Shown here piece after piece: positions 1-64,000 of a stretch of 64,000 nt of DNA. The notes under the pieces are model-generated. The model was not told the DNA's origin, made no database searches, and saw nothing but the letters and a program-made list of their open reading frames with translations. Both the position numbers and the translations under genes were made by a program. Where the stretch lies: the NCBI GenBank assembly GCA_002189035.1, contig CM007992.1:2356001-2420000 (forward strand), written 5' to 3'. This stretch comes from Utricularia gibba. Lineage: Eukaryota; Streptophyta; Magnoliopsida; Lamiales; Lentibulariaceae. Numbering within the stretch: the first letter of the stretch is position 1; the number at the start of each line of letters is the position of its first letter.

Positions 1-239
1 TCGATGGTTTCCATGTAAAAATCTCTGCCTACCCTCATTTCTGTTGATCAAATCGAGCAAATCGCGTAAAACATAACAAGGTGCGATATTTTTGGCTGCA
101 CCTATCACCCAAAAAATCCGCCCCATCTTGGACACCGATTTTCACCCTTAATAGTATCAAAGATCTTATAAAAAACTCAATAATTTCAAAAACAAAACTA
201 GTCGAATTTCGAACAACAATTTTTGCATTCAAACAAGAA

Positions 240-733
240 TAATGCTGGAGTACATTCAGAAAATTTCTTTTAGGAAATCCTGAAGACTTTTATGGCACAA
301 TCAATCAAGATCAAGAAAAAAATCAACTAGTGATCGAAAATTTGTAGAGTTGAAGTAGAAAAGAATTTACCATCTCAAATGAAGTTGAATACAAATTCTG
401 GTGGAGTCTAAATATTAGCATCATGACATTGAAAGCATGAAAAACAAAAACTTGGTAGAGAATTAGTTCAAACTAAAAGTAAGACTAATAAAAGAGACGG
501 ATATGAAGTTATGAAAAATGAGAATGAAATTGAGGTTCCTCCAGAACCAATTAATGTGAATGTGGCTCAACCTTCTTTTTTAGGAAGATTGAACTCGAGA
601 GAGGAACAACATAAGAAAAAGAAAATGTAAGATATTGGGGAATACTCAATTGAAGCTTATGCTTTCGAAATATGCTGATTTGGTGCCAAAGAGTGTAAAA
701 CACTTGAAGTTTCATATAAAAACTAAATTAAGA
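240..733 (+). mobile_element. Degenerate Athila-type gag/protease fragment
   Basis: This stretch aligns by eye with 4,641-5,165 of the larger Athila-type element downstream. Shared landmarks are the 'aatgctggag' start, the 'tttatggcacaatcaat' segment, a decayed version of the MTLRSGKE gag C-terminus and the PFPGRL-like segment. It contains many stop codons and indels and encodes nothing. It ends abruptly near 733, where hAT sequence starts, so the hAT element or a deletion has cut it. It is an older member of the same family as the 4.2-12 kb element. Bases 1-239 show nothing recognisable. Confidence 0.75.
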
Positions 734-736
734 AAA

Positions 737-2640
737 TTAATCAATTTCAGAACTCCTTGAGGTGTCGTCATTATCATCCCATTTATCTATCATGATATTT
801 TGTAATCTCAAATCAACAGCTACCCAATCCTTAAAGTAGACGCACACTTCCAATGTGCTATCTGCCAAGCTCTCATGGTGAGGAGTTAGGATGCAGCCAC
901 CTAAACCGAATGCACTCTTACTATCAACAGTGGAAGCTAGTGGTATAAAAACAGCTTTTGCTACTATAGCCAATGTAGGATAAGTAGACATTTGACTCTT
1001 CCACCATACCAATATATACAATTCATCTTTTTTAGACTTTTCCTGGTGGATTGCATTATATAATGCAACTTCACTACCTTTTGAAAGAGTACTTTGAGAA
1101 GCAGACACCATGACATAGAAGTCCTTTGACCCACTAGGCAAATCATTAGCCTCAATATTTGGAAGTCTAAGAGAAATAACATAATCCCAATACATTTTTA
1201 AACCTGCTTGCAAACTAGAAGCCTTCACCCTCGGATCAAGAATGCTAGACACAAGATATAAAATAGGAATATTTCTAAAATATTTTGCAAATTTTTCAAC
1301 TATAGTACAAACAACTTTTGTAAGAAATCTTGTATCAAAACATTTTTTAAAAGCTCTAGAGATACACTAAAGTATGAAACACTAAATGAGTAGTAGTATA
1401 GTATGATCCACTAAGCAAATACGTAAATTTTTCAAAGGTAGATAACAAATCACATAAACATTCACGTTTAGTAAAAATAATAGAATCTAGCTCAATCATA
1501 GGATCAATATGCATCAATATGAAAGATGGAATAATATGGTTGTCAAGTAACATAGAATTAATCATGCAAAGTATAGAATTCCACCTAGTTGAGCAATCAC
1601 CTTTAAAAGTTCTATATGGAATATCTAGAGCTTCACAAACTTGCTTAAACATAGCTCTCTTAGGACTACATTTTTTCATCAACTTAACTAACTTTCTAAA
1701 GGTCCAATAAACATGACTAAAATCATCTAACATAAAAGCATCTTGGACACATAAATTCAATATATGGCAAGCACAAGGAGAATGAAGAAAAGAACCTTGT
1801 TGAATGGGATTCATTGCTGTTTTCAATGCTGAAATTGCAGAAGAATTGTTAGAAGTATTACCAGGAGTTGAAAAAATATGATCAGCAATACGATATTCCA
1901 TACAAATTTTTGCAATTAACTCAGCAATCCTAGCACCTGAATGAGGAGTATCAAAGTGTCTAAAATCCAAAATTCTTTTTTGCATAAGCCACTTATCATC
2001 AATCCAATTAACTATATCTACCATATAATCGTCCCCATTCCCATCATGCCAGCAATCTGTTGTTAATCCAAATTTACATTTCAAAGACTAAAATAGAGAA
2101 ATTAAACAAGCCTTTTTTCCTCAAATTGTTAAAATGCAATTCTAACGTCTTTTCTTCTAGAAAATTGTAAATACTATGACTGCATACGTGTTCTAAAAAA
2201 AGGTTGCATGATTGGATTTTATACTTCAAAAAAAGGACGTTCACAAGCAATTAAAGTAAGCGCATAGGCAACTTGAGTTTTATGCAAATCAAAAGAAAAC
2301 TTTGCAGAAGCAGAAAGATTACCACCTAAAACATTCAAACTACTCTATCTAAGATTTTCCTCCCCATCCTTTACTACCCATCTACCAGGATGTTTATTCA
2401 TAACATGATGATTATAATTTGTAGTTGAACTACCCTTACAGTGCTCATAAGCCTAACGACAATATTTACAAATTTCCATTTTTTTACTGTATCATGCTTT
2501 AAATGCTCATGCCACACACCACCTCCCTTTCCTTATGCTGATGTAGAATCTGTTTGGCTTTCTTCACGAAATGCATATTCATCCACTTCAAGAAAAGGTG
2601 ATGGAGTTGACTGATTCAATGAATCTTGTGCTACTAAATA
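737..2640 (-). pseudogene. hAT-superfamily transposase pseudogene (BED finger, core, hATC)
   Basis: Read on the minus strand, the pieces lie in the normal hAT order. A BED-type zinc finger lies at about 2,360-2,480 (C, H...H spacing with NKHPGRW). The RNase-H-like transposase core is at 2,084-1,356 (LTTDCWH, then HILNLCVQD, then STRWNS). The C-terminal hATC dimerisation domain is at 1,252-737 (WWKSQMSTYPTLA, STVDSKSAFG). This is the layout of plant RICESLEEPER/Ac-like transposases, nuclear proteins that bind terminal repeats and excise the element. The frame is broken between 2,084 and the BED finger, and again between 1,356 and 1,252. No terminal inverted repeats or 8-bp target-site duplication could be found, so the ends are undefined. 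It abuts the Athila fragment at about 733. Confidence 0.88.
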
Positions 2641-2829
2641 AAAATTTGATAAACGAAAAATTTACACGTCGTTAAATGCAAATCTTCCTATTAAATAAAT
2701 TTATAACTTAATATACCTTCAAGCATAAAACAATTATGAGCATAGTGATTAGCGTCGAACACGAAAAGAAGGTGCTTGTCAAGTGATTAGTCAAAGCATG
2801 AAACTAGTGTTACGTTGGTAAAATTTGGT

Positions 2830-3720
2830 CTTAAGACGATGGAATGTAGTAAAGAAAAGTAACAAGTTTTTGGATTCGGTAGAGTCTGGAATGGAATGGG
2901 TGATGCCTTGGAACTCTTAGGGAATATATGCCTATAACTAAACAAGCTCACCTAAATCATAAATCATACAACTAACTCACAAGATCTAGGTCTACCCGGA
3001 TTCTTGTTTTTCCCCCTAATCTTTGGTCTACCTCTAATTAGGGTTGTTAAGCTGGGTTTCACTACTTCTCCCTCCTGTATCTATCCTGGTTTGTTAGGGA
3101 AGTGGCGTGATTTATGGTTGATTAGGTTTAAGGATGGATTAGCATGATTCTCCCCTTTTTACCCTAAGGCACCCCCGTAAATGCTTAGCCACTCATGATA
3201 AGGTAAAGGAAAACGTTTTCATAGCATATCCTAAGCAACATCCTTGCTTTAAAGCTAAACAACAACGAGCAATATATAGTAGAAGTGGAAAAGACAATTT
3301 GTTCGCGCAGGAAATCCAAATCTAGTCTTAGCTAGGAACAGTAAACATGAAGAACGAAAATAAATTCTCAAAGAGAAGTTGTGTTCTTCTAGTTCGTCGT
3401 TCCCCTTCTTCTTCTTCCTCCAGAAAAATCTCCAGAAACTTGTCGTGAGTCTCCAACGGGAGATCTACCTCCTCTCTCCAACTTTTCCTCCTTTTGTCCA
3501 AATTCTGCCTTTTTTTCCTCCTTAGATTTTGCGTGTACCATTTTTCAGGCTTTTGGCCTTATCTTCTGCCACTACACTGTGCATATTCGGTTCCTAAGGA
3601 TTTGTGTTGCGACCTGCACTGCATTACTTGAATAAAACTATTAGAAGGTTGGAACTAGATCGTAGATTTAGTTCCAACTAAGACTAAAATAACACAATTA
3701 CGGTGCTTATGCGCAAAAAT
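2830..3720 (-). repeat. Diverged LTR-like sequence related to the Athila-type LTRs
   Basis: The order of short motifs matches the minus-strand LTR at 30,720-32,190: repeated 'ggtctacc' motifs, a 'taaggca' block and 'agctactcat'-like text, then a CT-rich stretch. Overall identity is low, so this looks like an older or related LTR family and not a recent copy. No clear TG/CA ends or target-site duplication were found. No open reading frame of interest lies here. Bases 2,641-2,829 and 3,721-3,904 show nothing recognisable. Confidence 0.4.
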
Positions 3721-3904
3721 ATAAAACTAGGCAATAAAACTAAATTTTTGTAGCACAATATGAATCTTTTCCATCAATCACTCAAAAATATGTGTTATCA
3801 ATCTTTAAACTTGTGACACTTGAAGAAAATTCTGTCCATCAGCCTTATTTATTGTGTGTGTGCCATCATGAATTGAGATAGTGGAGTCACTGGTTACATC
3901 TAGC

Positions 3905-4221
3905 AGAACTTTGGAGTAACCCAAGTTATCACTTTAGCATTCGGATGAAACTTTTTTACTGCTTTTGTACGGATATCATCCTTCCAATGATAGAAGTACC
4001 AGAATTTAGGATCAGTTCGTAGAGGATTTTATGAGGGAAAAATAGGAGATACAAAGAGTCTTTTGAGAAAATTTACAACTCACACGGGAATATATGGAGA
4101 TGTATGCAGATCAAAATAGAACCGAGACAGAGTTCAATGTTAGAGAGATGGTGTATCATATGCTGCAACCTCACCATCTAACTTTCGTGGGCTTAAGAAG
4201 AAATATGAAATTATCACCTCA
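3905..4221 (+). pseudogene. Left half of a disrupted Ty3/gypsy integrase C-terminus
   Basis: Translation gives the tail of a plant gypsy polyprotein. A decayed 'AELW..PSYH.SI' integrase segment appears near 3,905-3,960. At 4,094-4,216 is the block RTETEFNVREMVY...LQPHHLTF...LRRNMKLSPH, the conserved region that follows the integrase core in chromovirus/Tat-type elements. Several stops precede 4,094. The sequence breaks at 4,221 exactly where the Athila 5' LTR begins and resumes at 12,033. It is therefore the host element into which the Athila copy jumped. Confidence 0.8.
4217..4221. repeat. Target-site duplication CCTCA (left copy)
   Basis: The five bases CCTCA immediately before the LTR start TGATAG at 4,222 are repeated exactly after the 3' LTR end at 12,033-12,037. 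A 5-bp duplication is the normal integration scar of LTR retrotransposons, so both outer ends of this element are fixed precisely. Confidence 0.85.
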
Positions 4222-4638
4222 TGATAGCACACAAATTTTCATGTTTTTAGGATATGAAAATCATGAGTTTTTAATTATGTTTAGTTGTAATTTTATAATA
4301 GTAAGTATTTATATATATAATTTAGGGAAATGTGATTTTTAGTGTGTTGGTGGGCTATATCTTTTGATTTATCCCACCCATGTTCTAACCCAATTTTGAG
4401 TCCAACAGCTACACGAAAATCATGGAAAAGTCAAGGATTTCGTGTAAGTTACCGCGCAGCAGGAAGTAATGAATACACTGTGCTTACAACAATCTGCAAG
4501 TCAGGGACAGGAGCAGCCGAAGTGTTAGAGAATGTACTTGCCTTGGGCAGTGGGAGGCGAGAGAAAGGCAGAGGAGAGAGAATCACAAGGGGAACGCGCG
4601 TTTTTCAGAATACACATAGGGGGATTTTTCCCTCCAAG
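4222..4638 (+). repeat. Truncated 5' LTR of the Athila-type element
   Basis: The roughly 415 bases match the first part of the 3' LTR (10,626-11,040) with about 25 differences by eye. They include the common start TGATA...CAAATTTTCATG and the 'gtaagttaccgcgcagcagg' block. At about 4,638 the sequence switches directly to gag ('ggaaatgctggag'), whereas the 3' LTR continues for about another 990 bases. The rest of the LTR, the primer-binding site and most of gag have been deleted. An open frame across this piece is LTR sequence, not a gene. Confidence 0.88.
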
Positions 4639-7600
4639 GAAATGCTGGAGTTAATTCTGGAAATTCATTGGAGGAAATGTTGAAGACATTCATGGCACAA
4701 TCAATTAAAAATCAATCTGAAAATCAACAAGCAATCCGGAATTCGGAGGTTTAAGTGAGTCAATTGGAAGCAGAGCTTGGGGACTTGAAATAGAAAGGGA
4801 GTTTACCATCTCAACCCAAGCTAAACCCAAATTTCAGTGGAGGGCCGAACATCAGCGCCATGACACTTAGGAGTGGAAAAGAGAAACCTGGACGAGAACT
4901 AGTCCACACTGAGACTAAGGAGAATGAAACAAAGGAGTACGAAGTTGCTGTACAAAGTGAGGATGAAATTGATGTACTACCAGAACCTGCCACAGTGAAG
5001 GTCACCCAGCCTCCTTTTCCAGGAAGGCTGAAGCCGAAAGAAGAGCAAACTGAGAAAGAGAAAATGTTGAAAGCATTGGGAAACACTCAATTAAATTTAA
5101 CTCTCTTGAAGTATATTGATCTTTTTCCAAAGAGTGTTAAATATTTGAAGCAGCTATGTATGTCAAAACCCAACCTGAAGGAGAAAGGTAAGGTGAAATT
5201 GAGTGAAGGCTGCTCGGGACTTCTTACATGGAAACTACCTGAAAAGTGTAAGGATCCGGGTACGTTTTCTATCCCATGCAAAATAGGAGATTTGTGCATC
5301 AGGAGGGCTATGGCAGACCTGGGGGCTTCAATAAATGTCATGTCGAATTATGAGGCACTTAGGTTGGGACCTTTGCAACTATCGGGTGTGCAAATTGAGT
5401 TAGCGGATACGAGAGTGATCTCTCCCAAGGGTTTGGTTGAAGATTTTCTGGTGAAAATTGAGCATCTTATATTCCTAGCTGATTTTTATGTGGTTAACAT
5501 GCCCACTAGAGGATCAAAGGACATGACAATTATTTCGGGAACACCATTCTTGAGCACTTCTAATGCTATCATCAACATGAAGATGGGAACTATTGAGCTT
5601 TCTTTTGATGAAGACAAAATCACACTTGACATAAGGATGTGAAAAATTATACCAGTGATTTTGAGAGCATTTGTGCTGTGGACGTCATGGATAGACTCAT
5701 TGCGGAGCACTTGAAGAAAGAAATTCAAGAAAAAGAAGAGGATCATGAAGTATCTTTATTTGCAAAATTTAAAGTTGAAGAAAAATTCGAGCAATTAAAC
5801 ATGGTGCAAGCCAAGACTAAGGAAGAGAGGTTAGCTGAATTGAAACCGTTGCCTAATCATTTAAAATATGTTTTTCTTGACACAGAGTTCAGGAACCCTG
5901 TTATCATCTCCACTGGTATAAGTTCCAACCAAGAGTTACGACTACTCGAGGTCCTGAACAGAAACAAGAAGGCAATACGTTGTATGCTTGATGACATTGA
6001 GGGGATCTGCCCATCCATATGCATGCACAGAATTTTTCTAGAAGATGGTGCAAAACCAGTTTGTCAACCCCAAAGACGCCTCAACCCAAACATGATGGAG
6101 GTGGTAAGAAAAGAAATTGTTAAACTCCATGATTCAGGAATTATTTACTCTATCACAGATAGTGAATGGGTGAGTCCCATTCATGTGGTCCCCAAGAAGA
6201 CAAGAATGACCGTGGTGGAGAATGAGAAAGGCGAGCTTGTTCCACAATGGGTGCAAAATGGATGGTGCGTTGCATTGATTATCGAAAGTTAAATGAAGTG
6301 ACAAAGTAAGACCATTATCCTTTGCCCTTTTATTGATCAGATGTTGGAAAAATTGATTGGAAAATCGTTTTATTGTTTTTCAAATGGATATTCTCAATAT
6401 AATCAGGTTCGTATTTCAGGACAGAACCAAGACAAGACAGCCTTCATGTGTCCATTTGGAACTTATGCTTATAGGAGGATGCCTTTTGGATTGTGTAATG
6501 CCCCAGCTACATTTCAGATGTGTATGACTAGTATTTTCTCTAATTTTGGTGATGATTTTATTGAAATATTTATGGATGGTTTTACAGTATATGGAGAAAA
6601 TTTTGAGTCATGCTTAGACCATTTAGATCAGGTTTTGAAGAAATGTGTAGAGAAAAATTTGGTTTTAAATTCTGAAAAATGTCATTTTATGGTGGATCAT
6701 GTAATTGTTCTAGACGATGTGATTTCAAAAAAATGAATTGAGATAGATAAGGAAAAAATTGAGATTATGTCTGAACTTCCTTATCCTATTGATGTAAAGG
6801 GTATTAGATCATTTTTTGGCCATGTTGGTTTTTATAGGAGGTTCATTAAAAAAATTTCGAAAAATGTCTTGCCTCTTAGTAGGTTGTTGCATAATGATGT
6901 TGCCTTTAATTTTGATGATGTATGTAAGCAAGCTTTTAATTCTTTGAAAAAGGCTGTTACTACTACACCTGTGTTGCAACCACCTGACTGGAAATATGAT
7001 TTTGAGATCATGTGTGATGCAAGTAATCATGCTGTGGGTGCTGTTTTGGGACAGAAAATTGAAGGAAAGCACCATGTTATCTCTTATGCTTTGAAAACCT
7101 TGGATGAGGCCCAGAAAAATTATATCATCACTGAAAGGGAATTCCTTGTTGTTATTTTTTCTTTGGAAAAATTTCGTTCTTATCTTTTTGGTAGCAAAGT
7201 GGTGCTATACACTGATTATTCAGCAGTAAAGCACTTGATCGAGAAGAAGGACTCCAAACCAAGACTTATCAGATGGGTCCTTCTTGTCCAGGAATTAGAT
7301 GTTGAGATAAAGGACAGGCCTAGAAGGAAGAACCTTGTGGCTGATCATCTCAACAGAATTGAAGGAAGTGAAGAAGATGGAATCATCACTGAAACGTTTC
7401 CGGATGAACATCTATTCTCAGTTCGGACTAATATAGGTGAGCCGTGGTTTGCTGACCTTGCAAACTTTGTTTCAACATGGGTGATGCCACCTAGAATGGA
7501 CTATCATGCGAGGAACAAGTTTAAAAGTGATGCCAAATACTACATATGGGACGATCCATATTTATGGAAGCGATGCAATGATGGTGTCATTCGAAGGTGC

Positions 7601-8760
7601 GTTCTTGAAAATGAGATTAAAAAAAAAATTGATCCTTGTCACGTAGGACCTTTTGGTGGCCACCATGGACCAAATAGAATAGCAAGAAAAATTCTAGATT
7701 GCGGATTTTATTGGCCACATATTTTCAGAGATTGCTACACTTATTGCAAGGGTTGTGAACCATGCCAAAAGGTAGGGAATTTATCAAACCGAAACGAAAT
7801 GCCTACACGGACTGATTTTGGTATGTGAATTATTTGATGTATGGGGTATAGATTTTATTAGACCATTTCCTACTTCAGCAGGTTACAACTACATTTTGGT
7901 TGCGGTTGATTATGTGTCCAAATGGATTGAGGCAATCCCTACACGGACTGATGATGCGAAGACTGTGATTAATTTCTTGCACAACAACATTTTCACGAGA
8001 TATGAAACTCCTAAGGCACTGATCAGTGATAGGGGAACACATTTTTACAATCAGGCCTTAAGGAGTGTCTTGAAGCATTTTAATGTTTGTTACAACTCTT
8101 CTACAGTGTACCATCCACAAACCAATGGACAAACTAAAGTCTCTAACAGGGAAATCAAACAAATTCTAGAGAAAGTTGTGAACCCAAGCAGGAAGGACTG
8201 GAGCATGAGGTTAAAGGATACACTTTGGGCTATACGAACAGCATACAAGACTTCCGTTGGGACTTCACCCTTTCGGTTGATCTATGGGAAGCCTTGTAGA
8301 TTACCAACAGCTTTTGAGCACAAGGCCAAGTGGGCAGTGAAGAAGTTGAACTTGCACAGCAACCTTAGTGCAAGCCACAACAGCAAGCTCCAGCTTTCAG
8401 AACTGGAGGAGTTGAGAAATGACGCGTACGAGAGCTCAAAACTATTCAAGGCTCGGACTAAGAGCTATCAAGATGCGCATATATCAAGCAGAAATTTCAA
8501 GATTGACCAGAAGGTTTTATTATTTCAATCCAAGTTGAAATTGCATCCTAAGAAGCTGAAATCAAGATAGATAGGGCCTTTTGTTATGAAAGAAATTTTT
8601 CTAAATGGTGCTGTGGAGATATTTGATGGAGACTCAAACAAAGGATTTTAGGTAAATGGGCATCGCTTTAAAATTTTTTATGAAAATGCTAACATGATCA
8701 CAGGAAATCTGGAGATGATCAAGCTGATGGATGCTCTAGAAACGTAGCCAAACGAGAAGT
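4639..8760 (+). pseudogene. Athila-type gag(C-term)-pol polyprotein pseudogene
   Basis: Domains in order: gag C-terminus with MTLRSGKE at 4,860; aspartic protease with DLGASINVM at about 5,311-5,340; reverse transcriptase from about 6,030 to 6,720 (MPFGLCNAPATFQ, then IFMDGF); RNase H at about 6,960-7,330 ([15 protein letters not shown]); integrase zinc finger at about 7,650-7,770 (HH...CxxC); integrase core at 7,830-8,180 with D in VWGIDF, D in ISDRG and E in NREIKQ; and a C-terminal tail to 8,760. Breaks: frameshifts near 5,640, 6,265 and 7,817, and in-frame stops near 6,328, 6,734 and 8,568. The second catalytic Asp of the reverse transcriptase is Gly (FMDG instead of FMDD). It would normally copy the element's RNA and insert the DNA; here it is dead. 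Confidence 0.92.
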
Positions 8761-8958
8761 CGGGCCCAAGACTATAAACAAGGGCGCTTGTGGGAGGCAA
8801 CCCATGGCTAAGTTTGAATTTCAGCATTTTAATTTCTAGTTTAATGTTGTTATTTTAGGAATTTAATCCATATTTTATGCCACTGGAAAATGATTTTTAG
8901 TGATAAGAGGAGTTATTGATGGGGAGTTACGAAAATCAGACCGTTGAGTTGAGCGGAT

Positions 8959-9687
8959 ATGCTAAACGAAAAATACTTGAAATTTGAGACAGCAGAACAT
9001 GTGGACAGGTCCGGAGAGGTAAAAGGTGCCAAGGCATTACTCTGCCGTCACATTGACTTTATGATTTTATTTGAGTTAAAACTTCCTGCATATGTGGAAC
9101 TGCCATATGAATTTGCCTCGACTTTCACTTACGAAATTCCAGAAACTGTTTTGGAGCCAATTGCTATTTCCTTTCGTTTGATGGGCACTGAATTTTCAAT
9201 TGCATTAGCTGAGTGGAATGTTGCCCTTGGTTTTTGTTTGAAACAGCAAGTAGATTCGCATGATTTTGCTGCTTCTTTATTTGATTATCCAGTAGACTTT
9301 GATGCTGAAGAATTTTATGGGATTTTAAATGATCAGCATGTCATTGAATTCAAGGCAAAGGGAACGAAATCTGAATTGTTTGCTGATCCATTCATGTGTT
9401 AGGTTCATATGTTAGCCACTACAACTCTTTTCGAAAAAAATGTTGGATTTAATGCTCTTTACAAACGTGAATTATTTGTGTTGTGGTGCATTATGAATAA
9501 GCGGTCTCTGAACTTAGGTGCAATGCTTGCTGAACAAATGAATAGGAATTATAGGCATACTAAAATTCAGCAACTAAGCTTTGGTCATATTGTTACGCAT
9601 TTGGTTCATACTCTTTATCCTGAAAAACTGTCTGAACTTGAATTTTTCCATGTTGAGAGACAGTATCATTGGATTCATATTCTTTGA
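8959..9687 (+). pseudogene. Athila-type third ORF (env-like position), interrupted
   Basis: Two consecutive open segments (8,959-9,402 and 9,409-9,687) lie in different frames just downstream of pol. The first carries a segment reading roughly ISFRLMGTEFSIALAEWNVALGF, which resembles the conserved core of the Athila ORF-1 protein family. The second reads on as NVGFNALYKRELFVLWCIM and RHTKIQQLSFGHIVTH, in the style of plant retroelement ORF3 proteins. By position (between integrase and the 3' LTR) it corresponds to the env-like gene of Athila elements. No signal peptide or clear membrane span is visible, and the function of such proteins in plants is unknown. A stop near 9,400 breaks the frame. 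Confidence 0.6.
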
Positions 9688-9689
9688 AA

Positions 9690-10625
9690 GTTGCTGGACT
9701 AATCCAAGCCCAAGGAAGTGGGTTTGTTTTTAGATCTTTGGCAGTGCTAGAAGGAAGCGTTATCCCAAGGAAGAAGAAGGAAGACACTGCTGCTCCATCA
9801 AACTGTTTATCCTAAGTCTAGACTTAGAGTCGTGTTTACCGTAGGTTATGTTTAGTAGCAACAAACTCTTTCCGATGCTAAGTGATTGAACATTATAGCT
9901 GCTAGATGAATTATGTTGCATGAGTTTTGTAGACCTTTCTGATACCCGTGAGCATGTTTTTACCTTTTTATTTCATGAGAGCATGTGTAAGACCCGAGGA
10001 ATCTAAGAAGTGTGCTCTAGATTATTTTTATATGAATTGTTGAACTTCATAGTCACTGTGGAACAGGTTGTCAACCACGAAAGATGAGAGGTGAATAAAG
10101 GGTCAAAAAAAAAAATTAAGACCCAAGTCCTAAAAAGCAGCACATATTAAAAGAGCATGTGTGGACTCAATAAGTAGTGAAAGGGTGAGCAGGGAAGGAC
10201 TAATCCGGAGGAGTACGGGGGAGCCTGGTGTTATAAGATGTGAGTGCTTGCCCAACGCTCAGAAAAGAAAACGCAATCACATTATGCTTGGATTAGTCTG
10301 CAACAAGCTGCCCCTTCGTTGCTCAAAAAAAGAAAGAAAAAAAAAGAGAGACGAAAAAAAAAGAGAAAAAATGGGTTGGCAATCGTTGTCCTAAGTGAAT
10401 TTGGAGGGATCACTTCAATAAGATATGATCTTCGAAAACACTCCCTAAGAGGAATCTACTCATGCATATTTGAATGATGAAATGATATGCACACTTGCAC
10501 TTCTCTAACTCATGCACCGAAATTTATTCTCAGTTTTTATGTTCATGACTATTGCTGAAAGAACCAGTTTTCTGTTAGTCTTAGGTAAGACTTGAGGACA
10601 AGTCTAGTGTCGTTGTAGCATAGTG
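9690..10625 (+). other. Non-coding 3' tract of the Athila-type element
   Basis: No coding motifs are visible. It contains a purine-rich run (A/G, about 10,325-10,375) and a 'gacttgaggacaag' segment shortly before the 3' LTR, features common ahead of the polypurine tract in plant gypsy elements. Short open frames here (for example 10,161-10,394) are low-complexity Lys/Arg runs, not genes. Confidence 0.55.
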
Positions 10626-12032
10626 TGATACCAAGCAAATTTTCATGTTTTTAGGATATGAAAATCATGAGTTTTTAATTATGTTTAGTTGTAATTTTAT
10701 AGTTTTAAGTATTTATATATATAATTTAAGGAAATGTGATTTTTGGTGTGTTGGTGGGCTAAATCCTTTGATTTAGCCCACCCATGTTCTAACCCAACTT
10801 TGAGTTCAGCAGCTACCCGAAAATCATGCAAACGTCAAGGATTTCGTGTAAGTTACCGCGCAGCAGGAAGTAATGAATACACTGTCCTTACAACAATCTG
10901 CAAGTCAGGGACAGGAGCAGCAGAAATGTTAGAGAATGTACTTGCCTTGGGCAGTGGGAGGCGAGAGAAAGGTAGAGGAGAGAGAATCACAAGGGGAACA
11001 CGCGTTTTTTAGAATACACACGGGGGATTTTTCCCTCCAACATTCAGAAACTCCCAACGGCGGGGAGAACGACTTCTCCACCGACGAACAGCTCGAACAC
11101 GAAGAACACTGACCAAAAGAGAAGAAGAAGAACTTCATTCTCAAGCACAACATTAGAACAAGTTCACCGCTATGGTTCCAATCCAGGAACAGTAGTACAC
11201 GGAAACCAGAACTCTTACTGCTTTATTTTTGTTTGTTTATGTTTTCAGTTTCTGCAACTAACTCTTTCACAATGTTCTTGACATTCTCTCTGTTTTATGT
11301 TAATGTTATTACCTTCAAAGTATGAGTAGCTAAACTCTAGGGGTGTCTTAAGGTGAAGCATAGTGGTATGGGTCTAGGAGTCTTAATAAAATTCACCATG
11401 TTTTCTTAAGTCTTGTTTCTATCAAGCCAGGGTAGACCTAAGGAGGGAAACAAATAGCTTCAAAACTTAGATACTTGATTTAGAGGTAGACCAATAAATC
11501 AAAATGGGAGCAGTAGGTGTTAGTCCGCGGTAGAACCAGCAGAACCAGATAAACCATGTTTTATATGCTTTGCATGCGGATAGTCCTAATTGCAATGTTG
11601 GTGATGATGTGAGGACTAACTTAGCTGAAAATATGATGAATGACCTGGGTAGACTTAGGTTATTCGAAGTTGTGAGTGTAGGAACATGGTAGATTAAATT
11701 TGAGATTTTTTCACCATACCACCTGTAGACCCTTAAGGCACCTTAATATTATTCTGAGTTAGAACCAGTACCTGTTACCTTAGCTTTAAGACCTGACACT
11801 GTTTACTAATCTTGTTTACCACTGTTGGTCCGAGCTTTAGACTAAGACTTACCCGTACTTTGAATCATGCATCTGCTGAAATACATGACAAGCACAAGCT
11901 CCTTGTAATCGACCCTGACATCCACTATAAAAGTTTTCTAAATTTGTATTTTGTGTAGATTAGGGCTTATAAATGTATTTGATACGGAAGTTTGCTTTTA
12001 TTACAACGATATGCTAAAATTTCCGTTTATCA
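10626..12032 (+). repeat. 3' LTR of the Athila-type element (about 1.4 kb)
   Basis: It begins TGATACC and ends TTTATCA, followed by the CCTCA duplication. Its first 415 bases match the truncated 5' LTR, and its whole length is collinear with the minus-strand solo LTR at 30,720-32,190. For example, the last ~120 bases ('ctccttgtaatcgaccctga', 'tttctaaatttgtattttg') reappear as the reverse complement of 30,720-30,840. Between 11,340 and 11,790 are several 'ggtctag/gtagacc' repeats typical of this LTR family. Confidence 0.88.
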
Positions 12033-12037
12033 CCTCA
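12033..12037. repeat. Target-site duplication CCTCA (right copy)
   Basis: This is an exact copy of 4,217-4,221, immediately after the LTR end TATCA at 12,032. See the left copy. Confidence 0.85.
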
Positions 12038-12361
12038 TTACTTCTGTCCCTACCTCATAAAAGGTTGGGCATGTTGCCTAAAAACTTTTGCTTCTCCCCG
12101 GTATCAAAGATGCACCATCCATTCCATATATCTAAGTTGAAGGGAAAGATCAAATTCAAATATGCTCATGAGATTCAAGGTAGTGAACCTAAATTATTGC
12201 AGGATGGTTCGTTTAAATTTTGATCAAATTCAGGCTTTGTCTCATCATGTCATTCCCCTGAAGAAGGGACCAAAAATTTGGGTCTTAATTGAATGGCCAA
12301 ACTCCAAGTTAAGACAACGTACTTGGGTAAGTTTTCATACTTTGCATGCTACAGGATTAAA
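12038..12361 (+). pseudogene. Right half of the disrupted gypsy integrase C-terminus
   Basis: Continues the outer gypsy polyprotein broken at 4,221. Translation shows PVSKMHHPFHISKLKGK at about 12,100-12,150, the 'HPVFHVSQLK' motif of plant gypsy polyproteins. After a frame change it shows WVLIEWPNSKLRQRTWV at about 12,278-12,330, matching the 'VLVQWxxxxxEEATWE' chromodomain-like end. The spacing after the left half (LKLSP...) is as expected once the 7.8-kb insertion is removed. It contains frame changes and stops and is long dead. Confidence 0.8.
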
Positions 12362-12892
12362 CTGAGTAACATGTTATGAGTCCTAGGAAGCAAAGAATTA
12401 AGAAGAACTTTGCATCAATGATCAACAAAATGATACAAGAAGAAGTTTGCATCAATGATCAAAAAAATTATACAGGAACACGCAACTATAATTGGGTCCA
12501 ACGATAGATGGAAGTAAATAATAAATGACAAAAGAAACTGTAGTAAGAAAATCATTCCTTGGTATATGCTTCTCTATTCTCCTTCATCTTCTATTTCCCT
12601 TTTTTAGTAGTCCTTCGTCAATTTTCCATCGTTGCTTTTGTTTATTGGTTATTCTTGTTATGGTTGATTTACTCTCATCTATTTTCAATTAAGTTGATCT
12701 GTTTCATTCAAACATCAAATGCTTCAATTTTAAGTAAGTTTTTTTATTGTTGTGACCATGATAAAATCGATCAGAACTGAAGAATGCATGAAATACCTAA
12801 TAAGGAGCAAAATTCCCAATGAGGGGAGGAGTCCCTAAGGGCCATCGCAACAGAAGAAGCACTAACCTATTAAGGGGTGTTGGCATTTGTGA
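12362..12892. other. Spacer with a short tandem duplication
   Basis: No gene is recognised. Bases 12,400-12,478 hold two adjacent diverged copies of a 38-39-bp unit containing 'tttgcatcaatgatcaa'. The open frame at 12,559-12,780 is a hydrophobic low-complexity translation of T-rich DNA with no family signature. Confidence 0.4.
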
Positions 12893-13345
12893 CCTAACAT
12901 TTTGACCCATATCAAAATGACTTGTTCGATATATTTGACCTGAACCGGTACCGATTCCGCATATATGACCCAAAATATTTACAAAATGATATATTTGACC
13001 TGTAAAAAATTTATTGCATGACATATTTGACCCATAAAAAATTCAGTTTTGATACTTTTGACTCATGAAATATTATAACGGGGCATATTTGACCCAACGA
13101 AAAAATTATAAAAGTTTACAACGGAGTCCGTTTGACCCAATAAGTTTACTGTTGGTCCCATGTTTAGTGTTCAGTTGGTATATTCAACCCTATAATTTGG
13201 CATATTTGACCCTTACAATTTAATAATTTGAAAATGTTGACCCTTAAGGTTCGTTAAATCCGCATATTTAACCCATAAAGTGTGACAAATTAACATAATT
13301 AACTCAATAAGTTTATCGAATTGGCATAAATAACCTATAAACTTT
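12893..13345. repeat. Degenerate TTGACC-rich repeat tract
   Basis: A motif close to 'gcatatttgacccataaa' recurs roughly every 25-50 bases, about 12-14 times, decaying towards 'atttaaccca' and 'aataacctata' at the right end. It looks like an old minisatellite with irregular spacing. Each good copy contains TTGACC, the core of the W-box bound by WRKY factors, but the array has no adjacent gene and regulatory use is only a possibility. A 75-aa minus-strand frame at 12,797-13,024 is a by-product. Confidence 0.65.
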
Positions 13346-13564
13346 TTCAAAATTTTAAACAAATTGAATACTTTTTGAAATAAATATTGATCAATAAGTG
13401 CCCTGTAGACATGGGTACAATAGTCAATCCGAATATCCATCGTGTCAACCTACTACGATTCAAACCCGTGATGTCGTTGCAAAGTGAACTTAAAATTATT
13501 ATCAGCATTTTTATACATCAGATTTATTTCTAAACATACGATAACATGAGGTTTACCCTAATAT

Positions 13565-13786
13565 CCAAATCGCCTATAAGGATCGAGCGCTAATAAACCT
13601 CAAGGCCACACGGGCGTGGTTTACGCATAAACCACACCCGTGTGGCCTTGAGGTTTATTAGCGCTCGATCCGAATCACCTTAAGGATTGAGCGCTAATAA
13701 AAAGGCCACACGGGCGTGGTTTATACGTAAACCACGCCCGTGTGGCCTTGAGGTTTATTAGCGCTCGATCCTTATAGGCGATTTGG
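13565..13786. repeat. Large nested palindrome / foldback structure
   Basis: The outer arms 13,565-13,623 and 13,728-13,786 are perfect 59-bp reverse complements. Between them lies a second palindromic arm pair. Bases 13,580-13,623 pair with 13,628-13,671 (44 bp, one mismatch, 4-bp loop), and 13,684-13,723 pairs with 13,728-13,771 with small differences. All arms share the motifs 'atcgagcgctaataaa' and 'ggccacacgggcgtgg'. A further half copy follows at 13,785-13,803. GC content is far above the flanks. It has no coding capacity and could be a foldback/MITE element or a hairpin RNA source. Bases 13,346-13,564 show nothing else. Confidence 0.92.
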
Positions 13787-13803
13787 ATCGAGCGCTAATA
13801 AAC

Positions 13804-14493
13804 TGTGTGGACTTGGGACTGAGAAATGCTTGAAACAAGTCTACGGAAGGACATGATCCTTACACTATCGTATGATGTTTGCATAAGTATAAATAAACAT
13901 ATTATGATTGCTCGTATGATGTTTGTTTAAAAATTTTAAAGAAACAAATATAATGCATAAATCGTGTCAAAGACAAATAAAGAAGTCTACAATCTCATAC
14001 CAACAAATAAGTTCAACGCCTACATTTTTTTGGAACGGTTGCTTACCCGGCCGCTCCTAGATCGACGAGGAATCTCCATCAATTCTGTAAATTCACGAAT
14101 ATCTTCTTCAACGAACTAATTCCGTATCATCTATAGAAACATAATAGTACTTAGTACCTACTAATAAAATAAACAAAGAATTATAAATGATAATAAGTAT
14201 GTAGGAATTAAAATTACTAAATGTATTTTTTTTTAAATTTCTACATATTTACAATTAATATAATATTTGATGATTATAATCATTGTATTCTTATATAATA
14301 AAAAATATGATAAAAACTATTATATTACTTGTATATTATTTTTAAGTATTACATGTTAACATTATTTTAATTAATATATATATTTTTATATAAATTTTAT
14401 TCCCAAAACGGTAACAAATTTTATAATACAATTTTTTTCAATAAAGCGTACTACATATATTGATTTTTCATAAATTCATAAATCTCTCAATGC
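13804..14493. other. AT-rich spacer
   Basis: No gene, RNA or clear repeat is recognised. A short pair of 'cgtatgatgtttg' copies occurs near 13,870 and 13,912. From 14,150 the sequence is very AT-rich. Confidence 0.4.
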
Positions 14494-14576
14494 TCATAAC
14501 TTTCTGTAATTGTAGCTTGACCACATCTGTTTTATATAATCTTTCCAAAACAATCGCATGTATCCATTGCTCTGTT

Positions 14577-14760
14577 GATTATAGTAACAATATTCAACAC
14601 AAGTAAATTCTGCAATATTGGAAGAAAATGATAAGTTTGTTACCAGATTTAGAAGTGATTTCTCTGCTGAACCATCAATTAATAATGTATTACTTGGATT
14701 GTAATGATTTTTGAATGATCTAGCATTATTCCAAATCCACCATAGGTCTTTGAACTTAAT
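14577..14760 (-). repeat. 184-bp duplicated exon segment, copy 1
   Basis: Matches 14,832-15,015 over 184 bases with about four differences, offset 255 bp. It covers the C-terminal exon of the FCP1-like pseudogene. Confidence 0.9.
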
Positions 14761-14831
14761 TGCTCTATAACGCATTGTCATCCCTTTGAGTCATCTCGTA
14801 AGAAAAGGGAAATATTGTATTATTTACGTAT

Positions 14832-15015
14832 GATTATAGTAACAATATTCAACACAAGTAAATTCTGCAATATTGGAAGAAAATGATAAGTTTGTTACCA
14901 AATTTAGAAGCGATTTCTCTGCTGAACCATTAATCAATAATGTATTACTTGGATTGTAATGATTTTTGAATGATCTAGCATTATTCCAAATCCACCATAG
15001 GTCTTTGAACTTAAT
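14832..15015 (-). repeat. 184-bp duplicated exon segment, copy 2
   Basis: Partner of 14,577-14,760. This copy is joined in frame to the upstream CTNT segment and is probably the original exon. The differences include the Asp-to-Asn change in the HAD motif. Confidence 0.9.
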
Positions 15016-15844
15016 GGTGCTGAAGCTCCTATCAATACATCTTCTAGTGTTGGTACATTGACTTATACCCCCAACAAAATACAAGTTCTTTACGACTGCA
15101 ACTTAACAGAATATAGTCAATTATTTTATACACAAGATCATTGCAAAACATTCAAAGTTATAAATGCTTTAATGCAATGACATGTAAAAGTATGAGTATT
15201 GGTGAAACTTACTCTCAATGCGAGGACCAAAATGCAATGTCGAACATTTACATGCACCAATCCAAGAAACCGATGCAGTTTGGTCTTATGTAAACTACAA
15301 TAAGAAAATGAACATCATTAGTATAAATCATTGGGATAATAAAATATATTATACTATTTACCAGCTCGTCATTCAACGATGAAGTCAGGCCATCCCGTTG
15401 GTCGTGCCTTATTCATATACACAACATCTGTTAGCAAACCGTTAATGTTTAAGATGATTAATTTCTTAGGTCTCAAGTTGTCATCCTCTGGAACGAATAT
15501 TGAAAATCTTGATTCGTATTGATAGACAGTTTCCTTCAGCTCCTCAATTTCATACTTGGTTGCTTGAAGCTCTAAATGCATCTAAGCAATATCATTCTCC
15601 TCCATTTGTTGTGAAGTAGATGAATCTACGTTGTTCTCATCATGCGCTCTAAAATATGTCAAATTCTCTTCTTCAACCACTTGCTCTTGAGATTAAGACC
15701 GCATAGTCTTCCTAGAAGTGCCACACCATATACGGAATGAACCTTTGTCAATTACAGTTGATGGTTTGACATCCATCCATCCATCGCATGTCCTTTCCCA
15801 CTATCAATACTTTGAGACATTCTTTATCATACTTATTCAAGAGT

Positions 15845-17879
15845 TGGACACTTTAGGATACAATAACATGAATACAAAAGATTAATTAAAACATTAAATG
15901 ACAAAATATGTAAAGAAAATTTTTACCAAATGGTTTTCCAATATTTGATGTGATCAAAAGCTGTTTAGGTATTTTAATCCTCATGTCTTTTGGTGGAATG
16001 AACCATACGAAACTAGTACACCATTCTCCATAAAAATACTTCAAACCTCTTATGATCTTGATTCTGATTATATCGTAAAATGATTTGTATGAGCAACTCT
16101 TGAACACTTCGCAATACTAAAAAATGCACCCACACTAAGTGGGAATCCTTCATTCTAGCACAATTTCATAAATACAATGATATTATCAATGGAAGCCAAT
16201 GTTAAATGAGATAAAGGAACTTGTACCAAACAAAGCACAAACTCAATGAATAGTTGAATTGATATGCTTTGTGCTAACTATAAAAGCACCGGAGCAAACA
16301 CGAGGTGATGGTTCATCTGAAATTTATTCATCGACTTCCTTATCTACAATAACAAAATTTATCGACACTATATATATTTGTCTGATCTTGTCTCCAATAC
16401 TCATCTATCACATTAATTATCAAAATATTAAAAAACAGATAATAATGAGGAAAAATATTAATAATTAGAAAATTCAAAAAACAAAAGTTTGAAAAAAATC
16501 TTTAAGAATTTAAATAAATCAAATATAAATTATTCAAATCATTTATAATTATTTTAAAAAATAAATCAAATGAAAAAAACATTTATAGTGATTTAAATAT
16601 ATAAAAAATTGAACACTTTATTATTGATTTAAAAAATAAAATTGATAAAAATATAGTAATTTAAAGAATTCAAAAAAATTTTAAAACAATTCCTAGCAAT
16701 ATGAAAACAAGAAAAAACGTTGAATAAAACAGTCAATCATTAATTTTTCAAATCAATAAGATCAAAAAAATATCTATGATAATTAATTACATAATTTAGC
16801 GATCATGAAAACACTAAAAGAAGTTTTCTATGTAGTAAAATTATAAAAAGGAAAAAGAATTTATATACCTTGATTTTGTTGAAACTTATCCTGATATCAA
16901 GAATGAGAAAATGAAAATTATTAGAGTGACGAGAAGAGAAGAGTAGAAGCGTAGAAGAGAAGAAGAGGAGTAGAAGAAGATAAAAAGATGATTAGTAGAA
17001 GAAGAGGAGTTGGTGAAAATTAAATAAGGTAATTTGTATGTATTATTATCATTTATTTTTTTATTTGCATACTGGTAGTTTGCACCCAGTTGGGCGGCAC
17101 TTACCAGGTAGGCAGAGCGTTAGCGGTGCCCCACGGTGGGCGCTGCTTGTTAAGTAGTATGTCAATTCAATAATTTTTTTAAAAAATGAATTATTAGATG
17201 TTTTATAATTCTACTAAATTATGAATTTAATATTAATTTGGTAACACATGTATTTACCAAATTCAGCCCTAAACTCTAATGTATTTTGTAAATAAAAATA
17301 AAAAAGTAAAGTAATCTACAAATTAGAAAAAAAGTTCAAGTAAATTGAAAATAAAAAATTTTGACACATGAAAAATACTAATTCACACATTTTCTTTTGG
17401 TTATATACAATCGACTGTTGATTCACACTTGTTTGTGATGTTTAGTCAATTTGAGCTTGTCTAGGTTGTTGTTTCGCTCTTGTATTAAAACCGAGTGATA
17501 AGTGGAGAGTTTCTAATTTGTTGTGATTGGTGCTCATAGTTTTTATCGATTTGATTTACACATTAAAATTGGTTGCTTCTTTACTTTGTTTTTTTGATGA
17601 TCTTCATCCTGTTAGTGTAAAAATTCACAAAAACTGATATCTGAGCGTTGAATCAAAATTCTTGAAATAACAAGTAAAAGACATGTTATTTCAATCGTTT
17701 TATTGTATTTTGCTTTTTTCTCTTTTTTGCCTTACTATTGTGGCTCTTATGGACTTTGTCTTCAAAGGCTTTGACTTTTCTTGCTGAATATTTCCTTTAC
17801 TAGAGAAAATATGGAGGACGTTGTATCTCTGACTAAATTAAACTCACAATATTATGTCATGTAGAAATCAATCAAATTG
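15845..17879. other. AT-rich spacer with a GC-rich block at 17,061-17,160
   Basis: No gene is recognised. A minus-strand frame at 15,886-16,107 (73 aa) has no known motif. Bases 16,440-16,870 are very AT-rich. Bases 16,925-17,010 form an A/G-rich run. At 17,061-17,160 a GC-rich patch stands out, with 'gggcgctgcttgttaag' near its end. Similar 'gggcgctgct' text occurs in the 37.5-kb array. Nothing is recognisable from 17,161 to 17,879. Confidence 0.4.
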
Positions 17880-18383
17880 TGTGGAATATTTGAACAAAAG
17901 GATTTTTAGCCTGGTAAAAACCCACTGATAAATCAATGGGAAACGTCCAAGGCCTCGGCTTTGTAGCCTCCGAGACTACAATCCACTACAAGAACAATAT
18001 TACACAGTTGCGATTACAAACATGGCTCAAACAGGCCACACAAACATCCAAAGGGATAACCAGAAACTAGACAAATTACAAAGCAGGTTGTCTAATTTTT
18101 GAACAAACAATCGCACTGTCTAAAAACCACCCAAGCTCTCTCCTTCATGCCTTTTATTTCAGCAAGAAGTGCCTGTCATCAGTCTTTTTCTTCAGAGAAA
18201 TTTTTCTTTCTTGAAGTCCTCCATTATCCATGCCGTGTCTTAAACGGCAAATCTCATGCTATCATGATGTTGCACCATCTTCTATTTCTACTTCCTTTCA
18301 TGGGGCCCTTCCTTTGTTGCTTCAGCTTGCATGGGCAGCATTAAACAAAATATGGAGTTCATCAATGTTTAATATGCCCAACA
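17880..18383 (-). repeat. 3' LTR of a copia element
   Basis: Reading on the minus strand, it starts TGTTGGGCATATTAAAC at 18,383 and ends ATTCCACA at 17,880 (about 504 bp). Immediately outside its start, at 18,385-18,396, is a polypurine tract (minus strand CTTGGGGGCCGA), as required before a 3' LTR. Its end contains the usual 'gggtttttaccaggct' segment of plant copia LTRs. The matching 5' LTR is absent, because the element is truncated at about 22,180. Confidence 0.75.
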
Positions 18384-18396
18384 ATCGGCCCCCAAG

Positions 18397-21300
18397 CTGA
18401 AGCATTATCCATTCTTCAGATAACAACAGTAACAAGCCCCGCTCTTTTGGAGCAAGACTTGTACTTGGAGCTAGGAAGAACTTTAGTCAAGAAATATGCA
18501 ACGTTGTCTTCCGTCGTGATTTTGTTCACTCTCACCAAGCCATTACTGATTTTTTCCCGAATCCAGTGAGCAAGAATATCAACATGTTTCACCAAAGAGT
18601 GTAGAACTGTATTCTTACTAAGTGAAATAGCTCCTGTGCTGTCACTAAAAATAATTGTCTTCAGATCAGTTTGCTCCAATTCTTCCATCAAACGATCGAC
18701 CCAGATAGCATCTTTTCCACTTTCAGACAAAGCAACGTATTCCGCCTTTGTTGATGAGAGTACTACCTCCTTTTGAAGCCTAGAGTACCACATTACTGCA
18801 CCACCTCCAAGGATTGAAATTATGCCAGTCGTTGATCTCCTAGTATCTGGGTCACCAGCAAGATCTGCATCTACACAAATTCTTGGTTGCAAGTCACTGT
18901 TTGCAAACTGCAAACTAAGTGATTTAGTCCCTTGTAGATAACGCAACAACCACTTGAGAGCTTCCCAATGATTCTTTCCAGGATGTTTGGTATGTCTGCT
19001 GATGCACCCTATGACAAAAGAAATATCAGGTCTAGCACTTACCATAATATACATTATTGATCCCACAACTGATGCAAACTGATATCCATTCAAATTTTCT
19101 TCTACACAACTTCCAGAATTCAGTTCCAAGTGTGTTGGAAGAGGCGCAATAACAGGCTTGCAGTTTCCCATACCAAATTTTTTCAAGATTTCATCAACGT
19201 AGGCAGTTTGAGACAAAGCCAAAATTCTGGCTGCTCGGTTGCGGATAATATTAATTCCCAGAATTTTCTGCATGGGCCCTAGATCCTTCATATCAAACTT
19301 TCCTTTCAAGTTGCACTTCAATTCATTCACCAACGAATATTCCTTGCTCATTATCAACATCTCATCTACGTAGATGACCAAAGCCACAAAAACACCATTA
19401 TCATATTTTTTCAAGTAGGCACAAACATCAGATTCTGAGCATCAAATTTCTCATTCCAATTTCTAGGGGCCTGTTTCATACCATAAAGGGACCTTTTCAA
19501 TTTGCAGACCACGTGTTCATTCCCTTTTACAACAAATCCTGGAATTTGTTGCATGTAGATCTCTTCTTGCAGGTCTCCGTGTAAGAATGCTGTCTTCACG
19601 TCCATTTGATCCAATTCCATATCAAGAGTGGCTACCAGGGACAGCATAATTTTGACCGTAGAGATCTTCACTATCGGGGCAAAAATTTCTTCATAATCGA
19701 TGCCACGTTTTTGATGAAATCCTTTGACCACCAATCTTGCCTTATACCTGATGGACCCATCTATATTCTTCTTGAGTTTGAAAATCCATCTATTCTCAAG
19801 AACACGTTTTCCAGCTGGCAATTCCACAAACTCATATGTGTCATTCTTGAGGAATGATTGCATTTCATCCTCCATTGCAGCAAACCATTTTTCTTTAACG
19901 TCTGATTTTGAGAACTTCCATCAGACTTTCAGGTTCTCCATTTTCTGTTATCATGAGACAATCATAACAAAATCATCTTCAGAGTATCTCATGGAAGGTA
20001 TCTTCCCACAGGAGCTTCTTCTCATGTTATCAATTTCTGATGCAACATTGTTGGTTCTATTTTCTCCACCAGCTAAAGTTTCAACTAGAGGAATTTACAG
20101 AACATTATCTATTCTTCCAACCTCTTCATTTCTGGGCACTGGCCTTTCATTCTGAACATCTTTGGACAGAGAGTCTAGGCTAATCTGTATTTCTTGATCA
20201 CCATCAGATTTCTTCTCAAGTTCCATTGTCTCGTTCTCCAGAAATTTCACATTTCGAGATCTGATGATTTTATTCCTTTCAGGGACCCATAATTTATATC
20301 CAAATTCTGGATAGCTATAACCCAAGAAAACACAAGGAATGCCATGATCATCCAATTTTTGCCTATGTTCCTTAGGTATCAAAACGTAAGCTTTGCACCT
20401 GAAGATTTGCAGATGTTCATAGCTTGGTTGTTTGCCAGACAAGAGAGCTTCCGGAACTTGATAGTTGATGGCAGTCTTGGGACTCAGATTCGAAAGATAA
20501 CAAGCAGTATAAGGCTTCACCCCAAAATTTTGAGGGTAGTCCAGAGCACTTGAGCATGCTACGAACCTTGTCAAATAGGGTTCTGTTCATTCTTTCAGCA
20601 ACAGGATTATGCTCTGGCGTGCCTGGTTCAGTTTGGATTTTTTTGATCCCTTGTTTGGAGCAAAACTCTTTAAATTCAGTAGAGTAATACTCTCATCCAT
20701 TGTCTGTCCTAAGGCATTTGAGCTTCAATCCTGTTTCACGCTCAACATATGACTGAAACAATTTGAAGCATTCCAATACATCTGACTTTCTTTTGATCAA
20801 GTAAATCCAACTCTTCCTTGTTGCATCATCAATGAATGTAATATAATGATTTTTCCCAGCATGTGTAGCAATGTTGATGGGTCCCCCTACATCGGAGTGG
20901 ATCTCTTCCAATCTCTCTATCCTACGTTCAAAGGATCCTGAAAAGGCTACCTTGTGTTGCTTGCCTACTATGCATGCTTCATATTCCCCTAGCTTATTCA
21001 GGCCATTCTGGATAAGTATTGCAACCTAGATAGACACAGAATCCCTTTCTCAGACAGGTGCCCCGTTCTACGGTGCGAAAGAGACATTTTTTCATTGTTT
21101 TCAATGACAATGCTTATCGAATCATTATCTTCAGAATACACCACTTTCATTTCGGTCCTATAGAGAGTATTCTCAAGTTCCCCTGTGGCTATGACCATTG
21201 ATCCCTTGATCAATTTCCAAGCCCCACCTTTCATGGAATGACCGTATCCTTCTTTGTCCAAGGCATCACATGACATGAGATGATATCGAAGAGATGGAAC

Positions 21301-22180
21301 AAATCTCACTTGTTTCAATACCATGTGATATCCTAAATTGGTTTTCACTTCCAGTTCTCCTATACCCTTAACCTCTGAGGTTCACCAATTTCCCATATTG
21401 ACTGAACCTTGTATTATTTCCCTGTAATTTTTCATGCCAGCTCGGGTAGGAACCGCATGATAAGAGGCTGCAGAATCAACAAACCATTTTCTTTCGACGG
21501 TGTCATCACCTTCCGCAGCCATAAGCACTAGCAGTTCTTCTTCTTCCTTAGCCATCGATATGGAACCAATTGGCTTTTCTCCTTCCTCAGAAGACTTGTT
21601 AGAAAATTCCTTTGATCTTTTGAAATGATAGCAGTTCCTTTTGAGATGTCCTTTCTTACCACAATGATAACAAATCCTACTCTCTCTTCCAGCCTTATTT
21701 TGAATTTTATCCTTGTCTTCATTTTCTTTTGCATTGGTTTGAGGGGCTCTTGAAGTTCCCCTTTGATTCTCCGTCCCTCGACCAGCATATTCAATCACTG
21801 CTAAAACAGGTTATTGCTCACTTTCATTGACTTTTCGTCTCAGGTCTTCTTGAAGTAGTGAATCCAACACTCTCTTCAGTGTCAATTTCCCATGTGTTGA
21901 ATTACTTATAGCAACAACCAAGGTTTGCCACGAGTCTGGAAGTGAATCAAGGAGCATAAGGGCTTGGACTTCTTCATCAAGAGAGATTTCAGCAACTGCC
22001 ATCAGATCAACAATTTCTTTGAATTGAGTTACGTGGGCAACCATTTCAGTTCCATCCTTGAATCTCAACTTTTTCAGCCTCTTTACTAAGTAGAGTTTAT
22101 TTTGGGAAGTGTTTGGCATGAAGAGCTCATTCACACCAACCCAAAGGGTCTTAGCACAGGTGTATTCAGAGAACCTAGAG
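18397..22180 (-). pseudogene. Ty1/copia gag-pol polyprotein pseudogene (5'-truncated)
   Basis: Domains in minus-strand order: gag at 22,134-21,811; zinc knuckle CYHCGKKGHLKRNC at about 21,670; protease DSAASYH at about 21,475; pre-integrase region at 21,348-20,998; integrase with HSDVGG, RTDNG and PVAERMNR (20,911 to about 20,590); reverse transcriptase from 19,875 (KARLVVKGF, DVKTAFLHGDL, SLYGMKQAPR) into 19,414; and RNase H (DADLAGDPDTRRSTTG, SSTKAEYVAL). It resembles the TNT1-94-type polyprotein. The reverse transcriptase site is YVDE, not YVDD. Breaks include a stop after RTDNG, frame changes near 19,411, 19,880-20,095 and 21,360-21,380, and loss of the gag N-terminus with the 5' LTR near 22,180. 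The element is dead. Confidence 0.92.
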
Positions 22181-22189
22181 CAGTAAACA

Positions 22190-23829
22190 GAATCTCAATA
22201 TACACAAATTTTCAAAATAATTTTATGCTAAAGATAAAGATTATTAAATTTAAAAAAATAAACAAAAAAATTGCTTTATACTCAAGGAAATCAAATAATA
22301 TTTTTGCTTTACGTATAATTTAAGAATTTTATTCAATAAATATATGCACTCAAATCCTTTTCAATTTCTTTCAGAAGTTTTTTTTTCCTATGTTTCTTTG
22401 CACAGTTTCTTCTTAATTTTCATAACAAGTTAATCTATTACGAGGGTGGCTTTTTATAGAGAATATAATCCATCACAAGAATTTTTATGGTAAATGATAA
22501 GGTATAAGAAGCACTTGCTCAAATTTCATAAAACATTGTGTATAAAATCAAGAAATTAAAAAATACTCATAATGCATATATAATAAATATAGATCATTAT
22601 TTTTAATTCTAAAATGATTATCAAATGCATTAAACAATTTACTTATAATAGATTGATAGGGTGGTAATGGTGTGGTCAACGAACTTGTTACGTTGACCTG
22701 ATCTTGACTCGTACGTCCATAAAACTTGTCTAATTTGGGTTGGCTTCTCCAGTACGAGTTGACCTGTGGGCATACTATTTTCAAAATAAAACAAATTATC
22801 AAGGTATCATATGATGATGATTTATCGTTAAACAATTATTGGGATCCATAGGTTGGTATCGTTAGAATTAGCAAAATACCTGACATTTATTCATTTGAAA
22901 AATACCTCCATTTTGAACATGATCACAAATTAACATCAAATTATATTTATAATTTTCATAAACATATTAATGTGTTTTATTTATAAAATTCATCATTTAA
23001 AAACAATATATATCATGTATTTCAAATTTCATATTAAAATTTAATGTATAAATACATCCATGTATCTATCTATCTATATTTTAAAATATCTGTACAAAAT
23101 TCAGATTTGTTAATACCATGTTCTTCGCTATTTAATTTAAGATTTGATTCTGTTTTTAATAATATATTTTTTTTACCAATATATACTCTAATATCACAGA
23201 ACCCTCAAGGACTATGGGAGAATCTCGTTTTGACCTCAAACATTTAAGGAGAAATCTTCAATCGGATATCGTTGATAAGATGTATTTGATATAATATGTC
23301 TACGAGGATATGAGGTGTAAGGGTTAGAATAAAATGTGGTGAAAACATGGATTATCACAAGAGGTGAAATAACTCTGATAGTTTTGTTGATTTTATAATC
23401 CTACTAAACAAAAGACAATGCTATAAAGATTACTGAATTGTATTATTTTAGAATAATACCCCTAGAACTTGTGCAAGCTGGTACGTCCTCAAAGTTGAGA
23501 ATTTTATACGAGTGGGCATTTGCAACATCACATTCATGAATTAGATATTGATATGAGGTATTTTAAACATCACTAGAAACTTGGAATATTGTTGATTCAC
23601 TGATGATCTGGTATGTCTTTACGGAGAAGGAATCGAAGGATTATAAGAATGGGGAGATACGTACATTGGAACATCCAACAAATCATCTATTTAGGCAAGG
23701 TCCACTATTGCTGTACTCTATGTCCCTAATCCACTTTTTGTTGTCATAACTTTGCATTTAGCAAGGTTTTTCTAGGGTTTTTCTTGTAATTGTGCCTCAA
23801 TAGCACAATTTTTTGCTTCAAAATTTGTT
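22190..23829. other. AT-rich spacer
   Basis: No gene is recognised. Bases 22,650-22,790 contain repeated 'gttgacctg', 'gactcgtac' and 'acgagttgacc' motifs, in the style of hAT-element subterminal sequences also seen near 41.0 and 41.9 kb. No paired end was found. The rest, including short open frames at 22,548-22,835 and 23,044-23,247, has no signature. Confidence 0.35.
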
Positions 23830-24000
23830 CTAGTAAGCTTGTCATTAGAGTTTAGATGGTTTATAATATTCATGAGTGTTTTTCTCTCATTTATTTTATC
23901 TTTTCAAATCCTTTCATCAAGCTTCTATGGTTTTACTTCAACTTGTCATCTCCATCACACATCTTCTTAAGTTGGTCCCACATCAGTTTAAGAGTATAAT
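23830..24000 (-). pseudogene. Possible copia gag fragment
   Basis: The minus-strand translation reads roughly LWDQLKKMCDGDDKLK, then SLMKGFEKIK and MREKHS, interrupted by stops. This is the pattern of the UBN2-type gag domain of copia elements (W-D-x-L ... G-D-x-K ... L...FE...M). It is short and decayed, so the call is tentative. Confidence 0.35.
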
Positions 24001-24439
24001 AGTTAGAAATTTTTAAATGCTTCTTTTGATAGAGCAGGATCTAATGTTGTGATTGTGGCATATTTTGCATTCTCAAATGCTCCATTGGTAGTAGAAGGAT
24101 TAGATAAGCTTGGTTCACGAATCTCTTTTTTCTACAATTGACTAATATTTTCTCCATTTTAGATAAGGGATTATTTTGAAAATCTATTGTTGATAGTTTT
24201 TTATAATAAAAATATGGATTCATTGGTTTTGGGCTGTAGTTCAATTTGAAAGAGTTTAAGCATGGTTACAAGAAATGACATTCAAAGTGCTTTAGACAAG
24301 GCAATCTATTCGGCCTCGATACTTGATAGAGAGAGATATTTCTATAATGCTAACTCACACACCTACACCAACTACAATCACTCTCTTCCAATTACTTTCA
24401 ACATAGGCCTCTTCGATATCTTATGTTTTATCCCTTTAA

Positions 24440-24780
24440 CACAAGACCCACCTCTTTAAGTAGAATTAGATGCCAAGAGGAGGCTAAATTCTTTGTCAAT
24501 AGATCTGCCACATTCATGCACGTTACCACTTTTTCTGAAGAAATATTTTTGTTCCAACATATTTCTGACCTAGTGGTGTTGGATGTCTATGTGCTTGGTA
24601 CTTCAGTGATACATATAGTGTTTTCTAAGATGTAGGACACTATAACCATCACATAGAACTTGCAACTTCTATTTCAACAAATCAAGTTCATGTAGAAACT
24701 TGTCGAACCAGATAGCTCTCACAATTTTTAGCATCACTAATAAATCCAATCAAACCTTTCCAAAACCAACTAAAGTCTTA
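24440..24780 (-). pseudogene. copia RNase H remnant, minus strand
   Basis: The minus-strand translation runs AIWFDKFLHELDLL, then YKHIDIQHH, then SEKVVTCMNVADLLTKNLA. This is the end of a copia RNase H ('TKHIDIRYHFIR...ADIFTKPL'), with stops and frame changes. The rest of the element is missing on this strand. It sits back to back with a plus-strand remnant starting about 45 bp away. Confidence 0.65.
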
Positions 24781-24824
24781 GTGATTCAGATCATCGCCTT
24801 TGTTGCATAGTTGAATTTGGAGTT

Positions 24825-25690
24825 TAGAAAATTGAGTGAAGATGGCATTCCTACATAGAGAACTTATTGAGAGATATTTAAGAAACAAATACCAAGTTTT
24901 GTTAAAAAGGATCATGACCATTTGCCCCCTTCGCAATGGCATATGTTATGCTAGTACCAATGAATCCTTGTATAAAATTGTTAACTATAATGACTTCAAA
25001 GGAACAATGAGAAGAAAGAGATGAGTTTAGTTCCTTTTGCATTTTTAGTTGGCTCAATGATTCATGTGATGGCTAGCACCAAACTAAACATTGTCTATAC
25101 TATAAGTTGAATCAACCACTTCATGGCAAACCTAGGTTAATCTCAGTGGAAGATAGCAAAGTGGTTGCTACAATAACTGAAGGGTAATACTAAATTTAGT
25201 TTGCATTTTGGTGAAAACAATGTGAACTATATATATATATATATTGATTCAGATCTTGCAGGCTTTATAGACACAAGGAGATCTACCACTAGTTTGATTA
25301 CATCGCTAGGAGGAGTTGAGATCTCATGGGTATCTACACTTCAAAAGAATGTTTCCCTATCCTATAGATAAGTTAACTATATGGCATTCATAGAAGTTGG
25401 GAAAGAAGCTCTTTGGTTGGATAGATTTTTAAAAGAGTTAGATTTCCTATCACAAGATCAAAAAGTACAAGTGTTATATGGCAATCAGAGTGCAATAGCT
25501 TTGAGTAAATATATAAGATTTCATTTCAACACAAAATACATTGATGTTCATTATCATTAGATAAAGAGATGTACTAAAGGAATATAAGCTTGATTTGGTG
25601 AAGGCAAAAATAAAGAATAGTTTTGCAGATTTGATGACTAAAGTATTGACCTCTTAGAAGCATGATAGGTTTAGTGTTGCAATGAAACAC
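24825..25690 (+). pseudogene. copia RT/RNase H remnant, plus strand
   Basis: It starts with KMAFLHRELIE (the 'VKTAFLHGEL' reverse transcriptase motif). It then jumps by deletion to the region ahead of RNase H (ICYASTNESLYKIV), and continues with DSDLAGFIDTRRSTTS, GVEISWVSTLQKNVSLSY, ALWLDRFLKEL, SAIALSKY and NTKYIDVHYH. Stops are scattered through it. A (TA)n run at about 25,228-25,246 sits inside. It is the 3' end of a copia pol with an internal deletion; no LTR was recognised after it. Confidence 0.75.
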
Positions 25691-26400
25691 ATTGACATTT
25701 TATTTTTTACTCAGGCTAGGCGTGTGAATATTGATTCCTCTCAGATTGTATAGTAAACATTGAGTGGGTACTGTATAGAAATAATAATTTTGTATACTTT
25801 GGGGAGATTAGTATTTATATAGAGTGGGTGCAAAGTTAGATGAATCTAAGTTCCAATAGGAGCAATACATCTAAGTGCATTGTCAAGTTGACTTTGTATG
25901 CTATAAGTAAAATATAGTAATTTGTTCTTACCAAAACATTTTCCACATTAGATTTTACTAGGTTAATTCTGATATTTTGTGTCTAACTTTAGTGTCTCAA
26001 ATCCACACTCAAGGAGTAACATCATTTATAAACGTATTAGAGAGCATTAATAAAGGCAGTAGAGCCTTACAGTGTGACTTGTGAATTTTAATGAATATAT
26101 TACATAAATATAATATTTTATTTTTATAACTTAATGAATATGTGTATGATTTTAAATACAATGGAGAGCTAATCATGAGAATAATATTTTAAAATCGAAT
26201 TCAACTTGATTTTGGATTTCTTATAGATTGAATCATTGTATTATTGGAAACTTACAGTATGTTAAAATGCCAAAGATCAAATCCCATTCACATAAAATAC
26301 ATTAAAATGTCAACAACAAAATCTCCATAAAAACATAGTTCTTGAAACATTGTCTCAATGTTGATGGTTTGGCTGGTGGGCAACTATTTTTTTTTTAAAG
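25691..26400. other. Spacer before the MULE gene
   Basis: No gene is recognised. The stretch should hold the right terminal sequence of the MULE at 26.4-30.1 kb, but no inverted repeat matching 30,100-30,300 could be found by eye. Confidence 0.35.
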
Positions 26401-26419
26401 CTATTTTTTAAGATTAGAC

Positions 26420-29400
26420 AAAGTGATATAGTTGTTGTTACCTTTAACAATCACTGGTGCATTCACAGCTCTTATGTTATTTGAAACGGGAAAAGTTAAC
26501 CGTGTAGATGCAGGTGTAGTGGTAGCCTTTGTATTCTGTACAAAAAAAATTGTTAGCTAGGAACATTATTTAATAGTGTATAATAAGCAAAGTAAGCTTA
26601 GTTACCCGCAATTTTTTTTCTTCTTATGTTGCTCTGCAGGCTGATGTTGAGATGCTGGCCGTTTCCCCTTTGTAGCAACCTAAAAAAAGACATACATTTT
26701 GTATACCACACAAAATTTTTGGAATCATAAGTTTTAATATAACATACCTGATCTGTGGAACCCAATGTTGCTATTTGGTTGGTAGTTTCTACTTGTGGTG
26801 CTGGATCATCTGTGGGAACTAGAGCATCATTTCCAACTTGTTGGTTTACAGTGCTTTCTTGAGTTTGCTATGGCATGAATGAAGAACAATGTTAGCGATA
26901 AATTGAATAAAAAAAATGTGTATAACAAACGGTGAAGAAAGCTTACAGAATGCTCTTGGTTTTCTTGTAGCTTCTTGCAAGTTCGTTTGTTGTGGCCAAC
27001 TTGTTGGCATGAGCTGCATTGGTTGGACTCCCTTGTTAGCCCTTGTGCTCGGTTCGGATTTTTAACTGGGGGAGGCTCTTCAGGATTGCGTTTCCTTGCC
27101 TTTTTTGGCCTACCAGCACCTTTTGCAATTTGGGGGTAACGAAGAAGGAACAGCAGAATGCTTCCATAGATCTTCACTAGAAACACATCCGATTGAGTGT
27201 TGATATTGGCTGATCCAAGCACTTGTCTTGTAGCACTCATCAATATAGTTTTCAACCTTATGACCTTTACGCCATATTGCAGCCACCGCATGAAAACATG
27301 GAAATGAAGTTAACTTCCAAGACCCACAACTACATGTTTTTTCTAGTAAATTGACAGTTCTAGTCATGTATGGACCAACTACTTGATAGTTGTTCTCATC
27401 GCTCCGCATTGCAAAGTATTCTGTTGCATCATCCTCTAATTTTTCCAACCAAGATTTTATCCTGGGACATAACTGGCATTCCCATTTTAAACATTGAGTC
27501 CTTATGCTATCAATCCGAATCATCAACGAATTTCTAATGCCCTCTAACAATTGGAAGATAGGCAGTTCACGTGCTTCAAGTAACATAGAATTAAAACACT
27601 CAGAGTAGTTGTTCAAGAGGGCATCACACTTAGAAAATGGAGAAAAAAAATGCCTTACTCCATTTTGGTGGATCCCTTTTTTGAAGCCATTTATATGCAT
27701 CATGAAATTTTTCTTTCATCTCATCCATGTGATGCTTCCACACTTCCACCTGTGATGATCTAGCTGCTACCCACACCAGTTTTTTAACTGCCATACCAGT
27801 GAACCCTACCCTTTTCATATTACCGTGCAAGTGCCGAACACAAAAACGGTTTTCTGCTTTAGGTAGTAACTCTTCAAAGCATTCAACTAATCCCTTTTGT
27901 TTATCGGACATGAATGTCCAGAACTTCCCATTGCCAACTTCTAAATCCTCTTTTAGAAGTTCAATGAACCACCTCCAGTTGAAAAAATTCTCCTTCTCTA
28001 CTACTGCAAAAGCATAAGGGAAAACAGATTTATTTGCATCTAGACCAACAACAGTAAGTAATTGACCACCAAATGGCCCTTTCAAGAAGCAACCATCTAG
28101 TCCAATGAATTTACGACAATCGTTTTTTAAAGTTCTTCTTAATGGCTCCAAAACATATTTAAACTCCCTGGAATTTTTTTTTCTGCAGCATTTGTTTCAC
28201 CAGTTGTCTTCAACACAATAGTGGAGTCCGGATTGGCAACTCGTAGCTCACCTAAGTAACTTCTACGTTTGTTCCATTGCTCACGTGCTGTCCCACTAAG
28301 TGCTGCTCTAGCTGCTACTCTACCACGGTGAGCCTGCGCCTTAGAAATATCCACCTTTAAGGTCGCCACAACATGCTTCCTAAAATCTTGCGTTGACACT
28401 TTGGGATGTTCGGCAACAAACTTAGCATACTCTGTACCTAACCACCGTGATTTCATTGACATCAGCTTACGCAGCCTACCACAAGCAGTGTGCTTCTCAT
28501 GATATGATTTCACAGTCCATCCTTTGTCGTTTTTCGTCAGTGAAACATTGATCATCCACTTACATGCTTTGACCCTGCATTATGCCGCCAACCGTTGACG
28601 ATTGTTGGTCAAAAAAATGATGTCCTTCCCATTCTTAAAGTTGTAGTTTTCAATTACCATCTTTGCTTCCTATTTACTACTAAAAATAAGGCCCTTTTGT
28701 AGAACATGATTGGCCATTTCTGTCTTTGAGTTGAACCTTCTAACCTTGGCTTGGCATCCTTGCTGTAACTCATCTTCATCACTATCTAAACTATCAAAGT
28801 CTTCATCTTCAGTAACCATACCAACCTCATTATCTTCAAAGATATTAGGCATACTTTTTTTTGTAGCTGTAGATGTCTGTTGAGAGGTAGCACCTTGCCC
28901 CACGAGAGCCTCACTTGTTGTATTATGCTTCTCAAACACATTTAACTCATCCCTCCAAAATTCTAAATCTGAACCACTTGACTCATCTTGTTGTTCAATT
29001 TCGTCTATTGACTTGCTTTTTCCTTTTCGACAATGGCACCTTATAGCATTATCTGTGAACTTACAGGCTGAGCCATGATCGGTGTTATCCTCTCCAATAC
29101 AACCTAAAAGAATATTATCTTATGAAATTTAGAAAAAAAATTCATAATGTGAATTTAGGAAAGTTACTCTATAACTAACCATTTTTCCAACCTCTAGAGC
29201 TTCTTTTCTCAGCCATCTTTTTGTGTTTCGGTTTAGTTGAACAAGAACTCTCTGCTAAAGGATTTAGAATCTTTGGTTAGTATTCTTTCATTTGTAATTA
29301 TCACTGAAAATGTAAACATAGCTTTCATAGTCTTACTTTTTGTACATGGTGGCTTACTTCTAGCAGATTTGTCAATCTTTTCAATCACCACATCCGTCAC

Positions 29401-30084
29401 AAAATTCAAAGTAACAATATAGAAAAATACCAACAGCTAAAGTATGTACAAATTATCTTAAACACAAGTATGCTCTTCAATGCCTTCTATTGTCTCTCCT
29501 CTTTCGTTGGGTAACCTTTTGTGGCCTTCTAACACATCTCCAACCTCACTGCAAAGTTTATTCCAAATACTATTAAATCATAATTCACTTACCATAATGC
29601 CATTAAACTATAACAATAAGTTACCTAAATTTTTTGGCATCAAATCATCATTATGCTTCTCGGTTGCCCTGGAATTTCTATCTCCTACGAGTAGTATTTC
29701 TAAAGGACCATCTTTTTCTAGTATATCAACACATTCATTAACCTCAATCTCACGAACGATTTCCTTAATATCATTGCAACATTTCATCCACACACTAACT
29801 GATTATGCATTTTCATAACCATAGGAAGCAGCAATTTCACGAAAGTATTGCAATGAAAAAACTCTCGGATCTAACACATCAATGTAGGTATCCTTACCAT
29901 CAACATACTTCTGTCTCCCAAATCGACGGATAATTTTTCCGCCATAGTGTAAATCAAAAAACTTACTTTGAAAGTGCAACTCGCTTGTGTGATTCCGCAA
30001 GCCACCGCTGTTACCCAATCCCATTTTCTCCCAATTTCTCCCAATTTCTGGTGTTTGACCAACACCCAGAATCGCGCCCAAATG
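26420..30084 (-). pseudogene. Mutator-like (MULE) transposase gene, multi-exon, broken
   Basis: Minus-strand order: a PB1-like N-terminal domain (30,081-29,630; LHYGGKIIRRF, then YVDGKDTYIDVLD); small exons from 29,560 to 28,940; a MuDR DNA-binding domain (28,690-28,440); and the MULE catalytic domain (28,150-27,640; IGLDGCFLKGPFGG, MSDKQKGL, CVRHLHGN). These are followed by a SWIM finger (about 27,340-27,280; CSCGSW...PCFHAVAA) and a zinc knuckle near 27,000 (CSSCQQVGHNKRTC). Introns with GT/AG ends are visible near 26,880-26,945, 26,680-26,750 and 26,535-26,605. Breaks: stops near 29,806, 28,680 and 28,590, and frameshifts near 28,175, 27,650 and 27,120. No terminal repeats were found. It would have cut and pasted the element, but as read it is not translatable. 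Confidence 0.9.
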
Positions 30085-30299
30085 AGGTGAAATTGCAAGA
30101 AATACTGCATTATATTGGAGAGGGTATTTTAGTAACTTTCTATAATCTCCGGTTACTAATTATGCCGTGTGACCGAATTTTGCAATTGATGAAAAGTATT
30201 GTGACTGAATATAACTCATTTTATACATTATGAAAACATTTTTGAAAACATGACAACATTATAACCAGTTTTTGAATTTATCCCTTTATAAAATTGCAA

Positions 30300-30714
30300 A
30301 AGAGTATGCTTATTAAGACCAAAGTGAGAGCATTTCCTTTCAATACCCTAATTATGAGTTTGAGAGGCCAGTTCAGATGCTTCATATTGCAATAGTGGAA
30401 GGATAGGGCTCATTTGTGTTTCCTCTTGTATGAAAGTATTGAATGCCTTATCCAAAGATGAAAATATCTCCTTGAGAAGAAGCTAGCTGCAAACAAATTT
30501 GAATTCATCAGTAAGTGAAATGAGAAATTTGAAGGTTTTGTCTCTCTCTAATCTTGCTTGAGTTCTGTTCACAAATTTTCTGTAGTAGATAAGAGGTCTA
30601 CAGTTGTCCAACTTTACAAGAAACTTCAAAATGTATTCTTGGAATTTTTGATCAAAGTATCATGACTATTCTGAACCATTGCGATCACGATATTAAAGAG
30701 AGTTACACTAAGGG
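30300..30714 (-). pseudogene. copia gag remnant beside the solo LTR
   Basis: The minus-strand translation near 30,550-30,400 reads ARLERDKTFKFLISLTDEFKF, then a stop, then SLDKAFNTFIQEETQMS. This matches the copia gag pattern 'FLMGLND...LPSLNKAYSLVLQEE'. The flanks show little else, and it is decayed. Confidence 0.55.
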
Positions 30715-30719
30715 CTAAT

Positions 30720-32190
30720 TGATAAATGGAAATTCCTAATACCGTTGCAATAAAAATAGAAATCAGTATCAAGTAAATTTATAAGCCCTAGTCTACACAA
30801 AATACAAATTTAGAAAACTTGTATAGTGGATTTCGGGGTCAATCACAAGGAGCTTGTATTTGCTAAGTATTTCAATAGATACATAATTCGGAATAACAAT
30901 AAGTCTTAGTCTAAGCTTGGACCAACAGTGGAAAACAAGTTCAGTAAATGAAATCAGGTTTCAATGCGAAAGGTAACAAATACTGGTTATAACTCAGAAT
31001 AATACGAAGATGCCTTAAGGGTCTGCAGATGGTGTGGTGCTAAAATGTTTAATATAAATTACATTTTTCCTACACTCACAACTTCAAATAACCTAAGACT
31101 ACCCAAGTCATTCATCATATTTTCAGCTAAGCTAGTCCTCAATATCATCACCAACATTGCAATTAGGTCTACCCGCATGAAATGTGTACAGAACTAGGTC
31201 TACCCGCTCCTACTAGTTCTACCCCGGACTAACACTTACTGCTCTCGTCTTGATTTGTTGGTCTACTTCTAAATCAAGCATCCAAATTGTGAAGCTACTT
31301 GGTGTCATCCTTAGGTCTACCCATTGATTGATAGAAACAAGAGCTAAGAAACAATGATGAATTTTATTAAGAATCCTAAATTCACACCACCATGCTTTAC
31401 CTTAAGGCATCTCTAAGGTTCTAGCTACTCATACGTTGAAGGTAAAATATGATAACATTAACATAAAGTGGCGAACATGTCAAGAACATTGTGAAAGAGT
31501 TGGTTGCAAAAACTGAAAATATCAACAAACGAAAATAAAGCAGTAAGAGTTTTGGTTTCCGTCTGCTACTATTCTCGGGCCGAAATAGTAGCAACTCGGG
31601 AACAGTAGCACTAGACTAGGTCTTAATCTTTGTTCTTCAAGCCGGAGTTTCTTCTCCATAAAATCGCCTTTCTTTCTCCTTTCGGTTCAGCATTCATCGT
31701 GTTGATGTTATTGTTGTTGGTGGAGACGTTGTTGGGGAAGAAGTTCCCTCCTTTTTGTTCTGAAAACTTTCCTTCTTTCCCTTATGCGATTCTCTCTCCT
31801 CTCACTTCCCAACGTAGGTACAATCTCTAACAACTCTACTACTCTTGCCCTTGACTTGCAGACTGCCGTCGTGACAGTATACTCTTCCCTCCTTTTTGTT
31901 CTGAAAACTTTCCTTCTTTCCCTTATGCGATTCTCTCTCCTCTCACTTCCCAACGTAGGTACAATCTCTAACAACTCTACTACTCTTGCCCTTGACTTGC
32001 AGACTGCCGTCGTGACAGTATACTCATTGCTCCCTACTACACGGTGACTTGCACGAAATCCTTGTTCCTTCCATGATTTTAGAGTTGCTACTGGACTCGA
32101 AAATATTTAAAACTATAATATAAACAATTAAACATAATTAAAAACTCATGATTTTCATATCCTAAAAACATGAAAATTTATGTGCTATTA
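30720..32190 (-). mobile_element. Solo LTR of the Athila-type family with CTAAT target-site duplication
   Basis: Read as the reverse complement, it is collinear with the full LTR at 10,626-12,032, from the 'aaattttcatgtttttagg' start to the TATCA end. There is no internal element on either side. The five bases CTAAT at 30,715-30,719 are repeated exactly at 32,191-32,195. This proves insertion followed by LTR-LTR recombination. The first two bases read TA instead of TG. It is 1,471 bp, or 1,330 bp without its internal 141-bp duplication. It abuts the last visible exon of the SR45-like pseudogene. Confidence 0.93.
31744..32025. repeat. Perfect 141-bp tandem duplication inside the solo LTR
   Basis: Bases 31,744-31,884 and 31,885-32,025 are identical base for base. 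The unit begins 'ttccctcctttttgttctg' and ends 'cgtgacagtatactc'. The other LTR copies (4.2 and 10.6 kb) carry only one unit, so the duplication arose in this copy and is recent or homogenised. At 141 bp (47 codons) it keeps spurious frames open on both strands. Confidence 0.97.
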
Positions 32191-32195
32191 CTAAT

Positions 32196-33794
32196 GACCT
32201 TCTTGGAGATCGAGATCGTGATGGTGAATGGGTAGGCCTCCAATGAGGAGAGCGTCTGTGTCTTCCGCCAATGGGAGGCCTTCTAGGAGAGCTTTTGGTA
32301 TGTCTTGGAGATCAAAGCCTATAATATGCACTCTTTCAATTAAAAAGGTTAAACAAAAAATGAACAACAATGATGAATCACAGCAAGATAATGATGGATA
32401 TTTGAAGAATGTTGAGTATGTTGCACAAGTGTATACTTTGGATAGCAAAAGCATTTCACTTGAACCAATCACGAGGAGTAGAAGCAAGAAGATTGAAGCA
32501 TCACACAAGTGTTTACTCAACAATATTGGATTAGAAGTTGGGTTTGAAATCTTGCCTTCAAAGGGGCTCAATTACTTCAAAGTGCATCGACCTTAGAGTC
32601 CAAACTATGTCATCATCTTTGATGTTTGTTATTGAATCTTTCTTTTTTTATTTAGATTGAAATTAGTAATATTGAAACTCAATTCTAGAGTATAAATTCT
32701 CTAAAGATATAGTATTTGAAGGACTTTTAGCTTATTTCATGAGTATTGTGAAGAATCTTCTCTTTTTTGAGTGCTTAAACACTCTTGAATTATCAAACCT
32801 TTGAGCTTGTGTTGTCCAAGAATTATCACTTCCAATTCCTTCTCTAACTGAAGTGTGGCTCCTTATTTTTTCTTTCTTTCATAGTTTGATTGTAAAAAAT
32901 TAATTTTCTAGAAGGTAGACTTAGGTGGATTCCTTTTGAAGGACTGAATATCCTAATGTTTGTAAATCATTAATCTCTATAGATTAGAGGGTCACATCAA
33001 ACAACCGTATCCTTAGGAAAAATGTTTCTTTTTAGAAACATAACAAGTAAAACTTCACCATCTTTACACGAAATTTAAAACCTTATAGGCGATTGAAAAT
33101 GCCTTTGGGGGTGAGGAGGATGAATGCCCTCTAGGAGGAGTCAGAGATCTTCACTGCAGTGGACTATCACTTTGGTGATATGGTGGGAGGGGGGATCCAA
33201 CCTCACGATGAGGAGGTGAATCTGCTTTTTAGCGAGGTGGTGGTGGAGAATCTTGATTGTGTCGTGGAGAGATAGAAGAGAAGAAACCACGAGTGATAAG
33301 GTGGATAGGAGAAAAAAGACGTACTTCTTCTAAGAGATGAGTTATTAGAAAAACATTGTCACTAGCTATTGGATAAAGAGAAATCGGTTGAATATACTAG
33401 ATATAATCATGGAAGATCATAATAACAAGAGGAAGACTAGATTTGATTTACATACCTGATACCAACCATTCTTCTATTTAAGTGTATTGAAACCATTGTT
33501 TTAATGTGCAGTGAATAAACATTTCTTTTTCTCACGTACTGTGATTGTCCTCTTCTTTTGGTCTGCAAGAGAACCTCTTCTTGCTATAGGTGATCGCCTC
33601 CTAGGTGGAGGAGATCGAAGTTTCCAACAAGGAGACACTAATAAGATTAGCAAACATTTTCTAGATTACAATAAGCTTTAATGAAAATATTTTTTCTACA
33701 AAAACTTACATTCGCCTGATTGTTTGAGTGCATCCTTGTCATTACTAGCTATGGTTTCAGGCTTAGGAGTAGTGTGGGAGAAGAAACCATTTTC
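32196..33794 (-). pseudogene. SR45: SR45-like splicing factor, C-terminal RS-rich exons (split pseudogene)
   Basis: The minus-strand pieces follow the order of plant SR45 (RNPS1-like, a nuclear splicing regulator) after its RRM. Exon A (33,794-33,710) reads KMVSSP then, after a frame change, PKPETIASNDKDALKQ; it ends at a consensus donor, gtaagt. Exon B (33,637 to about 33,550, acceptor ttattag) reads KLRSPPPRRRSPIARRGSLAD. Exon C (about 33,290-33,090) reads DSPPPPR, KADSPPHREVGSP, SDSPLQ and LTPPRGHSS, with stops. Exon D (32,318-32,196, acceptor attatag) reads SPRRPPIGGRHRRSP and SPSRSRSPRR. The RRM is missing; exon A abuts the MULE end at 33,795. The N-terminal exons lie at 42.1-42.5 kb on the same strand. 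It could instead be a separate retained fragment, but the order favours one split locus. Confidence 0.7.
32340..33060 (+). mobile_element. Possible retroelement 3'-end fragment in the last SR45-like intron
   Basis: A plus-strand frame ends with ISLEPITRSRSKKI, a phrase typical of the C-terminus of plant gypsy polyproteins ('GPMTRSRAKKI'). It is followed by non-coding DNA resembling an LTR ('gaattatcaaacctttgagc', 'gaagtgtggctcctta'). No boundaries or duplications were found. The first ~35 codons of the open frame starting at 32,228 are antisense SR45-like exon D. Confidence 0.4.
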
Positions 33795-34162
33795 ATTAGT
33801 GTAAATAATCTCATAATTAAATTATATAAATATATATACATAATTTACATATCAAAGATTAAATCTATTTTTTTATATAAAATAAATGATTCAGAAAAAA
33901 ATCGAAGTATTTTTCGTCAACTTTAGTTTTTGAATTAACTGTATCCCATACACTTCCAGAAATACAGTAATCCGGAAGAGTTATGTAATATCTCCATTAT
34001 GCACTCTTCAAGAATCACTATAATTCGGAGGAGTTTTACAGTTTCATCATAGTAAGGAAAATATCACTAATCAAGCATTCCTTCGATTAAGACCATAGTT
34101 AATACAAGAAAACCATGTAAATGTTTGCTTCAAACAAAATCACCTAGTGCAAATATCACAAA
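33795..34162. repeat. Left terminal inverted repeat of the MULE
   Basis: About 368 bp, starting 'attagtgtaaataatctc' and ending 'caaatatcacaaa'. It pairs with 39,416-39,782 with few mismatches, including the shared 'ttcgtcaactttag'-like and 'aatccggaagagttatg' segments. Confidence 0.92.
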
Positions 34163-34466
34163 TAAATAATAGAGTTGAAATATTACTCTAAAATAACGAA
34201 TACATTCATGCTAGACATATAGGTTTACACACAAGGATGTTTATTTTTTATGCCTAGAGAAAAAACTCTTTACTTTATCAAACCTAGATTTTTTACCTCG
34301 TTCACTTGGTGTGGTAGAGAAACTGTTCTCATAGCTAGCATAGTCCCGTTGTGTCGCTGGATAATGTAGCGATGATCTTGGTAGCACATCTTCCTGACCT
34401 CAATCCGGTTGAAATGATCTTGGTAGCATATTCTTGACTAGATTATGTAGCAAGATTTTGATCATG
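34163..34466. other. Non-coding segment between the left TIR and the transposase end
   Basis: No coding motif is visible. It would hold the 3' untranslated end of the minus-strand transposase. A direct repeat of 'gatcttggtagca' occurs near 34,374 and 34,418. Confidence 0.4.
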
Positions 34467-37035
34467 TCAACCTCTAGTTCGTGTAGATTTTTGTGTTTGG
34501 TAATCCATTGGCATTGCAAATCGAGTCGATTGAGGTCTACCTACACATACTTCCTTTTTGCGGGCAGGGTCATGCACTAATGAAAATGGTGCCTGTGGCC
34601 ATTTATCCTCTGATCCTAGTGGTTGAATTTGATTCTCGTAGATTCTAATTTGCTGATCTAGATGCAACATAGGATTGATGACATCTCTGGGATCAATGTT
34701 AACCATCCGGCATGCCTATACACATTGAAATATAAGTAAAAACGTAAATATAAAGGTGAGTGTATATAATGAAATTAGCAGATCATATACCTGTTGTGCA
34801 TGAGAACACGGTATGCCAAAATTTTACCACTTTCTACACTTACATGTGTCTTAAGCAACCATGATGATGAGTTTCTTTTCTTTACCATTTTTCCTACGAG
34901 TAGTAACCAAAACCTTTTTTTGTGCATAATCAACTACCTTTATTGATGCATGAGGAATCGGTTTATCCCAATGTGCATATAGCTTGTGCGGTTGATTAGC
35001 AAAAACAATGTGTGATGAATGTTGGTCAAGTGCGTCTTTATATCTTGTGGAAAAATAGTGCTCACATTGTGCAAATGTTGCCTACATATATAAACAACAA
35101 AATTACATAAGTAAATGTAACTCCTTTTATTTTTGTAGTATTGTGTCACTCAACTGTGCTAACGTGCATAAGGGTTGATGTCTTGCTCCTTTTAATACTC
35201 CATTCATGACTTCAACTTGATTTGTTGTCAACGTACCACACCTATATGATAGTTATAGGCATCAATCCAAATTGCATGGTTGATATATAACTATTAGTAA
35301 ACATACCTTGCTCCTCCGTCGTGTGACAATATCCATGATTCAGGTTGTAACTTATTTAAATAATCTCATGCTTCTGGATGAATTGTATAAATTTCTCCCA
35401 TGTAGAACCTCCATTTACTTACGGATGTTGCATATACAACTTTCATAAATAGTTGCCTCATCTGTGGATATTTCCCATATTTTCCAAGAAAATTAGAACG
35501 TAAATGACGTATGCAATAACGGTGTGAACCTCCATATTCAGGCATGAATGCCCTTATTTTGGATGTTGTGATTTGTATAGAAGGACATCTATCTGATATA
35601 ACACAACATGGTCTATTACCGACAATATGTCGCTCCAATAGTCGAATAAACCAACTCCAAGATTCATCATTTTCATTGTCCACAACTGCAAAGGCAATGG
35701 TCAAAAGAAGACCAGAGGTATCCACAATAACGGCAAATAGCTTGTGAGAATATTGTGAATAGAGATGGGTAGCATCCACAGTGATCACTGATCGACACCA
35801 ACGGAATGCCTGAATGCATTGTCCAAAAAACCAAAAAACATACTTTAATGTCTTTGTGTCACTGATTTTCGGTTGCCTATGTTGATACTCTACAACAGTG
35901 CCAGGGTTTTGTAGCTGCACTTCTAATAAGAACTGAGGAAGAAGGCGAACAGATGACTCCCATGTCTCATAAACAACTTCAAATCCTTTTCTCAAGCTGT
36001 AGCATGCTCGATAATACGAGATACCATATCCTGACTTCTCTTTAACCACTTGTTGAATAACTTTGGCTTTCGTACCAATATCAACTTCAAGCAAAGGTCT
36101 TGCACGTTCCGCGATGTACAATGGAGTAATATTTCGATGAGACAATGATTGTGAACCTAGACATGTACAAGTGTGTGGCTCTTCAATACCTGTTATTTTC
36201 CAGATTGCATTATGTGTGAAGTATGCACAACGAATCCTCCATTTACATCCTTGCTCCTTCATCTTATAGCAAAGGTATTCAACATACATCCCATCTCGCA
36301 CTTTATACGATTTAAATTCACAACCAATTTTGAGACTGTATTCCACCACATCATTATTGAATGCTTCATTTGTTGCAAATAGTTGATATTTGTAGAATGG
36401 ATAGGACACTGAGCTAATGGGATTTGAGATATTTCCAAAATATAGATCTTCATCTAGTATGGTATTTCTGATAAATGTAGGAGGTGCCCAAGATATATCA
36501 TCAACATTAGTTGTCTCCAATTGACAGAATCCTTTTCCCCATCTTCTTCCTCGTTTATCTCCTCGTCTTCACCTATTGGCTCATTACCTTGTACATCATA
36601 GTCACTATCGCAATCTTGCAAATCATCAAATAGAATGTCATTAGAGTCCAATTGATCATGAATATTATCCTCATGTAAGTCAACATCACACCCCACACTC
36701 AGCGCTTCCTTTGGAACTTGATCCACGAAAACATCAAATCCCATTTGTGCATGAGTTGGACTGAAAGCATATAGTAAATCATAGTCAGAGGTAATACCCA
36801 AAATTCGTGTACAACGAGAAGAAGAGTCATAAAATTGAACTCTTATTTGAATATCAAATTGGGTTGGATCTATATCACATATTGAACATAATTCGTCTCG
36901 TAGATAATTCAATGACATCGTACCATCGAAGCTTTGAATGCATAGTGGTGGCATATCATATGCTCTGTAATCATTAGGATACACAATCATATTACCTTCA
37001 TAAAAGATTTTGGCAATGATCGTAGTCGAATCCAT
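34467..37035 (-). pseudogene. MULE transposase of the long-TIR element
   Basis: The minus strand starts at Met 37,035 (MDSTTIIAKIFYEG) with an N-terminal domain and acidic linker to about 36,520. A frameshift near a ggggaaaagg run leads into the next frame. That frame carries a MuDR-type DNA-binding domain (CKWRIRCAYF, about 36,240) and the MULE core (35,800-35,500; VITVDATHLYSQY, NENDESWSWF, VISDRCPSI, HRYCIRHLRSNF). Further pieces are ILSHDGGARYGTLTTNQVE near 35,330-35,220 and a SWIM finger near 34,860 (CKCRKW, then a stop, then PCSHAQQ). A small exon after a GT-AG intron (RMVNIDPRD, 34,706-34,467) follows. Key acidic residues (D in VDA, D in SDR) remain, but the frameshift and the stop in the SWIM finger suggest it is inactive. 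Confidence 0.9.
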
Positions 37036-38140
37036 CTTCTAACCTACAACAACAAAAATGAACTCTCCAATGAAACACCAAGAATGACGATGAGTGAGTG
37101 TGGGATTCATAGAGGGACAATGCATTTATGATGATGGAAAACACATGTTAGGTAGGGTAGTGATATCAAGTCATTCAGTGTATTTTTTTAATGTGTGGCT
37201 TGCATGCTTTATCTTTACTTTACTCTTTTTATAATTACATCATAATTTAGAATAAATGATACACAAAAACATTTGATATGGTCAATCATGTACACTAAAG
37301 CTTTTGTTGGGAAACAACATCTTTGAGTGTTACTTAGATAACTAATTTAAGCAACATGTTCTAAAAGATGAACATCAATGTGTTTAAACACTGCTACATA
37401 TGTACAAGTGGTTAGATGTGTTTAAGTGCTGCTTGTTATTAGTAATAATCGGTTTCGTATGTATAAGTATTCATATGTAGGACCCGGATGTGCTTGGGCG
37501 CTGCAAGTTATTCATAAGCAGCGCCCGAATGTGCCTGGGCGCTGCTAAATATTCATAAGCAGCGCCCGTATGTGCTTCGGCGCTGCTAAGTATTCATAAG
37601 CAGTGCCCGTATGTGCTTGGGTGCTGGTAATTATTCATAAGCAACAGCCAGATGTTCCTGGGCGCTACTACATACGCATAAGCAATGCACATAGACCTCC
37701 GGGCGTTGCTTATAAATAGTAGATGCACCTAGACCCACTCTTATGGAAACTATGTAATTGTATTGAGTTATGCAGTATCAAAATAACAAAACACCGACCC
37801 GCTCTTCTGGACTGCAAGTAATCCATAAGGGTTATGCAGTTTCGACACAAAACACATGGGAAGCATCAACAAACAGGGGTGAAACCTACATTTCTTAATT
37901 CTTTCTCTATATTTACCTCACGAACATTTACCCAGCCAAAATTACTTGGTTCCCTTCATCGTTCACCAAGTGCACAACGTGCGACACCGATTCTCAGTGG
38001 TATCAAATAGATCTTCGAAAGGTAATTTCTAAATCACTGATTACTTCTCAGTTTCACCATTCGCACTACGTTTGAATAGATTTTTTCTGAACCATGCTAG
38101 GGTTGAAATGTGTTCCTTGATTCTGTATTTTTCAGTTAAA
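37036..38140. promoter_or_regulatory. Shared spacer between the two divergent MULE genes
   Basis: Both genes point away from this ~1.1-kb region, so it must hold both promoters if the element was ever active. It contains the 41-bp hairpin array (37,470-37,715). A possible 5' leader intron of the plus-strand gene ends at 'tttttcag' just before its Met at 38,141. No TATA assignment was attempted with confidence. Confidence 0.5.
37470..37715. repeat. Six-copy 41-bp tandem repeat with internal hairpins
   Basis: The phrase 'ttcataagcag' (or a close variant) recurs at 37,470, 37,511, 37,552, 37,593, 37,634 and 37,675, exactly 41 bp apart. Each unit carries AGCAGCGCCC followed ~11 bp later by GGGCGCTGCT, so every copy can form a GC-rich stem. 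The outer copies are more diverged. The array is GC-rich in AT-rich surroundings and lies between the divergent MULE genes. It lacks the unique spacers that would make it a CRISPR array. Confidence 0.93.
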
Positions 38141-39348
38141 ATGGTTGATATATTCCGTACTAAATACGGCATTCCACATGAATATTCACTTGTGGTACCC
38201 AGTGGTCGATCCACTTTAGGGATGGATTGACCCCGTGAATATGAGGGAGCGACGGTAATTTCAATGAAAGTATTTGAAGTTGGTTTGAAATTTCCTCTTA
38301 ACCCATTTTTTATCCAATTACTCACCCATCTAAATCTTCCACTTGGTGCTCTAACACCTTCAGCTTTTCTTATGGCCTTTACTTTCCTAGAATTTTGCAA
38401 TAAAGAAGGAATTGAACCAACTGTAGTTCGTTTCCTTTGCATTGTGCGTGTAAAGAATGACCCTCAAACTAGTGGTTGGTATTTTCAAACTTACAGTTAC
38501 AAGAAATTACTCTCTGTGGCACCTAAAGCTTTTGCTAATTAGTATAAGTATAAAATCCTTGTTATACCATCAACTTATGCTAATTGGGCATTTCCATTGT
38601 CATACCTGGGAGCCCATGCTGTAAAAACTGATCTTGTATTTAAGTTCCTCCCAAAAGAGGAATACGAGGATATGATGAGTCGTCTTCAGCAAAAGAATTA
38701 TCATTGGCAACAAATAAAAACACTCTCCACATCCCATGTGCTTAGGAATGTTCCAGGTAATGTTTGGTTTTTCATTAATGCTCTTTGACAATAATTACAA
38801 ATATTTGGGGAGTTCCGGAATGGAGTCGGGCAGAGGAGGAGGCAAGATGGGGACATAGAATATGGAGAGCACAACAACAATCTGATGAAGAAGGTGAAAA
38901 TGAGGAGATGGAGGAAGAAATCGAGGAAGGTAGTACCATGCTAGACATTCCAACTTATTCTGAGGTAGAAAACCTACGAAGAAGAGTGCAGGAAAATGAA
39001 TGAATTGCTGAAGAACTCAAGAATGTCAGAGAGGAATTGGTCACCCTTAAGAATGAGGTGCAAGCTTTAAGAAAAGAAGTAGAAAATTTGAAGAATGACT
39101 AAAAGATCCAGAAGTCAAAAGGGGGAGCTTCTAATGCAATGAATACAAGGTTACAAAAACAGTTGGATAATGCTAATCATCTACTAAAAGAAAAAGAAGG
39201 GCAGTTCTTTACATACAAGACAACATTTCAAGAGTTGAATGTGCCCCCTAAAACGATTCCAATTCCAATTCAAGTAGTTTATCCTGAAGAACATGCATCC
39301 CATTCTAAGAGTCGAGGAAGTAGAAAGAGAAAAGAAAAGAAGTGGTAG
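38141..39348 (+). pseudogene. Second gene of the MULE: 'gypsy-type transposase' domain plus coiled coil
   Basis: From Met 38,141 the frame reads KYGIPHEYSLVVPSG, then GLKFPLNPFFIQLLTHLNLPLGALTP and FLEFCNKEGIEPTV. This is the pattern of the plant family labelled 'putative gypsy-type transposase', found in many plant TE-associated proteins. It continues to about 38,755, where a donor ('ccag|gtaatg') suggests an intron. The second part (about 38,812-39,348) is acidic, then coiled-coil (ENLRRRVQENE, EELKNVREELVTLKNE, EVENLK), ending in a basic SRGSRKRKEKK tail that could be a nuclear signal. Four in-frame stops (38,228, 38,540, 39,001 and about 39,100) occur with no frameshift. Its function is unknown. 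It may be a MuDR-B-like accessory or a captured gene. Confidence 0.72.
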
Positions 39349-39415
39349 AATGATGGTTGATATGTGATTTTCATATTGCACTTTTGCATGTATCAAGTAT
39401 TAGAAGTGACTAATG

Positions 39416-39782
39416 TTTGTGATATTTGCACTCGATGATTTTGTTTGAAGCAAACATTTACATGGTTTTTTTGTATTAACTATGGTCTTAAGCGAAGGAA
39501 TGCTTGATTAGTGATATTTTCCTTACTATGTTAAAACTGTAAAACTCTTCCAAATTATAATGATTCTTGAAGAGTGCGGAATGGAGATACTGCATAACTC
39601 TTCCGGATTACTGTATTTCCGTAAGTGTATGGGATACAGTTAATTTGAAAACTAAAATTGACGAAAAATACTTCGATTTTTTTCTAAACCATTTATTTTA
39701 TATAAAAAATGAATTTAATCTTGGATATGTAAATTATGTATATATATTTATATAATTTAATTATGAGATTATTTACACTAAT
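39416..39782. repeat. Right terminal inverted repeat of the MULE
   Basis: Reverse complement of 33,795-34,162 with scattered substitutions. The homology stops at 39,782 ('acactaat'). Confidence 0.92.
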
Positions 39783-40949
39783 AATTTAATTATACAAATG
39801 TTTATATATAATTAACTATAACAGGGTGTTATTTTTTTGTATTTGTAAATTATTTAACAATTCATTTGTTATTGTTACATATTTTATACTATTATATACA
39901 ATACTATGTAATTACATATATTAATCAACGAAATTAGGTTTTCTTTGAAAATAGACAACTAAAAAATTCAATATACCATGTATATACACTAACATGTCAA
40001 TGTATTTGAATGAAAAATGATTTTCCTTTAATGGTTTATTTTCAAGATGGCCAAATTACAAAGAATTTTTGAAAGATAGTCATGTCTCAAATTTCAGTGG
40101 AGAGAGATGATCATTTCTCAAATTAACTCCGTGTTAAATAGATAATATCCCTGTCCAAAAAGTGGATTTGCAGAATACCTTTCATTTTAAAATATTAGTT
40201 AAATACCTCTGTTTGAATATTTAATTATTTTTCTTATATAAAAATTTAAATAAATACATATATTGTATATAAAATATTTTTATACATTAAAAATAATAAT
40301 TAATATAAATTAAATTATTTTCAAAATATAAATACCTAATAATAAAATTTCGTATATTACGTAATATGATAGTCACTTCTTATGTATATTTTAATAAAAT
40401 TAAAATAATACATTGTTACTATAATATTTATTAAATTTTTTTAAAAACTTTTTAAATATATACTTATGTATATCCACATCCAATGTGTAGACATAATTGA
40501 ATACTCTTGTTACTTGTATATGCTTTATATACTATTAGAATTGATATCTTTCAATGTAGTTTAATATTTATAAAAAGTATTCAACATTATATATTATTTT
40601 TAAATTTGTATGCAATATTATTTAATTTACTAAAATATAAAAAATAAAAATAAAAATATTTTTAATTAAGTTATTATAAAAGATTTTTGTGATTGCACTG
40701 AACAAACTCATTTAAAAATGTAATAAAACTGAATCAAAGTATTATTTAAAATAAATAAATATATATATATATATATATATATTGATAAAGTATACTTAAT
40801 TAATTTTAATTTATCCAATACAAAATTATTTTTTTATTAATTTCTCTCACTAAAAAAAGTATTCAGCAACTATAAATAAAAAATGGATATTCTTCAAAAC
40901 ATTTTGAAAGTATTTGGCAAAATACTTTTTTGAAGAAGGCTATTATGCT
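39783..40949. other. Very AT-rich spacer
   Basis: No gene is recognised. A dinucleotide (AT)n run lies at 40,759-40,782. Several poly-A/T-rich stretches give no coding or repeat signal. Confidence 0.45.
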
Positions 40950-41960
40950 ACCCCCCCAAGTCCTCGTCGAATCGACGAGTTGACACGGAGCAAGTCGACT
41001 TGTGACTCGTACTCGTGTGTAAATGAGTACGACTCGAGTCCATGTTCATGAGTACGAGTCAACTCATCGATTCAATTCAATTTTTTTAAAAAAAAATACT
41101 TTAGACCAATCTAATGATCGATTGCTTTTCTTTTTCTTGAACCCAATTATTAAGCCCAAGTCCAACTGACAAAAGAGAGTATCTCAGATTTAGGGTTTGA
41201 AAAAGTTTTACTTATATCATTTTATACATGTTTTTTGTGTGATTTTCAAACCAATTTCTTCCACTATTTTGCTATACTTCATCATTTGTGATCTTTTATC
41301 TCAATTCTTTATGTTTATGTTTGTGCATAATCTTTGAATATGGTTGAATCGTCGAACTATTCTGTCCCACGACTATACGATGAAAGCATTGATATTGATG
41401 TGGAAATGTAAGATGAATGTGTTGAAGATGCCGGAGGAGCTTCTTTGACCTCAAACAAGTTTGGATAAAGGAGGAGGGAAAATTTGAAAGATTTGATTTT
41501 TTATATTCATATTTTTTTGAATTGATTGGTAAAATCCTTATTTTCCATTTCATATTAATTATATTTTTATAAAGTAGAAGTTTTTTTAATATTATATTTT
41601 ATCCTTTATAATAAAGTTCATTATTCTTGAATTGTATGTTTGTGGAATTATTGAAAAAAGCATAGATAACAATTTTTCCTTCTATCTTCTTCTATATTAT
41701 TTCATTAGTATAATTATGTTTAGTTAAGTATATATTTATATTTATATCTATTCTAATTATGATATTATAATTTTCATAATCTAAGGTAACAGATAATCTT
41801 TCATTGCATATTTGTGGATATATTGTTTGCTAACTCGTACACGAATTGAGTCAAAGGTTAACTCATGATGGGTTGAATTCACCAAATCAATTGGTTCAAT
41901 TTTGACTTGTGTGACTCGAACTAGTACGAGTCAGACTCATGCCCACCTATAGCATCAATG
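40950..41960 (+). mobile_element. Possible decayed hAT-type element
   Basis: Both ends are rich in 'gactcgtac/gtacgagtc' motifs in loosely inverted arrangement (40,970-41,070 and 41,830-41,950). The right end, read inward, starts 'gctataggtgggcatgagtc', like hAT termini. Inside, at 41,340-41,470, a plus-strand frame reads MVESSNYSVPRLYDE, then EDAGGASLTSNKFG, like the region ahead of the BED finger in plant hAT transposases. No exact terminal repeat or target-site duplication was found. Confidence 0.45.
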
Positions 41961-42144
41961 GCCAATTGCACGTGCACAACCTCACCAAAATTACACACTG
42001 GTACGAAATGAAAAGAACTGTGTGTGCAAAACTGAATAATTTCTAAACTTCAGCAGTTCAGTAGCATGCATATTCAGAAGCCTGACTAGAATCAGCTTAG
42101 AAGCTACTACTTTCCACGTAGCTCCGTTGAAGGATTGATAATAC

Positions 42145-42526
42145 CTTGTAGGTGGCGAAGCTTTCTTAGTCTGAGCAGGCGGTGAGCGACCTCGCCTACG
42201 CCCTTCAGCAAGACTGAAAAAAGTCGCACTAAGAAATAGAAACTACATGAACGGCGGGGGACACGAACCTAAAGAAAACGTACATGACGGCCCAAGTCAT
42301 TGGGCCTTGTTTTGTCACAAAATAAATAAGAAACTTTTACGCAGTGGAGGGCTACAGCTACGAGAGCTTCCCTTGCGAGATCGCGAGGAAGAGGAGTAGG
42401 ACCGTGTGCGTGAGACTTCGACCTCGAAGAGTAAGAGTTGGAACGCGAGCGTGGCGGGGTCCCAGAACGAGAATCAGAGGATGAGTGCGAGCCTGGCGAG
42501 GGCTAGCCACGATCAGGTTTCGCCAT
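42145..42526 (-). pseudogene. SR45: SR45-like splicing factor, first two exons (split pseudogene)
   Basis: Exon 1 (42,526-42,341) starts MAKPDRG, then a TAG stop at codon 8, then Ser/Arg-rich sequence (SPGSHSSSDSRSG, RSRSNSYSSRSKS). After a frame change it continues SYSSSSRSRKGSSRSCSPP. The donor is gtaaaa. Exon 2 (42,213-42,145, acceptor tttttcag, donor gtatta) reads LAEGRRRGRSPPPAQTKKASPP. This is the start of plant SR45, whose N-terminus is M-A-K-P followed by an RS1 domain and the RRGRSPPP motif. The RRM exons should come next but are not recognisable below 42,145. The C-terminal exons appear at 32.2-33.8 kb, beyond the MULE. GC content is higher than the surroundings. Confidence 0.75.
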
Positions 42527-45500
42527 GGCTGGTGCTCGGCGTCCGGCCGCGAAATCCAAGGATGGTGGGCTAAGTCCACCATGAAACAATGAAAACGAAC
42601 TCCGTCCCGCCAGTCGGTACTCGTGCTGGAGCTTATCGAATTTTTACCCTACGGCCCAAAAGAACCGAATCGTTTCGAGTTATTTAAATAATAAAATATT
42701 AACTATAAATATAAATTGTACACGAAATCGCTAAATGGAGGGAATTATCAACTAGATACTTCTTCATTCTGTGTACACATCAACAACCCAGCCCCCAATT
42801 GATGACTAAAGGATTGGTTCATCTCTCACATCACCTTACGTTAATCTTAAAAAAAACCATTGACCAACAAATATAAGTTTTCTTTGTTTTTCGTTATACC
42901 ATATACATCTTGTTGTTCTATTGTTGGGTGAAAATTGTTAGAATGTTGAATTTCAGTGATTATTTTTAACCTTCATATGTTTCTTCTCTTGAATTGACAC
43001 TTCAATTTCTGTAAATTATTGAAAGCGATTAATGCTCAATTTCTTTGTTGGCATAGATCATCATGGTCGGAAACAAAACCACACAAATTATTGATACAGA
43101 TCTTTTTTTTTTTTTTTTTGTAAATGGGGTGGAATGATACAACAGAAGACAATTCAATTAAACATGTGTCTCCATCTTTACTGTGGTAATGAAGGCAATA
43201 GTTGAATTTTGCTTGTTACATGTAATGCAGATTTTTAACTTCAAACCAAAATGGGGCTGTGTATATGCCTCGTCATTGGGGGAGTGATTATTTGAAGGTC
43301 TAAATTTTATTATAATCATTTACATTTGATTTAAATCTTAAGTATTGTTTTAAAAAAAATTTTAAGTCTATTTCTACTTTTCAAAAAATAAAAATAATTT
43401 TATTTTAAAACACTATCAAATGTAAAATTAATTCTATCAAAAATACTTTTAAAATTATACAACAAAAATTATTTTTGGAGAAGTAAAGAATAGTTTACTT
43501 ATTATTTTTACTTTTCTAAAGTAATTTTAAAAAATTAAAAATAAATTTCAAAAATTTTCTAGAACACTACTTTATATATTTCCAACTTTAGGGAAATAAG
43601 GGTGATAAATGCTATAATAGTTCTCCTTCAATGTTAAAAGACTAATAAGTGTTGATGTTTAATGATATCGCTGCAACTCGAGATGAGGGCAGTTTTCACT
43701 TAAAAATATGTTGGAAAACATTGAAGATACATTGACGACAAATTCATAACATGAAGAACTCCTAGGGTACCATCCCACCCCATCATGCAAGATCCGATCT
43801 ACCTACTCCGGTTAAAAAAAATGATTGTAAACTCAAAGAGGAGAGGTAAAATAAATAACAAATTGGCTTTGGAGAAGGTTGCAGATGCAGTTTGACCATC
43901 GCGTGAGAAGATGTTAAGGGAAAATGAGAGGAAATAAATGTATGATTACCTTGGATACATGCATTTCTATTGATTATGGTGGAGAGTCATATGTGCATGC
44001 TGTATCCATGTTTGGAATTGGATCAAAACAGGTCATTTGGTTGGTAGCTAGAGATAATTTAACTAGAGTTTTTTTGTTTTTTTTTTTACGCCATGAGTAT
44101 GAAATCCATTGTCATAAGTTGAAGAATTCATTACAAGAATGGTGTTGTAATCGTGCATGTGTTACTCCCATGTATTAGATGTTTTTAAGTGATTTCATAG
44201 AGCAGTAAACTCTTATCCTTGAACTATACACACACCTTAGCGTTTGAATACATTTATTTAACGACTTGTCATATTTCTTTTTTATGAATTTATGTAACTT
44301 TGCTGCCTTTTGTTGGAATGGAAGTAGGTGGAGCAAAGGTACAAAGTCAAACCATGCATACCTTTATAGTCATGGGTTAAGAAGCAAAAGGAGGAAATAA
44401 ATATCCATCATTTCCATAAGGAAAAAATAAATTAAAAAGGCATAATCTATTTCATCGTCGGTAGGTTTCTTAATATGATGAGTAAAGTATACAACCAACA
44501 TCATAATATAGAAATCAAATAATTACATTAAAAAATATATTAATAAAGCATAATGAGATCAAAATTGTTGCCTTTAACTTGTCTCAAACATCAACTTCCA
44601 TCTTCAACCGTATGACATCTCAGAATACATCCATTTAAATGTCTAATGTATTTTTAGAATTATGCATAGGATCTTGAGCATCATATTCTTCCATATCTTT
44701 ATCAAAGTCTGGATCATTCATAGTCATTATTCTAATAAAGTTATGCAAATGAAGGGTTCTTATAGTTGAATAGCTCCTTTCAATTCCTAATGTTGGATTT
44801 CTCTAAAAATCTGGTAAATGATATCTCACTTTTCAATAAGAAGTTAGAAAGCCAGTCTTATTTGCATAACCAAGTTGATAAGATAATATTTTCCTACATC
44901 ATCCAAGGAAATGCAAAGATATCATATTGTTTATCTCAAATTGAACTTAAAATTTGAAGAATGCTCACCCAGAGGGGGCATTTGAAATCCAATACTCAAA
45001 TGATATCTCACGCCACTATGATGTGCAATAAAAGTGAAACACAAGTTGAAATCACATGCCACTAGTATGTTCTATGTAATTCCCTATTTCTAATGAATGG
45101 AATTTGTTTAGTTGGGAGTAGAAAAAACATAGCCCTTTTCTTTCGGTTCATCCGTTGTGAAGTCCGATTCATTGTTAGTATTTTATATTAATTTAATACT
45201 ATATATTGATGTGAGGTTAAAATTGAAAATATAATAAATAGATTCACTTGAAGTGTTTTTACCAAATATAATTCATTACAGAAACAGTTTCCGAAAAGAA
45301 TTGATTTGGAGTACTAAAAACGTTTGTAAATAAAAAAAATAAATGATTTGTTTTGAAATCACGTTTGCTAAAGCAAATTTTACGAATCTTATATTAAAAT
45401 AATGATATTTGTGTTACACATATAGCATGCTACCCAATTTCCAAAATATAAATCAATCACCAGTTGAAATCCATTTCTCGTTTAGTTATAATCAATGTTT

Positions 45501-46500
45501 CCCCACATCAAATTCTAAATTCCTCCACCTCACATCTCACCGCAAAGTTAGATAAGTAAATATGTTTAATTCATAACTTCACTATTGAGTCATTTGGTCC
45601 ATTTTAATATTTTCACCATTTACACTCTCTGGTTTCAGAATTATAAAACACATTTAAAAAGGTGACATTGAAAAAAAAACACACTTGAGAAGGAAAACAA
45701 TAAGAAAGCAAGAACCAAAACTCTGAGTCAAACATTTAGAAATAAATGTAATAATTGACCTATATATATATATATGGATAAAAAAATCATATTTTAAAAC
45801 AACGCCAAATCATTTATCAAATATAAGTAGGTATTTTAATTCCCAACAACGGAGTCATTTGTGGTGATCAAGGTTTAGTAAAGGTTATAAACAAGGATAC
45901 ATTGATTGAAATAACTTTTCAATTAAAATGCTGTAGAAAAAATGCAAATCACAGAGTGCAAAATCGAATTGATTAGATACAAAATATTTCAAATTGTTGA
46001 AGACAATGTCAATGAAATGGATAGACGTAATGTTTTAATTTGTGGATTGTCCACTTATACAGAAATAAAATACTCTCAAATTTTGATTTGGTCATTCAAT
46101 AGGTAGTCTTCAAAATGAATAACGAGTAGCCCGTACCCGTACCCGTACGTGGTGAAGCGGGAGTCAACTCCTATACAGTCGACAAAGAAGCTTCTAAAAA
46201 CAGCTCCAACACGCAGCAATTCCTTAGATACCAAAGTGTTTTCAAACGGTCAAAAAACAGCTCTACTAATATTCCAAGTGATTATTCGACGTTCATAACT
46301 AACTAACTGCTAATCAACCCCTCCGTCAAAAACCCATCATTTGCAACTGTATTTGCAGTCACCACGAGCGATAAGCTTTGCCAGGGTTTGGAAGAACGAT
46401 GTGGTGTGATGTGATTTGATGAGGGGAGGGGGGTAGCTGATCCGTCGCTCGACATGGACGTGGTGTGGGCCCGCCGCCATAGCTCTCCATAACTTATCTC
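42527..46500. other. Intergenic spacer upstream of the kinase gene
   Basis: No gene is recognised. Notable sequence: a T17 run at 43,103-43,119, very AT-rich DNA at 43,300-43,600, and a triple 'cccgta' repeat near 46,132-46,148. Open frames at 43,924-44,178 and 44,766-44,957 have no family motif and poor coding character. Confidence 0.4.
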
Positions 46501-46652
46501 CGTCAGAACCATTGTTTGACTTTTTCAAAATCCTCCAACCTTGAAATTTCAATCATTTCGAGCTGGGCTGGGATGGGAACCATCCTGTGGCTTTCCCATG
46601 TTTTCTTGGGTGACCCTCCTCGGCGCGTTGACGAGCCACTGTTTTGTTGGCT

Positions 46653-46669
46653 AAGGGGCTGGCATATAC
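46653..46669 (+). repeat. 17-bp direct repeat flanking the kinase gene (left copy)
   Basis: 'aaggggctggcatatac' occurs here, about 300 bp before the kinase start codon, and again at 48,686-48,702 in its 3' region, in the same orientation. Chance cannot be excluded for a 17-mer in 64 kb. Confidence 0.5.
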
Positions 46670-46962
46670 TCCTCCCTCCCATATCTGTCGTACGAGTGCA
46701 AATATCTGCATATTACGGAAGGATTTCTTTTCACTTGTACACTCAAAGCTCCAAGTTGGTTTCGTTTCCTCTGTGAAGCCAAGCTTCTTTCTTCTTCAAC
46801 CGGCCTTGCTTCAAATCTCTCTATTCGCCCTTTTTTCTGCGTTGCTTCGACATCAAAGCTTTACAGAGGGTCAAGATCTTGTTAAATTCCGTGTCTTTGT
46901 TGCCGGGGATCTCGCAATTTTTCTGATTACAAGGATGTGCTCTCTTTCAGGTTACTGCAGTC

Positions 46963-48652
46963 ATGAGAACTTGTTTCCCTAACATTTTCCGGAGAAGAAG
47001 AACCAGTGATGAGTCTGAAAACTTTGATGGTAGGTGAATGAATAATTTGTCTCCTACGACATAATCACATCGCTTATGATGATCCTTTTGTCTTCTGTAC
47101 AGAGCTGTGTGAGATGTACGGTGTCCATCTTTACTCGTATGGGGAACTCAGATCTGCTACGGATGATTTCAGTAGGCTGAATAAAATTGGGCAGGGAGGA
47201 TTTGGTCCTGTGTTTGCGGTACAAAAGTCTTTCCTTTCATTTGTCCATGCTTTGTTCGGAAAATTCTGAGGTTGTTTGAACTCAAACTAGATTGTTCGTG
47301 CCTTGCTTGCTGTAAAAATCAACTTCAAACGTATTTAATTGTTCAAAGAATCAGTAGTCTGGGAGTTGTCTGAAAATGATGTGATTGTAAAATTAATCCA
47401 CTTGTGTGTTGTGTTTATGATTAGGGAAAGCTCAGGGACGGGAAGTTGGCTGCTATTAAGCTTCTCTCTGCGGACTCGCAGCAAGGAGTGAAGGAATTTC
47501 TGAATGAACTCCAAACCATTTCGGATGTGAATCATGAAAACCTGGTGAAGCTCTATGGATGTTGTGTTGAAGGGGGCCAGAGGATTCTTGTCTATGAGTA
47601 CTTGGAGAACAACAGTCTATCTCGAACGCTTCTCGGTATGCTTTTCAAGCAAAAGCGTACAGCAATATCGATGTGTTAGTGCTCTGTGCTTGGAGTTGAT
47701 GCGATGATTGACACGGCTTTGCAGGTGGTGCCTGCGGCATTCACTTCAGCTGGCCAACGCGGGTTAAGATTTGCATTGGTGTTGCTAAGGGGCTTGCGTA
47801 TCTGCATGAGGAAGTCAGGCCTCATATCATCCACAGGGACATCAAAGCCAGTAATGTTCTTCTTGACGAAGATTTGAACCCCAAAATCTCCGATTTCGGC
47901 CTGGCAAAGCTTGTCCCAGCGAACATGACGCACGTCAGCACACGCGTAGCAGGAACTATGTAAGAAATGAAATGGCTTTCTAAACATTTATTTGAACATG
48001 TAAGAGACGAGCGTCTGTGTATTTTGCAGAGGCTACTTGGCACCGGAGTATGCAGTTAAGGGTCAAGTAACGCAATTTTCCGACATCTACAGCTTTGGAG
48101 TTCTTCTCATCGAGATAGTCAGCGGGAGATGCCACACCAATAAGAGGCTCCCCAGGCAAGAGCAGTATATTCTTGAAAGGGTATGTACGAGTGCCCCAAA
48201 TTTGCTTCATTTTCTTGCTATGGTACTTTCGAATGTCGCCGGAGAATGAATCAGATCCTTTTACTCAGGCATGGCATCTGTACAAGAGAAATAAGCTAGT
48301 GATGCTGGTGGACACCGCACTGGACGATGATTTTGATGAGGAACAAGCTTGCAGTTTCCTGAAGGTTGGTCTGCACTGCACTCAGGACAATCCCAAGCAC
48401 CGCCCCTTGATGTCAGCGGTGGTAGAGATGCTTACCGGAGCGCAAGCAATTGTCGAAGATGGAATAAGAATGCCAAGTATGATCAACGAGTTCTTGGAGA
48501 AGAAAAGCAGGACCAGCAGTGATGATACACTTGCATCTCCAAATATCAGCAAATCCCTGGGCTCTGATACATTCGAGGTCACCACGGCAACGTCTACTCA
48601 GTACTCACAACCCACCATAAGCTTCACAGCAATCTCCGATCGGAGCTCCTGA
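46963..48652 (+). CDS. CRPK1-like receptor-like cytoplasmic Ser/Thr kinase, six exons
   Basis: Exons with GT-AG borders: 46,963-47,029, 47,103-47,218, 47,425-47,635, 47,725-47,959, 48,030-48,180 and 48,269-48,652. Joined, they give 387 residues ending in TGA with no internal stop, close to the ~390 of Arabidopsis At1g16670/CRPK1. Visible motifs: glycine loop GQGGFG near residue 53; ATP-binding Lys in AAIKLL (K73); HRDIKASN (Asp170); DFG (Asp188); GYLAPEYAV; and [15 protein letters not shown]. The tail is Ser/Thr-rich. There is no signal peptide or membrane span, so it is a cytoplasmic or membrane-associated kinase. CRPK1 itself acts in cold signalling by phosphorylating 14-3-3 proteins, but that role is only inferred here. 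Start choice: the [12 protein letters not shown] leader matches the short basic/Cys N-terminus of the family. The 5' leader (46,700-46,960) is CT-rich and may contain an intron ending at 46,950. Confidence 0.93.
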
Positions 48653-48685
48653 ATGTTTTTTTCCATTGCGTAAATGATCTACGCG

Positions 48686-48702
48686 AAGGGGCTGGCATAT
48701 AC
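48686..48702 (+). repeat. 17-bp direct repeat flanking the kinase gene (right copy)
   Basis: Second copy of the 17-mer at 46,653-46,669. It lies 34 bp after the kinase stop codon, in the probable 3' untranslated region. Bases 48,703-49,023 contain no further gene. Confidence 0.5.
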
Positions 48703-49023
48703 GTGTAGGTGGTTTTGGGAGACAAAGAAAATCATAGGAGTATTTCATTGTTTATTTGTGATTCTGTTGTAGCTGCAGCAAGCAAAGCAAAACTAGTATA
48801 CTTGTTTGTTGAGTGAGGTTTGATCCAGCAGATGAAAAAACTGCAAACGCAGTGAGGCTCAAAGGAGTAGCTAACACCTTTTCCACAGCAAGCCGCTTAT
48901 CCGGGTAATGCCAAACCTGAGCGCCCAGCTCTCCGCCTAAATCAGCCCTCAAACCGCATTGCACTTTTCCCATAACCATTGACAGTATCACTCACCACTG
49001 TCGAAGAAGAGAAGCATGGGAGA

Positions 49024-49429
49024 TGTTAAGGCTGAGTGTTCTCCCTATTGAGGCTGATCGAGTTGAGGGTTTTGTGATGCATCTCAAGGATGCATGCTCT
49101 ACAAATCAAGTGGGAACCTTCATGAGTTGGAATGGCTGCCAGGCTAAAAGTTGACACCGGAAAATCAAAATAATATCAACGAATAAAAGCTACACATCCG
49201 TTGTAAGAGGGCAACAAGAGAAGCTCTGGTTTTGCGGGTTTTGTCATTCAGCTGAGATCTGGTTTCCTATTTTTGAGTGGAGTCAGTTACTTTTGTGTCT
49301 ATAAAAATCTGATATCCACACCTTGTGAAGAAATCTTTCTCCCGGTTACATCTTCAACACAAGAATCATTTTTTTGTTATTTTGTTTCTTACATAATTAC
49401 TTGAAAGTTCATCCTATTTTTTTCTATCA
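49024..49429 (+). repeat. 5' LTR of a copia element
   Basis: Starts TGTTAAGGCTGAGTG and ends CTATCA. It is directly followed by a primer-binding-site-like sequence at 49,432-49,446 ('tgttatcaaagcagg', cf. the initiator-tRNA-Met complement TGGTATCAGAGC). Both ends match the split 3' LTR at 55,316-56,957. The stretch 'gtgtctataaaaatctg' at about 49,295 is a plausible TATA region. Confidence 0.85.
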
Positions 49430-51009
49430 AGTGTTATCAAAGCAGGTTCGATATGGATGCAACTCAATCTGATGCAGCATGGAAATTCAATTGCAAGGAT
49501 TATGCTACTTTGGCCACCCAAATGAAGATATGCTTCCAAGCAGTGAAGCTGTGGGAAACAGTTAATGCACCGATGCAAATAGAGTAGTTCATTGCCAATG
49601 ACTTGCTAGAAAGAGTAAAGAAAACCAAAGAATTTCAAGTGAAAGAATGTCTAGCAAAAGTGGTACTTTATTCTAGTATGGATAATTCTGTTATTTTACA
49701 AACTTTAGCATGCAATTCTTCTAAAGATATATGGGAAACACTTAGAATGAGTTTGAAGTGGATGGGCATTCCAAGGGAATGCGTATTACAAATCTGAAAA
49801 TGGAGTATGAGAGCTTGTGAATGTTCTCATCTAAAACCATCAAAACATATGTTGATTGATTTATGAAGGTGATCATTCAATTGCGAATGCTTGGTGTTTG
49901 GAAAAGTGGTTTCATAATGGCAAAGAAGATCATGCTCATTGATCTTACCTAATTTTGAATCCAAAATCCCATTTCTAGAGTGTAGTACAGGTTATAAGAA
50001 ATTAACTATTGCTAAAATGTTTAGTACCCTACAAGCACTTGAATGCAGGGTTGTTGTACGAGAAAAATCATGGATCAAGAACTTGCTACATCGAATTTTG
50101 GGAAGATGAAAAAATATGCCAAAGGACGAAAAGAAAAACAAAAAGGGAAGGAAAAAGGAAAGTTTCCTCCTTGCAAATACTGCAAAAGAACATCACACAC
50201 TAAAGGCACATGCTATGGGAGACTAGATGCTCAATGCTCCAAATATAACCAATTGAGCCACATTGATAAAGTATACAAACAATAGAAGTTCAAGAAAATG
50301 TCTCAGACGTTGAGACAATTCAGAACAAGCAAGTGGAGACATTGTTTACTGCTTGCTTGCTTAACTCCATGAATCCCTATGTGCAGCAATAATGTCAAAT
50401 GTAAGTTCTACCTCGAATAGAGTATGGTTGGTTGACTCTAGTTGTCTCACTCACATGATCAATGATGAAACATATTTTGAGAAGTTGACTTATTCAAGTA
50501 GAGCAAGTATGAGACTTGGTAATGATAAGCTCTTAGGTGCTATTGGTAAAGGAATAGTTACAATACATACTCCTCTAGGGTTAAAGTGTCTAAAGAATGT
50601 TCACTTAGTCCCAAAGCTGAGTATCAACCTTCAAAGTGTGAAGAAGTTGAATGACAGATGATACTCTATCATATTTGGAAGGGGAACTTGTATGATTTGG
50701 ATCCAAACGATGATGTCATCTCCAAAACACCAGCAACTAGAAGTAGTTACTTCTTATCTTGAACCTTAGTTCCACAAGAGTCAGATAACCTTATTGTGCT
50801 AAACAAACATGTGAGATGGTATAGAGTACTTGGACATACAAATTTCCAAGTCCTACAGTCCATAAGTAAAGACTTAGTCTATAAAGAATTGCTAGCACTA
50901 AGGTACTTTGCTGAAATCAAGTGTTCAATATGTTTACAAGACAAAATGAAGCAACTACCATTTCTTCAATAACCATGCCTCTAGGCACAGAGACTTCTAG
51001 AACTATGCT

Positions 51010-52185
51010 AAGTATCATTTTGGTAATTAAAATTGTTTGGTTAAGAGTCAATAATATAAGTTTTAAGATTTATCTAGATTAGAGTAATTATCTTAATTTA
51101 TGTATTTTATCTAATATTTTGATTTTAAGTTTCATAAGAGGTGAACACGTGGCAGAAAGAGGAGAAAAGGAGTAGAATACCGCAAAATACATCTTCTTGA
51201 ACTAAGATTCTCCTTGATTTATGGAGGACTACAAACGCCTAATGATGAGCCTTGATGTACAAAACATAGGAGCTTGTGATAGAAGAAATCACTAGTGTAA
51301 TAGTGTCAAATCAGGAGGTCTCTTGCAAGTCACTCAAGATTATTGCAAGATTAGAGGGACACAAAATTCAGATGATATAGACAATTCTAAGTTTCAATTC
51401 CAGTTTTCAGTTAGACATTGTTTATCTCTTTAGAAAGTTTTTCTCTAATTTCTCTCTAGAACTTTGCTTTTGTTTTCCTATTTTGTATGGTCATTCGTGG
51501 CTAAAATCCTTTGTTTAAGGGTTGGGAAACTCCCAACTTTACGTTTAATTAGTTTATTTTCACTTCTTTGAATTTGATTGGATATGCTTCAAGTGATTAT
51601 GTTACAATCTTTTTGTAATTCATTATTCAAGTATGATTAACTAATCACCACCAATGAGTTTACTTCAGAATCAATAGACAGATAGTAATCTCATATTTGG
51701 ACTCATTAGATCATTGGCAATACTCAAGTACTTGCACGTAATTCGATCATGAGGTAATGATTGCTGGACCTTTTATCTTCCCATTTGTCTAAGGGGAGCA
51801 ACATCAGGCAATTCTTATGCCTCCTTGCAGGAAAGTATGAGGGAGGGTAGATAACTTCTTAATTCTATAACCGAGTACTCGAGAAGATTAGAGAGGAATG
51901 GAAATCTAAGAAATGTAGTTGAGCAAGATTCCAATCCCAAGAATATCTTTTTATTTAAGGTTCATAACTTAACTTCATTTATATTGTTTGTTTACAATTT
52001 TCTTACTCAAGCTTCATCATTCATGTTTCAACCATCTTTCCTTATACAAACTCGTTTACAAATCATGATTGTTCTATTCAGTGTAAACTTCACCATTCCC
52101 TAAAAAACCAACTCCCTGTGTTCGACACCAGTACTACGCATTTGTGTTTTATGAATTAAAAATATTTAAAATTTATTATGGAATA
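51010..52185 (+). mobile_element. Solo-LTR-like insertion in the copia integrase
   Basis: About 1.2 kb of non-coding DNA separates the pre-integrase region from the integrase core. Its right part ends with 'caactccctgtgttcgacac' followed by 'agtactac', like the end of Tat/Athila-group LTRs. It shares text order with the insertion at 55.55-56.76 kb ('tgcctccttgcag/taaa', 'caactccctg'). Exact ends and a target-site duplication were not resolved. Confidence 0.6.
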
Positions 52186-53226
52186 ACACACATTAAGCTG
52201 ATGCATTTTGATGTTTGTGACCCAATGAGTGTTGATACACTAAAAGAGAGAAGGTACTTATTAGCTTCATTAATAATAAATCACATTACTCTTGGGTGTT
52301 TTTATGAAGTGCAAGTCACATACCTTTGAGCACTTCATCACCTTCAATGCCTCTACAGAGAGAGCTTTAGATGAGATGCTAAAATGCCTTCATACTGATA
52401 ATGGAGGCAAATTCAGCTCCCTGATGTTAAGGAAGAATTAAGAAGAGAAGGTATTAAATATCACAAAACTGTAGTTTACTCCCCATCATATAATGACATA
52501 GTAAAATGAAGAAATGTCACAATTATAGTCATGGTTAGGTGCCTACTCTTGCAAAAAAAGTTGCTCATGCACCTCTAGAGTGAATAAATTGCAACCACTA
52601 TGTACATCCAGAACATATTAATCACCTGTGGGTTCAAAGGAGTGAAACCATATGGATTGGGATCATAGCATGTCTACTTTACATGTATCTAGTTCAACAT
52701 CAAAATTAACATCTTATATTGAATTAGATTTTCTTCTTGATAACTTCTATTAGGATGCTTATCCTAAAATCACTAAGATGGAACCCAGATGGAACACCTC
52801 AAAAATACAAGCTAGGTTAGTAGTCAAAGGATATTTTTAAGAATATGAAATTGATTAATATGATAAATTTGCTCTAGTTGCAAGATTTGACACCATAAGA
52901 TACTAATAGCTATAGCTGCTCAAGAAAACTAGAACATATAACAAATGGATGTTAAGTCACCCTTCTTAAATGGTGAGTTGTATAAAAAATATATTGTGTG
53001 CAGCCTCTAGGTTTTGAAGTAGCAGGACACAAAGTATATCTACTACTTAAGGCTTTGTATGGTCTGAAATAGGCACCACATGCCGAGTATGAGAAGCTAG
53101 GGAAAGTAATACTTGACTTTGATTATGAGAAAAACAAAAATGAGACTTCACACTGCTACAAGAGAAATTCGGAATTTTGATAGTTGTAATCTATGGAGAT
53201 GATATCATGATTACGAATAATGGTTT

Positions 53227-54396
53227 TGATGGTAATTTTGCAAGTGCATAGAAACCATCGAAGTAAAAAAATAAGATCGTATCCACAATGAATTGTTATT
53301 GGAATTTTCTTTTTAAACAAAGACTTAAAAGGACTGAAAACAAAAGAAACAATTGAGTTTAAAAGCAATAAGAAAAGTGGTCTTGGATCTAAGGTTCACC
53401 TTGTTCAAAACTCGTCTCTACGTGTGTGCGAACCTTAAAGATTGACCTACTTGCGCAAGCTTTGGGAGTGTTATTCTAAAATAGTGGTACTCGATGACCG
53501 TTATAGCACCATCTCTTGTTTTGTGGGATTATGGAATCAACCACGCCACCAGAGCCATTCCACCTCTTGTGATAACCCATGTTTTCCCTGCATCCAAAAC
53601 TAATCCCTACACCTCTTACCTTGCAGATAGATTAGACATAATGTGCCTTACCAATGATGTCGAATTGAGCCCTTCTCCTTAGGTGCTTGAGGCCAACCTT
53701 TGATTCTCTTACACACCCTTAGGGCTATGTGGTACTAAAGATCACGTTGGTAAAAGCAAAAAACAGAATCAAACCTCAAATTAAATGCTGAAAAACATAG
53801 TAAGACAGTCATACGTACATGACTTGCGCAAGCAAAGCTTCACCGTAGATCCTCAGCCGCAAGCACTCACATGCGCATGCTCAACTCTAAACAAAAAAAT
53901 TGATGAAAAACGAAAGGAAAAGAATAAAAAATATGCTAGACTAGACTCCAAACCCTAAAATTGACTTTCTAATCGTCCACGACTTCGATCTTCAGATTTG
54001 GATCTTTATATAATGGTGGGAACTTGTCGGATTTTTTTGATGGGTTCACATCAAATCTTCTATCCGGATCTTCTAAGATTTGATACAGATCTTCTAGAAT
54101 AAGATCCAAATTTTCTAAGATATGATACGAATTTTATCTTATCCGAGAATCTTTGACCGAGTGTTCATCTAGATAGACCAAATCTTTGCCTCTATTAAGG
54201 TCAATTCGAAAATCCTTCAAATTATTCCAAAATTGTACTGAAAAATCACAAAACACACTTTCCCTCCAAAAAGAAAGTGGTATGAAAGATATAAAATTCT
54301 TCTAAAAACATAAGAAAAGTATGATGAAAAGAATGCAAAACCCATATAAGTGAGTCCTAAAAAGCACAAATATAAGTGACACAAAATCATTTATCA
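53227..54396 (-). mobile_element. Solo LTR inserted in the copia reverse transcriptase
   Basis: On the minus strand it begins TGATAAATGATTTTGTGTCAC at 54,396 and ends ACCATCA at 53,227 (1,170 bp). The 'cacttatatttgtgcttttt' start and the 'ttgtggatacgatctta' segment near the end are typical of Tat/Athila-group LTRs. It splits the copia frame between GDDIMITN and FKEFLKEK. The flanks GGTTT and GATTG are not a clean duplication, consistent with age. Confidence 0.72.
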
Positions 54397-55315
54397 GATT
54401 GGAATTACATCAGTTCAAGGAATTCTTGAAGGAAAAATTAAACATGATATACTGAGGAATATTACATCAGTTCTTGGGAATGGAGGTGAAGTGACAACAA
54501 GAAGTGATTTTTCTATGTCAGGAGAAGTTCACCAAGAATATTCTAAACAAGTTTGGGTTTTCTTAATGTTCATTTGTAAATATGTCTATAGTTTAGAACT
54601 AAAAGTCATTGTACACAGAATCTGGAGAGTCAATAGATTAAACACTCAACAAATCCAATGTTGGATCATTAATGTTTCTAACTAAGACTCATCAAGATAT
54701 CATGTTTGTAACTATCTTATTTTCTAGATTCATGCATTATCCACTAATGGCTCACCTACAATGGGCAAAAAGGGTATTATAGTATCTAGATGGAATCTTA
54801 ACTTATGGCCTATACTATAATATAAGCAACAAGGTTATGTATGATTTCGTTAACTTAGACTTTGTTGGAGCTAATGATTTCAGAAGCACCTCAGGTTATT
54901 TCTCCAAATATGCCTCAATTGGAATATGTTGAACCTCTAAGAAACAACAAACAATTGATCAATCAATCGCAAAGGTAGAGTATGCTTCTGCTTCCTTAGC
55001 TACAAATCAGGCTAGCTAGCTAAGGGAAATACTCACTAATCTTGGATGAAAGGAACTAGATCCAACCACAATTTATTGTGACTCTAAAAGTATCATAGCC
55101 ATGACCAAGGCCCGTGTTTCATGGGAACATGAGCATATATCAATAAAGTACCACTGTATTTGTGAGAAGCAAAAGGATGGTGAATTAAGGTTCACAAACT
55201 ACAACTTTGGTGATCAAGTCACTGATATTTTCATCAAGGTACTACCTCTCAGCCAATTTGAGAAATTGAGAAGTGAGTTAGACTTAGTGAATGGGAAAAC
55301 ACTCGCGAGGGAGCT

Positions 55316-56957
55316 TGTTAAGACTGAGTGTTCTTCAAGTTGAGGGGTTTGGAATGCATCTTAAGAATACATGCTCTAATAATCAAGTGGGAACCTGCAT
55401 GATAAATCAGCTGGATGAGCTGCTAGCATGTTGGAAGCTGAGGCTGGAAAATTGAAATAATATCAAGGAATAGTTGGAAGGGGGAAACTTGATCAGCCCT
55501 AGTTTCATGGTTTTGTTATACGGTTGAGATCTATAGCATGGTCACATTAAGTGTCATTTTTTACATAATTATTATGTATTATTATGTATTAATTTAGGAT
55601 TAAGTTACCCAAAGTAAGAGTTATATTAATAAGTATATTATTTTATTAGAAAAATATAATAATTATTATTTATATATATTTTGTGTTATTTTTTATGTAC
55701 TTTCATACAAAGTGATAAAAAGCACTATTCGAGTATTGCAGAAGATAAAACACTAACATTTTTTCAAACTTGTACGTGATTTGGATCTATTGTAAGCAAA
55801 AGATTGATAATGTTCAAGACCCATGCCTTATACGAATGGTAAAGCTAACTGCACAAACAAGATAGAAAGAATGATGGAAAGGAAACACAGAAAGAAAATA
55901 CACATGGGATGTGAATTAAAGTCTCATTAAAGATTTTTTTTCTCTCTTTCAAAACTTGAACTTTTGATTCTTCCTATCAATCATAGGGAGGAAGAAAAAT
56001 TTTCTTTTCAAAATTTTGTTTCTGTTTCTAATGGTCATTCATGACTAAACTTTCTTAGTTTTTGGGAAGCAATGAAGTTTTCTTCTATGTCTTGAGCATG
56101 TCGATTTTTCTCTCAATTTCTTCTAGATTTTGCATATTTCCATGTTCATGTTGCAGTCTTTCTATAACATCTCTTAGTCATGATCCTTGAGTAACTCCTC
56201 ATGGATTTTGATGAAGAATAAGTTGAAGAGCACCGTCTCCAATTCTATTGGTTCGAGGGAGATAGCGAATTGTTTGTAATCGGTATACTTCACTAATGGA
56301 TGAGTAGTGACCTTGTACCTACTATTGGTCATTGGCGACATTTGGGCACATGCGTAGAATTCAGTTTGGGGGCATTTGATGGCAATCCTTTTGTCCTCCG
56401 AATCGTCTAAGAGGGAATCGTGTGAGGCTATTCTTGTGCCTCCTTGTAAAAGAGCATAAGAGATAGTAAGCTATTACTTGCTCTTATGTTATTCGAAAGA
56501 AACAGTGATTGCCGAGGCAGGGAGAGACAAAAGGGGAAACGGAATCTCTTTTCCAAGAACTGCTTCCCTTAGTCAAAGTTCATTACTTACGTTATATTTT
56601 GTATTCTAGTATTTTAGAACCCATTTTACAAATCCGTGATGATTTATAAAAGTTTAGTACAAAATGTTTTTCACAAACTCAACTCCCTGAGATTGATACT
56701 CATACTACACTTTAATTATATTTTATGTTTTTCATATTTAAAATTTGTTGAAGAAATGACATGCAACGTTTCCCTATTTCTGTTTGAAGTCTATTTCTTT
56801 TGTGTATATAAAAGATTGTTGTCCATAACTTGTGTACAAAACTGTCTCTTTACAATTAATTAGTTTCCTTTGCATTACATCTTCAACATAAGTCTCCTTT
56901 TTCGTTATTTTTTTTCTTACACAATCAATTAATAGTTCATCTTATTTTTGTCTATCA
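55316..56957 (+). repeat. 3' LTR of the copia element, split by an insertion
   Basis: The first part (55,316-55,545) aligns with 49,024-49,262 and the last part (about 56,760-56,957) with 49,263-49,429 of the 5' LTR. The ~1.2 kb between is foreign. A short purine run 'gcgagggagct' precedes the LTR start. The flanks (GGAGA before the 5' LTR, AGAAA after this one) are not an exact target-site duplication. Confidence 0.8.
55546..56760 (+). mobile_element. Solo-LTR-like insertion within the copia 3' LTR
   Basis: Non-coding, about 1.2 kb. It ends with 'caactccctgagattgatac' and 'atttaaaattt', matching the right end of the 51.0-52.2 kb insertion, and contains a related 'ggcaatccttttgtcctcc'-style segment. 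It is probably a second, diverged solo LTR of the same family in the same orientation. Borders are approximate. Confidence 0.6.
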
Positions 56958-58027
56958 AGAAACATTAGGAAGAATGGTGAAATAAGGTATGGAGGGATCA
57001 GGCATAAAAGTTCTCTCTCAAACATGCAAAATTGGTAAATAATTTGAGTTGCTCTACTCGTGCCAAATGTAATCACTCCCTCAATAGTATGGCAACACAC
57101 CTATGATATTGTCAGTCAAGATTCATCATAACAATACAATCATCATTTAGGAATCATAACCATTTGTTTTATTTATATATCTTCCTATAATCATTTTTGA
57201 CACGGTGAAAATTTGCTTCTTCATTATGCAGTGCTGATGAAATACATCACATCTTCTTTTCTGTTAGCCATATCTAAAAAATCTTGGTTTCCAGCCTGGA
57301 AATCCAAATCCCTTTGTGCTTGTCTGCTGAGTTTAGATGCATTTAGGGGTAGGAACCATATTTGATATATAGGTTATAAAGGGCTTTAAATTTACTTGAC
57401 CTTGAGAACCCATATTATTGGATTTATCTAAGTACATATTGGGACATGACTTTAGTTAAACCTAACATTCTGAAATTTTAGAGGAAAATGCTCGTAGGAT
57501 ATGATTATGTGAGAAATTCATTGCTTGGATATTTGGGCAAAGCACATGTTGTTGCTCCCTATCAGAGTATGTTATTAATTCCAATTTTCCATGACTTATG
57601 GTCTTTGAAATTCGCTGGTACCCATATGGTCATTTTTTGACATAATTCTATATTATTTAATTTCCAGGTTTTCTTTCTTGTTGAAAAGATGCTTATATGA
57701 TGGCCTAATTGGGCAGTGCTGCGATGTAGTAGTTTGTACCAATGAAAATATGATGAATTGTATGAATAATAGTGAAGTTATGCTAAGTGCTATTGCATGT
57801 GTTTTAATAGAACATTTGTTTAAGATAAATTTTATTATAATTTTCTAATGAAGATGTTATTGTTAATAAAATAAAAGATTCCTAGACATATTGAATACTT
57901 AACTAGTTGAACAAAACATGTCTATTGTGGAATTACTATAAGGTACTTGCTTGAACCTTAGAATTTGCTAGTGAATTGACAATTTTGAACAGTAATTGTG
58001 TGATTGTGTTAATATAAATGTATGTCC
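56958..58027. other. Spacer
   Basis: No gene, RNA or clear repeat is recognised. Composition is AT-rich with short low-complexity runs. Confidence 0.4.
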
Positions 58028-58384
58028 ATGGTTAAGATGCAAGCACCACATTTAAGTGTTGGTGCTACTTGTGGATTGATTCATTGGAAAATTTACGTGT
58101 AGGAACCACAATTGTCTGCTTTTGATGCTCATGCTTGCATACCATAACCATATAGACATAAGATATAAGCACCACAATTGACTACTTGATGTATTCATGC
58201 ATTACATACCATAGCCATATAAATGTAAGGCACAGGAACCATAATTGACCTATTCGGTACTCAAATAAAAATTTAGATGCAAGCACCACAATTGACCGCT
58301 TGTGGAGATTGCAAATCATTGCATTGAGAAATTCACCTACAAGCATTATAATTGAGTTTTCTAATGCTCATGCATTACATACTA
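58028..58384. repeat. Degenerate ~80-100-bp tandem repeat
   Basis: Phrases close to 'aagcaccacaattgac', 'gatgctcatgcattacatac' and 'catagccatata' recur in order four to five times. The units are diverged and variable in length. The array continues after the MITE at 58,840 ('acatactataagcatataaa'), so the MITE landed inside it. Confidence 0.65.
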
Positions 58385-58839
58385 GTAGGGGTGTAATCGG
58401 GTGGGACCTTAATCAAGTGGTTTGAAGCTCAGCTCGGTAAAGGCTCAGCCTGAATTCGATTTATGTGAGCTCAAGCCTAAACTAGATCCATCAACTGAGC
58501 TCGACATACTTAATCGAGCCAAGCCCGATCAAGCATGGGCTTGGCTCGATGGCTCAAGGCCCAGCATGGGTAATTAAAGATTTAGAGATGTGTAATAAAT
58601 CCCTAGTCTATTGGATTTTTTTCACAATAAAAAAAGCAGCTTTGCTATTACGGAGTGTGCAACATTAGTTAATGTATTATATTCACATCTCTTATGGAGA
58701 CGGAGTGTGCAGCAGCATTACATCTGTGATGGAGACAGAGCCTGTTCAAACTCAAGCCAAGCTCGAGCTCGATGTGAAGGTGGGCAAGTCAAGCTGAGCA
58801 CACTAAAAGCACGGCTCGACTCGGCTTGATTATACCCAT
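58385..58839. mobile_element. hAT-type MITE (455 bp) with 8-bp target-site duplication
   Basis: Flanked by the identical 8-mers ACATACTA at 58,377-58,384 and 58,840-58,847. The ends are imperfect inverted repeats (GTAGGGGTGTAATC against ATGGGTATAATC inward from the right), in the GGGGTG style of hAT termini. The interior is rich in 'ggctcga/tcgagcc' motifs and non-coding; the 72-aa frame at 58,611-58,829 has no motif. It is non-autonomous and would need a hAT transposase from elsewhere. Confidence 0.85.
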
Positions 58840-58850
58840 ACATACTATAA

Positions 58851-58970
58851 GCATATAAACTCAGGAGATGTTTGTTAAATATTAAAATGAAGCATATAAA
58901 CTTGGGGGATGTTTGTTAAATATTAAAATGAAGCATATAAACTTAGGGGATGCTTGTTAAATATTAAACT
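58851..58970 (+). repeat. 41-bp tandem repeat, about 2.9 copies
   Basis: Units start 'gcatataaac' at 58,851, 58,892 and 58,933. Copies 1 and 2 differ at about three sites, and the third is cut short. The unit is unrelated in sequence to the 41-bp array at 37.5 kb. Confidence 0.9.
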
Positions 58971-59504
58971 TAGGTAATAGAGTGGTATGTTGTGTAGAAT
59001 GAATGTATGATTCTCTACATGTTTAGTTCAAAATTAGATAGAGTGGCATGCGATGTTACATGAAAATATAGTCTTTTAAAAATCTAATTTATCTTCAATA
59101 ATATCTCCAAATAATGAATCATCATATCTAAACAAATTTCAATGAACTCTTTCTTGCATTGATGCTAACTCTACGACCCGCATGAAATCATCAACCAAGT
59201 GTGGCCAATGAGGTTTTACACTCCTTTTATATTTGAAAATATTGAGTATGCACCCCGTTTATGTTTCAAGAATGCATTCTGAGGGATGGGGAACAAGTAA
59301 ATGTTTTTTGGGTTTATTTGAATACGATTGAAAACTTAAATTCGTTTTGAAAACTAATTTTTTTGTTTTTATAGATTTACTTAGGAAGCATAAAACTTGG
59401 ACAATGGATTTGGATGAAATATGCAAAATGATTCATGTAAAGATAGGCTTCACGAAAATGGAGAGAATGTTAATAATGGATTTAGGTGGACAAGATGATC
59501 ATGG
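58971..59504. other. Spacer
   Basis: No gene is recognised apart from the fragment that follows. An open frame at 59,347-59,541 runs out of frame across the beginning of that fragment. Confidence 0.35.
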
Positions 59505-59609
59505 ACCCATGCAAAAGAGAAATGTTTGGTTGAGGCTTTGAAGGAGATAATGGCTGCTGGTTATACAGCTGATAATGGATTCAAAGCAGGTTATCAAGCG
59601 CCATTATAG
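59505..59609 (+). pseudogene. Myb/SANT-like domain fragment
   Basis: The frame starting at 59,505 reads EKCLVEALKEIMAAGYTADNGFKAGYQAPL and then a stop. The pattern L-x-x-A-L-x-x-(6)-G-(W/Y)-x-x-D-N-G-F-(K/R)-x-G-Y is that of the plant Myb/SANT-like domain found in PIF/Harbinger-associated and L10-interacting proteins. Only about 30 residues remain, with no gene structure around them. Confidence 0.45.
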
Positions 59610-60604
59610 CAGGCATCGACTTCTCCTCGATTCAGATATTCAAATTTTTAATGATGATGAATGAAGAAAATGAGCGCAATGAAGTGTAGTAAGTTTCCAG
59701 TGAAAACCAAATTTCCAGTTTCATAGAATACTTACAATGAGAGTATTTTGGACAATTTATATTTTTTAGTAGTCAAATATCATAAACTTATAATATTAAT
59801 CAAACACATTTTATAACGTATCTAATACAATTTATATAATCTATACTATATTTCATAATACCATATTTTATTATCCAATCAATTGAACAAGTCCTTAAAG
59901 CGCAAGTGCTATAACTGAACACCAGAGGTGCCTCCCCCATGTCTTTGTTGCCAAATAAATTAATGACAATAATACAATAACCCTCCAACTGAACACCAGA
60001 GGTGCTTGAAGATTGAAGGAGAGACCAAGATGTGAGCATCACTTTCATGACTTGTATTTGAAATGAACTATGGTACCTGCTATAACCATGTGTTTCTCTG
60101 ATGTGTTATCTTAAGATAGCGAAAAATGCTTACAAGTGTTAACATGAAACATGGGATTTTCAAGAAAGTCATCATATCATCTAAAACACAATCACAAAAT
60201 GCAATCAACCCACAGTCATCGAAAGTCATCACATCATGGAAAATGAAACAATGTCTGCAGCCCTCCATTTCCGAGTTCCAACAAAGGGTTCCTGCTTAGC
60301 ATCACTAGAGGCATGGAAAAATAATAATTGAACACACAATTTAAAATTTAAAATTATAATTAAAGTAATAAAAAACACTCCCTATAATATTCATATAAGT
60401 TACTAAAAAGTCTTCAATTGTTCTATCTTTATCAAAGATTTCTTACCAATCCTTAGTAATAGGGCCATGTTTTGTATATAAAACCATGAATCCTCCCGAA
60501 AGCTACAACACGAGCATCCTTACATTATAGGTGACATTAGACCACTAGATGAAAAAAAAAATATTGACATGTTATAATTCGTTCTATAACAACTCCTCAC
60601 TAGT
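59610..60604. other. Spacer
   Basis: No gene is recognised. A short duplicated phrase, 'aactgaacaccagaggtgc', occurs at about 59,915 and 59,988. Minus-strand open frames at 59,800-60,048 and 60,080-60,268 lack any family motif. Confidence 0.4.
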
Positions 60605-61345
60605 GTATAGCTAAGGATGGTCACAAGTCAGGTTTGGTTTTGGGTTTGATTGGACCCATAACCGACTGGGATTACATTTTTAAAATTCAGATCCAAACCA
60701 AACTCGTAGTATAACCATTGGTTCTGGATCTATGGGTCTAACTCGGATCTAGTTTGGATTTGGTTTAAATAAATATTAATTTTACTATATTTTTGAAATA
60801 CTGTAAAATATATTATTTATTTGATTTCAAATAATAAATAATTGATAATAATGTTTTAAATGAAAAATTAAAAAAAGAGCTCGAAGAAATAAAATATAAA
60901 ATGATTAAAAAATCAAAATACAAAGTTAATTGTGGTAACCTTAAGGTAAAGTCACTAAAATATTATATTTTAAATCCGATATTTTATGTAACTACAATAA
61001 TAAAATTCTAGGTAGGAAAGATTAGATCTAATATATACAATTTCTGGTATTGTAATTTTTCCATTAAATATATATACTTTCAATTAATAATATTTTTTAT
61101 TTCTCATTTGTAGAATTTTTATCTAAAAAAAATTATTTTAAATAATCACTCATATTAAAATGAATATTTAATTAATCAAGTATACGGGTATGTCTGGATT
61201 GACCACCGTTGTGCCAGATCTGAACTGAGAATAAATGGATCTTAAATTTTTTGCTCACACCCATTTTAATGTAACCAAGCTTGTATAATCATTCGGGTCT
61301 ATCGGGTTAGATTATGATAATCGAGTATTGCCCAACCCTGTGTCT
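60605..61345. mobile_element. Possible non-autonomous hAT-like element
   Basis: AT-rich centre with both ends rich in 'ggatct', 'gggtct' and 'gggttt' motifs. The right end, read inward, is 'cagggttgggcaatactcg', which resembles hAT termini. The left end ('aaggatggtcacaagtcagg') is only loosely similar, and no 8-bp duplication was found. Confidence 0.35.
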
Positions 61346-61463
61346 CATGTTTCACATCAATTAACCTAGAATATTGATTGTGAAACTTGCCCTAAAAAAT
61401 TCTGATCGTGAACATTAGAACTAATACGGAGTTATGCTCGTATATCACACCTTAGACCGAGTT

Positions 61464-61670
61464 TTAGGAAAACAAATTGGATTGCTTGATTTGACCTCTT
61501 CTAAACCCATTTTTTACCTTCAGCTCATCTACTATTTGTTTCAAGGCAAGAATTAAATATTTGTCCTCTTCAGGTTTCCATTGGTTGGGATTTCTTACTA
61601 TCATCTCAATCAATTGCATTATCATGATTGTTATGGGAAAGAAAATTATCCTTCTCCAAGACCAAGGCAA
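61464..61670 (-). pseudogene. Myb/SANT-like domain fragment, minus strand
   Basis: The frame contains NQWKPEEDKYLILALKQIV, then KNGFRRGQ, matching W-x-x-E-E-D-x-x-L-x-x-A-L ... N-G-F-(R/K)-x-G of the plant Myb/SANT-like family. It is isolated and short, with no transposase or other exon nearby. It is not collinear with the plus-strand fragment at 59.5 kb but belongs to the same family. Confidence 0.5.
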
Positions 61671-61679
61671 ATGGTATCC

Positions 61680-62927
61680 TACTTCCAGAAGATGACAAAA
61701 CCCTATGAGTGAGAGATGATGAAAGCTACAGATGGAGAGGTACTCCTGTCCAACAAAGGTTTAGGACCATTCTAGAGATGCCTGCCGAGATCCTGAAGAG
61801 GTCCTGAAAGCCTGAAAGGAGGGGGCTTCACCTGAAAGCTCGATCGGGTATATATCCTCCATGCCCACCATCTTGTCGTACTCTGCTTCTCACCCTTTCT
61901 CCGCACACTGCTACCTACCGGAGGCGATCTCTTTCTTTGAAATGGAGGAACGTATTCCTTCTCAGAGATATTAGCATGAATGTATGGCAAAAAGTGGAAA
62001 GTATCATCTCAACACTTGATTTTGTGCAAGTAGAGAACAAAGAAAGAAACAAGGACTGAATTTTGGGGCAACACAAAACAACCAAATGAAGGTGAAAATC
62101 TTCAAGAATCTGAAATGATTTCTAAGAACACAACATTTTCTTATAACCTTACATGTTTATAGTGAATCTTTTCCACTTAGTGTGTGAGTACTCTCGATTT
62201 TTTTGTTTTTTAAGTTATCATCTCTATATTCTTTATTTTTATCATCTTAAATTGATTAGATATTATGAAAATTTCCATAAATAGACTAAATCATCAAATC
62301 CATAAAAATAATGTTTTTGTTTACGTCATTCTACTCTTCCATAGGTCTATATATTCCATAGATTTTGAATAACATTGAAATGAATGATATTAAAAAAGTA
62401 TATGAATCTTTGACATTCCAAATTTATACTGTACCATATATGACAGCATATCTAATGGAATATACCATATATCAATTATTTCCAAATTTGTATACATAAC
62501 TGTAGCTATAATAATCTCAACTCAACCAACAATAATTGGAATATAAAATGTATACCACAAATTTACAAACAAATAATCCACTACCAATATCGCACAACAT
62601 TCATACTTTCAACTTACAAGTACAAGGCAAGAAATCACAAAATCAAATACATACCAAAGCAAGGAAAAACAAAATCCTCTCCTCGATCCTCTATCTCCGC
62701 TGCTCATACAATTTTCTAGAAATCAGAAACCAGAATGGGTCTTGTGAGTGCATCCTGCACAAAGCAGTTAAGCTCCCAACAGAAGTTTCCCTTGGTCAAG
62801 GGTCATTGTGCAAGTTCAAACAAGCATCCGTGGAGGAGTTCACGCAATGAGTATATGGTACTGAGTTTAACTTATCAGAATGGACCAAACATGGTGAAGT
62901 TAGGCCCATGTGCTCCTCACTTCTCTT
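61680..62927. other. Spacer
   Basis: No recognised gene. A minus-strand frame at 61,772-61,990 (EKEYVPPFQRKRSPP...) and a plus-strand frame at 62,735-62,950 have above-average GC but no motif I can name. They could be fragments of an unknown gene. Confidence 0.35.
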
Positions 62928-63335
62928 TGTTAGAATTAATTCTAATTTAAGGGCCTATATGTATTAATCGTTGTCCTTAATCCAAATAATAATAAAGTGA
63001 TCAATTTATTATTACTGTTTGGATAATCTTTTAAGGTGGTTTTTGGTTGGTTTTGTTGGTGATTGTATAGGGACTAATGTAAGTTTTGTTTAGTGATGGG
63101 CTAAATGAAATTCCAACTCTATAAATAAAGGAGTCATGGTCCCCAAAAAAACATCGAATTTTCTCTTGATGTCCCATCGATTGAGAGAAATGGAGATTGC
63201 TTGAAGGCTTTTCCAAATTGTTGTACTTCTTGTAAGATCGCTGTCTGCGCTTTGGTTCTAATGAGAAGTCTTAAGTTATGGATTCTGGTATACATTTGCA
63301 CTTCAGCTGCATAAAACCCTCAACCATTTCTAATA
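62928..63335 (+). repeat. LTR of a copia-type element at the right edge
   Basis: Starts TGTTAGAATTAATTCTAA and runs about 408 bp to 'tttctaata'. It is followed after two bases by a primer-binding site. It contains 'ctataaataaagg' (63,119-63,131), a good TATA box for the retrotransposon promoter, followed by a plausible transcript start. No second LTR is within the window. Confidence 0.75.
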
Positions 63336-63337
63336 AT

Positions 63338-63349
63338 TGGTATTAGAGC
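63338..63349 (+). other. Primer-binding site (initiator tRNA-Met type)
   Basis: TGGTATTAGAGC differs by one base from TGGTATCAGAGC, the complement of the plant initiator tRNA-Met 3' end used by copia elements to prime first-strand synthesis. It lies two bases after the LTR end. Confidence 0.8.
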
Positions 63350-64000
63350 AATATCGGAGTTATTGAGTGTTTCTTTTGGTTTTATGATTTTCTAAAACCA
63401 TATTTGTGAAAAAAGAAAAAAAGAAGAATGAAACATCAGTTTAAAGATATTTCAAACCATAGTCTTTTGGATTACATTTTTCTGTGGAAGGGGTTTTCAA
63501 CCTCAAGTTATTTTCAAATGATTTGGATTATCATATTGTTCTTCAAAATGAAATCCCTAGGGTTTCCTTTTCTTTTGAGTGAATTAAATTGAAATGAATA
63601 GTCATATGATGTTGCCAAAGTAACATCTCTATGAAAGCATAGGAGGATAATGCATATTTAATTTTTGAAACTGTTATCTACCCAAAGGAAGATAAATATT
63701 GGATGAAAATCATAAGGATGCATTTGTAGTAATAACATAGTGATAATTATTGTGTCTTGCATATAAGTTATGAATCTACCCAAAGGAAGGTTCACCTCTT
63801 GATGTGTAGTTTATTATCAATGTTTGATTCCTACTCCTAGACATCATTGATTAATTAATATTTTGTCCAAAGATAGAATATTGATGTAATTAGATGTTTT
63901 CTGATGGGATATACCTCTATTTATTTTATTTTTTATCTAATAGTGAGCCAATTTTCTTCTCTTTTCAGCAACTTTGGCCACTGTTTCCAGCCACCATGAA
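63350..64000 (+). other. Internal region of the right-edge element, no ORF visible
   Basis: No gag motif or long frame appears before the window ends, so the element is either non-autonomous or decayed, or its coding part lies beyond 64,000. The phrases 'tacccaaaggaag' (63,679 and 63,778) recur about 100 bp apart. Confidence 0.4.

Follow-up and report, generated by a model that had tools for sequence, protein, structure and literature searches.

The window, a stretch of 64,000 nucleotides of Utricularia gibba DNA, contains a plant Mutator-like element (MULE) copy that is dead, has lost its left end and carries an internal deletion. In its family the transposase gene is accompanied by a divergently transcribed second gene (gene 2) with the Pfam domain PF04195 (Transposase_28, "TRP28"). 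The gene pair recurs in sister copies in the same layout, and from the substitution patterns we conclude that gene 2 was once a working gene, maintained by selection together with the transposase. The non-coding stretches of the family carry degenerate palindromes of 30-31 bp. Collectively, these results suggest that gene 2 may well have encoded a dimeric DNA-binding regulator of its own element, comparable to VANC or TNPA.

Identity, ends and state of the window element

The minus-strand gene matched the MULE transposase domain PF10551 in the Pfam scan (E 5.9e-15, score 55.9 bits, cut-off 27.6), and the plus-strand gene matched PF04195 (E 1.4e-7, 32 bits against a curated cut-off of 26.2). 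The pairing of a MULE transposase with a divergent plus-strand gene of unrelated type, both between inverted repeats, had been proposed in the initial annotation and was confirmed by these matches (Table 1). The boundaries given there, repeats of ~367 bp and an end at 39782, had to be revised. The inverted repeats at 33795-34162 and 39416-39782 align with 93.5% identity over 368 columns, and the terminal repeat is ~700 bp long in sister copies (about 620-810 columns in C507, C413a and C375a). Since the repeats of these three copies continue outward, the right arm in the window extends to ~40129, and the left arm, broken off at 33795, begins ~340 bp inside the true end of the element. Terminal inverted repeats, often long in MULEs, are present in the window and in sister copies. 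Of the 8-11 bp target-site duplication expected of a MULE, no convincing example was found at the given ends of the window copy, whose true left end is lost; a perfect 10-bp duplication was found in the relative C375a and none in five other relatives tested. Used as a DNA query on the genome (a 100-Mb assembly), the inner repeat returned 22 rows, two of which are the window's own arms.

Table 1. Features of the element in the window (positions count from the first letter of the window).
Feature	Position	Strand	Remarks
Whole element remnant	33795..40129		Left end truncated, internal deletion at ~34182
Left terminal inverted repeat (inner portion)	33795..34162	+	~340 bp outer part missing
Deletion junction	34182..34183		About 5.1 kb absent relative to C413a, about 2.4 kb relative to C507
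MULE transposase pseudogene, in pieces	34467..37035	-	PF10551; homologous pieces in sister copies
Transposase N-terminal part	36516-37035	-	
Transposase core with PF10551	35366-36519	-	
Further transposase pieces	35127-35252, 34851-35081, 34467-34715	-	
Array of five 41-bp units upstream of both genes	37423..37693		
Palindromes of the array	37496-37526, 37537-37567, 37578-37608, 37619-37649, 37660-37690		
Gene 2 first part, TRP28 (PF04195) region	38141..38761	+	In-frame stops 38228, 38540
Gene 2 second part, after presumed intron	38809..39348	+	Stops 39001, 39100
Right terminal inverted repeat	39416..40129	-	End ~40129 from relatives

Both genes are decayed. The transposase is broken by a stop at 35366 and probably by a frame break near 36520, because copy C413a reads on unbroken there; gene 2 has four in-frame stops (Table 1). 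The second part of gene 2 comprises an acidic stretch, coiled-coil heptads (judged by eye) and a basic tail, and related tails were found in C451, C2a, C2b and C413a. Transposase_28 was the only Pfam match above cut-off in the gene 2 pieces, with neither a plant mobile domain (PMD) nor a VANC-type domain among the matches. The protein database search with gene 2 gave 2288 candidates, none at E<=0.001, and a 9-row profile compared with solved structures hit a single entry, a chain of SMC4 (E 0.12). The initial annotation had called the domain a 'gypsy-type transposase'. PF04195 is indeed present, but the label is a database name for what has been published as an antisense ORF of Retand elements, and the present findings make the name 'gypsy type transposon', given to PF04195, doubtful for genome annotation.

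Two other identities were rejected for the element. A Pack-MULE would hold a captured host gene without a transposase, whereas here the transposase is present and the second gene recurs across the family. A Retand retrotransposon, in which long terminal repeats flank gag-pol, does not fit the inverted repeats and the MULE transposase, and no gag-pol was found among the ORF lists of the element.

The gene pair recurs in sister copies, with a third gene

In the sister copy C413a (15.2 kb) the layout of the window is repeated, with the transposase and gene 2 flanked by the two repeats. C507, of at least 10.7 kb, combines two terminal repeats with the transposase and the tail of gene 2. Two deletion derivatives were also found: C375a, 1651 bp long, keeps the gene 2 tail, and in C304 the transposase is joined to a gene 2 tail fragment. 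Twelve TRP28 copies form the gene 2 clade with 99/99 support in a 29-row tree whose bootstrap was not fully settled. A divergent MULE lies beside eight of them (the window, C255, C2a, C413a, C451, C2b, C414a and C413c), resting on partial pieces for C414a and C413c, the latter a 23-residue match alone. No MULE was found in the 5.2-5.8 kb examined upstream of the other four (C98, C375c, C451b and C414b). The expectation that gene 2 homologues lie beside MULEs elsewhere thus held for these eight, two of them on partial pieces, and not, within the stretch examined, for the remaining four. Other copies with both genes divergent do exist, as C413a illustrates; the intact frames that the initial annotation had also looked for in them were not found, and all family copies examined have stops or frame breaks. 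Its suggestion that the second gene is an accessory moving along with the element is supported by the shared divergent layout and by the purifying selection described below, and its alternative, a captured cargo unique to the window copy, is not supported, as the gene pair recurs in sister copies.

The window aligns to C413a until ~34182 and resumes 5.1 kb further on, and the corresponding point in C507 is about 2.4 kb inside its left repeat. The gaps relative to C413a and C507 end at the same point, showing that the window copy is internally deleted. In C413a and C507 the missing interval holds a second TRP28 gene (gene 3), which lies between the terminal repeats in both; gene 3 of C2b matched PF04195 at 43.9 bits. 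A single clade of gene 3 and gene 2 was rejected (p-AU 0.004, for a grouping tested after the first tree was seen). Gene 3 instead grouped (100/99) with one further lineage and with TRP28 from PIF/Harbinger-like elements, in a tree with many fragment rows where long branches meet and the finer order is unsure. The plan of the family is a terminal repeat, gene 3 on the transposase strand, the transposase, a shared upstream region, divergent gene 2 and a terminal repeat.

TRP28 genes and MULEs across the genome

The genome searches returned at least 128 rows for PF04195, 82 for the gene 2 query, 150 for PF10551 and 112 for the transposase query. The best candidates of each search were merged into at least 151 TRP28 places and at least 171 MULE places. 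Among the matches listed, 21 of the 151 TRP28 places have a MULE domain no more than 5 kb away: 14 are divergent and 7 downstream on the same strand, with none upstream on the same strand and none convergent; the other 130 have no listed MULE domain within that distance. In 1000 local shifts, about 1.3 were expected per orientation class, with maxima of 7, 6, 6 and 6. Eight of the 14 listed divergent pairs lie outside the six of the window's family; six of these eight MULEs match the window transposase at 36-48% identity in the search with the transposase query, and the remaining two were listed by the PF10551 search only. Six of the seven downstream same-strand cases belong to the window's family (C413a, C507, C255, C2a, C2b and C304). 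TRP28 lineage D is PIF/Harbinger-like; a phosphatase guess for its tail was dropped, being without Pfam support. No contiguous gag-pol, as would mark a Retand context, was found for lineages B and C in the stretches examined.

Past selection on gene 2

We compared the subfamilies {window, C413a, C451} and {C2a, C2b, C255}. The dN/dS of the TRP28 region was 0.24-0.38 in all nine between-subfamily pairs, with pN>=pS in none of 200 bootstraps for each pair, and that of the transposase parts was 0.12-0.31. These TRP28 values indicate that gene 2 was formerly a working gene. Within subfamilies, the TRP28 region gave 0.61-0.80, as expected from decay, and the transposase parts scattered from 0.19 to 1.59. 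The distances of gene 2 and of the transposase N-terminal part were correlated (r 0.948 over 15 non-independent pairs), and we conclude that gene 2 was inherited jointly with the transposase.

A degenerate palindrome is concentrated at family members

Each 41-bp unit of the array between the genes contains a 31-bp palindrome. As a DNA query, the 271-bp array found one other place, in C413a, so that a degenerate form of the palindrome, GGGCRYTRCTTA-N6/7-TAAGYRRYGCCC, was needed. A first, stricter pattern (at most 2 mismatches) gave 25 against 20 per strand, barely above the reversed control, and was discarded. The degenerate form occurs 3' of gene 2, in the intergenic region and on the side of the left end. 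It matched 35 times in eight of twelve family loci, from which the pattern was itself partly derived, compared to none in 60 shuffles; no match was found in C451, C98, C451b and C414a. Controls gave 3 matches in the remaining 56 kb of the window, none in the lineage B and D loci, 2 in seven terminal-repeat-matching loci and 1 in one control shuffle. Genome-wide, two patterns gave strand matches of 29/33 and 20/19, compared to 0/1 and 1/1 for the reversed pattern. Of 58 distinct palindrome places listed, 41 lie within 8 kb of family members, a zone amounting to 0.4% of the genome, and 45 within 13 kb; 17 (13 at the 13-kb limit) lie further from known members.

Proposed function of gene 2

Judging from the gene 2 domains and the motif, the simplest fit is a dimer on a palindrome. 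The coiled coil would make the product a dimer, the TRP28 region would contact DNA, and this dimer would occupy the palindromes, with their two-fold symmetry, at the promoter common to both genes and close to the element ends. Bound there, the protein may have kept the element expressible, by anti-silencing as VANC does for VANDAL, and/or assisted the transposase. The regulator reading is supported by the presence of both genes between the terminal repeats in C413a (and of the gene 2 tail in C507), by the orientation bias, the dN/dS values, the distance correlation and the concentration of the palindromes, and by the DNA binding predicted for Retand TRP28 in passages of PMC11963269. Against it stand the stops or frame breaks in all family copies examined, the four clade copies with no MULE in the upstream stretch examined, the four family loci with no palindrome match and the palindrome places outside the 8-kb zone. 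The structure predicted from the single sequence of the window TRP28 region (pLDDT 37.7, no usable fold) also counts against it.

Three other readings were weighed against a regulator. The TRP28 protein could have been mainly a transposition co-factor that gathered the element ends via repeated sites, with no part in anti-silencing. TNPA offers a parallel for such a role, and C2a, C2b, C255 and C507 have palindromes not only near gene 2 but also past the transposase, on the left-end side. We nonetheless consider this reading doubtful: the palindromes of the window and C413a were found between the two genes, on the promoter side, which fits control of expression better. Somewhat less probable still is that the transposase itself bound the palindromes and that gene 2 acted otherwise, for example on chromatin via its acidic and basic stretches. 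In C304 the MULE copy retains a gene 2 tail fragment alone in the stretch examined and palindromes are still nearby, and at C328 a MULE accompanied by a single palindrome has, among the matches listed, no TRP28 place closer than 5 kb. The C304 palindromes may, however, be inherited, because this copy is a deletion derivative, and matches to the shared pattern lie mostly outside the terminal repeats, within which the binding sites of MULE transposases are usually found.

We regard it as very improbable that gene 2 is a chance capture or nested insertion in the window copy with no role in the element. TRP28 genes are common in this genome, as the number of PF04195 rows indicates, and among the matches listed most TRP28 places stand more than 5 kb from any MULE domain. 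However, the listed neighbours include 14 divergent cases and no convergent or upstream same-strand ones, and the past purifying selection and the correlated distances speak against chance capture, as does the gene 2 end retained in C375a, an element of 1651 bp with a 10-bp target duplication.

Comparison with known systems

Maize MuDR (mudrA, mudrB) is, like the window family, a two-gene MULE with long terminal repeats. Its two genes converge and mudrB is not known as a TRP28 gene, whereas the genes of the window family are divergent and the second is a TRP28 gene. The TNPA protein of Spm/En acts as a second protein on repeated sites near the element ends, as gene 2 might have done; Spm/En differs in belonging to the CACTA superfamily, in its unrelated protein and in its 12-bp sites.

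In passages of PMC6446971, an antisense PMD gene is described for the plant MULE groups MUDR, MUDRAVI2, MDR and MULE-Monocots. These share with the window family a MULE transposase, a second gene on the opposite strand and long terminal repeats, and their 9-10 bp target duplications compare with the 10-bp one of C375a. They differ in that their second gene has a PMD, in place of which the window family has PF04195 without a PMD match, and in that some copies of the window family hold two TRP28 genes. VANDAL elements are likewise MULEs with an accessory gene and motif repeat arrays in non-coding DNA; according to passages of PMC5735166, VANC proteins act on short motifs in tandem repeats in the non-coding DNA of their own family. 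In the window family the motif is a 30-31 bp palindrome, and the Pfam scan gave no VANC-type domain. The family would be a candidate for another MULE system of anti-silencing or regulation, its concrete DNA target being the palindrome. Antisense PMD genes have been described in MULEs before, and in the open-licence literature we found no report of TRP28 in MULEs. PMC9055855 and PMC10343146 name the TRP28 domain, with no mention of MULEs in the passages concerned.

TRP28 has so far been described mainly as an antisense ORF of Retand retrotransposons. According to PMC11963269 it is present in 97% of clusters and restricted to flowering plants; PMC6317226 gives 23% of elements, and a passage of PMC7264820 treats it as well. 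Retand and the window family share the Pfam domain, its antisense position relative to the replication genes and tandem repeats, which are often nearby in Retand (passages of PMC11963269). Unlike the MULE, Retand (Ty3/gypsy) is a retrotransposon host, and the likeness was judged from the Pfam domain. In the same source, a nested-TE origin of Retand TRP28 is disfavoured because it showed no similarity to other known TEs. The MULE-family elements described here are TEs with such similarity, contrary to that premise, at the level of the Pfam domain. They provide a DNA-transposon home for a domain whose origin in Retand is treated as an open question in passages of PMC11963269. We tentatively suggest, as a possibility that we favour less than a regulator in this family, that TRP28 is an accessory kit shared and exchanged among MULEs, PIF/Harbinger and Retand elements. 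In each it would act as a sequence-specific anti-silencing or regulatory protein, targeting the palindromes or tandem repeats that the element itself contains. The two TRP28 genes present in some MULEs would be of different lineages, and the Retand antisense ORF would have come from a DNA transposon.

TRP28 genes outside the MULE family

The PIF/Harbinger-like element on contig C2 carries its TRP28 gene in same-strand orientation and has GGGCRCGTTTGGTTG as its end repeats, with TAG as a possible target duplication. Across the 39 copies of the element's upstream part, a TRP28 place was found downstream on the same strand in 17 and upstream in one; none of the 39 had a TRP28 place on the opposite strand. 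Part of the length of the sister MULE copy on C507 is due to PIF/Harbinger-like TRP28 element DNA that sits within it.

TRP28 lineage B (L033 and seven similar loci) is a young TRP28-bearing repeat family. In its L033 copy, TRP28 is accompanied by a coiled coil and basic tail, and a further, second TRP28 frame, read by eye and without Pfam support, lies upstream at L063. The TRP28 gene on C460 is followed, in the same orientation, by a coiled-coil frame. On the opposite strand, ~7 kb from this gene, there is a gag-like ORF; a contiguous pol was not found with it.

TRP28-bearing loci and short elements elsewhere in the genome
Feature	Location	Details
PIF/Harbinger-like element with TRP28 gene	C2:2200763-2205628 (L062:4764 to L061:291)	DDE_Tnp_4, E 7.3e-11
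PIF/Harbinger-like TRP28 element DNA	C507:363874-366667 (L010)	within C507 MULE copy
TRP28 gene	C460:107201-107479 (L034)	280-residue open frame
~960-bp elements	L014 (C1a), L015 (C412), L016 (C244)	~350-bp outer repeats

MULE-related sequences

A further MULE domain was observed in the window at 27825-28106 on the minus strand (PF10551, E 3.6e-14). Weak matches to the palindrome were also seen beyond the MULE element, at 13612 and 13712 of the window, with a spacing of 100 bp.

Inside its outer repeats, each of the three ~960-bp elements has a single arm of the terminal repeat of the window MULE family. These elements likely represent a non-autonomous subfamily.
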